The notes below the pieces were generated by a model that was not told where the DNA came from, did not search any database, and worked only from the letters and a program-made list of their open reading frames with translations. From assembly GCA_014338005.1 (NCBI GenBank), contig QUBZ01000005.1, forward strand, positions 1-64,000: 64,000 bases of DNA. Direction: 5' to 3'. This document shows positions 1 through 64,000 of this stretch, one piece after another (the stretch's first letter is position 1; each line of letters begins with the position of its first letter). The stretch is from Chloroflexota bacterium. Its GTDB lineage: Bacteria > Chloroflexota > Anaerolineae > Aggregatilineales > Phototrophicaceae. The translations under genes were made by a program, and so were the position numbers.

Positions 1-365
<365 letters not shown>

Positions 366-463
366 GTGTGATACGGGGAAGTGGGTACTCTGGTGTGAGG
401 GCGTGAGACAACGCTGAAGGCTTGTATTCAGGCGCACATAAGTGTGTGAGAAGAAGAGAAGGA

Positions 464-583
464 TGGTTGGTGGTTTGAGCGGTGGGGGTACACCCGGTCC
501 CATACCGAACCCGGTCGTTAAGCCCACCAGCGCGGATGGTACTGCCCTGGTAACGGGGTGGGAGAGTACGCCACTGCCAACCC
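464..583 (+). rRNA. 5S ribosomal RNA
   Basis: About 120 bases with the 5S signature. The 5' arm GGTTGG (465-470) pairs with CCAACC (577-582), and the central part contains CCCATACCGAACCCGG and the TGGTACTGCC segment typical of bacterial 5S. It lies directly behind the 23S gene. Ends are set by the terminal helix and may be off by one or two bases. Confidence 0.96.
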
Positions 584-591
584 CTTCTCTT

Positions 592-629
592 CTTTTGTTT
601 CCCCTGGCTTCTTTTGTTTCCCCTGGCTT
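592..629 (+). repeat. Perfect 19-bp tandem duplication behind 5S rRNA
   Basis: The 19-base unit CTTTTGTTTCCCCTGGCTT occurs twice head to tail (592-610 and 611-629) between the 5S gene and the next reading frame. It is T-rich and sits where the rRNA terminator would be expected, but I see no strong stem before the T runs. The copies are identical, so the duplication is either recent or maintained. Confidence 0.85.
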
Positions 630-659
630 ATTGCTGGCCTTTGGACTAAACTAACCTCT

Positions 660-974
660 ATGTCAACACCGATTACACCACAGCCGCCGGGCGCTCAGTG
701 GATGGTCGCCTATCTCACCTATAATCTGGCCGAAGCGCAGGTGATCGCCGGACGGCTGCAAGCCGAAGGCATTCCGGCGATGGTTCATCAGGCCGCCGGC
801 GCTCAGGCATTTGGGATTACTGTCGGCATTCTGGGCGAAATCAAGGTGCTGGTGCGCCCCGGCGATTATCGTCAGGCAATGTTAATCCTGGCTGAAGATA
901 ACGAAATCGGCGAATTGCCCGATTCGTCCGATTATATCACTTACCGTTTTGAGGACGACACGGACGATGAATGA
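660..974 (+). CDS. DUF2007-type small protein
   Basis: A 104-residue soluble protein. The start is the ATG at 660; an in-frame extension to 558 would run through the 5S gene and is rejected. Residues about 10-75 look like the DUF2007 fold, a short ferredoxin-like domain annotated as putative signal-transducing. The pattern WMVAYLTYNLAEAQVIAGRL followed by a G-I-P-A segment and an I-K-V-L-V strand is typical: these proteins have a residue-pair motif in the first helix and a valine-rich strand. The C-terminus is acidic (ends DDTDDE). The stop overlaps the start of the next gene by 8 bases, suggesting co-transcription with the P1 peptidase. The family's molecular role is not established. Confidence 0.75.
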   Translation: MSTPITPQPPGAQWMVAYLTYNLAEAQVIAGRLQAEGIPAMVHQAAGAQAFGITVGILGEIKVLVRPGDYRQAMLILAEDNEIGELPDSSDYITYRFEDDTDDE

Positions 975-1935
975 TACGCTGACCGATGTTCCCGGTATTC
1001 TGGTCGGCCATTATACGCATCCTGAGGCCGCCACCGGCTGTACGGTGGTCATCTGCCCGGATGGCACAATCGGCGGGGTTGACCAGCGCGGCGGCGCGCC
1101 CGGCACCCGCGAAACTGACCTGCTGCGCCCGCTGCATCTGGTTAACACGGTGAACGCGGTGGTGCTTTCCGGCGGCAGCGCCTACGGCCTGGCGGCTGCC
1201 GATGGGGTGATGCGGTATCTCGAAGCGCACAACATCGGCTACCGGTCGCGCGCCGGGTATCTGGTCCCGATTGTGCCGGCAGCGATTGTGTTCGATCTGG
1301 CAGTCGGCAGCGCCGATGTTCGCCCGGATGCGGCGATGGGTTATGCCGCCTGCGAGGCCGCCAGCGCCGGCCCCGTTCCGCAGGGGACAATCGGCGCGGG
1401 GACGGGCTGCCGCGTCGGCGCCATTTATGGCAATGTTTATGCTACCAAAGGCGGTATCGGCTCGGCCAGCGTTGACCTGGGGGATGGGTTGGTGGTGGCC
1501 GCTTTGATAGTCGTTAACGCAGTCGGCGACGTGGTGGAAGACGACGGTACGATCCTGGCCGGCGTGCGCAAAACGCCGGATGGCAGCGCCTTTGCCGGTA
1601 TGATGAACGTGATGAAACAACTGGCGCATCTGGAGTCCAGCCTGCCGCAGCCGGAAGGCGAAAATACGGTGATCGGGGTGGTGGCGACCAACGCCCGCCT
1701 GAGCAAAGAGGAAACCAACAAGGCCGCCCAGATGGCGCAGGACGGCCTGGCGCGGGCGGTGCGCCCGGCGCATACCATGTTCGACGGCGACACGATTTTT
1801 GCGGTGGCGACCGGCGCGATTCCCGCCAATGTAAGCGCCATCGGCGCGTATGCCGCCGAAGTCGTGGCGCGGGCGATTCGTAACGGCGTCCGGGCCGCGA
1901 CCTCGCTGGCCGGCGTGCGTGCCTGGAAAGATTAA
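967..1935 (+). CDS. P1 family peptidase (DmpA/NylC-type N-terminal nucleophile hydrolase)
   Basis: A 322-residue protein of the S58/P1 family (L-aminopeptidase/D-esterase, 6-aminohexanoate oligomer hydrolase). Family landmarks are the N-terminal DVPGILVGH, the GGVDQRGGAPGTRETD block and the LSGGSAYGLAAADGV block, with a C-terminal Ntn-type half beginning around residue 233. Members self-cleave to expose the nucleophile of the beta subunit. The Asn233-Thr234 pair before VIGVVATNA sits where NylC-type members cleave, so I infer processing there. I prefer the ATG at 967 over an upstream TTG at 949. No signal peptide is visible, so it is probably cytoplasmic. The substrate cannot be told from sequence. 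It overlaps the DUF2007 gene by 8 bases. Confidence 0.88.
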   Translation: MNDTLTDVPGILVGHYTHPEAATGCTVVICPDGTIGGVDQRGGAPGTRETDLLRPLHLVNTVNAVVLSGGSAYGLAAADGVMRYLEAHNIGYRSRAGYLVPIVPAAIVFDLAVGSADVRPDAAMGYAACEAASAGPVPQGTIGAGTGCRVGAIYGNVYATKGGIGSASVDLGDGLVVAALIVVNAVGDVVEDDGTILAGVRKTPDGSAFAGMMNVMKQLAHLESSLPQPEGENTVIGVVATNARLSKEETNKAAQMAQDGLARAVRPAHTMFDGDTIFAVATGAIPANVSAIGAYAAEVVARAIRNGVRAATSLAGVRAWKD

Positions 1936-2016
1936 GCAAAATTAATTAAAATGACGAAAGGATTTAATAATTCCTTGATAGGATATGTTAAATCGTTGTG
2001 ACACGGTGGATTTTCC

Positions 2017-2703
2017 ATGACGAAAGTCTTGATTATCGAGGATGAAGTCACCCTTGCCAATAATCTCGCCGATAAACTGCGCGGCGAGGGTTTTACGGTT
2101 GTTACATCGGTGGATGGCGAGGATGGGCTGGAAAAAGTCCGTTCCGAACATCCAGACCTGATCGTGTTGGATATTATGCTGCCGGGGCTGGACGGCCTGA
2201 GCCTGTGCCGAATCGTCCGGCGCGACTCGTCTACCGCGCACATCCCGATCATCATGCTGACGGCGCGTGGGACCGAAGTGGATAAAATCGTCGGCCTGGA
2301 GAGCGGAGCCGATGATTATGTCGTTAAACCGTTCGCGCTGGGTGAATTTCTGGCGCGCGTCCGGGCGGTGATGCGCCGCGCGCCGGGGCGGCCTGTGCTT
2401 CAGGACGAGCTGGTGTCCAACGATTTGCAGGTGAGCCTGACCGGACGCCGCGTTTTTAAGGGCAGCGACGAAATTAAACTGAGCAACAAGGAATTTGACC
2501 TGCTGACGGAACTGATGCGTAACCGGGGCGTGGTGCTTTCGCGCGATTTGATCCTGACCAAAGTCTGGGGTTACGATTATTTTGTGGACAAACGCACGGT
2601 AGATGTCCATATCCGCTGGCTGCGGGAAAAAATCGAGCAGGATGCCTCCAATCCCCGGCGAATTGTGACGGTGCGCGGCGTCGGCTATCGTTTTGAAGGT
2701 TGA
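2017..2703 (+). CDS. OmpR/PhoB-family response regulator
   Basis: A 228-residue two-component transcription factor. The receiver domain (about 1-118) has the acidic pair E8/D9, phosphoacceptor D52, T82 and K104, so it should be phosphorylatable. The C-terminal winged helix (about 130-226) shows the OmpR pattern, with LSNKEFDLL, then a VDVHIRWLREKIE recognition-helix segment and a final VRGVGYRF. The kinase gene starts 17 bases downstream, so the two almost certainly form a cognate pair in one operon. The target genes are unknown. The 81-base region upstream is A+T-rich and probably holds the promoter. Confidence 0.95.
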   Translation: MTKVLIIEDEVTLANNLADKLRGEGFTVVTSVDGEDGLEKVRSEHPDLIVLDIMLPGLDGLSLCRIVRRDSSTAHIPIIMLTARGTEVDKIVGLESGADDYVVKPFALGEFLARVRAVMRRAPGRPVLQDELVSNDLQVSLTGRRVFKGSDEIKLSNKEFDLLTELMRNRGVVLSRDLILTKVWGYDYFVDKRTVDVHIRWLREKIEQDASNPRRIVTVRGVGYRFEG

Positions 2704-2720
2704 AGCGCGGGTAAAACATC

Positions 2721-3776
2721 ATGGCGACCGAAACGCGGGCTTATTCAGAAGCCCTTTTATTGACTCTGGCGAATGCGGCCTACGATGCGCTGCTGGTGGT
2801 CAACCAGGACTGTCAGGTGCTGGCGATGAATACCAGCGCCCGGATGCTGTTCGAGCTCCAGGGGCCGGTCGAAGGCAGCCTGGCTGAAGTGACGGACACG
2901 CCCGAACTGGAAGCCATCGTCCGCGATACGCTGGAATACGAGGAAGAAATTTTCGAGGATCAGATCATCATTCACCGCCGCGCCTACCGGGTGCGCGCGC
3001 AGGTCGCGCATCATGGCGAGCAGACCTTTATCGGCCTGGCGCTCCAGGACGTGAGCGAGCTGGTGCGCCTGAACCGCGCCCGGCGCGAGATGATCGCCAA
3101 CATCTCGCACGAGCTGCGTCATCCGATTGCCAATATCCGGCTGATTATTGACAGCCTGTTCCACGAGGACGAAAAACCGAAGCGCAAACGCAGCATCTCC
3201 TCGCTTCAGGCCATCGCGCGCGAAACCGATGCGCTGTTGTGGATCATGCAGGAAATGCTCGACCTGTCTATGATCGAGTCCGGCCAGGCGATTTTCCGCA
3301 TGGTGGATGTGCTGCTGCGCGATCTGGTGAATGATGTGATCGAGCGCATGGAAGACCAGAGCGTGGCCAAAGATTTGAAGTTTGTGGCCGACGTGCCGAA
3401 AAAACTACAGGTTTTATGCGATTGGGATCAAATCCGGCGCGTGCTGCTGAACCTGGTTCACAACGCCATCAAGTGGTCGCCGCCGGGGGGCAGCATTACC
3501 ATCCGCGCTTCGGCAGTGGGCGACGAAGTGACCGTTGAGGTTCTGGATCAGGGGCCGGGCGTGCCGGATGACCAGGTAGAGCGCATCTTCGAGCGGTTTT
3601 ATCAGGTGGACTCCTCGCGCTCCGGCAGCGAAGGCACGGGCCTGGGGCTGGCGATCTGTAAACATATCGTCGAGGGACACGGCGGGCGCATCTGGGCGCT
3701 GGGGCGCAGCCAGGGGCGGGGCGGACATTTCCTGTTCACCCTGGCAAGAGCCGAAAATGAGCAATCTGAAGGATGA
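2721..3776 (+). CDS. Cytoplasmic sensor histidine kinase (PAS-HisKA-HATPase)
   Basis: A 351-residue kinase, the likely partner of the response regulator ending at 2703. Residues about 10-112 form a PAS-like sensor. The dimerisation/phosphoacceptor domain has H130 in NISHELRHPIANIR. The ATPase domain shows the N box (NLVHNAIKWS), the G1 box (DQGPGVPDDQ) and the G2 box (GTGLGLAICKHI). There is no membrane segment, so the sensed signal is probably intracellular or delivered by another protein. Overall it resembles the PhoR/ResE kinase core without the membrane module. What it senses is unknown. Confidence 0.94.
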   Translation: MATETRAYSEALLLTLANAAYDALLVVNQDCQVLAMNTSARMLFELQGPVEGSLAEVTDTPELEAIVRDTLEYEEEIFEDQIIIHRRAYRVRAQVAHHGEQTFIGLALQDVSELVRLNRARREMIANISHELRHPIANIRLIIDSLFHEDEKPKRKRSISSLQAIARETDALLWIMQEMLDLSMIESGQAIFRMVDVLLRDLVNDVIERMEDQSVAKDLKFVADVPKKLQVLCDWDQIRRVLLNLVHNAIKWSPPGGSITIRASAVGDEVTVEVLDQGPGVPDDQVERIFERFYQVDSSRSGSEGTGLGLAICKHIVEGHGGRIWALGRSQGRGGHFLFTLARAENEQSEG

Positions 3777-3793
3777 ATATCACCAGATACCCT

Positions 3794-3822
3794 TTGAAAT
3801 TTGGATTGAAATGGGGTATACT
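3794..3822 (+). promoter_or_regulatory. Sigma70-type promoter of the FMN-riboswitch operon
   Basis: TTGAAA at 3794-3799 and TATACT at 3817-3822 are separated by exactly 17 bases. They lie about 25 bases upstream of the first paired base of the FMN aptamer, so transcription would begin near 3829 and enter the riboswitch directly. This is read by eye and the start site is not measured. Confidence 0.7.
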
Positions 3823-3846
3823 GAGGTTTGAAAATTCTATAGCAGA

Positions 3847-4030
3847 CCTTCAGGGCAGGGTGAAATTCCCGATCGGCGGTATGGCGGCAAGCCAAGCCCG
3901 CGACCCGAGCCGTTAACCCCCAACGCGGCTGACGATAACCAACGGGGTTAATGCATCTTGATGCCGAGCATTGAGACGGTGGATCCGGTGAAAGGCCGGA
4001 GCCGACAGTGACAGTCTGGATGGAAGAAGG
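3847..4030 (+). promoter_or_regulatory. FMN riboswitch (RFN element)
   Basis: The conserved RFN segments are present in order: CTTCAGGGCAGGGTGAAATT near 3848, a CGGCGGT block near 3894, AAGCCCGCGACC near 3894-3905, then GGATCCGGTGAAAGGCCGG and AGCCGACAGT near 3981-4009, and finally AGTCTGGATGGAAGAAGG closing the basal stem near 4013-4030. The long middle arm (about 3906-3975) is the variable helix. FMN binding to this class represses riboflavin synthesis or transport genes. Here it precedes a terminator and an ABC importer, so high FMN should stop transcription of the importer. The leader carries a sigma70-type promoter upstream. Confidence 0.95.
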
Positions 4031-4080
4031 CAAACGATACTGCGCCGTTCTGCGGGTGGTATCGGTTTTATGTACCTGGG

Positions 4081-4162
4081 ACGGGGTGTTTTTGCGTACC
4101 CTGTTCTGGTTATGCCTTGTAAAAATGCCCTGTTGTTCTGCCGTGCGGACAACGGGGTTTTT
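4081..4162 (+). terminator. Riboswitch expression platform: terminator with competing antiterminator
   Basis: Terminator: CCCTGTTGT (4128-4136) pairs along 9 positions, one of them G-U, with ACAACGGGG (4149-4157), followed by TTTTT (4158-4162). Antiterminator: ACGGGGTGTTTTT (4081-4093) can pair along 13 positions, including three G-U type pairs, with AAAAATGCCCTGT (4121-4133). That arm contains most of the terminator's 5' arm, so the two helices exclude each other. The permease ATG follows the T run by only four bases, and its only visible ribosome-binding purines (GGGG, 4154-4157) lie inside the terminator's 3' arm. Translation may therefore be affected by the same fold. Confidence 0.8.
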
Positions 4163-4166
4163 GATT

Positions 4167-5003
4167 ATGCAGCTAAATGCGTTCCCCAAATCGCTCACTC
4201 GTCCGCTGGCGCTGCCGCAGGTAGGCCGCCGTCCGCTGCGCCGGTTAATCCGCCGGCTGACGCCGCTGCTGGCGCTGGCGCTGGTTTTGTTCGGCTGGCA
4301 GATGGTGGTGCTGCTGGAGGTTTATCCCGCGTTTATCATCCCGGCCCCGGCTGCCGTGCTGGAAAAAGCCGTGACGGTAGTCGGCGATGGCCGGCTGTGG
4401 CTGCACGCTTCGACCACGCTGGCGGCGGTGCTGTCCGGGCTGGTGGTCGGCGTGCTGGCGGCCCTGGTTCTGGGTTATGCCATCGCCAAAAGCTCGCTGC
4501 TGGATGCGGTTTTGTCGCCGCTGGTAGTGGCGCTGCAATCCACGCCGGTGGTGGCTTACGCGCCGCTGCTCATCATCTGGTTCGGCAGCGGGCTGACCAG
4601 TAAAATCGTCACCGGCGCGCTGATCGTCTTTTTCCCGATGCTAATCAATACGGTGGTGGGCATTCGCGGCGTGCCGTCCGATCTGCGCGACCTGATGCGC
4701 GCGATGCAGGCCACACGCTGGCAGACCTTCATCAAGCTGGAAGTCCCGGCGGCCATGCCGGTTTTGCTCAGCGGGTTAAAAATCAGCGCCACGCTGGCGG
4801 TGATCGGCGCGGTGGTGGGCGAGTTCGTCAGCGCCAACGCCGGGTTGGGTTTCCTCATCAACCTGGCGCGCAGCCAGTACGATACGCCGCTGGTGATCGT
4901 GGCCGTGCTGACGCTGACGGTGATGGCGCGGCTGCTGTACGGGCTGGCTTCGCTGGTCGAGCGGCGCGCGCTGGCGTGGCAGTCCCGCGCGCGGCGGGAT
5001 TAG
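4167..5003 (+). CDS. ribX: Riboflavin-type ABC importer, permease (RibX-like)
   Basis: A 278-residue inner-membrane permease of the SsuC/TauC/ThiX-like binding-protein-dependent transport family, with about six hydrophobic segments starting near residue 30. The EAA-type cytoplasmic loop is visible around residues 180-200 (MQATRWQTFIKLEVPAAMP), the contact site for the ATPase. The start at ATG 4167 is chosen because any earlier in-frame start would lie inside the riboswitch. Its FMN riboswitch and the following binding-protein and ATPase genes match the RibXY riboflavin uptake system described for Chloroflexi. Substrate specificity is inferred from the riboswitch; a related pyrimidine or flavin precursor is also possible. 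Confidence 0.85.
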   Translation: MQLNAFPKSLTRPLALPQVGRRPLRRLIRRLTPLLALALVLFGWQMVVLLEVYPAFIIPAPAAVLEKAVTVVGDGRLWLHASTTLAAVLSGLVVGVLAALVLGYAIAKSSLLDAVLSPLVVALQSTPVVAYAPLLIIWFGSGLTSKIVTGALIVFFPMLINTVVGIRGVPSDLRDLMRAMQATRWQTFIKLEVPAAMPVLLSGLKISATLAVIGAVVGEFVSANAGLGFLINLARSQYDTPLVIVAVLTLTVMARLLYGLASLVERRALAWQSRARRD

Positions 5004-5061
5004 ATCACCCGTTTTGCGCTTTGCGTTGAGTCTTTTTATTTCATCACAGGAGTTTGCAAGA

Positions 5062-6189
5062 ATGATTCGTCAGGCTTTGATGATCGCTGCGGTGTTGTTG
5101 GCGGTTATTCTCGCCCCGGCTGCGGGCGCGCAGCCGCCGGCTGACCAGACCTTCCTGCTGACGTTCGTCCCCAATGTCCAGTTTTCGCCCGTATACGTGG
5201 CGCTGGAAAAAGGCTATTTTACCGAAGCGGGGTTCAATGTGACGCTCGAACACGGCGATGAGCCGGTCAACGTGGATTTGATCGCCGCCGGCGAGCGGCA
5301 GTTCGGCCTCGTCAGCGGTGAGGAAGTCATCAAGGCGCGCGCCAATGGCCGCCCGGTGGTTTACGTTTACGAGTGGTTCCAGCAGTACCCGGTCGGCATC
5401 GTCGCGCCGGAGGGCGTGCAGTCGGTGACCGATCTGGCCGGGCGTAAGGTTGGCATTCCGGGGCGCTTTGGGGCCAGCTACAACGGCCTAATCGCGCTGC
5501 TGGCCGCCAACGGGATGACGGAAAGCGACATTTTGCTTGACCCCATCAGCTTTAACGCGCCGGACGTATTCTGCGTGGGCGGCGTGGAAGCATCGGTGGT
5601 GTATATCAACAACGAGCCGCTGCAAATCCAGGAGCGAATCAACCGGGGCGCGTGCAATGATATACCGGCGATTACGGTTTTCCCGGTATCTGCCGCCGCC
5701 GATCTGGTTTCTAACGGCCTCGTCACCAACGAGCAGATGATCGCGGAAAACCCGGAACAGGTGGCGGCGATGGTGGCCGCGTTTGACAAAGGGCTGCGGG
5801 GCGCCATCAATAACCCCGCTGAAGCCTACCTGTTGAGCGCGAAATACGTCGAAAATCTGCTGGCCGACCCCGACCTGGAAGCAGCGCTCACCACGCTGTC
5901 CGCGCAGCAGGCCGACCTGCTGGCGACCAACCCCGACCACGAGGCGATTTCTGCCAGCCGCCAGGCCATGCGGGACAGCCTGGCCGAACGTTTTGAGGAA
6001 TCGGCGCTGCTGCAATTTGACGTTTTACTCAGCACCATCAATCTGTGGGACGCGGATGAGCTGGGTATCACCACGCCGGAGTCGTGGGAAGTGACGCGGG
6101 AAACCCTGATGATGATGGGCCTGCTGGACAAAACGATAGACCTTGACCTGGACGCGGCCTTCACCAATGATTTTGTGCCGGGGGGGTGA
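5062..6189 (+). CDS. ribY: Riboflavin-type ABC importer, substrate-binding protein (RibY-like)
   Basis: A 375-residue secreted binding protein of the NMT1/THI5-like (SsuA/ThiY) superfamily. Residues 1-23 are a signal peptide (MIRQALMIAAVLLAVILAPA) with a probable cut after AGA; there is no lipobox cysteine. The mature part begins with the family pattern FVPNVQFSPVYVALEKGYF and a G-F-N-V-T-L-E-H-G-D segment. The ATG at 5062 is preceded by an AGGAG-type ribosome-binding site. It lies 58 bases after the permease and 9 before the ATPase. By analogy with Chloroflexi RibY it probably binds riboflavin or a relative outside the membrane; ligand residues cannot be assigned by eye. Confidence 0.85.
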   Translation: MIRQALMIAAVLLAVILAPAAGAQPPADQTFLLTFVPNVQFSPVYVALEKGYFTEAGFNVTLEHGDEPVNVDLIAAGERQFGLVSGEEVIKARANGRPVVYVYEWFQQYPVGIVAPEGVQSVTDLAGRKVGIPGRFGASYNGLIALLAANGMTESDILLDPISFNAPDVFCVGGVEASVVYINNEPLQIQERINRGACNDIPAITVFPVSAAADLVSNGLVTNEQMIAENPEQVAAMVAAFDKGLRGAINNPAEAYLLSAKYVENLLADPDLEAALTTLSAQQADLLATNPDHEAISASRQAMRDSLAERFEESALLQFDVLLSTINLWDADELGITTPESWEVTRETLMMMGLLDKTIDLDLDAAFTNDFVPGG

Positions 6190-6198
6190 GCGAAAGCG

Positions 6199-6960
6199 AT
6201 GCCCGCGCGAATCACGGTCAGCGACCTGGCCGCCGTTTACCAGATGCCGGGCGGGGATACCCTGCCCGCGCTGGGGCCGGTTTCTTTTCATATCGAAGCC
6301 GGTTCGTTTGTGTGCATCCTGGGGCCGAGCGGGTGCGGCAAAAGCACGCTTATCCGCCTGCTGGCCGGCCTCCAGCGGCCTTCGCGCGGGCAGGCGTTTT
6401 TAAATGACCAGAGCATCATACAGCCGTCACGCCGGGTGGGCTTGATGTTCCAGGACGCCAACCTGATGCCCTGGCGCACCGTGCTGGACAACCTGGTGCT
6501 GCCGCTGGAAGTGGCCGGCGTGCCGAAACCCGAACGCCTGGCGGCGGCGCGTGCGCTGCTGCCGGCGCTGGGGCTGGCGGATTTTGAGGGGGCGTACCCC
6601 GGTGAGCTTTCCGGCGGCATGGCGCAGCGGGTGGCGTTAGGGCGCGTGCTGATTCAAAAGCCGGACGCGCTGCTGCTGGACGAGCCGTTCGGGGCGCTGG
6701 ACGCCATGACGCGCGAGCGCATCAGTCTGGATTTGCTGGAGATGTGGGAGCGGCAGCGCCAGACGGTTTTGATGGTGACACACGACATTCACGAAGCGGT
6801 GCTGCTGGCCGACCGGGTGCTGGTTTTCAGCCGCCGGCCGGGGCGCATCGCCGCCGATATTCGCGTTTCGCTGCCGCGCCCGCGCCGCCTGGAAGATACC
6901 TACGGCGCGGCTTTCGGGCAGATCGCCGGGCAGGTGCGCGCCGCCATCAGCCAGGCGTAA
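6199..6960 (+). CDS. ABC importer ATPase of the riboflavin-type system
   Basis: A 253-residue nucleotide-binding subunit of the SsuB/TauB/ThiZ-like class. Visible motifs are Walker A GPSGCGKST (42-50), the Q-loop FQDANLMPW, the signature LSGGMAQRVALGR, Walker B ALLLDEPFGALD and the H-loop VTHDIHEAV. It starts 9 bases after the binding-protein stop and ends the operon that begins with the FMN riboswitch. It supplies the energy for uptake with the permease at 4167. The next gene faces it on the opposite strand 5 bases away, and I see no strong terminator between them. Confidence 0.93.
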   Translation: MPARITVSDLAAVYQMPGGDTLPALGPVSFHIEAGSFVCILGPSGCGKSTLIRLLAGLQRPSRGQAFLNDQSIIQPSRRVGLMFQDANLMPWRTVLDNLVLPLEVAGVPKPERLAAARALLPALGLADFEGAYPGELSGGMAQRVALGRVLIQKPDALLLDEPFGALDAMTRERISLDLLEMWERQRQTVLMVTHDIHEAVLLADRVLVFSRRPGRIAADIRVSLPRPRRLEDTYGAAFGQIAGQVRAAISQA

Positions 6961-6965
6961 GGGGT

Positions 6966-8561
6966 TTACTCCGCGCGCAGCGTCAGCCCGAAGGCGCTGC
7001 CCTGGCCGGGGCGGCTGCGGACGTACACGCTGCCGTCGTGTGCCTCCGCCACCGACTTGACGATTGCCAGCCCCAGTCCCGTGCCGCGAATTTTTTCCGT
7101 ACCGGCCACGCGGTAAAACCGCTGGAACAGTTTGGCCTGCGCTTCGGCAGGGATGCCGGGGCCGTTGTCCAGCACTTCGATATGCACGAATGGCTCGCTG
7201 AAAAAAACGCGCGTGGTGATGGTATCGCCGGGCTGCGTGTATTTGGTGGCGTTATCCAGGTAATTAAACAGCGCCCGTTTAATCCAGCGCGCGTCCCCCT
7301 GTACACGCAGATTATCCCCCTGAATATCGGCCACGCATAACAGCTCTTTTTCGGCCAGCGTGGGGCGGATTTCGGCGCAGGCTTCGTTCACAAGCTGGCC
7401 GATGTCCACTTCCGCTTTATCTACCCCATAGCCGCTTTCGATCTGCTCCAGGTTCAGCAGGTCATCAATCAGGTCTTGCAGGCGGCTGACGCCGCGAATG
7501 GCGATTTCGATGATCTCCGTCACGCTGGCGTCCGACTGGAAAAAGCTGTTGAGCATGTTGAGCGAACTGAACGCCACGCCGAGTGGGTTACGCATGTCGT
7601 GAGCGGCGGCCTGGATGAATTCCGCCCGCTGCCGCTGTGCTTCGATCAGGTGTGTGATGTCCTGGACGATAATCACCCAGCCGTCGGTCTGCCGGCCCTG
7701 GTCAACCTGGCTTTCGATGTAAACCGGCGACAGAAAAAATGACAGCGTGCGGCCATTGTCCAGCGTCACCTGGAACGATTTGTTTTCCTCCACCCGCGAC
7801 GACAGAGCAAACAGCAGCGACTCGCAGGCGCGGGGGTGGATGGGCGCTTCGCGCAAGGGCGCGCCGATAAGCTGTTCGGCCTCCACGTTAAAAATCGCCG
7901 CTGCCGCCTGATTGATGAGGCTGATGCGCCCGTTCTGGTCGGTGGCGATCAAACCATCCGCCGTAGACTGAAAAATCGCGTTCAGGCGTTTTTCCTGCTC
8001 GACGCTGGTTTCGTACAGCCGGGCATTGTCCAGCGCCACGCCGACGGTATCGGCGATAGCCTTTAACACGGCGATGATCTCGCCAACGAAGGCGTTCGGC
8101 TTTTTGCTCATGATGCTGAGGATGCCGATGATTTTGCCGCGCGCGTGCATTGGCGCCATCGCAATCGAGCGGAAATCCTCATCCATAAAACGCGGCACGG
8201 CCAGCTGCTCCGAGCCGTCCAGGTTGTTGTCCAGCACCACGTCGTCGCGGCTGATAACCCGGCCAGACATGCCCCGACCGAGCGGGATACGCATGGGCGG
8301 GCTGACAAAATCGTGCGTCCAACCCTGCTGGGCGCGCAGCACGACCTCCCCGGTGTCATAATCAATCAGGCTGATACCCCCGGCATCGGCCCCGACGACG
8401 TTGAGGACGGCCTGAAGGGCGGTTTTTAAGGTGCGGTCGAGGTCAAGCGACTGGCTGACGGTGGCGGCCACCGTGTTGATGGCCGCGAGCTGGTCAATAC
8501 GCCGTTTGACTTCCTCGGTTAAAAGACGGTTCTGTAAAAGCAGGCTTTCCAGGTCTTGCAC
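6966..8561 (-). CDS. Cytoplasmic hybrid-sensor histidine kinase (GAF-PAS-HisKA-HATPase)
   Basis: A 531-residue kinase without membrane segments. Domains in order: a short N-terminal coiled helix, GAF (about 40-185, with the GMSGRVI segment), PAS (about 195-300), HisKA with H321 in AAAHDMRNPLG, and HATPase with NYLDNATKY, DNGPGIP and GTGLGLAIVKS. I chose the GTG at 8561 because a GAGAG stretch lies just upstream and the longer frame to 8753 adds residues unlike any kinase. No response regulator is adjacent. The GAF domain suggests a small-molecule or redox signal, but the ligand is not visible. Confidence 0.92.
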   Translation of the reverse strand: MQDLESLLLQNRLLTEEVKRRIDQLAAINTVAATVSQSLDLDRTLKTALQAVLNVVGADAGGISLIDYDTGEVVLRAQQGWTHDFVSPPMRIPLGRGMSGRVISRDDVVLDNNLDGSEQLAVPRFMDEDFRSIAMAPMHARGKIIGILSIMSKKPNAFVGEIIAVLKAIADTVGVALDNARLYETSVEQEKRLNAIFQSTADGLIATDQNGRISLINQAAAAIFNVEAEQLIGAPLREAPIHPRACESLLFALSSRVEENKSFQVTLDNGRTLSFFLSPVYIESQVDQGRQTDGWVIIVQDITHLIEAQRQRAEFIQAAAHDMRNPLGVAFSSLNMLNSFFQSDASVTEIIEIAIRGVSRLQDLIDDLLNLEQIESGYGVDKAEVDIGQLVNEACAEIRPTLAEKELLCVADIQGDNLRVQGDARWIKRALFNYLDNATKYTQPGDTITTRVFFSEPFVHIEVLDNGPGIPAEAQAKLFQRFYRVAGTEKIRGTGLGLAIVKSVAEAHDGSVYVRSRPGQGSAFGLTLRAE

Positions 8562-8735
8562 GGGACAGCTCTCAAATGTTGAAACCAGAAAATAATGAAG
8601 GGTTATATTAAAGCACTTTGACTGTACCCTGCAAGCCGAATCTCGAAAAGGGGAAATTACTCTCATTTTTGCCGCTTTGTCACGGCGCGTTATCATATCG
8701 TCTGCTGATAACCGCACATATGCAGGGACAAAACC

Positions 8736-9986
8736 ATGACATTCGACCCACAAGCCGTTCGCGCGCGTTTTCCGACACTCCAGTTAAATCCATCGGTCGT
8801 TTTTTTCGATAATCCCGCCGGGACGCAGGTTCCGGGTTCGGTGATCGAGGCGGTGAGCGATTACTACCGGCACATGAACGCCAACTCCGGCGGGGCTTTT
8901 GCCACCAGCCGGCGCACCGACGAAATGGTGCGGGAGGTTCGGCAGCGGGTGGCGGATTTTTTGAACGCGCCGGACGCCGATGAAATCGTGTTCGGGCCGA
9001 ATATGACCACGCTGGCTTTCGCCCTCAGCCGCGCGCTGGCGAAACAGCTTAAGCCCGGTGAGGAAATCGCGCTGACGCGCATGGATCACGATGCCAACGT
9101 CGCGCCCTGGCTGCGGATTGCCGAAGATTACGGGCTGGTGGTGCGCTGGGTGGATATTCGCGCCGAGGACTGTACGCTGGACATGGACAGCCTGGAAGCG
9201 GCGCTGACCGACCGGACGCGCATCGTGGCGACGGTTCATGCTTCCAACGCCGTCGGCACGATCAACCCGGTCGGTCAGATCGCGCAGATGGCGCGCGCCG
9301 CCGGGGCGCTGTACGTGGTGGACGCAGTGCAAAGCGCGCCGCACGTCCCGATTGACGTGCAGGCTATCGGCTGCGATTTTTTGCTCTGTTCGGCCTATAA
9401 GTTTTTCGGGCCGCACATCGGGATTATGTGGGGGCGGCGGGCGCTGCTGGCGGAGCTGCCGGCCTACAAGGTGCGCCCATCGAAAGACCAGCCGCCTTAC
9501 CGCTGGGAAACCGGCACGCCCAGTTTTGAAACCATCGCCGGGGTAGGGGCGGCGGTAGATTACCTGGGATGGCTGGGGCAGGCTTACGGGGCGGCGTTTG
9601 CGGGGTTGTTCAGCGGCTTCGATGGGCGGCGGCTGGCGCTCAAAACGGCGATGGCGGCGGTTGGCGCTTACGAACGCGAACTGGTGGCACACCTGATAGA
9701 CACGCTGCGCCGCGTGCCGGGCGTGCGGGTGTTCGGCATCACCGACCCGGCGCGTTACGAGGCGCGCGTGCCGACCGTCGTTTTCACGCATGAAAAACAT
9801 ACACCCCGCGCGGTGGCGGAATACCTGGCCGGGGCGGGCATTTACGTTTGGGACGGCAACTACTATGCTCAGGAGATTATGGAACGCCTGGGACACGGCG
9901 AACACGGCATGGTGCGCGTCGGCCTGGCGCACTACAACACGCACGCTGAAATTGAACGGCTGGAGGCCGCGCTGATGGCGCTGTAA
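8736..9986 (+). CDS. Class V aminotransferase, cysteine-desulfurase-like
   Basis: A 416-residue PLP enzyme of fold type I resembling SufS/CsdA and the VC1184-type cysteine desulfurase family. The PLP lysine is K222 in SAYKFFGPHIG. Upstream are the FDNPAGTQVP start motif, VHASNAVGT and VVDAVQSAPH. Unlike true desulfurases I see no cysteine in the C-terminal third where the persulfide-forming Cys sits, so it may be a lyase, racemase or epimerase of the same fold. No Fe-S cluster assembly genes are adjacent. It is divergent from the kinase ending at 8561, with a 174-base region between them. A possible promoter there is TTGCCG at 8669-8674 and TATCAT at 8691-8696. Confidence 0.88.
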   Translation: MTFDPQAVRARFPTLQLNPSVVFFDNPAGTQVPGSVIEAVSDYYRHMNANSGGAFATSRRTDEMVREVRQRVADFLNAPDADEIVFGPNMTTLAFALSRALAKQLKPGEEIALTRMDHDANVAPWLRIAEDYGLVVRWVDIRAEDCTLDMDSLEAALTDRTRIVATVHASNAVGTINPVGQIAQMARAAGALYVVDAVQSAPHVPIDVQAIGCDFLLCSAYKFFGPHIGIMWGRRALLAELPAYKVRPSKDQPPYRWETGTPSFETIAGVGAAVDYLGWLGQAYGAAFAGLFSGFDGRRLALKTAMAAVGAYERELVAHLIDTLRRVPGVRVFGITDPARYEARVPTVVFTHEKHTPRAVAEYLAGAGIYVWDGNYYAQEIMERLGHGEHGMVRVGLAHYNTHAEIERLEAALMAL

Positions 9987-9987
9987 G

Positions 9988-10833
9988 TTAGCCGATGATT
10001 TCCTTCGAGACGGCGGCAGCAAGCTGGGCGGAAACCAGTTCCAGCATCAGCACGTTTTCCTGCGTGATCGAGCCGGGCTGATCGCGGCAGGCGACCAGCA
10101 CGCCGTAGCGGTTGCCGCCCAGGATGACCGGCACGCAGGCGACCGCGCCCAGCCGCCCCCTGGCGACCAGTGGATGGTTGGGGGTGTCGTTCGGGCCGGT
10201 GATGCGGCTCTGCCCGCTCTGCGCCACCCAGGCCATCAGGTCGTCCGGCGCGGCCTGTTTGGGCGCGGCAACCTGGATAGGCGGCGGGCCGTCCTGTGCC
10301 TTGAGCGTCAGGCGCAGCGGGTCGGCATTTTCCAGCCGGTAAAAAGCCACGTATTCGTAACCCAGGTTTTTACAGGCGGCCACTGCTGCCTGCTGTTTGC
10401 CGATCTCGCCGGCGGCTTTTCGCAGTTCTTTGGCGAACTGCCGGACGGCGGGCAGGCTATCCGCGCGCAGCGTTTCTAACTGGCGGTCGGACATCAGCCG
10501 GGTGATACGGCGGATCAGATCGTTGTTGGTGAACGGCTCGGTGCTGATTTCGTCGGCCTGGCCGGGCAGTCCAAAATCGGCCTCTTCATCTACCAGGACG
10601 ATGAACAGGCGCGGGTAGCTCTGGCGCAGCTCGGTGATGAACTCGAAGGTATGCCCCATACGGTTGTCCACCACCAGCACGTCTACATGCTGGTTGCGGT
10701 CGGCCAGGACATTCAGCGCGTCGCCCAGGTCAGAAACCAGTTGGACGCGAAAATCCGGGTAGGCCGACAGGTTTTTGTAAAAGCGGCTGGCGTCTTCACG
10801 ACGCACGACGATCAGGACATCTATAGAAGGCAT
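9988..10833 (-). CDS. Pseudo-receiver plus GAF-like domain protein
   Basis: A 281-residue protein. Residues 1-118 have the receiver-domain pattern (hydrophobic strand, D56 in LVVDN, LFIVLVDEE, then a final helix), but the acidic pair is replaced by R11/R12 and the conserved lysine by a glutamate in ISTEPF. Normal Mg-dependent phosphorylation is therefore unlikely. After a helical linker (about 120-155), residues 160-280 look like a GAF domain, with LGAVACVPVILGG and YGVLVACRD. No DNA-binding or output domain is present. A strong GGAGGGGG ribosome-binding site precedes the ATG. It may act as a protein-interaction or ligand-sensing partner of the nearby kinases; this is inference. Confidence 0.75.
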   Translation of the reverse strand: MPSIDVLIVVRREDASRFYKNLSAYPDFRVQLVSDLGDALNVLADRNQHVDVLVVDNRMGHTFEFITELRQSYPRLFIVLVDEEADFGLPGQADEISTEPFTNNDLIRRITRLMSDRQLETLRADSLPAVRQFAKELRKAAGEIGKQQAAVAACKNLGYEYVAFYRLENADPLRLTLKAQDGPPPIQVAAPKQAAPDDLMAWVAQSGQSRITGPNDTPNHPLVARGRLGAVACVPVILGGNRYGVLVACRDQPGSITQENVLMLELVSAQLAAAVSKEIIG

Positions 10834-10875
10834 GATTCCCCCTCCGTAGCATTATGGATAATCCAATTAGACTGT

Positions 10876-10944
10876 GCCTGATCCTGAGTGGACAGCGGGC
10901 TTCAGCCCGTTGCCAGTGGGCTAAAGCCTCACTGTCTATCAGGC
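10876..10944. repeat. Structured intergenic element, predicted three-way junction
   Basis: Outer arms GCCTGAT (10876-10882) and ATCAGGC (10938-10944) pair, then GACAG (10891-10895) with CTGTC (10932-10936). Inside lie two hairpins: CGGGC-TTCA-GCCCG (10896-10909) and AGTGGGC-TAAA-GCC(T)CACT (about 10915-10934). The element fills the gap between the pseudo-receiver gene and the M20 peptidase gene, both on the minus strand. There is no T run on either strand, so it is not a simple terminator. It has the look of a dispersed palindromic repeat, but I saw no second copy in this window. Confidence 0.7.
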
Positions 10945-10965
10945 TCATTCTTTTCCGTTTATCCA

Positions 10966-12120
10966 TTAGTTCAGGCAGTTAGCTGCCGCCAGGGCCAGAA
11001 TAATAAGCTGCCGCAAACCCAAAGATACCGGCTGCGTTTCGATATATTCGTCCAGGCGGTGGGCGTTGCCCCCGCGCGTGATGCCGAGGGTGATCGCGGG
11101 ACAGCCGGCAGCCAGTGGGATATTGGCGTCGGTGCTGCCGTTTTCCAACACCCCCTGGATGCCAACCAGCGCCAGCGCCTCCAGCGCGCCCTGTACCAGG
11201 GCGTGTTCCGGCGGCAGCCTGCCGGCGGGCCGGTCGCCCACGATCTCAATCGAAAAATTTAGGTCTGGCCGGCTGATGGCCTGGACGTGGGCGCGCACCT
11301 CCTGTTCGATCTGCGCCAGGCCGGATGGGTCTTCCGATCTTAAATCCAGCCACAAACCGGCCTGGGCGGCGATGGTGTTGATAGACTGGCCGCCTTCGAT
11401 CACGCCGATATTATAGGTCGTGCGGGGCGACGGCGCCGGGCGCAGTGCTGTGATGCGCGCGCCCAGTTCCAGGATGCCATGTACGGCGCTGGGGCGTCCG
11501 AAGTTGAGCCAGCTGTGACCGCCCTCGGCGGCGGCGGTGATGTGCAGCCGCCGCACAGCGATGCCCGCCCGGTAAACATGGCCGAGCGCCATGCCTTCGA
11601 TGTTGATGACCGTTTGGACGCGGCTTTTCAGGCGGGCGAAGGCTGCTTTCATGCCGCCCAGGTCGCCCATGCCTTCTTCGCGGCTGGTCGCCACAAACCA
11701 GATGTCGCTGCACGGGATGAGGTGGTTTTTTTGCAAAAAGCTCGCCAGCCCCAGCAGGCCGGCCACGCCGATGCTGTTATCCCCCAGGCCGGGGCCGTGA
11801 ATAATCCCCGGCTCGACGCGAATCTGGAGATCGGCATCCTGCGAAAAAACTGTATCGGTATGCGCCGTCACCATCAGGGCAGGGGTGTGGCGGTGTTTGC
11901 CCGGCAGCAGGCCATAAACGTTATAAACGTCGTCCATCTCTACCTGCAAAAGGCGCAGCTCGGCGAACTGCGAGGCGATATAATCGGCGCGCCGGATTTC
12001 GTGGAAGGTCGGGGCTGGGATTTGCTGGATGGCGATGGCCTGTTCCAGCACTTTTTCTGTCAGCGCCGGCAGCGTGTGCCAGTCCAGCGTGCGATTGAAT
12101 TGGGAGACGAAATTTTTCAT
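10966..12120 (-). CDS. M20 family zinc metallopeptidase
   Basis: A 384-residue cytoplasmic peptidase of the M20/ArgE/peptidase T group. The metal and catalytic motifs are VTAHTDTVF (first His and catalytic Asp), GPGLGDNSIGVAGLL (bridging Asp), TSREEGMGDLGG (catalytic Glu pair) and the C-terminal GGNAHRLDEYIE (His ligand). Residues about 190-300 form the lid/dimerisation domain, including the AAEGGHSWLNFG segment typical of M20 members. The start codon has only a weak ribosome-binding site. It is divergent from the regulator at 12279. It probably removes amino acids from small peptides or deacylates an amino acid; the precise substrate is not visible. Confidence 0.9.
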   Translation of the reverse strand: MKNFVSQFNRTLDWHTLPALTEKVLEQAIAIQQIPAPTFHEIRRADYIASQFAELRLLQVEMDDVYNVYGLLPGKHRHTPALMVTAHTDTVFSQDADLQIRVEPGIIHGPGLGDNSIGVAGLLGLASFLQKNHLIPCSDIWFVATSREEGMGDLGGMKAAFARLKSRVQTVINIEGMALGHVYRAGIAVRRLHITAAAEGGHSWLNFGRPSAVHGILELGARITALRPAPSPRTTYNIGVIEGGQSINTIAAQAGLWLDLRSEDPSGLAQIEQEVRAHVQAISRPDLNFSIEIVGDRPAGRLPPEHALVQGALEALALVGIQGVLENGSTDANIPLAAGCPAITLGITRGGNAHRLDEYIETQPVSLGLRQLIILALAAANCLN

Positions 12121-12278
12121 GAGAAGCTCATCAAAGGAAGTTGAGGAATTTTATATCCCGTATAAAGATTATGCCACACAATGGCCTGAAAGAACCTCTA
12201 GAAAGGGGTTTCGTGCTTCTCAAAAGCCCGCTATAATTCCCTTACCCTGATGTTCTAATGTTGGTGTGGAGGTCCTGC

Positions 12279-12983
12279 ATGGAAGCGGCTAGGCTTCTGT
12301 TTGTCGGGCGCATTCAGTCCACTCAAACAACGGCGAGTGCCCTCGAAAAACGTTATCAAGTCCTGGCGGCTTCCAGCGGCAAGCGCGCGCTGGCGCTGGC
12401 TAAAGAACATTCCCCACAGGTGATCGTGCTGGACGCTGTTTCGATGCGAACCCCCGGCGACCGCATCTGCCAGGAACTGCGCGATGGCCTGGTGAATATC
12501 CCGATTGTCCACATTCATCCAGGGCCGAAAGACGCCGCCCAAAGCCGCGCCGATGTGCTGCTGTTCCCCCCGCTTAGCACGCGCCGGCTGTTGAGCGCGA
12601 TCTCCCGCCTTTTGCAGTCCCAGGATGAAAAGGTGATTAGCTGCGGCCCGTTCGCCGTGCATCCGGCGCGGCGCGTTTTGATCGTGGATGGGCAGGAAAC
12701 CCCCTTAACGCCCAAACAGGCTGCCCTGGTGGAGATGTTTTTCCGCCATCCAGGGCAAACCCTGGAGCGTAAAACGCTGATGGAGCAGGTGTGGAACACC
12801 GATTACATGGGCGACACGCGCACCCTGGATGTGCATATCCGCTGGCTGCGTAAAGTCATCGAAGCCGACCCCAGCCGCCCGCGTTATTTACGAACCGTGC
12901 GCGGCGTGGGCTACCGGCTGGAAATCGCCGTTGAACCTGTGCCGGAGGCTGTTCCGGCGCTGCCCCTCGACCTGCCCGTTTAA
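12279..12983 (+). CDS. OmpR-like winged-helix regulator with degenerate receiver
   Basis: A 234-residue regulator. The ATG at 12279 is chosen over 12258 because GGAGGT lies 8 bases before it. Residues 1-115 follow a receiver fold and keep D52 (VIVLD), but the N-terminal acidic pair is replaced by G10/R11 and the Thr and Lys switch residues are absent (LLFPPLS). The C-terminal OmpR-type winged helix is intact (LTPKQAALVEMFF, LDVHIRWLRKVIE, VRGVGYRL), so it should bind DNA. No kinase gene is adjacent. A TATAAT at 12232-12237 may be its -10 element, without a clear -35. It is likely phosphorylation-independent. Confidence 0.85.
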   Translation: MEAARLLFVGRIQSTQTTASALEKRYQVLAASSGKRALALAKEHSPQVIVLDAVSMRTPGDRICQELRDGLVNIPIVHIHPGPKDAAQSRADVLLFPPLSTRRLLSAISRLLQSQDEKVISCGPFAVHPARRVLIVDGQETPLTPKQAALVEMFFRHPGQTLERKTLMEQVWNTDYMGDTRTLDVHIRWLRKVIEADPSRPRYLRTVRGVGYRLEIAVEPVPEAVPALPLDLPV

Positions 12984-12993
12984 CCACCAAAAT

Positions 12994-13014
12994 AAAAAGC
13001 CTGCTGGTGCAGGC
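12994..13014 (-). terminator. Terminator of rpsT
   Basis: On the minus strand GCCTGC-ACCA-GCAGGC (13014-12999) forms a perfect 6-bp hairpin followed by TTTTTATTTT. It lies about 30 bases past the rpsT stop, between convergent genes. Confidence 0.8.
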
Positions 13015-13044
13015 CGATGCAGGTTCGAGCCGGATGCTCGAAAA

Positions 13045-13380
13045 TTATGACCGCGCTTCCAGCGCCGCGAGCTGTTTCATCAGGCGGCTCTTGCGGCGGG
13101 CCGCATTACGCTTGTGGATCGTCCCCCGGCTGGCCGCCATATCCAAGTCCCTGATCGCCGCTTTGGTCGCGGCTCTGGCGGTTTCCAGGTAGCTGCGGTC
13201 GGTTTGCGCCACGCCAATGGCCGCCTTCGTTTTGTCTCTGGCCGCTTCTACATTGCCTTCCGCGATTTCCATGCGGGCGCGTTTAATCAGCGTGCGAACG
13301 CGGGTGCGGTAGACGCGGTTATGCAAACGGCGCTTTTCATTCTGGCGCATCCGCTTGAGCGCCGATTTGTGATTTGCCAT
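13045..13380 (-). CDS. rpsT: 30S ribosomal protein S20
   Basis: A 111-residue basic, helical protein. It starts MANHKSALKRMRQNEKRR, the S20 signature, and has the conserved GTIHKRNAARRKSRL segment near residues 84-98. S20 binds 16S rRNA and helps assemble the small subunit. It is about 20 residues longer than the common bacterial form; the extra residues lie mainly in the middle and at the C-terminus. The gene stands alone, with its own likely promoter (13435-13464) and a clear terminator. Confidence 0.97.
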   Translation of the reverse strand: MANHKSALKRMRQNEKRRLHNRVYRTRVRTLIKRARMEIAEGNVEAARDKTKAAIGVAQTDRSYLETARAATKAAIRDLDMAASRGTIHKRNAARRKSRLMKQLAALEARS

Positions 13381-13434
13381 TCGATTTGCCTCCAGCCCCT
13401 ATTGTGCTGTGTTTTTCCGGGTGAATGAGCCGGA

Positions 13435-13464
13435 ATTTTATCATAACGGCGGCGGTTTTGTCCA
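13435..13464 (-). promoter_or_regulatory. Probable rpsT promoter
   Basis: Read on the minus strand: TGGACA (13464-13459) and TAAAAT (13440-13435), spaced by 18 bases, about 55 bases before the rpsT ATG. By eye only. Confidence 0.45.
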
Positions 13465-13465
13465 G

Positions 13466-13495
13466 TTGGTTTTGGCCGCGCCCGCGTTATATAAT
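13466..13495 (+). promoter_or_regulatory. Probable promoter of the SH3/muramidase/M23 gene
   Basis: TTGGTT (13466-13471) and TATAAT (13490-13495), spaced by 18 bases, lie about 60 bases before the ATG at 13557. The site is back to back with the likely rpsT promoter. It also argues against the longer in-frame start at 13425, which would lie upstream of it. Confidence 0.5.
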
Positions 13496-13556
13496 CAATC
13501 AAAATAGTCTGACGTCGAAACAATTTCGTTTTTACCCGCAGTATGGAAGGTGGAGG

Positions 13557-15854
13557 ATGGCTTCAAAAGGAGAAGTGACGGCGGCGCAGGGTTTGCGTCT
13601 GCGTTCAGGGCCGGGAACGGACTACGGCGTTATAACGGTATTAAGTTATGGGACAAAAGTGGACGTGCTGGAACGCCAGGGCGACTGGCTGCGCGTCCGC
13701 GCGGGCGCGAATGAAGGTTACGCCTTCGCGCAGTACGTGAATATCCTGGTCGAAAACGCGCCGCTGGGTTTCCTCGGCGAGCAGCCGGAACTGCTGGATA
13801 TTCAGCTCGTGCCGGACAAAATCATCCCGACGGATGGGCTGGCGGGGGCGGAACTGGCCGTCGCCCAGACCTGGAACGATTACGGCAATTTGTTGAGCCG
13901 CCTGTCCGACCGGCTGGCGATTCCGGTTAAAGCGGTGGTGGCGGTGCTGGTGGCCGAAAGCAGCGGGCGCGCCTTCGCCGCCGATGGCCGCATGATTATC
14001 CGGTTTGAAAATCACATTTTTTATCGTTACTGGGGCGAGCGGCACGCCGACATTTTTGCGCGTCACTTTCTTTTTGATACCATCTCTCCGGGTAACAACT
14101 GGAAAGGCCACCAGTGGCGGCCTAATACGGAAAGCCCCTGGGTGAGTTTTCATGGCAGCCAAAGCCGAGAATGGGAAGTGCTGGCCTTCGCCCGCACGCT
14201 GGATGATACGGCGGCGCTGTCCAGCATCAGCATGGGCGCGCCGCAGATCATGGGCTTCAACTTCAAGCGCATCGGCTACGAAAGCGTGCAGCATATGTTC
14301 GACCAGTTCGCCCGCAGCGCCCACGCGCAGCTTTTGGCGATGTTCGACGTGGTGAAAGGGCCGGGCGCGACCTCGCCGGCCATCCAGGCGCTGCAAAGCG
14401 GCGATTACCTGACCTTCGCCAGCGCCTACAACGGCCCGGCCAACGCCCTGACCTACGAGAGCATTATCCGCGCGCGCGCCGATATTTTCGACCGGCTCAT
14501 CACGCGCGCCGTCGCCACGCCGCAGCCTGACCGCGACACGCGCGGCCCGGTCGAGACTCCGGCTGCGTCCACGCCCGCGCCCGCCGTGCCGACTCCACCC
14601 CCCGCGCCGACTCCGCCGGCTGCCGCGCCGGTGGTGGTCACACCCCCGCCGCCGCCCCAGCAGCCGACCGTCCTGGTGGCGACCGTCGAGGGACTCAACG
14701 TCCGCCGCAGCCCTTCGGCGGAGGCCGAGGTGATCGAAAAACTGCGGAAAAACGAACCCGTCACGCTGCTGGAGCCGCTGGACGGCGCGCTGGCGAAGAT
14801 GGCCGAAGGCCAGGCCGGGGGCAAGTTTTTGAACATCCGCACCGACGAAAACCGCGAGGGGTACGCCGCCGCCTGGCTGCTGACACCCGGCGATGACTCG
14901 CTGGTGCGACGGACGGTGGATGATTACATCAACGCGATTCCCGACCAGTTCAGCATCCCCGGCGCTTACGACCAGATGCGCGCCGCCGGCGACGTTATCG
15001 GCCTGCCCGACCCGTTCGATACGCTGCCGGTGCAGGTTCGCACGCGCCACCGGCTGGTGAATATGCAGGTGAACGGCTTCGGGCCGAACACCTTCGCGGC
15101 GCGCAACTGGCCGCGTTTTTACAGCCGCGTGGGCGGAATGCACAACGGCTACGATTTCATCATCGAAACCGGCACGCCGCTGTCGGCGGTGAGCGATGGT
15201 GTTATCATCAAAAACTGGCCGTTTATGGCCGACCCAAAGGATAAATCGCTGGTGCTGTGGTGCTTTTTGCCGGAGCGGTTTAAGGACGCGCAAGGCCGGC
15301 GCATGATGAGCAACGTGCTGGTGGCCTATGCCCACATGAGTGACAACCGGGTTAAAAACCAGTTCGACGTGGTGAAAGCGAGCGACGTGATCGGCATCAG
15401 CGGCACACCGGGCGGCCAGGGTTTTAACGATCACCTGCACCTGGAAGTGCATCTGTTAAGCGGTAATACGGCCTTTCGTAACGTGCGCGGCCTCGCGCCC
15501 CGCAAGCTGCTCCAGCCGTACAGCCGCCCACAGCCGTACAGCAACCAGGTTCCCTGGAATCCGATCTGGTTTTTCAGCAAGCGTGTCATTCGCTACCTGC
15601 TGTACCAGGGTAAAACCATCGGCTACGGCGGCCAGCCGGCCTATCCGACTCCGGCCACGCTTCAGGCGATGGGCGCGGGACACCTGCCGCCGCTCAACGA
15701 ATTTACGCTGGCCTTTTTCGAGTACGGCATCCCGGTCATCTGGCAGAACAGCGGCAAAGCCTGGCCGGATGGCGTGGCGACGACCGATACGCTGCCGGAT
15801 GTCATCAGCCGGTTCGAGCGGTTTGAGCCGTATGAGGCGTCATTTCTGGACTGA
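13557..15854 (+). CDS. Dual cell-wall hydrolase: SH3b, N-acetylmuramidase, SH3b, M23 peptidase
   Basis: A 765-residue multidomain protein. Residues about 5-68 are a bacterial SH3 domain (GLRLRSGPGTDYG). About 110-320 match the N-acetylmuramidase domain first called DUF3380, with the probable catalytic E134 in VAESSGRAF and a later GAPQIMGFNF. A Pro/Ala/Thr-rich linker follows (about 325-375), then a second SH3-like domain (GLNVRRSPSAEAE). About 515-650 form an M23-type LytM domain with H529 and D533 (HNGYD) and H626/H628 (HLHLE). It should cut both glycan and peptide of peptidoglycan. The ATG at 13557 has a GGAGG-type site and leaves no signal peptide. A longer start at 13425 adds a weak hydrophobic stretch but is less convincing. 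Confidence 0.85.
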   Translation: MASKGEVTAAQGLRLRSGPGTDYGVITVLSYGTKVDVLERQGDWLRVRAGANEGYAFAQYVNILVENAPLGFLGEQPELLDIQLVPDKIIPTDGLAGAELAVAQTWNDYGNLLSRLSDRLAIPVKAVVAVLVAESSGRAFAADGRMIIRFENHIFYRYWGERHADIFARHFLFDTISPGNNWKGHQWRPNTESPWVSFHGSQSREWEVLAFARTLDDTAALSSISMGAPQIMGFNFKRIGYESVQHMFDQFARSAHAQLLAMFDVVKGPGATSPAIQALQSGDYLTFASAYNGPANALTYESIIRARADIFDRLITRAVATPQPDRDTRGPVETPAASTPAPAVPTPPPAPTPPAAAPVVVTPPPPPQQPTVLVATVEGLNVRRSPSAEAEVIEKLRKNEPVTLLEPLDGALAKMAEGQAGGKFLNIRTDENREGYAAAWLLTPGDDSLVRRTVDDYINAIPDQFSIPGAYDQMRAAGDVIGLPDPFDTLPVQVRTRHRLVNMQVNGFGPNTFAARNWPRFYSRVGGMHNGYDFIIETGTPLSAVSDGVIIKNWPFMADPKDKSLVLWCFLPERFKDAQGRRMMSNVLVAYAHMSDNRVKNQFDVVKASDVIGISGTPGGQGFNDHLHLEVHLLSGNTAFRNVRGLAPRKLLQPYSRPQPYSNQVPWNPIWFFSKRVIRYLLYQGKTIGYGGQPAYPTPATLQAMGAGHLPPLNEFTLAFFEYGIPVIWQNSGKAWPDGVATTDTLPDVISRFERFEPYEASFLD

Positions 15855-15857
15855 TAA

Positions 15858-15921
15858 ACAATAGAAAAACAATAGAAAAACAATAGAAAAACAATAGAAA
15901 AACAATAGAAAAACAATAGAA
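15858..15921. repeat. Six 11-bp tandem repeats with phased A-tracts
   Basis: The unit ACAATAGAAAA is repeated at 15858, 15869, 15880, 15891, 15902 and 15913, the last copy being incomplete. Each unit carries an A-tract, so A5 runs recur once per 11 bp, close to one helical turn, which is the pattern of intrinsically bent DNA. It fills the whole gap between the stop at 15854 and the ribosome-binding site (GAAGGA) of the next gene. Confidence 0.95.
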
Positions 15922-15929
15922 GGATCGGC

Positions 15930-16757
15930 ATGTCTCCATGTTTCATTCGCCGGCTGACGCCGGACGGCCTGCAAACCGTGCCTTACACCGCCGGTTCGCT
16001 GGCCGAGGCCGCCCGCTTCGAACCGGGGGAGGGTGTTTACACCGTCACCAACACCTATCACACCTTCCGGGTTTTGAAGTTCGACGCGCACCTGTCCCGG
16101 CTAGAAGAATCAGCACGGCGCGAGGGCATACCGCTTCGGCTCGACCGGCGGGCGCTGCGGGCGGCGCTGCGCGAGATGATCGGACAGGCGGGGTATGGCG
16201 ATACGCGCTTTCGCATTACCGTACCCCGCGCCGATCGTGATACACTCATCCTGTCTTTAGAGCCGTTCCAGCCCCCGCCGCCGGAGGTTTACGAACAGGG
16301 CGTGCGGTGCGTCACTCTGCCGGACAGCGCACGCCAAAACCCCATCTCCAAAAATGTCGCCTGGATGCACGAACGCGAGCGGCTCGCGCTGCCGCCGGGG
16401 ATTTATACCGGCCTGCTGCTGGATGCCGATGGTTTTATTCTGGAAGGGCTAAGCAGCAACTTTTATGCCGTCCAGGACGGCCAACTGTATACCGCCGGGG
16501 CAGGCGTGCTGCCCGGAATCGCGCAGCAGATCGTTTTTGCGGTCGCGCCGGGGGTGCTGCCGCTGTGTTTAGAGCCGGTGAATGTGCGCGATGTGCCGCG
16601 CCTGGACGAAGCCTTCATCACCAGCAGCAGCCGGGGAATCGTGCCGGTGGTCGAGATAGACGGCCTGGCAGTCGGCGCAGGCAGGCCGGGGATATATACG
16701 CAGGCGCTTTGGGCGGCTTACCGTGACTGGGTGCAGGCGCACCTGGAGCCGCTGTAG
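15930..16757 (+). CDS. Class IV aminotransferase / aminodeoxychorismate lyase-like
   Basis: A 275-residue PLP enzyme of fold type IV (IlvE, D-amino acid transaminase, PabC). It has the YHTFRVLKFDAHLSRLE start region, a lysine in NPISKNVAW (candidate PLP lysine), the LEGLSSNFYAV motif that binds the PLP phosphate side, and the C-terminal ITSSSRGIVPVVEIDG. The length fits the family. Whether it acts on branched-chain amino acids or on aminodeoxychorismate cannot be decided; a folate role would fit folE/folB/folK 4-6 kb away, but the link is weak. Its leader contains the phased A-tract repeat. Confidence 0.88.
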   Translation: MSPCFIRRLTPDGLQTVPYTAGSLAEAARFEPGEGVYTVTNTYHTFRVLKFDAHLSRLEESARREGIPLRLDRRALRAALREMIGQAGYGDTRFRITVPRADRDTLILSLEPFQPPPPEVYEQGVRCVTLPDSARQNPISKNVAWMHERERLALPPGIYTGLLLDADGFILEGLSSNFYAVQDGQLYTAGAGVLPGIAQQIVFAVAPGVLPLCLEPVNVRDVPRLDEAFITSSSRGIVPVVEIDGLAVGAGRPGIYTQALWAAYRDWVQAHLEPL

Positions 16758-16761
16758 CGGC

Positions 16762-17664
16762 TTATTCGTCCAGCGGCGCTTTAAAGTCGTAAATGCCGTC
16801 GCGGACGGCCCAGCGGTGGCCGCACTCGCGGCAAACCAGGGTCGCGCTGTCGTGCGCCAGTTCGCCGCCGCATTCAGGGCAGACGAACAGCGACGGCGTA
16901 TTGAGATGATTGGGCGATGCGCCGAGCGCGATATTGCGAGTGAAGATGCTGGGCGTATACAGCAGCCCGGTGAGCTGAAGCAGACCGTCCATGCCGACCA
17001 GCAGATCGGTCGGCAGCCGGTTTTTGAGGGACGCCAGCCGGAAAAACGACACCGGCAGGCGTTTTTCGGTTTCAAAGCGGGCGGCCTCCAGGCGCTGCTG
17101 CACGTATTCGGGATGGAAGTCGAAGTTGAGTTCAACGAATTCCACCGGCTCAGGGTCATAGGGATTCCAGGTTTGTTTGCCCAGCGCATAGCGCAGAACA
17201 GCCTTTAGGTGGCGCTTGTTGGCGAATTCCAGGATGAACACGCCGCCGGGGACGAGGGCGCGCCGCACCTGCGAAAAAACGGCACTTATATCGCTGATGT
17301 GGTGAATCACCCGGATGCCGGTCGCGGCGTCGAACGTGCCGGGGCGAAAGGGCAGGCGGTAAGCATCGGCGGCCACGTACAGGTAGCGGTCGGAGCCGCC
17401 CAGGTGCTGGCGGGCGTAACGCAGCTGCGACAGCGAATAATCGAGCAGGACGACCTGTTCGTAAGCGTGGTATTCGTTGGTCAGGCGGCCAAAGCCCGCG
17501 CCGATCTCCAGCAGACGCCGCCCGCCGCCAGGCAGCAGACGGCGCAGCGCCACCCGTTCGACGCGATCTTCATAATCCCGGCCTTTGGCTTCCCAGAACT
17601 CCGTCCGGTAATTCGATCCTTCATAGTCGCAGATGCGAGGCCGGGATTCGCGTGGCTTGGGCAT
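16762..17664 (-). CDS. SAM-dependent methyltransferase with C-terminal zinc ribbon
   Basis: A 300-residue protein. The class I methyltransferase core covers about 35-160: motif I LLEIGAGFGRL, VVLLDYSLSQL, DAYRLPFRPGTFDAATGI and a post-IV LVPGGVFILEF. The last 40 residues hold CPECGG and CRECG, a four-cysteine zinc ribbon followed by VRDGIYDF, resembling Trm112-like domains. The ATG at 17664 follows a GAGAGGA site. The convergent neighbour ends 4 bases away. The substrate is unknown; the ubiE-like core suggests a lipid or small molecule, while the zinc ribbon suggests protein or RNA binding. Confidence 0.85.
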   Translation of the reverse strand: MPKPRESRPRICDYEGSNYRTEFWEAKGRDYEDRVERVALRRLLPGGGRRLLEIGAGFGRLTNEYHAYEQVVLLDYSLSQLRYARQHLGGSDRYLYVAADAYRLPFRPGTFDAATGIRVIHHISDISAVFSQVRRALVPGGVFILEFANKRHLKAVLRYALGKQTWNPYDPEPVEFVELNFDFHPEYVQQRLEAARFETEKRLPVSFFRLASLKNRLPTDLLVGMDGLLQLTGLLYTPSIFTRNIALGASPNHLNTPSLFVCPECGGELAHDSATLVCRECGHRWAVRDGIYDFKAPLDE

Positions 17665-17718
17665 AAATCCTCTCAGGTGATCGTATTGAACCGTAATTGC
17701 GATTATAAAACAAAGTTT

Positions 17719-17749
17719 AAAAAAGGGGGACACACAACCGGCGTCCCCC
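17719..17749 (-). terminator. Hairpin with U-tract on the minus strand
   Basis: On the minus strand GGGGGAC (17749-17743) pairs with GTCCCCC (17731-17725) and is followed by TTTTTT (17724-17719). It lies 28-58 bases beyond the 17777 stop, so it ends transcription of the repeat-rich membrane protein gene before the methyltransferase gene. Confidence 0.8.
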
Positions 17750-17776
17750 TTCGCAGATGCTGCGGCTTGCGGGCGG

Positions 17777-18820
17777 CTAACCGCCCGGTGTGGGCATAAT
17801 GCCCAGGTCGCCGCCAGGTGGCGTGGGTGTTGGGGAAGCTGGCGTTTCGCCGGGTTGGAGCGGCGGCGTCTGTTCCGGCACGGCCTGAACCGAACCCGGC
17901 GCGACGGACTGCACCTCGATGATGACCGGCAGGCCGGTGAAATTCGTGTTTGGGATGCCCTGCGCGTTCAGATTTTCCGCCGCCTGGATGTTAATTTCCT
18001 GCGGCGAGCTGCCGTTTTCGTACAGTTCCGGGCGCATTTGCATATCCAGCGCCGGGATGCCGCCCACCGGCACGATGCCAGTTTGCGCCGGCAGGTTGGC
18101 CGGCGGGAAGGGTTCGCCGCCCAGGGTATAGTTGAGGCCGGCGGTGCGCGAATAACCCGGCCAGGGGTTGGCCGTATAAACCGTGTCGGCCAGCAGGTCC
18201 GGCGGCGAGCCGCTTAAAAGCTGGCCGGCAAACGGCCCGACTTCGCTCCAACTGCCGGGCAGGTTGCCCAGGATGCGCACGACCGGTTCCAGCACCAGCC
18301 GGAGGTTGTCAACCGGGTCGTGGAGCTGCGTCTGGCTTAAGGGGATGATCGCGCGCACGTCCAGTTCGACCGGCACATCCAGGTTAACCGGCACTTGCAG
18401 GTTGACCGGCACGTCCAGGTTGAGCGAAACCGGCAGTTGAAGCCCCTGCGGCAGCGATAAAAACACCTGGGCGTTGTTCAGTTCGCCCACGCCCGGCAGC
18501 GTGATATTGGCCGTCACGGCCACCGGAACGGGGGCGGTCAGCACGACGTTGGTCATGGTGTTAAGCGGGATGCTGGTATTGAGCGGGATGCTGGTATTGA
18601 GCGGGATGCTGGTGCGAACCGGAATCGTCCAGTCAATGGTCGCGTTGTTCAGCCCGACGAAGCTGCTGTGCAGCCCTTCCAGCAGCGGCCCGGCGATATT
18701 CTTTTTGATGTCGAAAATCGTCAACAGCAGGAACACCACCACCAGAACCAGCACGACATTAACGATAAACGAAAAAATCACCATAAAGCGCCAGAAAAAC
18801 TTGCCGATTCTCCTGAGCAT
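17777..18820 (-). CDS. Membrane-anchored protein with internal short repeats
   Basis: A 347-residue protein I do not recognise. A single hydrophobic segment (about 13-37) anchors it, and the rest appears extracytoplasmic. After a helical part come three copies of the hexapeptide NTSIPL (about 70-88). A strand-rich section follows in which VPVNL, VPVNLD and VPVEL alternate every six residues (about 135-155), suggesting a beta-rich stalk. The C-terminus is rich in Pro and Thr. The ATG has an AAGGAG site. No catalytic motif is visible. It may be a cell-surface or scaffold protein; the function is unknown. Confidence 0.75.
   Translation of the reverse strand: MLRRIGKFFWRFMVIFSFIVNVVLVLVVVFLLLTIFDIKKNIAGPLLEGLHSSFVGLNNATIDWTIPVRTSIPLNTSIPLNTSIPLNTMTNVVLTAPVPVAVTANITLPGVGELNNAQVFLSLPQGLQLPVSLNLDVPVNLQVPVNLDVPVELDVRAIIPLSQTQLHDPVDNLRLVLEPVVRILGNLPGSWSEVGPFAGQLLSGSPPDLLADTVYTANPWPGYSRTAGLNYTLGGEPFPPANLPAQTGIVPVGGIPALDMQMRPELYENGSSPQEINIQAAENLNAQGIPNTNFTGLPVIIEVQSVAPGSVQAVPEQTPPLQPGETPASPTPTPPGGDLGIMPTPGG
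18565..18613. repeat. 18-bp coding tandem repeat
   Basis: The 18-base unit GCGGGATGCTGGTATTGA is perfect at 18565-18582 and 18583-18600, with a partial third copy at 18601-18613. It encodes the hexapeptide repeat of the membrane protein on the minus strand. More diverged 18-base units occur around 18358-18424. The near-identity of copies at DNA level points to recent slippage. Confidence 0.9.
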
Positions 18821-18930
18821 AAAACCTGCTCCTTAGTGTGGTTTCCGTCGTTGCGTAGCTACACTATACCTTACGCCGGAACATCAGAGCAAATAGATTT
18901 CTAACGGACGCCGTTCAGGGGGCGAAAAAT

Positions 18931-18963
18931 AAAAAACCGGGGCGAACAAATAGCCCGCCCCGG
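18931..18963 (-). terminator. Terminator of metK
   Basis: Minus strand: CCGGGGCG (18963-18956) pairs with CGCCCCGG (18944-18937), followed by TTTTTT (18936-18931). It lies 17 bases after the metK stop. Confidence 0.88.
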
Positions 18964-18979
18964 CGAACAAACGGCAGGA

Positions 18980-20221
18980 TTACAGCCCGGCCTCGCGGCG
19001 CAGCAGGTCGGCCTTGTCGGTTTTTTCCCAGGGTACGTCCAGGTCATCGCGGCCAAAATGCCCGTAGGCCGCCACCTGCTTGAAGATCGGGCGGCGTAGG
19101 TTCATGTCGCGGATGATGGCCGCCGGGCGCATGTCGAAGTGTTTGCGAATCAGCCCTTCGATGACTTCATCCGGCACCACGCCCGTGCCGAAGGTTTCGA
19201 CGGCGATGGACGTGGGCTGCGCGACGCCGATGGCATACGACACTTGCAGCTCGAAGCGGCTCGCCAGCCCGGCGGCCACCACATTTTTAGCGATGTAACG
19301 CGCCATATACGCGGCGCTGCGGTCAACCTTCGTCGGGTCTTTGCCGGAAAACGCGCCGCCGCCGTGCCGCGCCACGCCGCCGTAGGTGTCCACGATGATC
19401 TTACGTCCGGTCAGTCCCGAATCGCCCAGCGGCCCGCCGGTGACAAAACGCCCGGTGGGGTTGACATAAATGCGCGTATCGGCGTCCAGCATGTCCTCCG
19501 GGACGATGGGTTTGATGATGTGTTCGATCACCGCCGCGCGGATTTCTTCCTGGCTGATTTCCGGCGCGTGCTGCGTGGAGATGACGATGGCATCCACCCG
19601 CTTGGGGCGGCCATAGGCATATTCGACCGTCACCTGGCTTTTGGCGTCCGGTCGCAGCCAGGGCAGTTCGTGGCTTTTGCGCGCTTCGGCCAGGCGGCGC
19701 GTCAGCTTGTGCGCCAGGGAAATCGTCAGCGGCATGAGTTCCGGTGTTTCGTCGCAGGCGAAGCCGATCATCATACCCTGGTCGCCCGCGCCGATGGCCT
19801 CAATTTCGGCATCGGTCATTTTACCCTCGCGGGCTTCCAGCGCCTTGTCCACGCCCTGGGCAATGTCCGGGGACTGCTCTTTGATCGAAACAATCACGCC
19901 GCAGGTATCGGCGTCGAAGCCGAATTTGCCGCGCGTGTAACCGATGTCGCGCACCGTCTCGCGCACCAGGCGTTCGATGTCTACATAGGCGCTGGTGGTG
20001 ATTTCGCCGAACACAAAAACGATGCCGGTCGTCGTGGACGATTCGCAGGCGACGCGCGCGTTCGGGTCCTGTTCCAGGATGGCGTCCAGAACCGCATCGG
20101 AAATCTGGTCGCACATTTTGTCGGGATGCCCTTCCGAAACCGACTCCGACGTGAAGACGTAGTGCGGCGAGGTCATGAAGGTGGTGTTGGACAACTGCTG
20201 ACGCTCCTTAAGACTGACCAT
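18980..20221 (-). CDS. metK: S-adenosylmethionine synthetase
   Basis: A 413-residue enzyme making S-adenosylmethionine from methionine and ATP. It has the N-terminal [20 protein letters not shown], the ATP-binding [12 protein letters not shown] block, and the C-terminal [19 protein letters not shown] lysine-containing loop. The length is slightly above the usual 380-400. I take the ATG at 20221, which follows GGAGGAAACTCAC. Upstream in-frame starts would lie in the riboswitch terminator. It is regulated by a SAM-I riboswitch, so SAM represses its own synthesis. Confidence 0.97.
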
Positions 20222-20241
20222 GTGAGTTTCCTCCATAAAGT

Positions 20242-20271
20242 AAAAACGCCTCCCCTGGAACCGAGGAGGCG
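20242..20271 (-). terminator. SAM-riboswitch terminator upstream of metK
   Basis: Minus strand: CGCCTCC (20271-20265) pairs with GGAGGCG (20253-20247), followed by TTTTT (20246-20242). It lies between the SAM-I aptamer and the metK ribosome-binding site, as expected for transcriptional attenuation. Confidence 0.88.
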
Positions 20272-20288
20272 CGTGTTCGCTGCTCAAG

Positions 20289-20390
20289 CTCATCTTCCAG
20301 AGTTACCCTCTGTCGGACTTGGCACCTTCCCAACGCTTTGGGGGTTGCCGCGGTTTCTCAGGGCCGAATCCCTCCACCGCTCGTGATGAG
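20289..20390 (-). promoter_or_regulatory. SAM-I riboswitch (S box)
   Basis: Read on the minus strand, the P1 helix is CTCATCACGA (20390-20381) with GAAGATGAG (20297-20289). Between them are the S-box landmarks GGTGGAGGGATTCGGCCCTG, GAAACCGCGGCAACC, GGTGCCAAGTCC and the final GGTAACTCTGG. SAM binding should favour the terminator at 20242-20271 and switch off metK. Confidence 0.95.
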
Positions 20391-20461
20391 TGCTGGGGTC
20401 GCACTTTCAGATTGTGTTTAATCGAATAACGACACCCTAAAATTAACCTAAAGTGAAGGTA

Positions 20462-20490
20462 ATTTTACCAGTTTTGCCGGTCGAATGCAA
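20462..20490 (-). promoter_or_regulatory. Probable promoter of metK and its riboswitch
   Basis: Minus strand: TTGCAT (20490-20485), 17-base spacer, TAAAAT (20467-20462). This is about 70 bases before the riboswitch P1 helix. Confidence 0.55.
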
Positions 20491-20569
20491 CAGCCAGGCA
20501 GGGCAATCGTATATAAACGGTAGAAGTGTTCTAAATCTGCTTTTCGACCCCCTCCGTCCCTTCGATACA

Positions 20570-20636
20570 CCTCCCCCGTATACGGGGGAGGATGAATGCT
20601 CGCGTGACTCGCGCCCTCCCCGTATATGGGGAGGGC
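20570..20636. repeat. Paired long palindromes between metK and folE
   Basis: The gap 20491-20733 has no gene. It holds a perfect 22-bp palindrome (20570-20591, CCTCCCCCGTA then its complement) and a second 24-bp palindrome (20613-20636) with a single mismatch. The spacer between them is 21 bases. The cores CCCCGTAT-ACGGGG and CCCCGTAT-ATGGGG are related in sequence, so this looks like one mobile-type or REP-like unit with two hairpins. The flanks carry GACCCC (near 20547) and GGGGTC (near 20643), giving an outer imperfect inverted repeat. I see no T runs after the hairpins. Confidence 0.85.
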
Positions 20637-20733
20637 CGGGGAGGGGTCTGAAAGGGACATGAGCCGGTTAAGATTTGATATGCAATCGCCCTGGTCAGAT
20701 GGCGCTCCGCCCATGTCGCCAATCTGAAGTGCC

Positions 20734-21432
20734 TTAAAAATTGCCGCCGGCGGCCCGGCTGCGCCCCAGGTGCGCCAGGAACTCGTCACGGGTGGTGCGG
20801 TTGGTGCGGAAATCGCCGAGCATGGCGCTGGTGGTCATGCTGGAGTCGTGTTTGTGGACGCCGCGAATCATCGAACACATATGTTTACCCTCCAGGACGA
20901 CGGCCACGCCCTGCGCGTCCAGCACTTCGTTAATAAAGTCTGCGATCTGGCGCGTCATGCGTTCCTGCACCTGCAAGCGCCGGGCGAACATATCCACGAT
21001 GCGCGGAATCTTCGACAGGCCGATCACCTTGCCGCGCGGGATGTACGCGACGTGAGCATGGCCGATGAAAGGCAGCATGTGGTGTTCGCACAGGCTGGAA
21101 AACTCGATGTCGCGCACAATCACCATGTCGTCGTATTCCACGTCGAAGATGGCGTTGTTGATAAGTTTCGAGGGGTCTACCCGGTAGCCGCCCAGCAGTT
21201 CTTCGTACATTTTGGCGACGCGCCGGGGCGTGTTCAGCAGCCCTTCGCGGTTCGGGTCTTCACCGACGGCGGTTAAAATATCAACGGTCGCCGCCTCGAT
21301 CCGGGCGTGATCCACCGGGGGCAGACCGAGGTCGAAAATCCGCAGGAAGTCCTCTGACTGAAACTTATCTTCCATTTCCGCCAGGAGGTTTCCGTTCGTG
21401 AACAGCTCCTTATGATTACCGTTTGTATACAT
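20734..21432 (-). CDS. folE: GTP cyclohydrolase I
   Basis: A 232-residue enzyme converting GTP to dihydroneopterin triphosphate, the first step of folate synthesis. Zinc ligands C115 and H118 ([10 protein letters not shown]) and C186 (HMCSMIRG) are all present, as is the [13 protein letters not shown] motif near 64-76. The first 35 residues are a poorly conserved leader. I take the ATG at 21432, with AAGGTG upstream; a later ATG at residue 20 is possible. It is divergent from folB, and together with folB and folK it covers three early folate steps. Confidence 0.96.
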
Positions 21433-21622
21433 TATGTTCACCTTATGACCATTCTCTGCATCATTATTGACATTGAACCGCATTATACAGGAGTTTTTGT
21501 TACCAACATCATTAATTTATCAAACATTAAACCGATGATTACTATCCGCTAAAGCTGGTCTTTTGAGGCTTATGGTTATAATCCTTTCTAAACCGGCCAG
21601 GAACGATAGAAAGCTAACGACG

Positions 21623-21985
21623 GTGGATATAATCGAGATTGACAACCTGCGGCTGCGCTGCGTGATCGGCTTCAGCCCGCACGAACGGAAAGATAAACAG
21701 GATGTGGTCATCGGCCTGCGTATCCGCGCCGACATGCGCCGCGCCGGGCAAACCGACAATCCGGACGACGCCTTCAACTACCGCACGGTGACGAAGGTGA
21801 TAATTGGACACGTTGAGAATTCCAGTTATTACCTGGTGGAGGCGCTGGCGACGGCGATTGCGCGCATCTGCGTGGTGGAACATAACGCCGAGTGGGTGCA
21901 GGTGCGCGTGCATAAACCCGGCGCGCTGCGGTTTGCCGACAGCGTGGGGGTAGTCATCGAAAGGACGCGCGATGACTTCGCCTGA
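21623..21985 (+). CDS. folB: Dihydroneopterin aldolase
   Basis: A 120-residue enzyme of the FolB family that cleaves dihydroneopterin to 6-hydroxymethyl-dihydropterin and glycolaldehyde. It has the opening IEIDNLRLRCVIGF.PHER pattern, a central NYRTVTKVI segment, the ALATAIARICV helix and the terminal VRVHKPGALRFADSVGV. The start is uncertain: the GTG at 21623 gives the usual length, while an ATG at 21572 would add 17 residues. It overlaps folK by 14 bases, so the two are translationally coupled. Confidence 0.9.
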   Translation: MDIIEIDNLRLRCVIGFSPHERKDKQDVVIGLRIRADMRRAGQTDNPDDAFNYRTVTKVIIGHVENSSYYLVEALATAIARICVVEHNAEWVQVRVHKPGALRFADSVGVVIERTRDDFA

Positions 21986-22475
21986 TGTGTATGTTTCGCT
22001 CGGCTCGAACATCGCGCCGGAACGCAGCCTGGCCGAGGCGGTGCGGCTGCTGCGCCAGAAGTGCGACGTGCTGGCGCTGTCATCGGTTTACCGCACCGCG
22101 CCCCAGGGTTATGCCGACCAGCCTGATTTTTTGAATATGGCCGTGAAGCTGCATACGGCGCTGCCGCCGGAAATATTCAAACGCGAGGTGCTGGATTGGA
22201 TTGAGCGGCGATTGGGGCGCGTGCGCGACCCGCTGAACAAAAACGCCCCGCGCACGATTGACCTGGATATTTCGCTGTGGGGCAGCGCCGTTTTTACTTA
22301 CGGTGATAAACCCTGGCGCGTGCCGGACCCGGACATCGTGCGTTTTGCCCACGTAGCCGTGCCGCTGGCGGAACTGTCGCCGGATTTTTTGCACCCGACC
22401 GAAGGGCTTACCCTGGCGGCGCTGGTCGCGCGTTTTAAGAGCGAGATTTTCGAGCGGTTTGTGTTAACGATCTGA
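21972..22475 (+). CDS. folK: 2-amino-4-hydroxy-6-hydroxymethyldihydropteridine pyrophosphokinase
   Basis: A 167-residue HPPK, which transfers pyrophosphate from ATP to hydroxymethyl-dihydropterin. Family motifs are YVSLGSNIAPE at the N-terminus, VYRTAPQGY.DQPDFLN, and the catalytic loop NKNAPRTIDLDI, whose two Asp residues bind Mg. The length fits. It starts within the end of folB and continues the folate module; folP is not in the window. Confidence 0.95.
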   Translation: MTSPDVYVSLGSNIAPERSLAEAVRLLRQKCDVLALSSVYRTAPQGYADQPDFLNMAVKLHTALPPEIFKREVLDWIERRLGRVRDPLNKNAPRTIDLDISLWGSAVFTYGDKPWRVPDPDIVRFAHVAVPLAELSPDFLHPTEGLTLAALVARFKSEIFERFVLTI

Positions 22476-22605
22476 TGTTCAGCCGCGCACAGCCGGGCAA
22501 ACGTCGGTTGAAAGCCCTTCAGGAATTGGCGGCAGGTGGTACAATAACGCCCGATGCGCGTTTCTGGCGCTAACAGACTCGCCACCACCTGGGAGAGTGT
22601 TTTTG

Positions 22606-23262
22606 ATGAATCTGATTGATTATGGGCGTATCCTGCTGCGGCGCGGGTGGATTATGCTGCTGCTGGCGCTGGCTGCCGCCGCCGCCGGCTATTTCCTCAG
22701 CACGCAGCAGACCAAAATTTACCAGTCTACGCAGCGGGTTTTAATCCAGCCGGCGCGCACCGATCTGGGGCTGGCCGAGGCCATTCTGCGCGTGTTGAAT
22801 TCCTACGCCGTTTACATTGACAGCGAGACGGTAGCCCGCCGCGTGATTGATGAGCTTCAGCTGGATATGACGCCGGGCGACCTGAAAAGTAATGTGTTCA
22901 TCGCGCCGGACATGCTGCGGCTGGTGATTCAGATTGACGTGCGCCTGCCCGACTGCGACCTGGCGAACGACGTGGCGCGGGTGTGGGGCGACCAGCTGGT
23001 GCAGTGGCGCAACCAGCAGAACCAGCTTCAGCGCCGGGAAGACCGGGTGGACGCCTTGCCCGCCGACACGCCCCGCTGCGAGCTGTTCGCGCCGCGCCCG
23101 CTGGTGAATACGGCGGTGGGCGGGGTGCTGGGGCTTTTGCTGGGCGGCATCATCGTTTTTGTGCTGGAATATCTGGAAAGCAGCATCATCCGCCGCCGGG
23201 AGGACCTCGAACGTTCGCTCGACCTGCCTGTGCTGGCGGCCATCCCGGACTCGGAAGGATAG
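22606..23262 (+). CDS. Wzz/YveK-type polysaccharide chain-length protein
   Basis: A 218-residue inner-membrane protein of the polysaccharide co-polymerase class. Two hydrophobic segments (about 15-34 and 165-185) flank an extracytoplasmic helical domain. The second ends in VLEYLESSIIRRREDLE, typical of these proteins, and the C-terminus LDLPVLAAIPD is the usual link to the partner kinase. The ATG at 22606 follows GGGAGAG. The partner ATPase starts 6 bases downstream. It regulates the length of an exported polysaccharide. Confidence 0.87.
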   Translation: MNLIDYGRILLRRGWIMLLLALAAAAAGYFLSTQQTKIYQSTQRVLIQPARTDLGLAEAILRVLNSYAVYIDSETVARRVIDELQLDMTPGDLKSNVFIAPDMLRLVIQIDVRLPDCDLANDVARVWGDQLVQWRNQQNQLQRREDRVDALPADTPRCELFAPRPLVNTAVGGVLGLLLGGIIVFVLEYLESSIIRRREDLERSLDLPVLAAIPDSEG

Positions 23263-23267
23263 GCGAC

Positions 23268-23927
23268 ATGACGAAAACCCAACTCATCACCCTCAGCGAT
23301 CCTCGCTCGGCGGCTGCCGAAGCCTACCGCACGCTGCGTACCAACCTGATGTTCAGCAGCGTGGAGCAGCCGATTCATACGCTGCTGGTTACATCGTCGG
23401 CGGCGGACGAGGGCAAAAGCGTGCTGCTGGCGAATCTGGCGGCAGCGTTCGCGCAGGGGGGGAACAAAACCATCCTGGTAGATGCCGACCTGCGGAAGCC
23501 GTCCCAGCACGACATTTGGGGAGTGAGCAGCGAGCGCGGCCTGACGACCATGATTTTGGAAGATGCCGCGCTGTCCACGCCGCCGCTGGTGAATACCGAA
23601 GTGCCAAATCTTCAGGTGCTGCCCGCCGGGCCGCTGCCGCCCAATGCTGCCGACGTGTTGAGCAGCCAGCGTATGACGGAGATTATCGGTCTGTTGAAGG
23701 CGCGGGCGAATTACGTGCTGTTCGACAGCCCGCCGGTGCTGGCCGCGACCGATGCCGCGCTGCTCGGCTCGAAGCTGGACGGCGTGCTGCTGGTGGTGCG
23801 CGCCGGGCATACTCGCCGCGACCAGGCGGCCCGCGCCCGCCAGGCGCTGGAGCGCGTCCACGTGCGAATCGTCGGCGCGGTTTTAAGCAACGCCCCCAAA
23901 GAAAGCGCGGCGGGTTATTATGGGTGA
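23268..23927 (+). CDS. CpsD/CapB-type BY-kinase ATPase
   Basis: A 219-residue P-loop protein of the bacterial tyrosine kinase family. Walker A is SSAADEGKSV, Walker A' ILVDADLRKPS, and Walker B VLFDSPPVLAATDA. The N-terminal EAYRTLRTNLMFS is the segment that contacts the partner membrane protein. The C-terminal tyrosine cluster that is autophosphorylated in well-studied members is reduced to a single GYYG end. It works with the co-polymerase at 22606 in controlling polysaccharide export. The FRG-domain gene starts 6 bases later. Confidence 0.9.
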   Translation: MTKTQLITLSDPRSAAAEAYRTLRTNLMFSSVEQPIHTLLVTSSAADEGKSVLLANLAAAFAQGGNKTILVDADLRKPSQHDIWGVSSERGLTTMILEDAALSTPPLVNTEVPNLQVLPAGPLPPNAADVLSSQRMTEIIGLLKARANYVLFDSPPVLAATDAALLGSKLDGVLLVVRAGHTRRDQAARARQALERVHVRIVGAVLSNAPKESAAGYYG

Positions 23928-23933
23928 GGCCAG

Positions 23934-24734
23934 ATGGTCACGACGCCAAACGACATTCGCGTACACGACTGGAACGAGTTAAACGACCAGATTTTTGAAG
24001 GGTCGTGGAACGAGGCGTTACAACGCTACCGCACCCCGTTTGCGTTTCGCGGCGTATCGAGCGTGCAGCACGATCTGAAAACCAGTCTGATGCGGTTGGG
24101 CGGTGATTACGCCATTCTGGAACAGGTGATTCTGCGGAATTTTCGTAAGTACGCCCACCGGGACGCCAGCCCCGGCGATTCGGTCTGGAACTGGATGGCG
24201 CTGGCGCAGCATCACGGCCTGCCCACGCGGCTGCTGGACTGGACATTTTCGCCTTATGTGGCGCTGCATTTTCTGACGGCCAACCTGGACGCCTACGATG
24301 AGGACGGCGCGCTGTGGTGTGTCAACATCCGGCTGCTGCGGCGGCTGCTGCCGGAAAAGCTGAAGATGATCCTGACCGAAGAATATGCTATCGGCTTCAG
24401 CGTGGATATGTTGGGCCGCGCCGCGCTTTCGCTCCAGGAATTCGACCGCCTGGCCGACGAGCCATTTGCTATCTTTTTCGACCCGCCGGCGCTTGACCAG
24501 CGGCTTGTGAACCAACTGGCGGTGTTTTCAATGATGTCCAGCCCGACGGCGGCGCTGGACGAATGGCTGGCGGATAAACCCGACCTGTACCGGCGCATCA
24601 TCATCCCGGCGGAACTGAAATGGACGGTGCGTGACCGGCTGGATGATTTGAACGTTACCGAACGGGTATTGTTTCCGGGGCTGGACGGCCTCAGCAGTTG
24701 GCTGAAGCGGTACTACAGCCCGCGCAACCGGTAG
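23934..24734 (+). CDS. FRG domain-containing protein
   Basis: A 266-residue soluble protein. Residues about 28-150 carry the FRG domain, named after its Phe-Arg-Gly motif, here in FAFRGVSSVQHDLKTSL, followed by the conserved MALAQHHGLPTRLLDWT block and ALHFL. FRG proteins occur in bacteria, phages and plasmids; their biochemical role is unsettled. This one is encoded directly behind a BY-kinase ATPase, 6 bases apart, so it is probably co-transcribed with the polysaccharide control pair. The C-terminal ~110 residues are not recognised. Confidence 0.85.
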   Translation: MVTTPNDIRVHDWNELNDQIFEGSWNEALQRYRTPFAFRGVSSVQHDLKTSLMRLGGDYAILEQVILRNFRKYAHRDASPGDSVWNWMALAQHHGLPTRLLDWTFSPYVALHFLTANLDAYDEDGALWCVNIRLLRRLLPEKLKMILTEEYAIGFSVDMLGRAALSLQEFDRLADEPFAIFFDPPALDQRLVNQLAVFSMMSSPTAALDEWLADKPDLYRRIIIPAELKWTVRDRLDDLNVTERVLFPGLDGLSSWLKRYYSPRNR

Positions 24735-24797
24735 CGCCGCGCCGCAATGTTAAGCGGCGCGAGGGGCGCTTCGCTGTACAATGATAGAGAAGGGCTG

Positions 24798-24989
24798 ATG
24801 GCCGCCATGCCGGACGACAACCTGCCGCCTGACCCCAACGCGCTTGCCAAATGGGAAAAACTCCCCCAGAATAAACCGTCGAAACAGGCGCTCCCGCCCC
24901 TGGCTGGCGGCGCGCGCCGGATGTGGTGGGCGCTGGCGCTGCTTGCCGGGCTGGCGTTGATCGCGCTGCTGCAAGGTCGTATCGGGTAG
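24798..24989 (+). CDS. Small single-pass membrane protein
   Basis: A 63-residue protein with a proline-rich polar N-terminus (first 35 residues) and one C-terminal hydrophobic segment (about 38-57: MWWALALLAGLALIALL). It is therefore probably tail-anchored with the N-terminus inside. The ATG at 24798 follows GAGAAGGG. A TACAAT (24777-24782) may be a -10 element, and a perfect 8-bp hairpin without T run (24738-24761) separates it from the FRG gene. No homology is recognised. Confidence 0.6.
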   Translation: MAAMPDDNLPPDPNALAKWEKLPQNKPSKQALPPLAGGARRMWWALALLAGLALIALLQGRIG

Positions 24990-25055
24990 GGCCGGCTTTT
25001 TAAACCCGCCCTGACCATGTGCCGGGTTGGAATAATCAAAGGGGAAAGGCCGATT

Positions 25056-26129
25056 ATGAAGGGATTGATCCTGAGCGGTGGTAAAGGGACGCGCCTGTAT
25101 CCACTGACCTATACGCTTGCCAAGCAGTTGATCCCGGTTGCCAACAAACCTGTTCTCGTCCGCGTGATCGAATCGATTCGGGATGCGGGGGTGGGCGAAA
25201 TCGGCGTGGTCATCGCGCCGACCACCGGGCAGGATATTCAGAACGCGCTCGGTGACGGCAGCCAATGGGGGGTAAAGCTGACGTACATCATGCAGCCCAG
25301 CCCCGACGGGCTGGCGCACGCTGTCAAAATCTCGCGTGATTTTTTGGGGGATGACCGTTTTGTGATGTTCCTGGGCGATAATGTCATCCAGGGCGGCATT
25401 AACCGGCTGATCGGCGATTTTGCCGGCAGTGTATGGAACAGCCAGATCGTCTTAAAAGAGGTTGAAAACCCGCGTTCGTATGGTGTCGCCAAATTACGCC
25501 CGGACGGCAGCATCGAGCGGCTGATCGAAAAGCCGAAAGACCCGCCCAGCAATCTGGCGCTGGTCGGTATTTATATGTTCGACTCTACCATCTGGGAAGC
25601 GGTGGACGCTATCAAACCCTCGGCGCGCGGCGAGCTGGAGATCACCGACGCGATTCAATGGTTGATTGATGCCGGGCGCACGGTTTACCCGCATGTACAT
25701 CAGGGCTGGTGGATTGACACCGGCAAGCCGATGGACATGCTGGAGGCTAATTCGCTGGTGCTGGAGGAGCTGACGCCGGCGATTTCGCCCGAAGCGATCA
25801 TCGAAAACGCCCAGATAGACCGGCGCGTGACCGTCGAACGGGGCGCGCGTATCATCAACAGCACGGTGCGCGGGCCGGCCATCATCGGGGAATACACGGT
25901 GATCGAAAACAGCTACGTCGGGCCGTTCACCAGCATCTACCATCACGTCACCGTCCGCGACTGCGAGATCGAACGCAGCATCGTGCTGGAACACAGCACC
26001 GTCCAGGATTTGCCGGTGCGCCTGCAAGACAGCCTGATCGGGCGGCACGCCGTCGTGTGCCGCAGCGGCGAGCGTCCGAAGGCGCTGAAGATGAACCTGG
26101 GCGACCACAGCACGCTGTGGATGGCGTAA
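25056..26129 (+). CDS. rmlA: Glucose-1-phosphate thymidylyltransferase, long form
   Basis: A 357-residue nucleotidyltransferase, the first enzyme of dTDP-rhamnose synthesis (glucose-1-phosphate + dTTP). The N-terminal Rossmann-like domain has LILSGGKGTRLYPLT, KQLIPVANKPV, FLGDNVIQGG and EKPKDPPSNLALVGIY. The C-terminal ~110 residues carry hexapeptide-like strands (ERGARIINSTVRGPAIIGEY), making a left-handed beta helix as in the long StrD/RfbA-type enzymes rather than the short ~290-residue form. rmlB lies 1 kb downstream and rmlD at 33112; rmlC is not seen. Confidence 0.93.
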   Translation: MKGLILSGGKGTRLYPLTYTLAKQLIPVANKPVLVRVIESIRDAGVGEIGVVIAPTTGQDIQNALGDGSQWGVKLTYIMQPSPDGLAHAVKISRDFLGDDRFVMFLGDNVIQGGINRLIGDFAGSVWNSQIVLKEVENPRSYGVAKLRPDGSIERLIEKPKDPPSNLALVGIYMFDSTIWEAVDAIKPSARGELEITDAIQWLIDAGRTVYPHVHQGWWIDTGKPMDMLEANSLVLEELTPAISPEAIIENAQIDRRVTVERGARIINSTVRGPAIIGEYTVIENSYVGPFTSIYHHVTVRDCEIERSIVLEHSTVQDLPVRLQDSLIGRHAVVCRSGERPKALKMNLGDHSTLWMA

Positions 26130-26212
26130 GTTTTTTGTAAGGCCAAAACTGGTATATCGAATATGTGGGGGCGCGCAGCCGCGCGCCTCTGCGTTGGATG
26201 GTTGAAGGAAAC

Positions 26213-27109
26213 ATGATCGAACAATTCAAACCCACCAGGCCGATTCGCCTCATTGCCCTTGATATTGACCACACGCTGCTGAACATGCAGCAGCAGCTTA
26301 CCGAACGCACCGAACGGGCGCTGCGCGCTGCCATAGAGCGCGGCGTGCAGGTGGTGCTGGCGACCGGCAAAAGTTTTTATTCGGCTGCCGGCCTCATCCA
26401 GCGGTTGGGGCTGACCACGCCCTGCATTTTCGTCCAGGGGACGACCATCTACAACCCGGACGGCACGCTGCGCCACCAGCAGCTTCTTGACCCGGCCATC
26501 GCGCGCCAGGTGATTACCTTCGCCGAAGACCGGGGTTATTCGGTGGCGCTCTACAGCGGGACGCGCGTTCTGATGCGCCAGCGGGACGCGCGGGTGTTTG
26601 ACCTGAACGTGCGCTACGGCGAGCCGATGGAGACGATTGGCCCGCTGCAAAATGTCCTTGATGTGCTGCCGGTTAATAAGCTGGTCGCTACCGGCAGCGA
26701 CGCGAAAACCGTCACGGCGCTGCGCTGGCAGTTGGGGATGCAGATCAACGGTTCGGCGCGGCTGCTGCAAGCCGGCGTGCCGTATATGATGGAAATTCTG
26801 CCGCCGGGGGCCTCGAAGGGCGCGATGCTGAAGGTGCTGCTTAAGGAACTGGGGATCGCCCCGGAGGAAATGCTGGCCGCCGGCGACGCCGAAAACGACA
26901 TCGAGATGGTTCAGATGGCCGGGGTAGGGGTGGCGGTGGGCAACGCCAGCGAGTCGCTCAAAAAAGTGGCCGATTATATCGCCGCCAGCAACGACGAGGA
27001 CGGCGTGGCCGAAGCGGTCGAACGCTTTGTGCTTGAGGCCGGTGAAACGGCCAGCGAGACGGACGCCTCCACTGTGCCGGTGGGCGCGTCCGAGGTGAAC
27101 GGCAGTTAG
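26213..27109 (+). CDS. HAD-superfamily hydrolase, Cof type
   Basis: A 298-residue HAD phosphatase with a C2B-type cap. Motif I is LIALDIDHTLL (Asp nucleophile and acid/base Asp), motif II VVLATGKSF, motif III the lysine in GASKGAML, and motif IV GDAENDIEMV. The usual GT of the DxDGT motif is HT here. The ATG at 26213 follows GAAGGAAAC. It sits between rmlA and rmlB on the same strand, 21 bases before rmlB, so it is probably co-transcribed. A sugar phosphate or nucleotide is the likely substrate. The C-terminal ~25 residues are a polar tail. Confidence 0.9.
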   Translation: MIEQFKPTRPIRLIALDIDHTLLNMQQQLTERTERALRAAIERGVQVVLATGKSFYSAAGLIQRLGLTTPCIFVQGTTIYNPDGTLRHQQLLDPAIARQVITFAEDRGYSVALYSGTRVLMRQRDARVFDLNVRYGEPMETIGPLQNVLDVLPVNKLVATGSDAKTVTALRWQLGMQINGSARLLQAGVPYMMEILPPGASKGAMLKVLLKELGIAPEEMLAAGDAENDIEMVQMAGVGVAVGNASESLKKVADYIAASNDEDGVAEAVERFVLEAGETASETDASTVPVGASEVNGS

Positions 27110-27130
27110 TTTAACGAAGGTAACGGGTAT

Positions 27131-28165
27131 ATGAAAAACATCCTGGTGACGGGCGGGGCGGGGTTCATCGGCAGCGCGTTTGTGCGCTACGCGGTGGAAA
27201 AATACCCGCATTATCACATCATCGTCTACGACAAACTGACCTATGCGGGCAACCTGGAAAATCTGCTGCCGGTCAGCCAGCGCGCCAACTACCATTTCGT
27301 CCAGGGGGACATCGCCGACCGCGAGGCCGTTCGAGGTGTGATCGAGCAGTACGGCGTGGATACCATCGTCAACTTCGCCGCCGAAACTCATGTTGACCGC
27401 AGCATCCTCGACCCGGACGCCTTCATCATGTCCAATGTCGTCGGCGTCCATATCCTGCTGGAAGCGGCCAACCATTACAAGATGGAGCGTTTTTTGCACG
27501 TTTCGACCGATGAGGTCTACGGCGACATCGAAGGCAGCTACTTCTCTAAAGAAAACGACCCCTTCGCCCCCAACAGCCCGTATGCGGCCAGCAAAGCGGG
27601 CGGCGACCTGATGGTGCGCGCCTATCACGTCACACATGGGCTGAACACGGTCATCACGCGCGGCAGCAATACCTTCGGCCCGTACCAGTATCCCGAAAAG
27701 CTGCTGCCCCTGTTCATCACCGAGGCGATAGATGATAAACCGTTGCCGGTATATGGCGACGGGATGCAGGTGCGCGACTGGCTGTACGTGGACGATCACG
27801 CGATGGGCGTGGACGCGGCGCTGCATAACGGCGTGGCCGGCGAAGCCTATAACATCGCCGGCGAAAACTTGCAGCACAACATTGACGTGATCCGCCGCCT
27901 GCTGAGTTTGCTGGGCAAGCCGGAGTCGCTGATAAAGTTCGTCCCCGACCGCGAAGGCCACGACCGCCGCTACGCGATGGACTGCGCCAAACTGCGCGCC
28001 ATCGGCTGGCAGCGGCAGTACAGCTTCGAGGACGCGCTGACACGCACCGTCGAATGGTACAAAAACAACGAAAGCTGGTGGCGGAAGATCAAAACCGGCG
28101 AGTATCTGGAATACTACAAACGCCAGTACGCGGCGCGGCTGGCGGCGGCAGGCGTTTCCCTCTAA
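27131..28165 (+). CDS. rmlB: dTDP-glucose 4,6-dehydratase
   Basis: A 344-residue extended short-chain dehydrogenase. It has the NAD-binding TGGAGFIGSAFVRYAV, the NFAAETHVDRSI block, catalytic HVSTDEVYGD (Thr-Asp-Glu triad) and YAASKAGGDLM (Tyr and Lys), and RGSNTFGPYQYPEKLLP. These are the RmlB signatures. It converts dTDP-glucose to the 4-keto-6-deoxy sugar. It is the last gene before a strong terminator at 28190. Confidence 0.96.
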   Translation: MKNILVTGGAGFIGSAFVRYAVEKYPHYHIIVYDKLTYAGNLENLLPVSQRANYHFVQGDIADREAVRGVIEQYGVDTIVNFAAETHVDRSILDPDAFIMSNVVGVHILLEAANHYKMERFLHVSTDEVYGDIEGSYFSKENDPFAPNSPYAASKAGGDLMVRAYHVTHGLNTVITRGSNTFGPYQYPEKLLPLFITEAIDDKPLPVYGDGMQVRDWLYVDDHAMGVDAALHNGVAGEAYNIAGENLQHNIDVIRRLLSLLGKPESLIKFVPDREGHDRRYAMDCAKLRAIGWQRQYSFEDALTRTVEWYKNNESWWRKIKTGEYLEYYKRQYAARLAAAGVSL

Positions 28166-28189
28166 CCAGGCCGCCTGCGGGATGTTTAT

Positions 28190-28224
28190 CGCGCCCTGAA
28201 CCACACGTTCGGGGCGTGATTTTT
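28190..28224 (+). terminator. Terminator after rmlB
   Basis: CGCGCCCTGAAC (28190-28201) pairs along 12 positions with GTTCGGGGCGTG (28207-28218), two of them G-U type, with a five-base loop, followed by ATTTTT. Confidence 0.85.
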
Positions 28225-28340
28225 GTCGCTAATATCCGAGAGCGCCCGGCCTATTTTGTCAGTTATCCACAATCGCCGGTCACGGGCAAACCTCTTATAC
28301 TTCACCGTTTGTAATCTTTGTCAATAAAAGGGGGTAGCCC

Positions 28341-29762
28341 ATGTCCCTGCGGGATTTTCTTGAACTTCCGTATGACCAGCTTGAGGAATTAAATCTGGCG
28401 GCCAAAGCCCAGCGGCTTAACCGCACGCCGCCGGATCAAATCCGCGAGGCGCGTTTGCGCTATCTGGCCGACGAGAAGCGCATCAAGGCGGTGACGGTGT
28501 GTTTTTCCGACCTAGAAGGCCGCCTGCACATGCTGGATTATGACAAAAAGTTCCTCATCCGCTCGTCGGACAACCTAACCTTCGACGGTTCATCGGTGCG
28601 CGGTTTTTCCCGGCAGGCCGAATCTGACCTGCGGCTGGCGGTGGACTGGCCGGCCTTTTACTGGCTGCCGGCGGATATTTTCGGGCCGGGCAAGGTGCTG
28701 GTTTTTGGCGAGGTGCAGCAGCAGGACGGCACGCCCTACGCCGCCGACCTGCGCTCACGGTTGAAGGCGTTCGCCGAGCAGCGTTTTCAGCAGGATGGCA
28801 TGACGGCCAGCGTCGCGCCGGAAATCGAGGGCTTTTTGTTTCAGGGGCGGAACAGCGAACAGGCGTTTGTGGATACGCGGCTGCTGGAGCCGATCAGCAC
28901 CGGCGGGTATTACCACGCGCTGCCCGGCGACGCGCTGCGCCTGTTCATTGACGCGGCGGCGGAGGCGCAGCGGGCGCTCGGTTTCGAGAACGAAAAAGAT
29001 CACCCGGAGGTCGCGCCGTCTCAGTTTGAGATGAACTATTCGCACACCGAGGCCACCATCGCCGCCGACCAGATCATGCTGTACAAGCTGATCTGCCGCC
29101 AGGTGGCCGACCGCATGGGCATGACGGCCAGCTTTTTGCCCAAGCCGATCACCGGCGTCAACGGCAGCGGGATGCACACCAATATCTCTGTCGCCCGTGA
29201 CGGGGTGAACACCTTCTACGACCCGGCAGGGCGCGAGAGCCTCTCCGCCGCCGCCTGGGATTTCCTGTACCGGATTCTATACAGCGCCAAAGATATTTGC
29301 CTGGTGCTGAATTCAAGCGTGAATGCTTACCGCCGGCTCGACCCGCACTACGAAGCACCGAACCAGATTCGCGCCTCGCCGATTGATCGCGGCTCGATGA
29401 TTCGTATCCCGCTGGGCAACGCGCGTTCGGCGCGCATCGAAGTGCGCTCGATTGCCCCGGACGCCAACCCCTATCTGGTTATCTACACGCTGCTGAAGGT
29501 AGGGCTGGAAGGGCCGCTGCCGGATGGTTTTGTGCCGCCGGAGGATGCCTTCCTGCCGGATAACATCTACGATGCCATCACCCACTTCCAGGGCAGCGCG
29601 CTGGTAGAAAACCTGCTTGGGGCGGAGATTCGCCAGAAGTTCGCGCAGCTCAAGCTGGACTCGGCAGAACGCTGTCCCCGGCAGTTGGGCCGTGTCATCA
29701 AACGCTCGGAAGTGCAGTTCCACCACGAAGTCACCAACCAGAGCCTTTGGAACCTGTTTTAG
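28341..29762 (+). CDS. glnA: Glutamine synthetase family protein (atypical)
   Basis: A 473-residue enzyme of the GlnA fold: ATP + glutamate + ammonia to glutamine. Recognised are FDGSSVRGF, the metal site in VAPEIEGFLF, EVAPSQFEMNY, PKPITGVNGSGMH, the YEAPNQ loop and IRIPLGNARSARIEVR. It differs from standard type I enzymes: the second His after GSGMH is Asn (HTNIS), the usual NRSALIRIP is DRGSMIRIP, and the C-terminus ends in FHHEVTNQSLWNLF. There is no clear adenylylation tyrosine motif. It could be a true synthetase or a related gamma-glutamyl ligase. It has a GGGGG-type ribosome-binding site, and a TATACT lies about 50 bases upstream without a clear -35. Confidence 0.82.
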   Translation: MSLRDFLELPYDQLEELNLAAKAQRLNRTPPDQIREARLRYLADEKRIKAVTVCFSDLEGRLHMLDYDKKFLIRSSDNLTFDGSSVRGFSRQAESDLRLAVDWPAFYWLPADIFGPGKVLVFGEVQQQDGTPYAADLRSRLKAFAEQRFQQDGMTASVAPEIEGFLFQGRNSEQAFVDTRLLEPISTGGYYHALPGDALRLFIDAAAEAQRALGFENEKDHPEVAPSQFEMNYSHTEATIAADQIMLYKLICRQVADRMGMTASFLPKPITGVNGSGMHTNISVARDGVNTFYDPAGRESLSAAAWDFLYRILYSAKDICLVLNSSVNAYRRLDPHYEAPNQIRASPIDRGSMIRIPLGNARSARIEVRSIAPDANPYLVIYTLLKVGLEGPLPDGFVPPEDAFLPDNIYDAITHFQGSALVENLLGAEIRQKFAQLKLDSAERCPRQLGRVIKRSEVQFHHEVTNQSLWNLF

Positions 29763-29769
29763 GGCATTT

Positions 29770-29796
29770 GGGGCGCGCCGGTACGCGCCCCGTTTT
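29770..29796 (+). terminator. Terminator after the glutamine synthetase gene
   Basis: GGGGCGCG (29770-29777) pairs with CGCGCCCC (29784-29791) around a six-base loop, then GTTTT. It lies between convergent genes. Confidence 0.8.
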
Positions 29797-29806
29797 CCTG
29801 CCGATT

Positions 29807-30763
29807 TTAAGCCGCCGGGCGCGTCCAGTCCGGCGGTTTGTTTTGAAGCGCATTCACCAGGTCGTCCGCCAGCAGCACCGCTTCGGCCAGTTTGCCGGCG
29901 CTCAGCCACTTGACCGTATCTTCCGGGCAGTGATAAAACGGACTCCAGGGTGTCGAACTGATCGCCAGGCTCGGCACGCCGCGCCAGGCGAAGGTTGAAT
30001 GGCTGCTCTGCGGGTAGGGTTCGACCCAGGTCACGCCGGGGTGACGCCGGGTGATGTCCGCCGCCAAAGTCTGGAACGGCTCGGAATGGGCAGTAATCAT
30101 GATCGAAGTCGTGCCGAGGCGCTGGCCGATGCCGTCTATGTTGATGGCGGCCAGTACGGTATCCAGGCGGTCGCCGCGATGGCGCATGTATTCCCGGTCG
30201 TCGTTGCCCAGGTATTCCTCATCGTTGAAGGCCACCAGTTCCAGCCCCAGCGGCAGCGATTGGCCGCCCAGCCGGTTCGCCAGCGCCAGCAGCGCCGCCG
30301 GGCGTTTGGCTTCCAGCAGGCCGTTGATCTTCTGGTCGCGTTCGATCTGGTACATGGTATGGTTTTTGGGCGTCAGCGGCGACAGCGCCAGTTCGCCGTA
30401 CAGCAAACCGATGCGGCCTTCCAGGTCGGCGGCTTCCAGTTCGGCCAGGGTGCAGGCCGCCACCGTTGGCGCAGTCACGTCGCAGGGCGGCGACCACGTA
30501 TTGGCCCCCGCCGCCAGCCGTTCGCCGCCCTGTTCCAGAATAGTTTCCTCATGATGCCAGTCCGGGCAGTCGAAGCGCAGTTCTTCGACTTGCAGCCCGG
30601 CGTTTTGAAAAACCGAAGCGATGTAATCCCCCGCCGCGCAGTTCGCCGCCGAGCCGACCGGGCGCGGCCCAATTTCGACGGCCAGATGGTGAACGTGCTG
30701 CATCATTTCGGACTCAAGGTTTGTCGGCACGATTTTTTGACCTTTCGTGATTAAACCGTCCAT
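29807..30763 (-). CDS. M28-family peptidase-like protein with internal deletion
   Basis: A 318-residue protein related to M28 aminopeptidases. Later catalytic parts are intact: AFNDEEYLG (Glu pair, about 182-183), INIDGIG (Asp) and YHCPEDT (His near the C-terminus). The segment that should carry the first His ligand and bridging Asp (the usual AHYD...DNA region) is missing. Around residue 157, PAALL runs straight into LALANRLGGQSLP, which in relatives follows that segment. It reads as an in-frame deletion, leaving a probably inactive protein or one with altered function. An assembly error is possible. The start is uncertain: a later ATG at 30706 also fits. Confidence 0.75.
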   Translation of the reverse strand: MDGLITKGQKIVPTNLESEMMQHVHHLAVEIGPRPVGSAANCAAGDYIASVFQNAGLQVEELRFDCPDWHHEETILEQGGERLAAGANTWSPPCDVTAPTVAACTLAELEAADLEGRIGLLYGELALSPLTPKNHTMYQIERDQKINGLLEAKRPAALLALANRLGGQSLPLGLELVAFNDEEYLGNDDREYMRHRGDRLDTVLAAINIDGIGQRLGTTSIMITAHSEPFQTLAADITRRHPGVTWVEPYPQSSHSTFAWRGVPSLAISSTPWSPFYHCPEDTVKWLSAGKLAEAVLLADDLVNALQNKPPDWTRPAA

Positions 30764-30806
30764 CCTCTATGATACAACCCTGGCGGGTTTATGGAGGGGT
30801 TTGCGG

Positions 30807-32222
30807 TTAACGCGGCTTCAGCCCCATTTCCGGCACTTCTGGCACGCTCTCGTCATACAGCCAGGACTCGAAGAAGGCGGCTAAACTCTGCCCGCTGATT
30901 TCCTCCGCGACAGCGATAAAGTCGGCGGTGGCCGCGTTGGCGTGTTGAAAGCGCTCGTAATACGTCCGCAGGATGTCAAAAAACGCCTCGTCGCCGACGC
31001 GCAGGCGCAGCGCATGAAGCACCCATGCCCCGCGCACGTAAACGCCGCCGTTGAACAGGTTGTCCGGGGGCGGGTCGCCGGGCGGCAAAAAATGTCCCAG
31101 CGCCAGCGCCGGGGTCGCCAGCGGTTGGTACAGGTCACGCATGTAGCGGTCAAGGGCTTCGGGGCCGTCGGTATGTTCCAGCCACAGCGCGGCGGCGTAG
31201 GTGGCAAACCCTTCGTTCAGCCAGATGTCCTTCCATTCCGCCAGGCTGACGCTGTTGCCGAACCACTGGTGCGCCAGTTCGTGCGCGATGACGTTTTCCG
31301 AACTTGCGCCGCCCAGCGCCGTATTGCTGCCGAACAGCGAAAGCGTCTGGGTTTCCAGCGCGAAGGGTAGGCTGCGGTCGGCGACCACTACCCCGTAAGC
31401 CTCGAACGGGTAGGGACCAAACATTTCGCTGAAAAACGCGATCATCTCCGGTGTGCGGCTGAAGGTGAGGACGCCCTGCTGGAACACGCGCGCCGGGAAA
31501 TAATTGCGAATCGGCAGGCCGTCCGGGCCTTTCGCCTTTTCGACCACAAAATCGCCGATATTCACCGTGACAAGGTAGCTGGCGATTGGATCGCGGGACT
31601 CCCAGACATAGGTGATCGTGTCGTCGTTTTCGCGCGTTTCGGTCAGCAGGCCGTTGGCGGCCACAATATACGGCTGCGGGACGGTGATTTCAAAGCGGTA
31701 GGTGGCTTTATCCAGCGGGTGGTCGTTGACCGGATACCAGAAGGCCGCGCCGTTGGGTTCGCTGGCGACATACACGCCCTGCTCGTGGCGCGTCCAGCCG
31801 CGCGCGAACACGTCGTAATAATGCGGCACGCCGTCGCCCGGCACGCCGCTGTAGCTGACGGCGACGCTGAAATCCTGGCCGGTTTTAAGCGGCTGCGCCG
31901 CCTGGATGGTCAGTTCGCGCCCGTCGCGGCTGAAGCCGGCGGGGGCGTCGTCGAGGTGTACGGCGCTGATGTCAAAACCGAGGAAGTCCAGGTTGAAGGC
32001 GCTTAAATCGTGGATGGCGGTGGCGTTTAGCGTGACCGTGCCGGAGAGCATATTGGTCGCCTCGTCCCAGGCCAGGTCAAGCGTGTAATGCTGAACGTCG
32101 TAACCGCCGTTGCCCAGGCTGGGAAAATAGGAGTCGCCGATGCCGGCAGCGCCGGGGACGGCTTCTTCCGCGTGGACGAGACCCATCATCATCATCATCA
32201 GAACAAACGTGATTTTACGCAT
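30807..32222 (-). CDS. Secreted M1-family metallopeptidase (short form)
   Basis: A 471-residue exported zinc aminopeptidase. Residues 1-18 are a signal peptide containing five consecutive methionines. An N-terminal beta domain (about 40-210) precedes the catalytic domain with the exopeptidase-type FALETQT motif, the zinc site VIAHELAHQWFG, and the third ligand Glu in WLNEGFATY 18 residues later. The C-terminal helical domain of classical ~850-residue aminopeptidase N is absent, so only the first two domains and a short tail remain, as in other short bacterial M1 proteins. It is divergent from the next gene. Confidence 0.92.
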   Translation of the reverse strand: MRKITFVLMMMMMGLVHAEEAVPGAAGIGDSYFPSLGNGGYDVQHYTLDLAWDEATNMLSGTVTLNATAIHDLSAFNLDFLGFDISAVHLDDAPAGFSRDGRELTIQAAQPLKTGQDFSVAVSYSGVPGDGVPHYYDVFARGWTRHEQGVYVASEPNGAAFWYPVNDHPLDKATYRFEITVPQPYIVAANGLLTETRENDDTITYVWESRDPIASYLVTVNIGDFVVEKAKGPDGLPIRNYFPARVFQQGVLTFSRTPEMIAFFSEMFGPYPFEAYGVVVADRSLPFALETQTLSLFGSNTALGGASSENVIAHELAHQWFGNSVSLAEWKDIWLNEGFATYAAALWLEHTDGPEALDRYMRDLYQPLATPALALGHFLPPGDPPPDNLFNGGVYVRGAWVLHALRLRVGDEAFFDILRTYYERFQHANAATADFIAVAEEISGQSLAAFFESWLYDESVPEVPEMGLKPR

Positions 32223-32328
32223 GAAAAACCCTCTGTGAGAACTTTATTTATATTACTCCGAACTATGCCTAAAAGTTGGCTGCGATCTCGTGTAGAATGG
32301 CGGCTGGAAAACGAGTTGAGGAAAAAAC

Positions 32329-33063
32329 ATGCGGATTCAACGCGCGGCCCGCCGCCAGCGGACGCCCTGGTTGGGCTGTGGCTGCATCGGTATCGCAGTT
32401 GGGATCGGGCTGGTGGGGCTGGTGGCCGTGATCGTCATTGTGCCGGCTTTACCGGGGCTGGCGGCGCGCCTCGCCGGGTTAACCCCCAGAGGCAGCACCG
32501 ATGCCCTGTTTGTGGACGCGCCGCCCCCGGCTGTGCAGGTCGAAAACCCGTTTACGCCGCCGGATGCGGTCGTGACGTTGGGGGATCACGGGCAGGTGTC
32601 GCTGTCCGCCGACGCCGGTTATTATTCGGTCATCACCGGCTTCAGCGATGGCGCGCCGGTGGCGGTCGTCAGTTTTACGGAAAACAGCCTGATGGATTTG
32701 TGCTACCAGCGCGCCGACCTGTGCAGCGGGGCGGGCAGTTCGTTCCGCAACGCGCGGTTAGACCTGCGTCCGGGCGGGGCAGTGGTTTATGCCGACCTGC
32801 TCGTGCCGGGCATGGGCATCTGGCAGCCGGTGGGCGTGGCGCTGCGCCTGGATGCGGCTCGCCGCCAGTTCGTCGTGGCGGGCGTTGACCTGGGCGGCAC
32901 GCTTTACGATCTGCCGCAGGACGCCCTGGGTGAGCAGGTGACGCAGCTCGCCGGCGCGGGCAACGACTTGCTGCGCCGGTTGGAACTGGATGCCGGCGGT
33001 GGGCGCTATGGACAGCCGGAAGTGGTGATAGACGATGGCACGCTAACCCTGGTGTTGCGTTAA
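32329..33063 (+). CDS. Single-pass membrane protein of unknown function
   Basis: A 244-residue protein with a basic N-terminus, one strong hydrophobic segment (about 17-48, with a glycine-rich CGCIGIAVGIGLVG start) and an extracytoplasmic part of about 195 residues. The outer part contains two cysteines eight residues apart (LCYQRADLCS) that could form a disulfide, and strand-rich sequence near the end. No family is recognised. The ribosome-binding site is GAGGAA. It is transcribed towards rmlD, with a 48-base gap. Confidence 0.7.
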   Translation: MRIQRAARRQRTPWLGCGCIGIAVGIGLVGLVAVIVIVPALPGLAARLAGLTPRGSTDALFVDAPPPAVQVENPFTPPDAVVTLGDHGQVSLSADAGYYSVITGFSDGAPVAVVSFTENSLMDLCYQRADLCSGAGSSFRNARLDLRPGGAVVYADLLVPGMGIWQPVGVALRLDAARRQFVVAGVDLGGTLYDLPQDALGEQVTQLAGAGNDLLRRLELDAGGGRYGQPEVVIDDGTLTLVLR

Positions 33064-33111
33064 GCTGACGCGCGTTTTATGATTTTGGGAGCGCAGCAGC
33101 GAGGAGGGGGT

Positions 33112-33981
33112 ATGCGAGCTATCATCACCGGCGCAGCCGGCCGCCTGGGCGGACGGCTGATGCAAATCCTTAAAGAACGCGGTTATGATGTCATCGGCGT
33201 GGACATCGTGCCGGGCGAGGGGATTGAGCGGCTTGATCTGAGCGATTACGACGCCAGCCACAAATTCATTTACGCGCGCCGCCCGGAAATCGTCATTCAC
33301 CCGGCGGCCTGGACGGACGTGGACGGCTGCGCCCGCGATCCCGAAAAGGCGATCATTATCAACGGCTTCGGCACGCAGCATATCGCGCTGGCGACGGCGG
33401 CGGTTAAAGCGGCGGTGGTGTACGTCAGCACCAACGAAGTTTTTGATGGCCGGGGCGACCGCCCGTACCGGGAATATGACACTCCCGCGCCGGTCAACGC
33501 TTACGGTTACAGCAAGTGGGTGGGCGAACAGGCCACCCTGCACCATAACCGGCGTCATTACATCGTGCGGACATCCTGGTTATTCGCACATGGCGGCAAA
33601 AACTTCATCCAGACCATCTTAAATGCTGCCCAGGCCGGTAAAAAGCTGCGGGTCGTCACCAACGAAGTCGCCAACCCGACCTACAACAACGACCTGGCCG
33701 CTGCGCTGGTGGATTTGATCGAAACCGGGCGCTACGGCATTTATCATTTCGTCAACGAGGGGGCGGTTTCGCGCTATCACTTCGCGCGTTATTTCCTCGA
33801 CCGCGCCGGTTATGCCGGCACGCCCATCGAGCCGATCAGCAGCCACGAATACCCGCGCCCCTCCACGCCGCCGGTTTACTGCGGCCTCAGCAACCTGGCC
33901 GGGCGGCATATCGGCATCGCGCTGCGCCCCTGGCAGGAAGCGGTGGATGCGTTTCTGGCGAAGGAAGGACTGCTTAAGTGA
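33112..33981 (+). CDS. rmlD: dTDP-4-dehydrorhamnose reductase
   Basis: A 289-residue extended short-chain dehydrogenase, last step of dTDP-L-rhamnose synthesis. It has TGAAGRLGGRLMQ at the N-terminus, the AAWTDVDGCARDPE block typical of RmlD, the VYVSTNEVFDG segment, YGYSKWVGE (Tyr and Lys) and VRTSWLFAHGGKNFI. The ATG at 33112 follows GAGGAGGGGG. rmlA and rmlB lie 5-8 kb upstream in a different transcription unit, so the pathway genes are scattered. Confidence 0.93.
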   Translation: MRAIITGAAGRLGGRLMQILKERGYDVIGVDIVPGEGIERLDLSDYDASHKFIYARRPEIVIHPAAWTDVDGCARDPEKAIIINGFGTQHIALATAAVKAAVVYVSTNEVFDGRGDRPYREYDTPAPVNAYGYSKWVGEQATLHHNRRHYIVRTSWLFAHGGKNFIQTILNAAQAGKKLRVVTNEVANPTYNNDLAAALVDLIETGRYGIYHFVNEGAVSRYHFARYFLDRAGYAGTPIEPISSHEYPRPSTPPVYCGLSNLAGRHIGIALRPWQEAVDAFLAKEGLLK

Positions 33982-33986
33982 CGAGA

Positions 33987-34023
33987 GATGAGGTATGAGT
34001 GCTAAGTAAACTCATCCCTCATC
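33987..34023. repeat. Long near-perfect hairpin before the glycosyltransferase gene
   Basis: GATGAGGTATGAGT (33987-34000) pairs with ACTCATCCCTCATC (34010-34023) at 13 of 14 positions around a nine-base loop. No T run follows. The sequence has the ATGAG/CTCAT flavour of short repeats scattered in some bacterial genomes, and such repeat-like sequence continues through the next gene's start (see the entry at 34034). Confidence 0.75.
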
Positions 34024-34033
34024 CCTAACCCTT

Positions 34034-35014
34034 ATGGACTCAACACCCGGCACTCAACATTCAGCACTTTTTTCTATCGTCATTCCCAACTGGAACGGCG
34101 CGCGTTTTCTGCCGGCCTGCCTGGACGCGCTGGCGCGGCAGACCTACCCCGCGCTGGAAGTTCTGGTGGTGGATAATGCTTCTTCGGATGGCTCGCAAGA
34201 CCTGGTGCGGGCGCGCTACCCCCAGGTTAAATTGATCGAACTGCCGGAAAATCGCGGTTTCACCGGCGCGTGTAACGCCGGCATCCGGGCGGCAGCGGGC
34301 GAGTTTATCGCCCTGCTGAACAATGACACCGAAGCCGACGCGGGCTGGGCGGCGGCAGCGGCGGATGTTTTCCGGCGGCAGGCTGAAGTTGGCATCGTCG
34401 CCAGCAAGATGCTGCTTTTCGACCGGCGCGACCACATCCACACCGCCGGCGATTATTTCACGCTCGACGGGCGGGCGGGCAATCGCGGCGTGTGGCAGAA
34501 GGACGAAGGCCAGTTCGACCGGGAAGAATATGTATTCAGCGCCTGCGGCGGCTCGTCGGTGTACCGCCGCGCCATGCTCGATCAGATCGGCCTGCTGGAC
34601 GACGATTTTTTCTTCTCGCTGGAGGATATTGATCTGGCCTGGCGGGCGCAGCTCACCGGCTGGCGCTGTCTTTACACACCGCGCGCCATCGTGTACCATC
34701 ATCTTTCCGCCACCGGCGGTGGCTTGACCGCCAGCTATTACGACGGGCGCAACCTGATTTTTGTGCTGGTGAAAAATTATCCCGCTGCGCTGTGGCGTAT
34801 TTATGGCCGGCGCGTGATGTGGTCGCAGGCGCGGCTGGCGTGGGAGGCGCTGCGCGCCTGGCGAGGCGCAGCGGCGCGCGCGCGCCTGCGCGGGATGCTG
34901 GCGGGAATCGTGGGTATACCCCGCATGTGGCGCAAACGCCGCGCTGTCCAGCGAATGCGAACCGTCTCGACGGCGGATTTAGAGAGGATACTGTCGGCCC
35001 CAGGGGTACAATAA
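34034..35014 (+). CDS. Family 2 glycosyltransferase
   Basis: A 326-residue GT-A enzyme of the rhamnosyltransferase/WbbL-like group. It has FSIVIPNWNGARFL, VVDNASSDGS (nucleotide binding), LIELPENRGFTGACNAGI, the LLNNDTEAD metal site, GGSSVYRRAMLDQIG and a final SLEDIDLAWRAQ catalytic segment. A basic, partly hydrophobic C-terminal part (about 240-310) may associate with the membrane. The first ~11 codons (MDSTPGTQHSA) lie in repeat-like CACTCAACA/TTCAGCAC sequence. Its stop shares one base with the next start (TAATG), so the two are coupled. It probably transfers a sugar, perhaps rhamnose, to a lipid-linked polysaccharide. Confidence 0.9.
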   Translation: MDSTPGTQHSALFSIVIPNWNGARFLPACLDALARQTYPALEVLVVDNASSDGSQDLVRARYPQVKLIELPENRGFTGACNAGIRAAAGEFIALLNNDTEADAGWAAAAADVFRRQAEVGIVASKMLLFDRRDHIHTAGDYFTLDGRAGNRGVWQKDEGQFDREEYVFSACGGSSVYRRAMLDQIGLLDDDFFFSLEDIDLAWRAQLTGWRCLYTPRAIVYHHLSATGGGLTASYYDGRNLIFVLVKNYPAALWRIYGRRVMWSQARLAWEALRAWRGAAARARLRGMLAGIVGIPRMWRKRRAVQRMRTVSTADLERILSAPGVQ

Positions 35015-35808
35015 TGCAGGATGTAATCGAACAGGAAATCGAAACCTTGAATGAAAATGAGCGCCCGCTGCTCTCCATCGTCATCCCCGCGCACAACGAA
35101 GAAAGCCGGCTGCCCCCCAGCCTGGAGAAGATAGACGCCTTTTTGAAAACCCAGCCCTATGAGGCCGAAGTGATTGTAGTCGAAAACGGCAGCACTGACC
35201 GCACCGTAGCGGTTGCCGAGGACTTCGCCCGGACGCACCCTTATGTGCGCGTGGTTCAGGCGGCGGTGCGCGGCAAGGGGCTGGCCGTAAAAGTTGGCAT
35301 GTTGGAGGCGCGCGGGGCGTTCCGGTTTATCTGTGACGCCGACCTGTCCATGCCGATTGAGGAAATCCGGTATTTTTTGCCGCCCGAATCTGACGGTTAC
35401 GATGTCATCATCGCCAGCCGCGAAGGGCGAGAGGCGAAACGCATCGGCGAGCCGGAGTATCGCCATATCATCGGGCGCATCAATAACTTCATCATCAAAC
35501 TGACGGCGGTGCGCGGCTTCGAGGATACCCAGTGCGGTTTTAAGATGTTCACGCAGGCCGCCGCCGAAGACTTGTTCGGCGTGCAGCAGATGACCGGTAT
35601 CGGCTTCGACATCGAGCTGTTATTTGTCGCCAAGCGGCGCGGTTATCGCATCAAACAGGTGCCGATCACCTGGTACTTTGACCCTGACAGCCGAATGCGG
35701 CTGGTGGGCGACTCGCTGCACCTGCTGGTGGAAATCTGGCAGATTCGGCGCAACTGGTTCTGGGGGGTGTATGCCAAAAAACAGCCCGACCGCCAGCCTC
35801 AGACATGA
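35014..35808 (+). CDS. Dolichyl-phosphate glucosyltransferase-like family 2 glycosyltransferase
   Basis: A 264-residue GT-A enzyme resembling polyprenyl-phosphate sugar transferases (ALG5/DPM1 group). Motifs are LLSIVIPAHNEESRLPP, VIVVENGSTDRTV, CDADLSMP (DxD-type metal site) and ASREGREAKR, with FEDTQCGFKMFT about 25 residues later, typical for this group. There is no C-terminal membrane anchor. The start overlaps the upstream stop by one base, and the end overlaps rnhB by 38 bases. It may make an undecaprenyl-phosphate sugar donor for the GT-C proteins at 51478 and 53001; that link is inference. Confidence 0.9.
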   Translation: MQDVIEQEIETLNENERPLLSIVIPAHNEESRLPPSLEKIDAFLKTQPYEAEVIVVENGSTDRTVAVAEDFARTHPYVRVVQAAVRGKGLAVKVGMLEARGAFRFICDADLSMPIEEIRYFLPPESDGYDVIIASREGREAKRIGEPEYRHIIGRINNFIIKLTAVRGFEDTQCGFKMFTQAAAEDLFGVQQMTGIGFDIELLFVAKRRGYRIKQVPITWYFDPDSRMRLVGDSLHLLVEIWQIRRNWFWGVYAKKQPDRQPQT

Positions 35809-36430
35809 GCGGGAATATTTTGCCCAGGGCTGCCGCTACATCTTTGGTTTAGATGAGGCCGGGCGCGGCCCCTGGGCGGGGCCGGTGGCTGCCGGGGCGG
35901 TGTGCCTGCCGCTGGAACGCGCCGACCTGGGTAAAATCCTGTCCGGCGTGCGCGACAGCAAGCAGCTTACCCCCCGTGCGCGGGCGCGGCTGGTCAGCCG
36001 CATTCAGGAAACCGCGCTGGCCTGGGGCGTGGGCAGCGCCAGCCACGCCGAAATTGACGAACTGGGCATCGTGCCGGCGGTCAAACTGGCGATGAAACGG
36101 GCGCTGGATAAAGCCCTGGCCGGGGTGGACTTCACCCCGGACTGCCTGTTCCTGGATGCGCTGCTGTGGCCGGAAATGGCGCATATCCCCCAGGTGAGCA
36201 TGATCGGCGGCGATATACGCTCGTTGAGCATCGCCGCCGCCAGTGTGCTGGCGAAGGTCTGGCGCGACGAGTATATGGTCGAACTGGACGGCGAGCTGCC
36301 CCAGTACGGTTTCGCCGTCCACAAGGGTTACGGCACGAAGCGCCATCAGGCGGCGCTGGAAGCCTACGGCCCGTCCCCGGTTCATCGGCGTACCTTCGCG
36401 CCGGTGCGAAAATATCTGTCCGAATCATGA
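35771..36430 (+). CDS. rnhB: Ribonuclease HII
   Basis: A 219-residue enzyme that cuts the RNA strand of RNA-DNA hybrids and removes single ribonucleotides from DNA. Catalytic residues are visible in FGLDEAGRGPWAGP (Asp, Glu), LFLDALLWP (Asp) and SIAAASVLAKVWRDEYM (Asp). The C-terminal YGFAVHKGYGTKRH and HRRTFAPV are typical. The ATG at 35771 lies inside the end of the upstream glycosyltransferase (38-base overlap, GGGGGG before it). The stop overlaps the next glycosyltransferase start by four bases. It is a housekeeping gene embedded in a sugar operon. Confidence 0.96.
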   Translation: MPKNSPTASLRHEREYFAQGCRYIFGLDEAGRGPWAGPVAAGAVCLPLERADLGKILSGVRDSKQLTPRARARLVSRIQETALAWGVGSASHAEIDELGIVPAVKLAMKRALDKALAGVDFTPDCLFLDALLWPEMAHIPQVSMIGGDIRSLSIAAASVLAKVWRDEYMVELDGELPQYGFAVHKGYGTKRHQAALEAYGPSPVHRRTFAPVRKYLSES

Positions 36431-37527
36431 AACTGGCGCTCGTCCACGACTGGTTGAACCAGATCGGCGGGGCGGAGGATGTGCTGGCCGCGCTGGTAGA
36501 CCTGTACCCCAGCAGCCCGGTTTATACCAGCATCTACGCGCCCGACCTGATGCCCGCCGCCTATCGAGAGTGGGACATCCGCACGCTGTGGATAGACCGG
36601 CTGCCCGGCATCCACCGCCACCACCAGCCGTACCTGCCGCTGTACCCGCCGGCCTGGGGCGGCTTAGACCTGTCGGCTTATGACGTGGTGTTGAGCAACA
36701 AAAGCGGCTTCTGTCACGGTTTCCGGCATGGCGACCGGACGCTGCACATTTGCTACTGCCTGGCGCCCACGCGCTATGTCTGGGAGCTTGACCACTATAT
36801 CGCCCGCGAGGGCCTGGGCAGGCCGGTGGAGCTGGCGCTGCGCCCGCTGGTGGCCGCGCTGCGGCGTTGGGATTATGCGGCGGCACAGCGCGTTCATCAT
36901 TTCATCGCCATTTCGACCGAGATTCAGGCGCGCATCAAAACCTATTATCACCGCGACTCGACCATCATTTACCCGCCGGTGGATACCGCGCGCTTCCGGC
37001 CATCCGCCGAGGTGGATGATTATTTCCTGGTGGTGTCGCGGCTGATTCCCTACAAGCGGATTGATCTGGCGGTGCAGGCGGCCACCCGGCTGAACGTGCC
37101 GCTGAAGGTGGGCGGCAGGGGGCGCGACCTGGAACGCCTGAAGGCGCTGGCCGGCCCGACGATTGAGTTTTTGGGTTACGTGCCGGACGAGCAACTGCCG
37201 GGCTTGATGGCGCGGTGTAGGGCGTTTCTGTTTCCGGGATTAGAGGATTTTGGTATTACGCCGGTGCAGGCGCAGGCGGCGGGCCGCCCGGTGATCGCGT
37301 TTGGCGGCGGCGGCGCGCTGGATACGGTCATCCCCGGTAAAACCGGTGTGTTATTCAATGAAATGACGGTCGAAAGCCTGATGGCGGCGATGGCGTCCTT
37401 CCAGCCGCGCGCCTACGACCCGGCAGCCCTGCGCGCCCACGCGCTCCGGTTTGATACGCAGGTGTTCAACCGGCAGATCGGCGATTATGTCGAAACGGCC
37501 TGGGCGGAATTTTCCAGCGCCAGGTAA
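36427..37527 (+). CDS. GT4-family glycosyltransferase
   Basis: A 366-residue GT-B enzyme. The N-terminal LALVHDWLNQIGGAEDVL opening is typical of WbaZ/mannosyltransferase-like GT4 proteins. The donor-binding half has FLVVSRLIPYKRIDLAVQA, FLGYVPDEQL, FPGLEDFGITPVQAQAAG (the E..FG..P.EA pattern) and PVIAFGGGGALDTV. It starts at the ATGA overlapping the rnhB stop. It probably adds a sugar to the polysaccharide repeat unit made by this cluster; donor and acceptor are not visible. Confidence 0.92.
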   Translation: MKLALVHDWLNQIGGAEDVLAALVDLYPSSPVYTSIYAPDLMPAAYREWDIRTLWIDRLPGIHRHHQPYLPLYPPAWGGLDLSAYDVVLSNKSGFCHGFRHGDRTLHICYCLAPTRYVWELDHYIAREGLGRPVELALRPLVAALRRWDYAAAQRVHHFIAISTEIQARIKTYYHRDSTIIYPPVDTARFRPSAEVDDYFLVVSRLIPYKRIDLAVQAATRLNVPLKVGGRGRDLERLKALAGPTIEFLGYVPDEQLPGLMARCRAFLFPGLEDFGITPVQAQAAGRPVIAFGGGGALDTVIPGKTGVLFNEMTVESLMAAMASFQPRAYDPAALRAHALRFDTQVFNRQIGDYVETAWAEFSSAR

Positions 37528-38178
37528 TTATTTCACGGCGTAACCGGCGATATGCGGGCCGGCGATAAACAGCGGCACATCAAAATGTTCGATGTTCACG
37601 CTGCTAAAGCCTGCGCCGGTGATGGCCGCCCCGGTTTCGCGGTTGGGGTAGCAGCCATCCCCGACTGCCGCCCAGACCGGCCTGATGGTATTCTGCGCCC
37701 GGCGCAGCCAAGTGCCGCGCGGCGCGGCCACGTGTTCCAGAAAGATGAAACGCCCGCCGGGTTTAAGCACCCGCCAGATTTCGCCCAGGGCGCGCGGCTG
37801 GTCGTTCACCGAACACATAACATGCGTGCTGACCACTGCATCCAGGCTTTCGTCCGGCAGGTCCAGGTTTTCGACCGCCAGCGGGCGGATGTCCGGCGCG
37901 GTTAACCCGGCGCGCCGGGCGGTGCGGAGCAGGTGCGGGTGCATGAACAGGTTCGGCTCCGCGCCGATCCAGCGGATTCCCGGCTGAAAATAGGCAAAAT
38001 TTGCGCCTGTACCCGGCCCGATTTCCAACACGTCGCCGGAGAGGTCGGCCAGCAAGCGCCGCTTGGTGGCTTCAAAAATGTGGTCAAATCGCAGCGGGTC
38101 GGCCTGGGCGTACCAGAAGGCGAAAAGCCGCTGTCCCAACCCTGCGCGCCCATTGGATGGGGCGGATGAGTTTGGCAT
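37528..38178 (-). CDS. Class I SAM-dependent methyltransferase (UbiE/METTL7-like)
   Basis: A 216-residue methyltransferase. Motif I is DVLEIGPGTGANF, followed by WIGAEPNLFM, a LAVENLDLPDESLDAVVST acidic motif and LKPGGRFIFLEHVAAPRG. The sequence around it, including AQNTIRPVWAAVGDGC, is close to phospholipid or thiol methyltransferases of the METTL7 type. The stop abuts the convergent glycosyltransferase stop. A GGAGG site precedes the ATG. The substrate is unknown. Confidence 0.87.
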   Translation of the reverse strand: MPNSSAPSNGRAGLGQRLFAFWYAQADPLRFDHIFEATKRRLLADLSGDVLEIGPGTGANFAYFQPGIRWIGAEPNLFMHPHLLRTARRAGLTAPDIRPLAVENLDLPDESLDAVVSTHVMCSVNDQPRALGEIWRVLKPGGRFIFLEHVAAPRGTWLRRAQNTIRPVWAAVGDGCYPNRETGAAITGAGFSSVNIEHFDVPLFIAGPHIAGYAVK

Positions 38179-38275
38179 TTGAAAACCTCCTCAGTGTGTA
38201 TAATAAAACCGCAACGCGGACTCGGCAATCGGCAAGTTGGCGGCTGCGCCACAGGCCGGGAGTAGTGGATACCTT

Positions 38276-38989
38276 ATGGAACTGATATTGATTATACGAA
38301 TGCTGCTGCGCCGCTGGTGGCTGGTGGCGATTCCGGTCGTGGTGGCGGCGGCGTTGGTGCTGCCGGGCTTTTTGAGCGGCCAGCCGGCGGCGTCCGGCGG
38401 TTACACGGCGACTTTTCGGTACAGCGCCGCGCAGGTGCTGGAGGCCATCCCCAACCGCGATGGGGATTACCAGGATGTCTGGCTGGCATCGGAATATACC
38501 GTCAATGCCATGACCGATTGGGTGCGTACCACCAGCTTTGCGGACGAAATAACGCGGGTGGCCGCCGGGCAGGGTTTGACGATCAATCCGGCGGCGCTGG
38601 GTGTGGCGGCGGACAACAAACGCAGCATCGGGCAGATCACCCTCAGCTATCCCGACGCTGCCGGCCTGGAAACCATCCTGGGGGCGGCGATGGAAGTGCT
38701 TAAAACCCGCGCGCAGGATTATTTCCCGCAGTTGGGCCAGCAGCCGGCGCAGGTGACGTTTCTCGACTCGCCGCAGGTGGCAGCTGCGCCGCCCCCGGTC
38801 GGCGACCGGTTAGCGCCGTTCATCCGGCTGGGCATCGGGCTGCTGGCAGGCGTCGGTCTGGCGCTGCTGGCCGAATATCTCGACCCGAATCTGCGCCGCC
38901 GCGAACAGGTGGAGGCGCTTGGCCTGCCGGTGATCGCCAGCATCCCGCGCGAGCAGCGGCGTAACCCGGCGCGCCCTCCGGCGGTGTAG
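38276..38989 (+). CDS. Second Wzz-type chain-length protein
   Basis: A 237-residue membrane protein with hydrophobic segments at about 13-32 and 183-200 flanking an extracytoplasmic domain. It ends in LLAEYLDPNLRRREQVEALGLPVIASIPRE, the same arrangement as the protein at 22606 but with little further similarity. It lacks an adjacent BY-kinase gene. A TATAAT (38199-38204) upstream may be its -10 element. It probably controls length or export of the polysaccharide assembled by the glycosyltransferases upstream. The ATG at 38276 is chosen over the 38237 in-frame start, which would precede the hydrophobic N-terminus with a polar extension. Confidence 0.78.
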   Translation: MELILIIRMLLRRWWLVAIPVVVAAALVLPGFLSGQPAASGGYTATFRYSAAQVLEAIPNRDGDYQDVWLASEYTVNAMTDWVRTTSFADEITRVAAGQGLTINPAALGVAADNKRSIGQITLSYPDAAGLETILGAAMEVLKTRAQDYFPQLGQQPAQVTFLDSPQVAAAPPPVGDRLAPFIRLGIGLLAGVGLALLAEYLDPNLRRREQVEALGLPVIASIPREQRRNPARPPAV

Positions 38990-39072
38990 GTTGTATAGCC
39001 GGTAGTTTTGTCGGCAGCCACCGGTATCAGTCGAACTGCCGATCATAAAACTCAGGCACAAGGAAGGGACGT

Positions 39073-41115
39073 ATGCGACATCCACAATGGCTGTTGGCGC
39101 TGCTGGTTCTGCTGGCCGCGCCCGTATTGGCGCAAACCGGCGGTTACGTGCCTTACGCCTGGGAAGCCGGCGATCTGGCGCTGGTTTACCCGGAAGGATG
39201 GGATGCACCCCTGCCATCCGAACAGAACGGCATTTTAACCTTGCAGCTCGCGCAGACGCTTGTCAACACGCCGGAAACGCGCCCGCCGGGAATCCCGATG
39301 CTGACGCTGGCGCTGATTCCGGTTGAGGGGAATGGAACTGACCCTATCGCCGGCCCCATCGCTGCGCTGGAAGGGTACCTGTTCAGCCTGGGTATGGCGC
39401 GGTTGGAGACAGCGCCGGGCGTGCTGATGGGCTATGACGGCGTGATCGCCGAGCGCGGGGCCAGCGCCGACGGGGTGCTGTTTGGGCTGGGGCGGGCGGC
39501 GGTGCTGCCGGGCGGGGCGATGCTGGTGATCGTCGGGCGCGCGCTGGCGGCCAACCAGGAAAGTTTTGAGCCGCTTTTTGATGCGGTGGCGGACAGCCTG
39601 GTATCCGGCGCGGCCTCCGAGCCGCTGATGCCGGCTTATGGCGCGCTGTGGCAGACGGCGCGTACCGCCGGCGACGGCGAAAACGCCTTCGTTGACCTGG
39701 GCGGGCTGGCGCTGGCGCCTGATGGCCGCCTGTATGCGGTGGACGCCGCCCTGGGGGTGATCGAACTGGACGCGGCCACCGGCGCGCTGTTGAACACCAT
39801 CCCTAACGAAAATCTGGTGATGCCGGCAGGCGTCGCCGCCGATGAAACCGGGACGCTGTATATTGCCGACCCTGCCTGCCGGTGTGTTTTTGTGCTGGGC
39901 GCGGACGGTCAGTGGGGTGCAAGCCTGGGCGGCTTCGGCGTGGACGCGCCCGCCAGCATCGCCATCACGCCGGACGGCACGCTGTTCGCCACCGATCAGG
40001 ACGACGGCGGCGTTTTGGTGCGCGTTTTCCAGGATGCGGACGAACACGCCATTCGTTTTGACGAGAGCGTGAGCGGCCAGCCGCTGCTGGCGGCTGACCG
40101 GAGCGGGCGGCTGCTGGCGCTGGCGGCTGACGGCGCGATATGGGCGCTGGATGGCGAAACTTTCGTGCTGCTGGCCGAAGTGAACACCGCCGGCATGATC
40201 GTGAACGGTTTTGCCGCCCTGGGCAGCCGGTTTTTGCTGGCGACCGAAAATCAGGGCGTGCTGATCGCCGGCCTGGATGGAGCAGTAGAAGGGGGCGTGG
40301 GGCGCATTGTAGCTGCCTCGCCGCTGCCGGGTGAGGTGGTCAGGCCGCGCGGCCTGGCTGCCGGAGCAGACGGTACGGTATATATCGCAGACAGTGACGG
40401 AGCTTTTGGCGCCATCACCGCCATGAGTATGCAGGTAGAGGCCGGGCGCGTCGGTTTGAAGGCGCTGACGCCGGGTGTGCAGGCGCAGGGGACGCTCAAC
40501 GGCCAGACACCCCACCAGGATTGGACGTTCGCCGGACGCGCCGGGATGTGGGTGACGATTTCCGCTGCTGATAACGGCGGCGGCCTGATGGATGTTGCGC
40601 TGCGGCTGATCGGGCCGGATGGGAACGAACTGGCCGCCAACGATGACCAGGAAGGGACGGATTTGCCGAACCTGACGGATGCGCAAATCCCTGATTTGGC
40701 GCTGCCCCTGGACGGCGTGTATACCGTGCGGGTGGAGCGCATAAGCGGCAGCGGCGGTTACAGCCTGGCGGTGAGCCGGGAACAGGCGTTTGAATTGAGC
40801 GCCGGCGGCGTCACCCGGCTGCGCGGCAGCATCACAGCGGCGCTGCCGGTGGAACGCTGGAGTTTTGCCGGGCAGGCCGGACAAACGCTGACCCTGACCC
40901 TACAGGCGATCAGCGGCACGCTCGACCCTGTGCTGGTGCTGCTGTCGCCGGACGGCAGCCGGCTGGCCGAAAACGACGACGCCGACGATGCGGCGCTGGG
41001 CAAGGACGCCCAGATCGCGCAGGTGAGACTGCCCACCGGTGGGATTTACCGCCTGGAAGCGCGCCGTTTTGAAGGCGAAGGCGATTATGAACTGGTGATC
41101 GTCGTCACGTCCTGA
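39073..41115 (+). CDS. Secreted beta-propeller protein with two C-terminal PPC-like domains
   Basis: A 680-residue exported protein. Residues 1-20 are a signal peptide (ends VLAQ). About 200-460 contain repeated GLALAPDGRLYAVD, GVAADETGTLYIAD and GLAAGADGTVYIAD units, an NHL-like propeller. The last 210 residues hold two copies of a bacterial pre-peptidase-type beta domain: each has a W-F-A-G-x-A-G start (DWTFAGRAGMWVTI and RWSFAGQAGQTLTL), then LIGPDGNELAANDD or LLSPDGSRLAENDD and a closing Y.V.VER or Y.LEARR. The Asp pairs could bind calcium. There is no catalytic motif. It may act in cell-surface binding; function unknown. Confidence 0.82.
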   Translation: MRHPQWLLALLVLLAAPVLAQTGGYVPYAWEAGDLALVYPEGWDAPLPSEQNGILTLQLAQTLVNTPETRPPGIPMLTLALIPVEGNGTDPIAGPIAALEGYLFSLGMARLETAPGVLMGYDGVIAERGASADGVLFGLGRAAVLPGGAMLVIVGRALAANQESFEPLFDAVADSLVSGAASEPLMPAYGALWQTARTAGDGENAFVDLGGLALAPDGRLYAVDAALGVIELDAATGALLNTIPNENLVMPAGVAADETGTLYIADPACRCVFVLGADGQWGASLGGFGVDAPASIAITPDGTLFATDQDDGGVLVRVFQDADEHAIRFDESVSGQPLLAADRSGRLLALAADGAIWALDGETFVLLAEVNTAGMIVNGFAALGSRFLLATENQGVLIAGLDGAVEGGVGRIVAASPLPGEVVRPRGLAAGADGTVYIADSDGAFGAITAMSMQVEAGRVGLKALTPGVQAQGTLNGQTPHQDWTFAGRAGMWVTISAADNGGGLMDVALRLIGPDGNELAANDDQEGTDLPNLTDAQIPDLALPLDGVYTVRVERISGSGGYSLAVSREQAFELSAGGVTRLRGSITAALPVERWSFAGQAGQTLTLTLQAISGTLDPVLVLLSPDGSRLAENDDADDAALGKDAQIAQVRLPTGGIYRLEARRFEGEGDYELVIVVTS

Positions 41116-41116
41116 G

Positions 41117-41443
41117 TCAGACCTGTTCGGCGGTCGGGTCTTCCTCGGCGGCTGGCGCAAAATCGCCGCTGGCGTAACGCGCCCGCATTTCGTTACTGTG
41201 GAAGTACCAGGCGACGGCCAGCGTCGCGCCGCTGAACAGGCCGCCCAGCAGGATGCCGACGATGATCGCCTGGATGGCGAAATTGTCCTGCGCCAGCGAA
41301 ATGAGCGTCATGAGGATGATGCTCAACACCACGCCGGCCCCGGCGACCAGGCCGGGCGCGGCCCAGGCGCGGCGGATCGCCAGATACATCCCGGCCAGCA
41401 CCAGGGCGAACAGCACAAAAAAGACCCATGCCAGACCTTGCAT
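41117..41443 (-). CDS. Small multi-pass membrane protein
   Basis: A 108-residue protein with three hydrophobic segments (about 3-24, 30-50 and 58-78) and a polar, acidic C-terminal tail (last 30 residues). The ATG at 41443 follows AAGGGAG; the 19 codons before it in frame look spurious. The stop faces the propeller gene. The cyclase-family gene lies 19 bases upstream on the same strand, so they may be co-transcribed. Not recognised. Confidence 0.65.
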   Translation of the reverse strand: MQGLAWVFFVLFALVLAGMYLAIRRAWAAPGLVAGAGVVLSIILMTLISLAQDNFAIQAIIVGILLGGLFSGATLAVAWYFHSNEMRARYASGDFAPAAEEDPTAEQV

Positions 41444-41462
41444 TCGACTTGCTCCCTTCGGT

Positions 41463-42089
41463 TTACAGCGTCCGTAATATGGCGCGCACCGGCGAACCAC
41501 AGGTTTCGTCCAGCTTGAGCGGCAGGGCGATCAGTTCGTAATCGCCGTCAGGGACGCCGCACAGCCGGAGCAGCTCGATATTCACCATTTTATAACGGCT
41601 CAGGGCGTGGTGACACGTTAATTCTGTACTATCGAAGGCGTCTACCGAGGGCGAATCCAGGCCGACCAGCCGCGCGCCCTGCGCCGCCAGCCGTTCGATC
41701 AGTTCGATGCTGAGGTAGGGAAATTCCGCCGGCCATACGTCCTCATCCAGTTCGCTGGCCGGGCTGTGGATGAGCAGGCGCTCGATACCCTCCAGGCTGC
41801 CGGGCGGAAAGTCCTCCGGCGTCAGCGGGCCGTCCTGCCGCGCTACTGTCAGCACGCGGGCGGGGCCGAGGTAAGCGTCCAGCGGCATGGCCGCCGGGTG
41901 CGCTCCGTTTTGCTCGTAGTGGTAATAGGCGTCCACGTGTGTGCCGGTGTGCGGGCTGAAGGTCAGGGTGGTCAGGTTGACGAGGTGGCCGTCCGCCAGC
42001 CGCAGGATGTGTTCAGCGCAGTAGGTCGTGTCGCCCGGCCAGACGGGCGTCCCGGGGGACACTGTGCGGGTAATATCGTAAATTGCCAT
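41463..42089 (-). CDS. Cyclase-family hydrolase (kynurenine formamidase-like)
   Basis: A 208-residue protein of the KynB/cyclase family, metal-dependent amidases. The family motif FSPHTGTHVDAYYHY (HxGTHxD, zinc ligands) is at about 45-60, preceded by DITRTVSPGTPVWPGD. A second conserved block, GLDSPSVDAFDSTELTCHHAL, provides the catalytic His and Asp/Glu residues near 150-170. The ATG at 42089 follows CGGAGAAG. No other kynurenine pathway genes are adjacent, so the exact substrate (formylkynurenine or another cyclic amide) is open. Confidence 0.88.
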   Translation of the reverse strand: MAIYDITRTVSPGTPVWPGDTTYCAEHILRLADGHLVNLTTLTFSPHTGTHVDAYYHYEQNGAHPAAMPLDAYLGPARVLTVARQDGPLTPEDFPPGSLEGIERLLIHSPASELDEDVWPAEFPYLSIELIERLAAQGARLVGLDSPSVDAFDSTELTCHHALSRYKMVNIELLRLCGVPDGDYELIALPLKLDETCGSPVRAILRTL

Positions 42090-42229
42090 AAGCGGCTTCT
42101 CCGTTAAATGCGGGCAAACGCCGTCCAGCATACCAGAGCTTGCGGATTCGCGCCGGAATCGTCACAATGAAATCACTTGACGATGGGCGTAAAAAATAGC
42201 ATAATTGTTCTAATTCCTGGGGTGAAAAA

Positions 42230-43000
42230 ATGAATAAAGGGTTTGACCTGAGCGGCAAAGTGGCGATCATCACCGGCGCGTCGCGGGGTATCGGCCAGGC
42301 GATTGCCGAGTCTTATGCCGCCGCCGGGGCGAAAGTCGTCCTCAGCAGCCGGAAGCAGGAAGGGCTGGATGCCGCCGCCGAACAGATTCGCGCCAACGGC
42401 GGCGAGGCGCTGGCGCTGGCCGCGCATAACGGCGATAAAACCGCACTGCAAGGGCTGGTTCGGCAAACGGTGGAAGCCTACGGGCGCGTGGATATTCTGG
42501 TCAATAATGCCGCTACCAACCCGCACTTCGGCCCGCTGCTGGAGGCCGAAGATAGTATGTGGCAGAAGACGATAGAGGTTAACATCATGGGCGCGGTGTG
42601 GCTGACGCAGGCAGTCGTGCCGCACATGCGCCGGAGCGGGGGCGGTAAAATCGTCAATGTAGCGTCGGTGAACGGCATCCGTCCGGGGCGGCTGCAAGGC
42701 ATCTACAGCATGACCAAAGCGGCCATCATCAACCTGACACAAACGCTGGCGATGGAACTGGGTATAGACCATATCCAGGTCAACGCCATCGCGCCGGGGC
42801 TGGTCAGAACCCGCTTCGCCCGCGCATTGTGGGAAAGCGACGAACTCCAGCGGCAGTTTAAGGAACGTGCGCCCGCCGGTCGAATCGGCGAGCCGGAGGA
42901 CATCGCCGGAATCGCGCTGTATCTGGCGTCGCCTGCGTCAGACTATACCACCGGGCAGGTGTTTGTGGTGGACGGCGGGATGCTGATCCCGAACATTTGA
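42230..43000 (+). CDS. Short-chain dehydrogenase/reductase
   Basis: A 256-residue classical SDR. The NAD(P)-binding [14 protein letters not shown] is at 15-28, [10 protein letters not shown] marks the helix D side, and the catalytic Ser lies in [10 protein letters not shown] with Tyr and Lys in YSMTKAAI. The C-terminal [13 protein letters not shown] and [10 protein letters not shown] are typical of FabG-like and glucose-dehydrogenase-like enzymes. The substrate is unknown. The next gene starts 22 bases later on the same strand, after a GGAGAAGGAG site. Confidence 0.93.
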
Positions 43001-43022
43001 GGCCGGAGAAGGAGAACAGAGG

Positions 43023-43526
43023 TTGCGTTTTACGTATTACACCGAAAAAACCGTCGCCCAGTGTATGAGCGCGCTGAACGAACGTTTGCAGCAGAAAGGC
43101 TCCAGCAGCCGCCCAGGGCTGGAAGGCTGGGTGGAAAAAAGCGGCAGGTTCGCGCTGGGCGTGTCTACCCGCGTCATCGGGCGTTTTCCACGCACCACGC
43201 GCCTGCAAGGTAAGGCGGAACGGCTGGGCGGCGTGACGGTCATCAAGGGGGCGGTGGCGGACGGTGTAGAGCCGCGCGACCGGGTTATCATCACCGCTGC
43301 GCTGGCGCTGGTGGGTGGGTTTATCATCGTCAGCGGCAACCTGCTGCCTGGCCTGCTGGTGATCGGGGCGGGGTTGGCGCTCAACATTCCCCTGGCGGGC
43401 GATCACCAGAACAGCCAGATTTTGCTGCACGAAGTTCAGCGGACACTGAAAGCGAAGGAAACGCCGCCTGTGATCGTCAAACGCGCCGCCGAGCCGCGCA
43501 AGCCGTCACCGGCGAAAAGCCGGTAG
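43023..43526 (+). CDS. Membrane protein of unknown function
   Basis: A 167-residue protein probably starting at the TTG at 43023, which follows GGAGAAGGAGAACAG; the first ATG (43065) would remove 14 residues of plausible sequence. An N-terminal amphipathic region (about 1-80) with many basic residues is followed by a helical hairpin of two hydrophobic segments (about 86-122) and a basic C-terminus ending in AKSR. No family is recognised. It probably shares a transcript with the SDR upstream. Confidence 0.65.
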   Translation: MRFTYYTEKTVAQCMSALNERLQQKGSSSRPGLEGWVEKSGRFALGVSTRVIGRFPRTTRLQGKAERLGGVTVIKGAVADGVEPRDRVIITAALALVGGFIIVSGNLLPGLLVIGAGLALNIPLAGDHQNSQILLHEVQRTLKAKETPPVIVKRAAEPRKPSPAKSR

Positions 43527-43626
43527 TCCTTTGCCGTTACTGTGTATTGGGGGCAAGAGACTGGCCTCAGTATCTATTCGTAAACCTGCCCGACGAACAA
43601 GGTTAAGCCCCTTATCCAAAGCAGAC

Positions 43627-45039
43627 TCAGAGAGTCAGGGAAAACGGCGCTGCAAACATCTCATTATGTGCAGCAGCTGCGCCCGGATCGCGGTAGAAGT
43701 AATCCCAGATGAAACCGGTTTGCTGGTTGGCAATGGACAGGAATAACCATTCCTGCCCCAGTGCGCTGAACCGTTCACTGGCCTGTCCATACGACGAGTC
43801 ATCCGGCTTCGCCATAACGCTGTCCCGGAAGCCGTAGTTTAAGTCATAAACGGCAGGTAAGGCGGTACAGAGCGCGCGCAGATTCGTGACGGCCTCATGC
43901 TCATAGGAGGTTATCAGCGCGAGCGCGCTGGCGTGAGGGGTAATCACGCCGATATGCTCAGGTGGATTGTTAGCTGCGGTGGGCGGCGCCCCCTGGTTAA
44001 GATACCCGCCAACCCCGATATCGAAACAGTCTGACAGACCCCATCCAGCATAACCCTGATCCTGTGCATAAGCGATTTGTGCGGCTGTCGCCGATTCGAT
44101 TGTGCCTGTGCCGTAAGCTGTTTGCATCTCTCGAATAAATAAAGCCGGCGCCGTGTAGGTGAAGTAGGAGCCGTCCCAGGCGACCTTGCTCACCGTAATG
44201 TCGTCCGATAGGTCGTTCGTATTACGTTTATAGGTGGCCGGAAGTTGAACCAGGGCGTCGAGGCTGGCCTGATATTCGGCTGGTGAGAGTTGATCGAGTG
44301 CCCGTGCGATGAAGTTGATAATCCGATTCTCATTGGAATAATAATCGGCGTTAACCCCACCCTGGGGGTTTTTTACCCCTCCCAGTTTGAAAAGATGGGT
44401 TTCTTCGTTATACCAGATCAAAAAGTTCATATCCTGCAAGATCGCGTCAGCCTTTTGAGCCAAAGCGGGGTGATTGTTTGCTTCAGCCCATTCTCGAATC
44501 GTAATCAGGCTGGCTGCCAGGAAAGCATTATCAATTGATGGCACAACCTGATTTGTGCCTGTGTTTTCACCAACCACCGGTGGATTCCAGTTGATCCAGT
44601 ACCATTGGAAAAAAACGCTGTTCCCATATGCATTAGGGCCATGTGGCTGCGAAGCTTGCGTACCACTCTGCCAGGCTCGCAGTTGGTCAAGTACCGCCGC
44701 AATCTCACTCTCAACTAAGGTCGAAGTGGGACTCCATTCCCGGCGCATTTCATATGCACCTATGTATGACAAGAGATAAAGGCCAATTTCGGTTGTGTTA
44801 ACATAGTCTCCGCCCGCTATGGTCGGAGAGCGCCAGCTCCAGGGCAAATGGTTGTCCGTCGCCCAATCAGAGCTTAGATAATTCCAGGTATCTTTGGCAA
44901 CCTCGTTCAGAAAAGCCTCGTTCGCTGCGGATGGCGTAATACATAGAGAAGCTTGCCGTGCCGATAAATCGGCGAGAGGCACGCCGGCAAGCAGCACAGC
45001 GCCCAGAACGGCCCCTACCACGCACCTTACTACGCGCAT
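43627..45039 (-). CDS. Secreted glycoside-hydrolase-like protein (glycoamylase/GH144-like)
   Basis: A 470-residue exported protein with a signal peptide (about 1-28, ends SARQ). The catalytic part has the pattern of the putative glucoamylase domain (PF10091 type, which includes endo-beta-1,2-glucanases). Examples are an early DTWNYLSSDWAT segment, FLIWYNEETHLFKLGG, YYSNENRIINFIARAL, GYAGWGLSDC.D...GGYL, and IGVITPHASALALITS with YGFRDSV near the end. The ATG at 45039 follows GAAAGGG; a TTG at 45057 would be longer. G+C is about 50% in the samples I counted, against about 65% next door, pointing to acquisition. The polysaccharide cut is unknown. Confidence 0.78.
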   Translation of the reverse strand: MRVVRCVVGAVLGAVLLAGVPLADLSARQASLCITPSAANEAFLNEVAKDTWNYLSSDWATDNHLPWSWRSPTIAGGDYVNTTEIGLYLLSYIGAYEMRREWSPTSTLVESEIAAVLDQLRAWQSGTQASQPHGPNAYGNSVFFQWYWINWNPPVVGENTGTNQVVPSIDNAFLAASLITIREWAEANNHPALAQKADAILQDMNFLIWYNEETHLFKLGGVKNPQGGVNADYYSNENRIINFIARALDQLSPAEYQASLDALVQLPATYKRNTNDLSDDITVSKVAWDGSYFTYTAPALFIREMQTAYGTGTIESATAAQIAYAQDQGYAGWGLSDCFDIGVGGYLNQGAPPTAANNPPEHIGVITPHASALALITSYEHEAVTNLRALCTALPAVYDLNYGFRDSVMAKPDDSSYGQASERFSALGQEWLFLSIANQQTGFIWDYFYRDPGAAAAHNEMFAAPFSLTL

Positions 45040-45119
45040 TGTCGCCCTTTCAATCAAATTATCTGCAACTAAGTGTTACCGTAACCGAGTATCCGGCTTA
45101 TTGATGAGTTTGTGCCACC

Positions 45120-45137
45120 TGGAGGCAGGATTTGAAC
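45120..45137 (-). other. tRNA 3'-end-like fragment
   Basis: On the minus strand this reads GTTCAAATCCTGCCTCCA, the shape of a tRNA T-loop (TTCAAAT) plus acceptor 3' strand ending in CCA. The 5' arm of the T stem and the rest of a tRNA are not present, so it is not a functional tRNA. It lies between the lower-G+C hydrolase gene and the phosphatase gene. Such fragments can mark integration sites, but this one may be chance. Confidence 0.25.
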
Positions 45138-45158
45138 ATACACACGACTGACGACCGC

Positions 45159-45632
45159 CTACAGCCCATGCTTCCGGCGCAGGTGATCGAGAAAAGCGCG
45201 GCTGCCCTTTACCACCAGATCGTAGGTTAAGTCGAATTTGCCGTCGTAATACGGGTCAGGCACTTCGTCTGTATCCACCAGACCGGCCTGCCGGGCATAA
45301 CTAAGGAACAGAGCGATTTCGGCGTCGCTGCCGTCGGCGTAGCGCCGCAGGTAGGACAGGTGCGAGCGGTCGAGCGCCAGCACATAATCAAATTCGTCCA
45401 GGTCTTTGGGGCTGACCTGGCGGGCGCGCCCATTGTAGGGGATATTATGCCGACGCAGGATGTTCAGTGTGCCGGAGTGGGCGCGTTCGCCGACATGCCA
45501 CCCGCCTGTACCCGCCGAATCCACCATGATCTGATCGTCCAGGCCAGCTTTGTTTACCATGTCCTGCAAGATGGCCTCGGCCATCGGCGAGCGGCAGATG
45601 TTCCCCGTACAGACAAAAAGCACTTTAATCAC
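45159..45632 (-). CDS. Low-molecular-weight protein tyrosine phosphatase
   Basis: A 157-residue phosphatase. The P-loop VCTGNICRS is at the N-terminus (Cys8, Arg14), and the general acid Asp lies in VPDPYYDG near residue 122. The start is the GTG at 45632, which puts the P-loop at the usual place; longer frames are spurious. It overlaps the upstream unknown gene by 8 bases and is the last of four genes with bactofilin first. In other bacteria such phosphatases reverse BY-kinase or arginine phosphorylation, and the BY-kinase ATPase at 23268 is a possible client. Confidence 0.94.
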   Translation of the reverse strand: MIKVLFVCTGNICRSPMAEAILQDMVNKAGLDDQIMVDSAGTGGWHVGERAHSGTLNILRRHNIPYNGRARQVSPKDLDEFDYVLALDRSHLSYLRRYADGSDAEIALFLSYARQAGLVDTDEVPDPYYDGKFDLTYDLVVKGSRAFLDHLRRKHGL

Positions 45633-46353
45633 GATTTTCAGTCTCCGATTGAATCTGATAACACAACCCGACCACCGACGGCGAACGATTCCAGGCGCGC
45701 GCGACTTCCACCAGGCCGGATAACTGGCGGCGGGCGTCCGCCGGGGGGCGTTCGTCCTGGCGTCCGGCGGCGGCTTCCAGATCGGCGGCTTCGGCCTTGA
45801 CCAGCAGCATCCAGAACGAGTCGGCGATGACATAAGCGGCGGGCGTACCCGGCTTATCGCTCATGTAACGCGCGTCCAGGCTGCGAATTTCGTCGGTGAT
45901 GTCCGCCGGAATCCAATCCGGCGAGCCAGCGTGCGGCAGGTCGTCGCCGTCCAGGTAATCGCCGGCATCCAGCTTTCGCGCGCCGGCCAGTGCCCGCAGC
46001 AGCCGGCAGGTCGCGCCGACTTGCCCCCGGTAGCGGGCAATCACAAAACGTTCGTAGGCAGCGTAAAATAATGCCCGGCGCGCGGCATCCGCGCCGGCGT
46101 CCGGGCATAAACGGTTGAGGTCGGCTTCGGAAAAGGCGCGAATCGGCAGGCGCGCGGGGTCGTCGTCGGCGTGCAGCCAGTCCGGCGAGCGGCGCAGTTG
46201 AGCAAGGCGCGGCATTAACTCGCTGAGGTCAAAACGAAGCGAACCGGGCAGCGCCTCGCGGCGTTCCAGGCGGCTGAAGGCCACAACGATAGGACGCCAG
46301 CTCCAGATTTCCTGCAATTGCAGCAGGTCTACCACATCCAGATGCAGGTTCAC
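45625..46353 (-). CDS. Unknown protein in bactofilin operon
   Basis: A 242-residue soluble protein starting at GTG 46353. It is mostly helical and rich in Arg, Asp and Ala, with no membrane segment. No motif that I recognise. It sits between the HEAT-repeat gene (6-base gap) and the phosphatase (8-base overlap), so its translation is coupled to theirs. A WSWRPIVVAF segment near the start and a YIADSFWM-like segment near the C-terminus could be used for searching. Confidence 0.7.
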   Translation of the reverse strand: MNLHLDVVDLLQLQEIWSWRPIVVAFSRLERREALPGSLRFDLSELMPRLAQLRRSPDWLHADDDPARLPIRAFSEADLNRLCPDAGADAARRALFYAAYERFVIARYRGQVGATCRLLRALAGARKLDAGDYLDGDDLPHAGSPDWIPADITDEIRSLDARYMSDKPGTPAAYVIADSFWMLLVKAEAADLEAAAGRQDERPPADARRQLSGLVEVARAWNRSPSVVGLCYQIQSETENRD

Positions 46354-46359
46354 AGGCGG

Positions 46360-47313
46360 TCACTCTTCCGTGACTTCAAGCGCGCGCTCGATGCGGGCCG
46401 GGCGTTCGCCCAGGTCGTCGAGCGCCGTCAGCGCGTAGTCGCGCACATCGGCGTTTTCCTCCAGGGCGACCAGTTCCAGCAGCGGGCGAACGGCGCGGGA
46501 ATCCTGGCTCCAGCCCAGGGCGCGAGCGGCATACTGGCGCACGTAGCTGTCTTCATCTTTCAGCGCCTCGATCAAACCCTGGACGGCGGTTTCGTCCACC
46601 ACCCAGCACATCGCCCGCGCGGCATAACGCCGCACATAAGCATTTTCGTCCTGCAAGGCGACCAGGAGCGGCTGCACCGCATGGCGACCGCCCACCCAGC
46701 CAAGCGCCGTCGCGGCGTGAACGCGCACGTCGGCGTCTTCGTCCATCAAAAGGGCGATCAGAGGGTCGGTGGCGATTTCGCCGTACTGAATCAGTTCCAT
46801 CACAACCGATTTTCGCACGTCTGGGTCGGGATCAATCAACTGTTCCTGGATGCTCAAAAATTCGGCGCTGCTGCGAGACGGCGTGAAGGGCGGCGCAGTC
46901 GGCGTGCCTTCCGATTGTAAGATAAGGGCGCGCTTGAGGTAGTGGCGGGCATTTTTGTAGCGCGGGTCAATGGACAGGATGCGCTGAAGATCGTTGATAG
47001 CCTGGGCTAAATTAGGCTGGTCGTTAATCATTTCGCGCATGGCGCGGAAGTACAATTTTTCCATCTCCGCAACCTGCGAGGATGGAATCCGCGCGCGGCG
47101 AAAAGGCGGCTTAAAAATACCCAGCAGGCGGTCAGCCACAAATATCACCAGCAGCCCCAGGGATACAGCCTGAAGCTGCGACGTGAGCCGCTGGCCGGGC
47201 GCAAACAGCGCCAGCGCCAGCGCCGCCAGGAGGCTTAGTAAAAAAAGGATGGTTATTAAACGGCGCAAACCAGAACTCCTGCTCTCGCTCGATCTGGACG
47301 GAGCAAAAAACAT
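46360..47313 (-). CDS. HEAT-repeat membrane protein
   Basis: A 317-residue protein. Two hydrophobic segments (about 18-38 and 48-66) anchor it. A helical tetratricopeptide-like part (about 85-130) is followed by roughly five HEAT/PBS-lyase-type repeats (about 150-300) such as DEDADVRVHAATALGWVGG, DENAYVRRYAARAM and DEDSYVRQYAARALGW. The repeats should form a protein-binding solenoid on the cytoplasmic side. The ATG overlaps the bactofilin stop by one base (TGATG). Confidence 0.9.
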   Translation of the reverse strand: MFFAPSRSSESRSSGLRRLITILFLLSLLAALALALFAPGQRLTSQLQAVSLGLLVIFVADRLLGIFKPPFRRARIPSSQVAEMEKLYFRAMREMINDQPNLAQAINDLQRILSIDPRYKNARHYLKRALILQSEGTPTAPPFTPSRSSAEFLSIQEQLIDPDPDVRKSVVMELIQYGEIATDPLIALLMDEDADVRVHAATALGWVGGRHAVQPLLVALQDENAYVRRYAARAMCWVVDETAVQGLIEALKDEDSYVRQYAARALGWSQDSRAVRPLLELVALEENADVRDYALTALDDLGERPARIERALEVTEE

Positions 47314-47924
47314 CAATGTTCGCTGCGCGGCTCAGATTCACCCGAACCATCATCCGGCATGGGGGGTTCTTCTTTTATCTCACCGCTGGCGGGTTCGGTT
47401 GGTTCGTCCGGCAGCATTTCCTCAACCAGAGCGGCTTCCGGCTCGTCCTGGTGGGCGATGGGCGGGGCGGCAGGTACTTCGGGCGGCGGCTCGACGGGCG
47501 GGGCGGCTTCGTGGCTGACCATCGTGATTTTGCCGTCAATGAAAGCGCCTTCCTCGGTTGTCAGCGCGGCGGCGCGGATGTCCCCCCAGACGCGGCCCGT
47601 CCGCAGCAGCTGGACTTTTTTACCGCTGATGTTGCCGCGCACTGCCCCGGCGATGGAAATGTTTTTGGCGTTGATGTCGGCCTCGATTTTAGCGGTTTCC
47701 CCGACCAGGATATTGCCGGTGATTTCCAGTGTGCCTTTAAACGTGCCGTCCAGGCGCACGTTCGCGCCGCTGCGAAGCACACCTTCAATGGTGCTGTTCG
47801 CGCCCAGCACGGTTTCAAAGCCCACCGGCGAGGCGGGAACGGTGGGTTTGGGCGGTTCTGGCCGTTCGGGTGGTGTGGATAACGCTGCCGGTTCAGCCTG
47901 GCGGCGGCTGCCAAAAAAGGACAT
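47313..47924 (-). CDS. Bactofilin
   Basis: A 203-residue polymer-forming cytoskeletal protein. The central beta-helix domain (about 38-135) shows the bactofilin repeat pattern, with TVLGANSTIEGVLRSGANVR, LDGTFKGTLEITGNILVG, AKIEADINAKNISIAGAVRG and IDGKITM. A polar N-terminal tail is followed by the core, then a long acidic, proline-rich C-terminal tail. A GGGAG site precedes the ATG. It is first in the operon with the HEAT-repeat protein, an unknown protein and a phosphatase. Bactofilins commonly organise envelope enzymes or size-control complexes. Confidence 0.95.
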   Translation of the reverse strand: MSFFGSRRQAEPAALSTPPERPEPPKPTVPASPVGFETVLGANSTIEGVLRSGANVRLDGTFKGTLEITGNILVGETAKIEADINAKNISIAGAVRGNISGKKVQLLRTGRVWGDIRAAALTTEEGAFIDGKITMVSHEAAPPVEPPPEVPAAPPIAHQDEPEAALVEEMLPDEPTEPASGEIKEEPPMPDDGSGESEPRSEH

Positions 47925-48225
47925 GGCAAACTCCCTCTTGTTGCTTGATCCCCACTAACAATATACTCTGACTCGCTTCAGAACTCAAAACCCAACCCAT
48001 CGGGTGAATGGCGCTATTCAAAGCCGCTGAACGGTATTATCATCAATCTGGGATTTAAAGCGGCGTTGAGACTTTTCCACCTGCCTCGACGCCGACAACC
48101 TTTACTTACCGATTCATCACAGTTACAGCGTGGGTTAAACGTAGGGAAATCAACGCTCCGCAGCGCGCGGAACGGTGTTATTCCCTGGGGTATTTTGTGC
48201 AGTTCGTCACAGGTGAAGATCGTCC
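47925..48225. other. Divergent intergenic region with imperfect hairpin
   Basis: A 301-base gene-free stretch between the bactofilin and MFS genes, more A+T-rich than its surroundings. The one structure I see is AGGGAA (48143-48148) with TTCCCT (48181-48186), enclosing a second helix (AAC and TCCG pairing with CGGA and GTT, with a bulge). It lies about 40 bases before the MFS start and may be a leader structure. Promoters for both genes are expected here, but I could not assign them confidently. No further gene is visible. Confidence 0.4.
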
Positions 48226-49467
48226 ATGCGGCTCTCAATCGCGCGTCCACACACGCAGGAACAGTCCAATTTTCATCATCTCGTCCTGGATATTGTCTGG
48301 TTCGGGCTGGCTTTTCCGGCGACCAGCCGTTTTCTGTCGGTTTACGCCATTCGCCTGGGGGCAGAAGCAAACGAGCTGAGTTTGTTAACGTCGCTGCCGG
48401 CGATTGTGCTGCTGCTGTCGGCGTCCATAAGCAACTGGTGGATGAGCCGGTACACCAACACCATGAAGGCGCTGTTCTGGCCGACCTTTGGCTTCCGGCT
48501 GGTGTTTTTGCTGCCGGCCTTCACGCCCTTCATGCCGCCGGATTTCCAGCCCATCTGGCTGATTTTATCGCTGACGCTGCCGGCGATTCCGCAGGGCGTG
48601 TCGTCGGTGGTGTTCCTGGTGATGATGCGCGAAGCGGTCAACGACAAGCTGATGCCGCCGCTATTAAGCCGGCGTTCGCTGGCGCTGAACGCGACCGTTG
48701 GGATCAGCGGCCTGGCGCTGGGCGTGTGGCTGGAAAAAGCGCCTTTCCCGTTTAATTATCAAGCCATGTTCGTGCTGGCCTTTTTGATGGCGCTGGTCAG
48801 CCTGTGGCACGTAACGCAGATTCGGCTGCTGCCGCTGCCCGCGCCCAACGTGACCGCCGTCCCTGCCGTCAGCCCCTGGCGCTCGCCGGATTTTCTGCGG
48901 GTGGGGTTCATCTGCGCCATCACGCATATTGCGTTTTTTTCGGTGCTGCCGCTGCTGCCGCTGCACCTGGTGAACAACCTGGACGCGAGCGAAGGGTTTA
49001 TGGCGCTGTTCGCGCTGGCGGAACTGGCAGCGGGGGCGGTGGTGGCGGCCTTCACCAACCGCGCCGCGCGCTGGATCGGCAACCGCTCGCTGATCGCGCT
49101 GGCGATGGTCGGCACATCGGTGGGGACGCTGATCGTTGCGCTGGCGCCCAGCCTGAATATCACGCTGCTGGCGGCGGCGCTGACCGGCGGGTCGTGGACG
49201 GCGGCGGGCATCGCCCTGTTCACTTTCTTTAGCGAAAATACCCCGCTGGAACGCCGGTCGCACTATACAACGGCCTACACCCAGATCATCTTCCTGGCGA
49301 TGTTCGTGGGGCCGATGATCGGCAGCGGGCTGTACAACCGGGGCGTTAACCTGGTGGTCATCATCCTGACGGGGGCGGCGCTGCGGCTGCTGGCGGGTTT
49401 CCTCGTTCAGATGCACATGCCGGGATGGTTCCGGCGCACCCGGCAGGCCGTCTCGCAGCCGCGTTAG
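48226..49467 (+). CDS. MFS transporter
   Basis: A 413-residue inner-membrane protein with about 12 hydrophobic segments in two halves. There is a hydrophilic loop near residue 200-225, and the middle loop (NVTAVPAVSPWRSPDFLR) divides the halves. The short cytoplasmic stretches with Arg and the paired LSASISNWWMSRY resemble major facilitator proteins of the drug or sugar-efflux type. The substrate cannot be deduced. Its stop overlaps the convergent SH3 gene by four bases. Confidence 0.85.
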   Translation: MRLSIARPHTQEQSNFHHLVLDIVWFGLAFPATSRFLSVYAIRLGAEANELSLLTSLPAIVLLLSASISNWWMSRYTNTMKALFWPTFGFRLVFLLPAFTPFMPPDFQPIWLILSLTLPAIPQGVSSVVFLVMMREAVNDKLMPPLLSRRSLALNATVGISGLALGVWLEKAPFPFNYQAMFVLAFLMALVSLWHVTQIRLLPLPAPNVTAVPAVSPWRSPDFLRVGFICAITHIAFFSVLPLLPLHLVNNLDASEGFMALFALAELAAGAVVAAFTNRAARWIGNRSLIALAMVGTSVGTLIVALAPSLNITLLAAALTGGSWTAAGIALFTFFSENTPLERRSHYTTAYTQIIFLAMFVGPMIGSGLYNRGVNLVVIILTGAALRLLAGFLVQMHMPGWFRRTRQAVSQPR

Positions 49468-50105
49468 ATATTCACGCGCGGCAGCGTGGGCGATGGAGTC
49501 GCGGTCGGCGGCGGTGTGTCGGTCACGTCGGGATCGAGAGTTTCGGTGGGGCGCGGGCTGGGCGTGATGCTGGCGGTCGGCGTGGGCGGAGATGTCAGCG
49601 TGGGTGCCGGCGTTGGCGTGCGGGTGGGTGTCGGCGTGGGGTAAAGGGCCTGAATCACCGATTCGTGCATGTAGGCGGTTTCCAGGCGGCGCGTGCGGGG
49701 GTTCATGTCAATGGTATACCACTCGCTGTCTGGCTGAGGACGCCCCAGCACGCAGACGGTTTCGTTCTGCGAGTAGGATGTGACGATAGCGCCGTTGGGG
49801 CTGGGGGCTTCCCGGACGATGGCGTTCGGCACGCTGACGATAAAATCCAGGCAGGTTGGCACAGGGGTAAAAGTCGGCAGGATGTTCAGGTTAGCGGTGG
49901 GACGCACCCGCGCTGTCGCGGTGGTAATAACCTGCGCCTGCTGGGTGGTCTCCGCGATGCCGCGCCCGCCGGTGCGTAAAAAATTCTGCACGCCGAACCA
50001 GACGTAATAAATGCCGAACACGATGGCGACGCCAACGATAAAAATGAACCAGGCCGGCGGGCCGCCGCTTCCGCGCGAATGCCGGGGGTTTCTGCCGAGT
50101 GACAT
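49464..50105 (-). CDS. Membrane-anchored SH3-like protein with Pro/Thr tail
   Basis: A 213-residue protein: basic N-terminus, one hydrophobic segment (about 18-40), then an extracytoplasmic SH3b-type domain (about 85-150). The domain contains VSVPNAIVREAPSPNGAIV, a VCVLGRPQPDSEWYTI core and a final ESVIQAL. A Pro/Thr-rich tail (about 152-210) with PTPTPTRTP repeats follows and would be disordered or glycosylated. Its ligand is unknown; SH3b domains often bind cell-wall peptides. Confidence 0.8.
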   Translation of the reverse strand: MSLGRNPRHSRGSGGPPAWFIFIVGVAIVFGIYYVWFGVQNFLRTGGRGIAETTQQAQVITTATARVRPTANLNILPTFTPVPTCLDFIVSVPNAIVREAPSPNGAIVTSYSQNETVCVLGRPQPDSEWYTIDMNPRTRRLETAYMHESVIQALYPTPTPTRTPTPAPTLTSPPTPTASITPSPRPTETLDPDVTDTPPPTATPSPTLPRVNI

Positions 50106-50199
50106 TTCCGGTAAACCTCAAACATGCTGCCGGATATTTTTACCAGGGAACGCCCCGGCTGCCAACCGGCGTATGGTGTTCGGCGGCGCGGCGTCAGGT

Positions 50200-50709
50200 T
50201 CAGGATGATCGCACCGGCTGTGTGTCCAGTTCATCGAGGATGTGGCGGGCGGTTTCTGCATCTACATGCCGCGTCAGAACCGCTTCTAACCGCTGCTGAA
50301 GCTGGCTGCGTTCGTCCAGCAGGTTTTTGATGCGGAGCAGGCTTTTAACGCGCGTCAGCATCACCAGGGCATCGAAGGGTTTGGGCAAAAAATCATCGGC
50401 GCCGGCTTCGACGGCCTGTAGGCGGGATGCATCGTCGTCCAGGGCGGTGGTAATCAACACCGCCGTATCGCGGGTGATGGGGTCGGCCTTAAGCCGCGCG
50501 CAGACTTCATGGCCGCCGATGCCTTGCAGCCGCAGATCGAGGATCACCAGATCGGGCGGGTGCCGGGGGGCCACCTCCAGTGCCTTTTCGCCGCTGTGGG
50601 CCGTCAGGACGGTGTAACCGGCATTTTCCAGATGCGCCTGGATGATTTCCCGGATCATCCAATCGTCATCTACTATCAGGATGACCGGCGGGGTTCTTGT
50701 TTGGCTCAC
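50200..50709 (-). CDS. Stand-alone response regulator
   Basis: A 169-residue receiver protein. The acidic pair D14/D15, phosphoacceptor D58, Thr at 87-88 and K110 in DFLPKPF are all present. The C-terminal ~50 residues after the receiver are helical (LLDERSQLQQRLEAVL) without a DNA-binding domain. The GTG at 50709 is preferred (AAAGGAG upstream); an ATG at 50736 is possible. No kinase gene adjoins it; the kinase at 54512 is the nearest. Confidence 0.88.
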   Translation of the reverse strand: MSQTRTPPVILIVDDDWMIREIIQAHLENAGYTVLTAHSGEKALEVAPRHPPDLVILDLRLQGIGGHEVCARLKADPITRDTAVLITTALDDDASRLQAVEAGADDFLPKPFDALVMLTRVKSLLRIKNLLDERSQLQQRLEAVLTRHVDAETARHILDELDTQPVRSS

Positions 50710-50820
50710 AGGTTCCTGCTCCTTTGCGCGCTTCAGCATTATCATCATTTTACGCCCGGTAGGGTGTACGGCCAATAAACGTAATTGTTTTGTAATCTAT
50801 TCCAAGATAGAATAGCGGGC

Positions 50821-51351
50821 ATGAGCCAACCAACGCCGGACGAAACACTGCTGGGGCTGCTGGCCGCGCAGGCCAAACATGGCTATCAACTGCTGGCCTA
50901 TTTTCACGACGCCGACGAATTGGGGCGGGTGTGGAACCTGAGTACCAGCCAGCTTTACGCGGTGTTAAAACGGCTGGCCGGGCAGGGGTTGATCGCCGGC
51001 AGCGAGGTGGAAGCGGCGCACGCCCCGGCGCGCACGGAATACAAACTGACCCCGGTTGGCCGCGAACGGCTGCAAGCCTGGCTGTACGAGCCATCGCCGC
51101 CTGCCAGCATCCGGCGGGTGCGAGTGGAATTCCTCAGCCGGCTGTATGTGGCGCGCCTGCTCAATCTGCCGACTGTTCCCATCGTCCAGGCGCAAAAGGC
51201 TGCCTGCCGCCGGGAATACGAAGCGCAGCTGGCGGAGCGTGACCGGGGCGCGCCGGGGGTGGGTTTTCTGGCGCTGGAGCTGCACATCGCCCAACTGGCC
51301 GCCGTGTTACAGTGGATTGACCGCTGTGAAATGAGTCCAGAGGGAGACTGA
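50821..51351 (+). CDS. PadR-family transcriptional regulator
   Basis: A 176-residue protein with an N-terminal winged helix (about 5-90) of the PadR type. The pattern is LLGLLAAQAKHGYQLLAYF, then LSTSQLYAVLKRLAGQGLI and RTEYKLTPVGRERLQAWL. The C-terminal half is helical, as in the PadR dimerisation domain. PadR proteins usually repress nearby exporter or stress genes. The next genes are GT-C-type membrane proteins 126 bases downstream on the same strand; whether they are its targets is unknown. The ATG at 50821 is chosen over 50785. Confidence 0.88.
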   Translation: MSQPTPDETLLGLLAAQAKHGYQLLAYFHDADELGRVWNLSTSQLYAVLKRLAGQGLIAGSEVEAAHAPARTEYKLTPVGRERLQAWLYEPSPPASIRRVRVEFLSRLYVARLLNLPTVPIVQAQKAACRREYEAQLAERDRGAPGVGFLALELHIAQLAAVLQWIDRCEMSPEGD

Positions 51352-51477
51352 GCGTCATGTGGTGCGTAAACAGCGGCCTTTGTAATTTATGAATTTGAAA
51401 GGCTGATTCGGGTAGAGTGGAGTCGGTTTTACCGGATGTGCGGCCTGATGTCCGGCAGGTAGACAGGATTATTCCCG

Positions 51478-53004
51478 ATGATACGCCGATTGAACCACCG
51501 AACCACCGAACTGCTGTTGTTTTTTATACTGCTTGTCGCTTATGTGTACGTGCTGCCGCGTTGGGCGGAGTGGAGTCAGAATTCGCGCCTGAATCTGACG
51601 CTGGCGATTGTAGATCAAGGCACGCTGCGGATTGACGATTATTACCAGAACACCGGCGATTATGCGAAATTCGAGGGGCATTATTACACCGATAAAGCGC
51701 CGGGGCCTTCTTTCCTGGGCGTGCCGGTGTATGCGGTCGTGCGCCCGCTTTTGCAGTCGGCGCCGGCGCAAAGCCTGCTGGAGCGCATTTCCAGCAGTTC
51801 CGCCTTCAGTGATACGCTGAACGAAGAAGGAACGGGGCTGCAAAAGGATAAAATTTACCACGCGGCGGTTTTAACCATCGTCACGTTTTTTGTCAGCGCG
51901 CTACCGACGGCGGCGCTGGCTGTGCTGCTGTTCCGCTTTTTTACGCAGATCGGCGTGGGGGCGGGCTGGAGCGCGAGCGCGGCGCTGATTTATGGCCTGG
52001 CGACCCCGGCTTTCACTTACGGCGCGGCGCTGTTCAGCCACCAGTTATGCGCGTTTTTGCTGTTCGGCGCGTTTTATATCGGTTTCCAGATTCGGCGCGG
52101 CACGCTGTCGCCGCGCTGGGTGCTGGCCGCCGGTTTTATGCTGGCTTATTCGCTCATTTCAGAATATCCCACCTTTTTGATCGCGGCGGGGGTGTTCCTG
52201 TACATCGTATACGTGCTGTTCACACAGGCCGACCGCCGCGCCCGGCGCTGGGTGATTGGCTTCGTGCTGGCCGGTTTGCCGCCCGGCCTGCTGTTGATGG
52301 CTTATAACTATGCCATCTTCCGCACGCCGCTGCCGGTCGGCTACCAGTATTCCGAACTGTATACCGATCTGCACAGCACCGGATTTTTGAGCCTGACGAG
52401 TCCCCATTTTGACGCGCTGTGGGGCATCAGCTTCAGCACCTATCGCGGTCTGTTTTTCGTCGCGCCGGTGCTGCTGCTGGGGGTTTACGGCCTGTGGCTG
52501 GGCTGGCGGGAGCGCGAGCGGCGCGCCGAATGGACGGTTTGTATCTGGGCGGTTGTGTCCTTCTTCCTGTTTAACGGCTCGTCGGTGATGTGGGAGGGCG
52601 GGTTTTCGGTCGGCCCGCGCTACCTGGTGCCGATGCTGCCCTTTCTGGCTGCCGGCCTGGGCGCTTTCGCCCGGCGGTGGGGCGCGGCGCTGCTGGCGCG
52701 CGCGCTGACGGCGCTGCTGACGGTCTGGTCGGTTTTTGTGGTGTGGGCGGAAACCATCGGCGGGCAGAATTACCCCGGCTGGAATACCAACCCGCTGTTT
52801 GAATATTCCCTGCCGAACCTGGCCGCCGGGGATGTCGCCCGCAACCTGGGTATGGTGATCGGCCTGCGTGGGCTGGTGAGTATGCTGCCGCTGGCGGCGG
52901 CGCTGCTGATTTTAATCGGTCTGCTGGCCTGGAATCTGCGCGCGGCGCGCCAGGCAGCAGATACGCCGGCGGGTGAAGTCGAACCCCAGAGGAGAACTGC
53001 ATGA
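51478..53004 (+). CDS. Multi-pass membrane protein, GT-C-like
   Basis: A 508-residue protein with about 10-12 hydrophobic segments. A large outside loop after the first segment (about 45-115) contains YTDKAPGPS, resembling the acidic loop of GT-C glycosyltransferases, and there is a late FSVGPRYLVPMLPFLAAG segment also found in this fold. An N-terminal ATTGAACCACCGAACCACC direct repeat covers the first codons. It is translationally coupled to the next gene (ATG overlaps the stop by four bases). The pair may transfer sugars from polyprenyl-phosphate donors. Confidence 0.72.
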   Translation: MIRRLNHRTTELLLFFILLVAYVYVLPRWAEWSQNSRLNLTLAIVDQGTLRIDDYYQNTGDYAKFEGHYYTDKAPGPSFLGVPVYAVVRPLLQSAPAQSLLERISSSSAFSDTLNEEGTGLQKDKIYHAAVLTIVTFFVSALPTAALAVLLFRFFTQIGVGAGWSASAALIYGLATPAFTYGAALFSHQLCAFLLFGAFYIGFQIRRGTLSPRWVLAAGFMLAYSLISEYPTFLIAAGVFLYIVYVLFTQADRRARRWVIGFVLAGLPPGLLLMAYNYAIFRTPLPVGYQYSELYTDLHSTGFLSLTSPHFDALWGISFSTYRGLFFVAPVLLLGVYGLWLGWRERERRAEWTVCIWAVVSFFLFNGSSVMWEGGFSVGPRYLVPMLPFLAAGLGAFARRWGAALLARALTALLTVWSVFVVWAETIGGQNYPGWNTNPLFEYSLPNLAAGDVARNLGMVIGLRGLVSMLPLAAALLILIGLLAWNLRAARQAADTPAGEVEPQRRTA

Positions 53005-54488
53005 TGTCGCTGCGTCGTTCCGATTGGCTGCCGGCGGTGGGGCTGGCCGCGCTGGCGCTGCTTTTGCGCCTGCCGTTCCTCAGCCAGTATCTGTATCACT
53101 GGGATTCGGTGAATTTTGCGCTCAGCCTGAACCATTATGACGTGCGGCTGCACCAGCCGCATCCACCGGGTTATTTTCTGTACTCGCTGCTCGGCAGCGG
53201 CATCAACGCGGTGGTGAACAACCCGAATATCAGCCTCAGCCTCATCAGCCTGATCGGCGGCGTACTGGGGGTGGTGGCGCTGTACTGGTTGGGGAAGGCG
53301 ATGTTTGGCCGGGAAGTGGGCATCATCGCCGCGCTGCTGGCCGTAACCAGCCCGATGCACTGGTTTTACAGTGAGATCGCGCTTTCTTATGCGCTGGAAT
53401 TTTTCCTGGTGACGCTGATCGCCGGCCTGTGTTACCTGCAATGGTCGGGCAGCCGGCGGCTGTGGCCCTGGCTGGCGCTGCTGCTGGCGGCGGCGGGCGG
53501 TGTGCGGCAGAACGATCTGGTCTTTTTGCTGCCGCTGTGGCTGGTCAGCCTGTATCCGCTTGGCTGGCGGGAACGAATCGGCAGTGTAGTCATTTTGGGC
53601 GTGGGCGTGCTGGTCTGGTTCGTCCCGATGGCGGCGCTTTCGGGCGGGTTGGGCGAGTATCTGGCGGCGGTTCGCGGGGCGAGCGAGGAAATCGGCCAGG
53701 CTTCGGTGCTGGTTTCGTTCAACGAACTGGCGCTGAACGTGGGGCGTATGGTCATTTACCTGAGCTACAGCATCCTGTTGGGAATCGTGCCGCTGCTGTG
53801 GGGCGCGTGGCGGGCGGCACGCCATCCGCGCGCGCTGCTGGCCGACAAACGCGCCTGGGTGATCGTCCTGTGGACTGCTCCGGCGTTCGCATTTTACATC
53901 GTGGTGCATCTGCGGCAGCACGGCCACGTGTTCACCTTTTTACCGGCCATCTACCTGCTCATCGCGCTGTCTATCGCCGACCTGGCCCGCCAGATGGGGC
54001 GCGAACGCTGGCAGCGGGCGGCAGCCGGGGTGACGGCGGTGGTGGCCGCCGCCGCCGGGCTGTTTTTCCTGATGTCTCCGCCCGCGCTGCTGGGTATGAA
54101 ACAGGTGGCGCTGCAAACCCCCAGCCGCGCGACCATTGCCGCGCGCGATACCTTCCTGGGCGAGCGAGTGACGGCCATCCGCGACACCTTCGACCCGGCG
54201 ACGACCATCGTACTGGGCGATTCGATCAACTTCCGTCACCCGGATTTTTATTTTGCCGATTTTCAGAAGGCCGAATCGTCCGAAGCGGCAGTTTTGCGCG
54301 TGCCGGAAAACGTTCGCGCGGTGGTGCTGCTGGGGGATGACATCCTGCCGCAGCTCACCGCCGAAACCGGCGCGTCGTTCCTGACGCTGCCGAACGGCGA
54401 TACCCTGCGATATGTGTCCTCGGATGATGGAGACGGCTTAAACCGGCTGCTAATGGCCGGGCTGAACACCGAACCGCCGGGCGGCTGA
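53001..54488 (+). CDS. Multi-pass membrane glycosyltransferase, GT-C-like
   Basis: A 495-residue protein of about 10-12 hydrophobic segments. After the first segment a HWDSVNFALSLNHYDV loop and HQPHPPGYFLYSLLG supply the acidic and histidine-rich signature of ArnT/PMT-type enzymes. ALEFFLVTLIAGLCYL is a membrane segment and VRQNDLVFLLPL is a later loop. The C-terminal ~120 residues are a soluble outer domain. AGAGGAG precedes the start, which overlaps the upstream stop (ATGA). The acceptor is unknown. Confidence 0.8.
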   Translation: MMSLRRSDWLPAVGLAALALLLRLPFLSQYLYHWDSVNFALSLNHYDVRLHQPHPPGYFLYSLLGSGINAVVNNPNISLSLISLIGGVLGVVALYWLGKAMFGREVGIIAALLAVTSPMHWFYSEIALSYALEFFLVTLIAGLCYLQWSGSRRLWPWLALLLAAAGGVRQNDLVFLLPLWLVSLYPLGWRERIGSVVILGVGVLVWFVPMAALSGGLGEYLAAVRGASEEIGQASVLVSFNELALNVGRMVIYLSYSILLGIVPLLWGAWRAARHPRALLADKRAWVIVLWTAPAFAFYIVVHLRQHGHVFTFLPAIYLLIALSIADLARQMGRERWQRAAAGVTAVVAAAAGLFFLMSPPALLGMKQVALQTPSRATIAARDTFLGERVTAIRDTFDPATTIVLGDSINFRHPDFYFADFQKAESSEAAVLRVPENVRAVVLLGDDILPQLTAETGASFLTLPNGDTLRYVSSDDGDGLNRLLMAGLNTEPPGG

Positions 54489-54511
54489 TTCCGGCGGTCG
54501 GCGCGGGCGGA

Positions 54512-56038
54512 TCACCGGCTGTTGTTGTTGATCGGCACGGTAAAGACGAACCGCGCGCCGTGTTCGGGAGCTTTTTCATAGTGGATTTCGCCGCCGTGCG
54601 CGCGCACCATACGGTTGACGATCGCCAGGCCGAGGCCCGTTCCGCGCGGCTTGCCATGCGTAAAACCCGGTTCAAAAATGGCCGAAACGATATGTTCCGG
54701 GATGCCCGGCCCGTCATCAGTTATGCTGAAACGGATGGCACTGCCGTCGGCCTCGGCGCTGATTTCCACCTGCGAGCCGCCGTTGGTTTCGATGGCGTCA
54801 ATCGAATTGTTGACGAGGTTCTGGAAAACCCGCACGAAACGCGGGCGGTCTACGTTGATGGTAAAACCGCGCGCCGCTTCGTAGTTCATAAGGATTTTAA
54901 CCGGCTGTTCCAGCCCTGGCGGGTTGAGCAAATCGGCCACCTGTTCCATGATGTCGTCCACGCGGACGGGCGATTTTTTCACGTTTTCGTCGCCCTGGAT
55001 GTAGTCCAGGATTTCCTGCGCCATAGCTGAAAAAACGGTCACGTATTTGATAATCTGCCCGGCGTACTGGTAGCGTTCCTCGAAGGTGACATCTTCTTCC
55101 TGAAGGATGCCGGCATAACCCATGACGTTGTTCAGGGGGTTACGCATGTCGTGTACCAGGCTGCCGACGGTCTGGCCGATGATGCTTAACCGTTCGGCGC
55201 GGCTGAGCTGGTCGCGGGCGGCCTGGAGTTCGGCCAGGGCGGCCTCAAGCTGCGCGTTGCGCTGGGCGCGTTCCGCCAGCAGGCGGACGGCGTAAATAAA
55301 AAGCGAGGTATTCTGCGCCAGCGCCGTCAGCAGATTAACATCATTGGCTTTAAAAGTTTTGTTTTCGGCCTCGTACAGCAGCACCAGGATGCCCAGCAGT
55401 TGGTCGTCGTACCGCAGGGGCGCGCAGATGATCTTTTCGGCGTCGAAAAGCTGAGCGTCTTCGTAAGCGTAAAGCGTACTGAGCGCCAGTTCATGCACGC
55501 GGCCCTGCCAGAAGTCCGGCGGAAACTGGTCGCCAAAATAACTGACGGGGATGAGGGTGGACTGCCGGGAGTCCCAGCTGTAGATGATGCCGGCATCGGC
55601 TTGGATGATGCGGTTGGTTTCCAGCAGGACGCTTTTAAAAATTTCTTCCTGCGGCGCGCCCTGGACAAAACTGTCGCCCAGGCCATAGATAAGGTTAAGC
55701 TCATCGTAACGCGCCAGCACTTCCTCGGCCAACTGCTGCCGCCGCCAGATTTCCGTCGCCATCTGCGATAAATATGCGGCCAGAAAAGCCGCAGCCGGCG
55801 CGGCAGACGCAGCCGGGGCGGCGGCATAAATCAACACCTGTCCCATCTCTTGATGATCTACCCGGATGGCCGCCTGGGCGACACACGGATGGTCAGACGG
55901 GTTTCCGTAATAAATGTCCCCTTGAGCATCGGCGATGACAATGCTGCCGACTGCGCCGGCAAAATTCTCGAAGGAAGGGATGACATCCTCCAGAACCGAT
56001 AGCGGTAGAGTTGTATTCAGATGGGTTTTCCCCAACAC
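54512..56038 (-). CDS. Cytoplasmic histidine kinase with GAF domain
   Basis: A 508-residue kinase. The first ~90 residues are an unrecognised small domain. GAF covers about 120-260, then a coiled linker and HisKA with H296 in LVHDMRNPLNNVMGY. The ATPase domain has LVNNSIDAIETNGG, DDGPGIPEH and GTGLGLAIVNRMVRAHGG. It lacks membrane segments. The single-domain response regulator at 56115 lies 76 bases upstream on the same strand, so the two probably share a transcript. The signal is unknown. Confidence 0.92.
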   Translation of the reverse strand: MLGKTHLNTTLPLSVLEDVIPSFENFAGAVGSIVIADAQGDIYYGNPSDHPCVAQAAIRVDHQEMGQVLIYAAAPAASAAPAAAFLAAYLSQMATEIWRRQQLAEEVLARYDELNLIYGLGDSFVQGAPQEEIFKSVLLETNRIIQADAGIIYSWDSRQSTLIPVSYFGDQFPPDFWQGRVHELALSTLYAYEDAQLFDAEKIICAPLRYDDQLLGILVLLYEAENKTFKANDVNLLTALAQNTSLFIYAVRLLAERAQRNAQLEAALAELQAARDQLSRAERLSIIGQTVGSLVHDMRNPLNNVMGYAGILQEEDVTFEERYQYAGQIIKYVTVFSAMAQEILDYIQGDENVKKSPVRVDDIMEQVADLLNPPGLEQPVKILMNYEAARGFTINVDRPRFVRVFQNLVNNSIDAIETNGGSQVEISAEADGSAIRFSITDDGPGIPEHIVSAIFEPGFTHGKPRGTGLGLAIVNRMVRAHGGEIHYEKAPEHGARFVFTVPINNNSR

Positions 56039-56114
56039 GGCTTTTCCTCTGTCATGCTGATCGGCAGGCTATTATTGATTGTATAACAAGTCGCGCAGCG
56101 GCACAATCCGCGCT

Positions 56115-56513
56115 CTACAGCCCCCACAGCCTGGAAAGCTGGTCGGTCAGGCCGGATGGGTTGAACGGTTTGGTCATGAAGTCGTTCGCGCCGATCTCCC
56201 GCGCCCGCTGGCGGTCGTTTCTATTACCGCGCGCAGTCAAAATGATGATATAAGGGTCATAGTTGGGAATCTGCCGCACGCACTGACAGACATCATAACC
56301 GTTCATTTTGGGCAGCAGCACATCCAGCAAAATCAGGTCGGGGTGTTCGCGGCGGGCGATCTCCAGCGCCTCCTCGCCGTCTTCTGCAAGCAAAATATGC
56401 AGGGAGGATAAGCGCATTCGTTCGATGATGTGCGTCAGCAGCACGCGCGTCATATCCTCATCATCCACGATGAGGACTTTTCGATGTTTACCATCCGGGT
56501 TGGTTTGGAGCAT
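56115..56513 (-). CDS. Single-domain response regulator
   Basis: A 132-residue receiver with D17/D18, phosphoacceptor D64, T93 and K115 intact and no output domain. It is the first gene upstream of the GAF kinase at 54512. Single-domain receivers act by protein contact (CheY-like) or as phosphate relays, so this pair may not control transcription directly. Confidence 0.93.
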   Translation of the reverse strand: MLQTNPDGKHRKVLIVDDEDMTRVLLTHIIERMRLSSLHILLAEDGEEALEIARREHPDLILLDVLLPKMNGYDVCQCVRQIPNYDPYIIILTARGNRNDRQRAREIGANDFMTKPFNPSGLTDQLSRLWGL

Positions 56514-56621
56514 GGCTGGCCTATTGTTGGTTAACCTGGATATTAGTATGCTTTTTCACACAGCTTGTTTATCATTATATGCCGGAATCGGGAAATAGAC
56601 CTAAAAGGTTTGTGTTAAAAC

Positions 56622-56655
56622 AAAAATAAAAAGGCACGGTTTTTTGCCGTGCCTT
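56622..56655 (-). terminator. Terminator of icd
   Basis: Minus strand: AAGGCACGG (56655-56647) pairs with CCGTGCCTT (56639-56631) around a short loop, followed by a T-rich run (TTTATTTTTG). It lies about 20 bases after the icd stop. Confidence 0.88.
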
Positions 56656-56676
56656 GAAGCGGCGCGCGATGCGCTT

Positions 56677-57924
56677 TTAAGCCATGTTGCGGATGATGGC
56701 GGTCGCAAACTCGCTGGTTTTGACCTCAACGGCTCCGGCCATCTGGCGGGCGAAGTCGTAGGTAACGATCTTTTCATCGAGCGTCTTTTCGTAAGCGCGG
56801 GTGATGAGGTCGGCGGCTTCCTGCCAGCCGATATGTTCCAGCATCATCACACCGCTGAACAGCAGCGAACCAGGGTTCACCTTGTCCAGGTTGGAATATT
56901 TGGGCGCGGTGCCGTGCGTGGCTTCAAACATGGCGATGGTGTCGCCGATGTTCGCGCCGGGCGCGATACCCACGCCGCCAACCTCGGCGGCCAGCGCGTC
57001 GCTCAGGTAGTCGCCGTTGAGGTTGGGTGTGGCGATCACGTCGAATTCTGACGGGCGCAGCAGCATCTTCTGGAACATGATGTCAGCGATAACATCCTGG
57101 ACAAGGATTTTGCCTTCTGGGACTTTGCCGCCGTGTTTGGCCTCGACTTCCGCCCAAGTGATAGTTTGATCCGGGAACTCCTCGGCGGCGACTTCGTAGC
57201 CCCATTTCTGGAAAGCGCCTTCGGTGAACTTCTGGATGTTACCTTTGTGCATGAAGGTGACGCTTTTACGCCCGCGCTGGAGGGCGTAGCGGATGGCGGC
57301 GCGCACCAGCCGTTTGGTGCCAAAGGCGCTGATCGGTTTGATGCCCAGGCCGGCCCCCTCGAAAAATTCCGCGCCCATTTCTTCCCGCAAAAAGCGCGCG
57401 AGTCTGGCATTTTCCGGCGTCCCGGCCTCGTATTCGATGCCGGCGTACACGTCTTCGGTGTTTTCGCGGAAGATCACCACATCCACTTCTTCGGGGTGTT
57501 TGAGCGGGCTGGGAACACCGCGATACCAGCGCACCGGGCGGACGCAGCTGTACAGGTCAAGCACCTGGCGGATGGTGACGTTAAGGCTGCGGAAACCGCC
57601 GCCGACCGGGGTCGTCAGCGGGCCTTTAATGCCGATCAGGAACTCGCGCATGGCCTCGAAGGTTTCTTCCGGCATGTAGCTGCCGTCATACACCGAAGCG
57701 GCTTTTTCCCCGGCGTAAATTTCCATCCAGGCAATCCGGCGGCTACCGTTATAGGCTTTTTCGACGGCGGCATCCCAGATGCGTTTGCTGGCCTTCATGA
57801 TGTCCGGGCCGATTCCATCCCCTTCGATGAAGCAGATGATAGGATTATCCGGCACGTTCAGGCGGCCATCCTGAGCCGTGATTTTTTGTCCGTCCAGCGG
57901 GACAACTACCTTCTCGTAAGTCAT
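56677..57924 (-). CDS. icd: NADP-dependent isocitrate dehydrogenase
   Basis: A 415-residue TCA-cycle enzyme: isocitrate to 2-oxoglutarate. It aligns closely with E. coli Icd, including GDGIGPDIM, the substrate-binding [10 protein letters not shown] with the serine at residue 113 as in E. coli, ENTEDVYAG and HGTAPKY with the Lys-Tyr pair typical of NADP preference. The final [11 protein letters not shown] also matches. The ATG at 57924 follows AGGAG; the long in-frame extension is spurious. It stands alone with its own terminator. Confidence 0.96.
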
Positions 57925-58076
57925 AAATCCGCGATCTCCTGAAATGTGCGAGGTTTGACCGTAATTATACGCCTTCAACCCGCTTATGACCATAGACGGC
58001 AGGCCGGAAATTTGTCGGGAGTCCGGCGCGGGTGCTAAACTACAGGCTGAGGAGCAGCGCGCTGGGAGGAACAACA

Positions 58077-59156
58077 ATGGGTTCCGCGATTATTGAGGTC
58101 GGTCTTGGCCTGGTTTTGACCTATTTTGTGTTAAGCGTGGTGGTAACGCAGATCAATAATCTCATCATCAATGGCTTGAATCTGCGGGCGGAAAATTTGC
58201 GCGCCTGGTTTCACCGGACGATCACCGATGATTTTGTGCGCTATGAGGTGCTGGCGCATCCGATGATTAATATGGCGGAGACGCAGTCCGCGCTCAAACG
58301 GCCCAGCCGTCTGCGGCGGATACTGAATGGTCTGAAGCGCCGGATGGTCGGGCTGCTGATTCCGGGGGCGGAGCAGCATTATTCCACCACCGATGTTTCG
58401 TATGTTTCGCCCGGCGTGCTGACCAATGTGCTGGTGAACCTGTTCATTGAGGACAAAGAGGCGCTGGTCGAACTTTCTGACGAAGACAAGGTGAAGGCGC
58501 TCATCGCAGCCATGAAAGACCGGATCGAGGATACGCCGCTGGAGCAAACCCTGGAAACCGTGCTGGCGACGGCGCGATCTTTACAGGACGCGGAAGCCAA
58601 ATTGGCCGCCTGGTTCGATAATGCCATGAGCAACCTCAGCAACTTGTTCAAGCGGCGGGTGCAGTTCATCTCGTTTGTGGTCGGGATGCTGGTTTCAATT
58701 GCCTTGAACGTGGACACCCTGCATCTGGCACGAACGCTGTGGAATGACCCGGCCATGCGCGAAACGGTGGTTTTCGCGGCGGAAAACGCAGCCCGGGGGC
58801 AGCTGGTGGAGATGGCGCAGGCCGACGGTGAGGCTTCGGCGGACATTCAGCGCCTGCGCGACACGGTGCAGACCTTCCTTGACCTGCGGCTGCCGATTGG
58901 TTGGGAGGTGAACCCATCCGACCAGGCGGTTGCCCTGGGCAGCCCACGAAATGCGGCCAACTTCTCACCGGTGGTCAACCCGGAGGGGTGGCTGGGCTTC
59001 CTGGTTCTCAAGCTGGCGGGGTGGCTTATCACGTCCTTCGCCATCATGCAGGGGTCGGACTTCTGGTTTAACCTGCTGGGACGGCTGACTTCGGCACGGG
59101 CGGCCATCGCCAAAGCCCCGGAGTCCGGGCAGCCTGCTTTCGGCGGGCAGGGGTAG
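58077..59156 (+). CDS. Membrane protein of unknown function
   Basis: A 359-residue protein with an N-terminal hydrophobic segment (about 5-25), a large polar, helical middle region, a second segment near 195-212 and a third near 310-330. It may be anchored at both ends with the middle inside. No catalytic motif is visible. The ATG at 58077 follows GGGAGG; the 15 codons before it in frame are spurious. It is divergent from icd. Confidence 0.7.
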
Positions 59157-59164
59157 GCGGATAA

Positions 59165-59191
59165 ATGCCCCGCCGGCGCCCGACGGGGCAT
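59165..59191. terminator. Bidirectional hairpin between convergent genes
   Basis: ATGCCCCG (59165-59172) pairs with CGGGGCAT (59184-59191) around an 11-base loop. T runs are weak on both sides (ATTTAT on the minus strand), so termination strength is uncertain. Confidence 0.6.
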
Positions 59192-59199
59192 AATGGGCT

Positions 59200-60636
59200 T
59201 TATGTGATGACCTGGCTGCCCAGTTCGCTGCCCAGTTTCAGCAGCATGTCGCGGAATTCCGGCGTGCGCGCTTCGGCGTAAATCCGCAGCACCGGCTCGG
59301 TGCCGCTGGGCCGGATGAGCAGCCAGCTTTTATCGGCCAGATAAAACTTCACGCCGTCCAGGGTGTCCACACGGACGATGCTTTCGCCGCCGACCTGGGC
59401 CGGGGCAGCCGCCACCAGCCATTCGACCATCTGCTTTTTAGGGACGGGATGCGGCAGGCGCGCATCAATACGGCCATAGTGCGCCGGGCCATGGTTGGCC
59501 TGCAAGTCCGCGACGATTTCGTGCAGAGGCGCGTCGTTGGCGGCCATAACCTCCAGCAGCAGCAGCCCCATCAGGATGCCGTCGCCTTCGGGGATGTGGC
59601 CGCGAATGCTGATGCCGCCGCTTTCCTCGCCGCCGATGAGGACATCGTTCTGCATCATCAGGTCGGCGATGTAGTTGAAGCCGACCGGCGTTTCATGCAC
59701 CTTCATGCCGCATTTCTGGGCCAGGCTGTCAATCATAAAAGTGGTGGACACGGTTTTGACCACTTCGCCGCACTGCTGGCGATTTTCGACCAGATGCCGC
59801 AGCACCAGCGCGAAAATGTGGTGCGGGTCAATGAAGCTGCCCAGCGCGTCCACCGCGCCGATGCGGTCGGCGTCGCCGTCGGTCGCCAGCCCCACGTCGG
59901 CGTGCTGGCGCTGCACGGCGGCCACCAGGTCGTTGAGGTAGCGGGCAATCGGCTCCGGGTGGATGCCGCCGAAACCGGGGTTCAAAACACCGCGAATCTC
60001 GGTGATATGGCAGCGGGAACGCGACAGGATGCTGGTAAACGCGCCGCGCCCGGCCCCCCACATGGCATCGGCTACGATGTTTAACTCGCCCTGAGAGATC
60101 AAGTCCAGGTCTACCAGCGTGCCGAGGTGCTGGTAATACGTCCAGGAGGGGTCGAAACGCCGGATGAGGTCAAGATCAAGCGCCCGCTGAAAGTCCATCA
60201 TGTTGGGGCCGCGCGCCTCGCGCTCCATGATTTCCAGCTCTTTTTCGACCAGGGCGCACTGCTCGGCGTTGGCGCTGCCACCGTAGGAGGCTTTCAGTTT
60301 AAAACCGTTGTAGCGCGGCGGGTTGTGGCTGGCCGTGATGACGATGCCGGCGTCGGCGTTTTTTTCCTTGACATTGAAGGAGATGGCCGGGGTCGGGGCA
60401 TCGGTGCGGGTGAGCCATACGATGATGCCGTTGGCTGCCAGGACGCGGGCGGCGTCGGCGGCGAAACGGTCGGACAGAAAACGGGTATCGTAGCCGATCA
60501 CCACCTGCGGCGGGCCGCTGCCGGCGTGCTGTTTCAGCACCGAGTCGGCGACGGCCTGGGCGATCAGGCGCAGATTGGCAAAAGTGAAGGTATCGGCAAT
60601 GACTGCACGCCAGCCGTCGGTGCCAAAACGAATCAT
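59200..60636 (-). CDS. Phosphohexomutase (phosphoglucomutase/phosphomannomutase family)
   Basis: A 478-residue enzyme that moves phosphate between C1 and C6 of hexose phosphates. The phosphoserine loop is ITASHNPPRYNG, metal binding DGDADR, the sugar-binding loop GGEESGGISIRG, and phosphate binding RPSGTEPVLRIY. MIRFGTDGWRA opens the protein. It could supply glucose-1-phosphate to rmlA, although the gene is far away. It is followed 41 bases upstream on the same strand by the G1PDH-like gene at 60678. Glucose versus mannose preference is not decidable. Confidence 0.94.
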   Translation of the reverse strand: MIRFGTDGWRAVIADTFTFANLRLIAQAVADSVLKQHAGSGPPQVVIGYDTRFLSDRFAADAARVLAANGIIVWLTRTDAPTPAISFNVKEKNADAGIVITASHNPPRYNGFKLKASYGGSANAEQCALVEKELEIMEREARGPNMMDFQRALDLDLIRRFDPSWTYYQHLGTLVDLDLISQGELNIVADAMWGAGRGAFTSILSRSRCHITEIRGVLNPGFGGIHPEPIARYLNDLVAAVQRQHADVGLATDGDADRIGAVDALGSFIDPHHIFALVLRHLVENRQQCGEVVKTVSTTFMIDSLAQKCGMKVHETPVGFNYIADLMMQNDVLIGGEESGGISIRGHIPEGDGILMGLLLLEVMAANDAPLHEIVADLQANHGPAHYGRIDARLPHPVPKKQMVEWLVAAAPAQVGGESIVRVDTLDGVKFYLADKSWLLIRPSGTEPVLRIYAEARTPEFRDMLLKLGSELGSQVIT

Positions 60637-60677
60637 CGAAAATGTATCCTTTTCAACTTGTTTAACGTCAACGCTGG

Positions 60678-61706
60678 TTACATGCGCCGTCCGACGGCCT
60701 CCAGGCCGGTTCTCGCCAGCAGGTCGGCAATCTGGGTTGGGCTGGTATCCAGGTCATTGAGAATGCTGTAGGGCAGTTTGTGCAGGCGCACATATTCCGG
60801 CAGCCGGTAAAGCGTTTCCGCGATGTCATCCGGGGCAAGCTGCCCCAGACGGATGCCGGCGGACTGAATCGTATCGCGGATTGGCGCCACATCCTGACCG
60901 TGCAGCGCCGCCGCGATCAGAATGCCCGGCCCGACCAGATCGGCATACGGCACACCATGCCCCCTGGAAACCCGGCGTTCGATGGCATAGGCAAAATACT
61001 GCTCGCTGCCTTCCTGCGGGCGGTTATGGCCGAGCTGGTTGGTGAGCTGCACTTCCAGGCACATCAAATCCAGCAAGTTGGTGAGCGCGTCCACGCGGCC
61101 CTGGCCGACGCCGGCGGCGATTTTGAACGCCTGCTGCGCGATGCCCGCTGCCAGACCTGCCGCCCAGGGTTGAAAGCGCGTTTCCGGCGTGTTCTGGTTG
61201 CGTTCGGCGGCGTAGCGCCAGTCCAGCAGGCCGGTGACGATGCTCAACAGCTCGCAAATGCCTGTGCCGCGCAGGTGCGGAGGCGCATTACGAATGATCT
61301 CCCAGTCCAGGATGACTTTTTCCGCCGGCCCGGTGGTGACGTACCGCACCGTGCCTTCCTCGCGCACGGCCACCAGTGCCGTGAAAAAACCATCCACACT
61401 GAGGGCGGTGGGGATGAGAACAACCGGCAGTTTATTCGCCCAACCGACGAATTTGGCGGCGTCGCAGGCCAGGCCGCCGCCCACGCCGTAGATGACTTCG
61501 ACCTGCTTCGGCAGGCTGTCGGCCAGCATCTTAAAAAATTCATGGTCGGCGGTGTGCGGCTCCGCCTGGATGACCAGCGGCAGATTCAGAAACGGCCCGG
61601 CCACCTGCCAAGATAGGCCGCCGGTGAGCAGGGCGGCGGGGCGGTTTTCCGTAATGCTGCTGATTTCACGGATTTCAATCTGGGGCAAGGGCCAGATTGT
61701 TTTCAT
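60678..61706 (-). CDS. Glycerol-1-phosphate dehydrogenase-like protein (AraM/Fe-ADH_2 family)
   Basis: A 342-residue protein of the family that includes archaeal G1P dehydrogenase and B. subtilis AraM. NAD-binding features are YGVGGGLACDAAKFVGW and VVLIPTALSVDGFFTALVAV. In characterised enzymes zinc is held by an Asp and two His, in the GxGD, GSEH and second His segments. Here the first is GICELLS (Glu), the second GSEQYFAYAIE (Gln), while HGVPYADL keeps a His. The change suggests altered metal use or a different reaction. It sits just upstream of the phosphohexomutase gene on the same strand. The ATG has a GGAG site. Confidence 0.85.
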   Translation of the reverse strand: MKTIWPLPQIEIREISSITENRPAALLTGGLSWQVAGPFLNLPLVIQAEPHTADHEFFKMLADSLPKQVEVIYGVGGGLACDAAKFVGWANKLPVVLIPTALSVDGFFTALVAVREEGTVRYVTTGPAEKVILDWEIIRNAPPHLRGTGICELLSIVTGLLDWRYAAERNQNTPETRFQPWAAGLAAGIAQQAFKIAAGVGQGRVDALTNLLDLMCLEVQLTNQLGHNRPQEGSEQYFAYAIERRVSRGHGVPYADLVGPGILIAAALHGQDVAPIRDTIQSAGIRLGQLAPDDIAETLYRLPEYVRLHKLPYSILNDLDTSPTQIADLLARTGLEAVGRRM

Positions 61707-61878
61707 AATGGCGCTCCATATTTAACGGTTTAGGCCACAATAGGTTAAATATAGTCCGAAAAATCCTAAATTACCATTTTCAGTACCGGTACGAATTTTA
61801 ACCGGATTGTCACTTGAAGGAAAATGACGAATAGGTAACAATTGTTAAGCGTGCCATCGTTGCGGGGAGTGTGGTCGT

Positions 61879-63699
61879 ATGCAAACACCGCTGCCGTCAA
61901 ATGAAACACTGCTGGCTTACAGTTCGGCAGTTCCCTGGCGGGAAGTCGAAAGCCAGAAACGAAAATTCAACCAGGCGCTCCAGCAGATCAGCACCGGCTC
62001 GCCGGATGATGAACTCCCGCTCGACCGCTTTTCAGAAGCGGTCGGCGCGCCGGTGACGGCCTATTTTGACCCGCACGACGCGCGCGGTGCGAATATCCTG
62101 CTGGCCGAACTGAACGGGCAGCGGCACGTCATCGCCAGCGCGGTCAGCGCCCGCTACCGGGGCAAAAAGACGCTGCTGCAAAGCCTGGTGCCGTACAACT
62201 TCAATCCCAGCGTCAACCATACCAACGTGGAGGAAACCGACGACCCGGTGACGAAAATGCGGTCGCTGGGGGCGGAAATCGAACTGGGGCTGGTCAACGC
62301 CGACGGCACGCCGCCCACCGAAGACCAGATGCAGAATTATATGCGTATCTACCGGGGACACGCGCAGCGGTTGGGCATCAGCCCGCATATAGACCGCGAG
62401 GCCGGCCAGTACCAGATCGAGGCGCACATCGCGCCGATCATCGGCTACCAGAAAACGCGGGCGGCTATGTGGGGCATTTTTACGGCGCTGGCGGCCACCA
62501 GCGAGGAAACCGGGATGCTGACCACCATTTTGCCGGCCTACCCGGTCGAGTCGGATTTCCGGCTGACCGACGATCCGAAGGTGCAGACGGCGGTAGACCT
62601 GATGCTGGAAGTGAACGGCTACTTCCCGGAGTACGCGCGGCGGCTGGCCGAAGCCCAGGCGCGCTATCATGTAGACCCGGCGAACTGCAACTATGTCCAG
62701 ATGTTCCGCATCCAGGGCTGCCACATTCACCTTGACCTGGCGGGGCGTTCGGAGGCGCTGGGGCTGTTGACGTTTTATACCATGCTGCGGAGCGCGACGG
62801 CTATCGCCAACGCCGCCGTGTTAAAAGGTTCGCCGTTCGTCAACGGCACGTGCGACCCGGAACTGCTCTGCACCCGCGAATATCTGCGGCAGGTGACGGT
62901 GACGGGCCGCTACCTGGAACTGCCGACCAGCCCACACCTGACCCCGAACGGCCTGGAGCGGTACGCGGCGCTGCTGCGCTCCGAGCGGGTGAACGCGACC
63001 GGGCGGGCGATGCTGTATGACGACGGCCTGGGCGAGATGGTATCGGTGATGCACAACCCAATCGGGCGGGTGCGGCCAGACCTGACGACCAACAAACGTA
63101 TTTGCACGCTGGAAAGCACCGGGATGCCGGCTTCCATCAGCGGGTCGCGCATGGCGGCGGTGCTGACCGATTTTGAGTACAGCCATGTTATCATCGAGGA
63201 TTATTTTCGCAAATACGGCTGCGACCTGGAGCCGATGTATAACGATAAACTGATGTGGGCGGTGCTTGGCCCACTCGACCAGGAATCTTACAGCCGCCAG
63301 CAGGATGCCTCCGACCGCGAATGCACCGATATGGTCATCACTACCCCCGTCGGTACGCAGATGACGCTGGCCGAATTTTATGAGATGAAGCGCGTTTTTA
63401 TGCACCGCGCGCTGCTGGCGGTCGATTCGGTGGACATCACGCCGCGCGCCATTGACGATGTATACGTGAGCCTGAGCCGGATGCTCAACCCCCCAAGCGG
63501 TCGCTCGGCGCAGACCATTCACCAGTTCGTGGCCGATCAAAAGCTCAAAAGCACCGGCAACTGGGGGCGCATCCTGCGAAATGCATTTATCGAGGCCGGC
63601 GGCGTGCCGGGGGAACATAACCCGGAAGTGGTGATGAAAGTCGTCGGGCAGATTCATAATGCGCTGCGCCGGCGCTACCTCCAAACCAACCAGGCATGA
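61879..63699 (+). CDS. Carboxylate-amine ligase-like protein (distant GCS2 family)
   Basis: A 606-residue soluble protein. Residues about 128-400 resemble the glutamate-cysteine ligase type 2 fold. Matches are RSLGAEIELGLV (131-137; the family's G-x-E-x-E start), a central CHIHLDLAG, and LKGSPFVNGTCDPELLC with REYLRQVTV after it. These are weak by eye and the ~120-residue N-terminal part is not recognised, so the assignment is tentative; the substrate is unknown. Its stop overlaps the next gene's start (ATGA), so it is probably co-transcribed with the PQQ-dehydrogenase-like protein. It is divergent from the G1PDH-like gene. Confidence 0.6.
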   Translation: MQTPLPSNETLLAYSSAVPWREVESQKRKFNQALQQISTGSPDDELPLDRFSEAVGAPVTAYFDPHDARGANILLAELNGQRHVIASAVSARYRGKKTLLQSLVPYNFNPSVNHTNVEETDDPVTKMRSLGAEIELGLVNADGTPPTEDQMQNYMRIYRGHAQRLGISPHIDREAGQYQIEAHIAPIIGYQKTRAAMWGIFTALAATSEETGMLTTILPAYPVESDFRLTDDPKVQTAVDLMLEVNGYFPEYARRLAEAQARYHVDPANCNYVQMFRIQGCHIHLDLAGRSEALGLLTFYTMLRSATAIANAAVLKGSPFVNGTCDPELLCTREYLRQVTVTGRYLELPTSPHLTPNGLERYAALLRSERVNATGRAMLYDDGLGEMVSVMHNPIGRVRPDLTTNKRICTLESTGMPASISGSRMAAVLTDFEYSHVIIEDYFRKYGCDLEPMYNDKLMWAVLGPLDQESYSRQQDASDRECTDMVITTPVGTQMTLAEFYEMKRVFMHRALLAVDSVDITPRAIDDVYVSLSRMLNPPSGRSAQTIHQFVADQKLKSTGNWGRILRNAFIEAGGVPGEHNPEVVMKVVGQIHNALRRRYLQTNQA

Positions 63700-64000
63700 G
63701 CAGTCTACGCGTTGTTCTGGCGCTGGCGGCGCTGGCGCTGGCGGGAGTCGCCCGCGCGCAGGAACTGCCGCCCTGCGCCCAACGCCCAACCTTCGTTGAC
63801 CCGCCGCAGGTCAACGGCGTTTTGTGGTGTCTGGAAGAGGTCATCCGGGACGAAAGCGCCGGAGAGCTGGCTTTTACGGCGCTGGCCGCCGCGCCGGATG
63901 GCACACTGTACGCCGCGCGCCCACTGTACGGGCAGGTTTTGGCGCTGACCGACGGCGATGGCGACGGCCTGCCGGAATCGCCCCGTATCGCTGCCGAAGG
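63696..64000 (+). CDS. Secreted PQQ-dependent dehydrogenase-like protein (partial)
   Basis: At least 101 residues are in the window; the gene runs off the end. It starts at the ATG at 63696, overlapping the ligase stop by four bases. Residues 1-21 are a signal peptide (ends ARAQ). FTALAAAPDGTLYAARP and LTDGDGDGLPESPRIA are the typical early part of soluble glucose/sorbosone dehydrogenases with a six-bladed propeller and PQQ. The cofactor site lies beyond the window, so the assignment is provisional. Confidence 0.7.
   Translation, partial: MSSLRVVLALAALALAGVARAQELPPCAQRPTFVDPPQVNGVLWCLEEVIRDESAGELAFTALAAAPDGTLYAARPLYGQVLALTDGDGDGLPESPRIAAE

Follow-up and report, generated by a model that had tools for sequence, protein, structure and literature searches.

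An FMN riboswitch and a predicted riboflavin importer, RibXYZ, in an Aggregatilineales bacterium with no apparent means of making riboflavin

A three-gene operon in a bacterium of the order Aggregatilineales (Chloroflexota) most probably encodes RibXYZ, a riboflavin uptake system repressed by FMN in an organism auxotrophic for the vitamin. We put the probability of this reading at about 0.92. The operon lies in the 64,000-nucleotide stretch of DNA that was analysed, hereafter the window; the source genome is 4.82 Mb in 214 contigs and 96.8% complete. The locus is a further member of the established RibXY(Z) systems: its arrangement is already known and its mechanism is textbook. What we add is of modest scope, a probable order-wide dependence on the importer and a proposed, covarying antiterminator, and it is set against the work of Rodionova et al. 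through a paper citing that work.

RibXY was introduced in Chloroflexi under FMN riboswitches, without an ATPase component; in Roseiflexus castenholzii, which has no biosynthetic operon, it makes up for the loss (PMC3766115). RibXY from C. aurantiacus rescues an E. coli ribB mutant (PMC4418817). The latter paper cites Rodionova et al. for flavin binding by RibY and Rodionova et al. 2014/2015 for ribZ, an ATPase gene that accompanies RibXY in a few Chloroflexi. How does the present operon compare? Like C. aurantiacus RibXY (Caur_0816-Caur_0817), it has an FMN riboswitch followed by a COG0600-type permease and a COG0715/NMT1-type binding protein. Compared by description, it differs in that ribZ follows directly, whereas RibXY is without an ATPase in PMC3766115. 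The ribZ-linked RibXY of a few Chloroflexi, as far as the citing paper describes it (PMC4418817), has the same three genes and is apparently the same system, with no difference identified.

The earlier note on this DNA, made from the letters alone, had described an FMN riboswitch with a promoter and a terminator, followed by contiguous genes for a permease, a secreted binding protein and an ATPase. All of these elements were recovered (Table 1). The aptamer clears the Rfam gathering threshold of 66.2 bits (E-value 5.5e-22, covariance model), and its conserved core letters agree with the RF00050 consensus. The start given in the note, 3847, falls 5 nt inside the model boundary, so the description was accurate to within a few bases. 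This is the sole FMN riboswitch match, with no second one in the window or in the whole genome. Its variable arm carries an insert of about 67 nt (3911-3978) with predicted helices of its own, and the length and sequence of this arm vary among relatives of the same genus. Upstream of the aptamer, the TATACT element of the promoter is retained in most of the aligned same-genus relatives whose stretch extends that far. The three genes lie on one strand, separated by 58 nt (ribX to ribY) and 9 nt (ribY to ribZ). Elsewhere, the window opens with the 3' portion of a 23S rRNA gene and then a 5S rRNA (1-582). It also holds a SAM riboswitch (RF00162, 86.5 bits, 20287-20392, minus strand) that immediately precedes an S-adenosylmethionine synthetase-like gene (18980-20293, minus strand), an ordinary arrangement.

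Table 1. Features of the FMN riboswitch and ribXYZ operon (positions in the window)
Feature	Position	Strand	Evidence
Sigma-70-like promoter, TTGAAA-17 nt-TATACT	3794-3822	+	Consensus scan, 10/12 matches
FMN riboswitch aptamer (RFN element) with long variable arm	3842-4035	+	Rfam RF00050, 100 bits
CAGGGC in the 5' strand of the aptamer, proposed to pair with 4127-4132 as antiterminator	3851-3856	+	Duplex prediction, covariation
Intrinsic terminator hairpin, then U-tract	4127-4158	+	Folding against shuffles; stem covariation
ribX, ABC permease (BPD_transp_1)	4167-5003	+	PF00528, 2.1e-33
ribY, secreted NMT1/THI5-like substrate-binding protein	5062-6189	+	PF09084, 8.3e-38
ribZ, ABC ATPase	6199-6960	+	PF00005, 3.7e-30

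Can this organism make riboflavin? The earlier note had proposed searching the genome for ribA, ribB, ribD, ribE and ribH. Models for RibA (PF00925), RibB (PF00926), RibE (PF00677) and RibH (PF00885), each of which worked in all or most of the control genomes, found no match here, in an assembly of 214 contigs from which about 3% of the genome is missing. RibD_C gave two matches, both beside AraC-type regulators and neither with a deaminase domain. We rejected these as RibD: the one with an open reading frame encodes a YwjB-like reductase of 180 aa that lacks the deaminase domain. RibF is present as a protein with an FAD_syn match whose length, 309 aa, is typical of the bifunctional kinase/adenylyltransferase, and this enzyme uses riboflavin as its substrate. 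Because RibF is present while RibA, RibB, RibE, RibH and any recognisable RibD are absent, the organism appears unable to make riboflavin but able to activate what it imports.

In the proposed pathway, RibY would capture riboflavin outside the membrane, RibX would pass it through and RibZ would hydrolyse ATP; RibF would then turn the vitamin into FMN and FAD. We infer ligand and direction of transport. The N-terminus of RibY resembles a signal peptide. Its AlphaFold model (pLDDT 94.2) finds its best Foldseek matches in the FAMP-binding protein 3ix1 and the thiamin-binding protein 4nmy, at about 20% identity. In the ribZ reading frame, a Walker A motif (GPSGCGKST), a signature motif (LSGGMAQ) and a Walker B motif (LLLDEP) can be read. 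This ATPase is unrelated to the MFS transporter of Clostridium difficile that is also called RibZ. The modelled RibY fold confirms the importer class and leaves the ligand unfixed; we assign riboflavin from the regulation, the gene content of the genome and the literature.

Might the importer take up several flavins or precursors, such as FMN, lumazine and lumichrome, instead of mainly riboflavin? We consider this unlikely. Lumazine alone would be no help to a cell in which RibE is absent, and riboflavin, as the substrate of RibF, would suffice. The broader specificity finds support in the reported binding of flavins by C. aurantiacus RibY (Rodionova et al., as cited in PMC4418817). We retain riboflavin as the principal cargo.

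The pattern seen in this genome recurs across the order. An FMN riboswitch is present in 120 of 154 Aggregatilineales genomes. An alignment-based search found RibY in 142 of the 154, including 89 of the 90 high-quality genomes; RibH was found in two, neither of high quality (0/90). It is likely, in our estimation, that nearly all Aggregatilineales have lost riboflavin synthesis and depend on RibXYZ; biosynthesis would have been kept or regained in no more than one or two lineages, in one case under the same FMN riboswitch class. The order's sole strong RibH match is in genome G147 (87% complete, 550 contigs). There, one riboswitch (L082, reverse strand) precedes a ribD-ribE pair, so riboflavin supply in the order is under the control of this RNA class. 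A second (L081) precedes ribX at a contig end. G147 gave no RibY match, and its ribY may simply be unassembled, since ribX sits at the contig end. The same riboswitch class may serve both synthesis and uptake in this genome. A second genome, G037, has RibY together with a weak RibH match (46 bits). We therefore do not claim a strict mutual exclusion of RibY and RibH, on account of G037 and of the perhaps unassembled ribY of G147. The high-quality genome G131 (94% complete) has no RibY, RibH or FMN riboswitch, and may use another transporter.

Such order-wide data also bear on what the importer carries. ThiXYZ/ThiY pyrimidine transporters are of the same ABC importer type and share the binding-protein fold (3ix1); they differ in having a TPP riboswitch where the present operon has an FMN riboswitch, and the identity in the structural match is about 20%. 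Could RibXYZ carry a thiamin precursor or another pyrimidine, the FMN riboswitch having been acquired secondarily? The two closest solved folds of RibY, with their FAMP and thiamin ligands, point that way, as do its NMT1/THI5-like Pfam family and the thiamin riboswitches borne by family members elsewhere (PMC4418817). This alternative would leave unexplained why the FMN riboswitch is conserved in so much of the order, why the biosynthesis families, RibD_C excepted, are absent from this genome, and why RibY is nearly universal where RibH is nearly absent. Nor was any TPP riboswitch found in the genome. We judge a pyrimidine cargo highly improbable. Riboflavin, which the earlier note had named as the likely cargo, is supported by the conservation of the riboswitch ahead of orthologous operons, the gene content, the order-wide RibY/RibH pattern and the published work on RibXY.

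Gene content was judged at 77 riboswitch loci, those long enough among 100 regions fetched. The full set of X, Y and Z is found at 58 of them, X with Y at 12, Y with Z at three, Y only at three and X only at one, and the operon's gene order is conserved in relatives. The earlier note had thought the pairing of RibX/RibY-type genes with their own ATPase worth testing. As something noteworthy it did not stand: a linked ATPase is the rule in the order, not the mark of an unusual operon, and the link had appeared in PMC4418817 (2015). Some members lack ribZ, which suggests that their ATPase comes from another source, as with RibXY when first described. At six riboswitch loci (L038, L061, L071, L074, L111 and L120) the binding-protein gene comes first with no RibX-like permease adjoining; the permease may be encoded elsewhere. 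No FMN riboswitch could be detected, even with relaxed thresholds, at ribXYZ operons L219-L225 and L228, and the operons of this riboswitch-less kind belong mainly to family f2 and part of genus g22.

Among the matches listed for the binding protein, the nearest named relatives are Anaerolineae metagenome-assembled genomes, several titled Aggregatilineales, and the best named match is isolate AMX57 (89% identity). Two named Anaerolinea relatives (L201 and L212) have the riboswitch and X, Y and Z; in one of them, Anaerolinea thermolimosa (L212), RibY is 42% identical to that of the window. The criterion used for RibY orthology in PMC4418817 is more than 38% identity at 80% coverage. Our contig scan for RibY relatives listed 80 loci, which did not include the C. 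aurantiacus protein.

How might the riboswitch control the operon? The terminator claimed in the earlier note is a strong one: the predicted folding energy of 4122-4163 is -20.9 kcal/mol (z = -4.3), and none of 200 shuffles was as stable. Six of the ten pairs in its stem have changed on both sides among relatives. A simple search found no comparable terminator at 37 of 93 loci. The 5' arm of the hairpin, GCCCUG (4127-4132), is the complement of CAGGGC, which lies at the aptamer's 5' border and overlaps P1, and in duplex prediction the 5' end of the aptamer is the best partner for this arm in the entire leader. We propose that at low FMN the free aptamer would pair, through its 5' strand, with the terminator arm; this antiterminator pairing would keep the terminator open and let RNA polymerase and ribosomes proceed. 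When FMN is plentiful the aptamer would close, the terminator arm would be freed and transcription would stop. Our search of the available literature found no earlier description of an RFN antiterminator. Two other hairpins were considered for the leader. One at 4044-4060 was rejected as a second terminator, since shuffled sequences fold just as well (z = -0.09). Another at 4074-4109, between aptamer and terminator, is stable (z = -3.9) yet not conserved in the aligned relatives, and was left out of the switching model. The sequence of its 3' strand, ACCCUGUUCU, is similar to that of the terminator arm, GCCCUGUUGUUCU; in most relatives the hairpin is not conserved.

The proposed antiterminator finds support in covariation. 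In seven of 13 related leaders the pair 3852-4131 is A-U and in the other six G-C, with zero exceptions. In 56 loci across the order it is G-C in 40, A-U in nine, G-U in five and A-C in two (Fisher p = 1.2e-5, a value that ignores relatedness). Related loci L079 and L080 break the pair. It is the only pair of the antiterminator that varies, and the independent changes are few, because A-U occurs mostly within the genus of the window, with single cases in two other lineages (L134 and L058). The covariation is not a by-product of the terminator stem, since the base opposite 4131 in that stem is G in 12 of the 13 rows.

The same hairpin may act on translation. It ends 8 nt before the ATG of ribX, and in 39 of the 56 loci this distance is 5-11 nt. 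The 3' arm carries GGGG 9 nt ahead of the ATG, which could hold the ribosome-binding site; between hairpin and ATG there is no other Shine-Dalgarno-like sequence. Barrick and Breaker classed platforms with a hairpin at most 10 nt from the start codon as dual control (PMC2258182). The present leader, like theirs, has a terminator within 10 nt of the start and a ribosome-binding site on its 3' side; no difference is apparent, the translational part here being a prediction. Because the hairpin ends so near the ATG, and because no plausible ribosome-binding site lies outside its 3' arm, control by FMN probably extends to translation as well as transcription, with the hairpin probably also preventing translation of read-through transcripts. 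Termination as the sole mode of control, with the short distance to the start codon incidental, would be consistent with a good terminator, its U-tract and an antiterminator alternative. We find this simpler scheme possible, though doubtful, given the distances conserved across loci, the want of another Shine-Dalgarno-like sequence in that interval and the limit of Barrick and Breaker (PMC2258182). Dual control remains the reading we prefer.

Earlier studies of wastewater Chloroflexota reported genes for vitamins B1, B7 and B12 as missing, and the texts of two of them make no mention of riboflavin. An order-wide dependence on riboflavin, if true, could partly explain why members of this group are difficult to culture alone. 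It would also give these abundant and mostly uncultured bacteria of wastewater and sediment a concrete, testable vitamin requirement.
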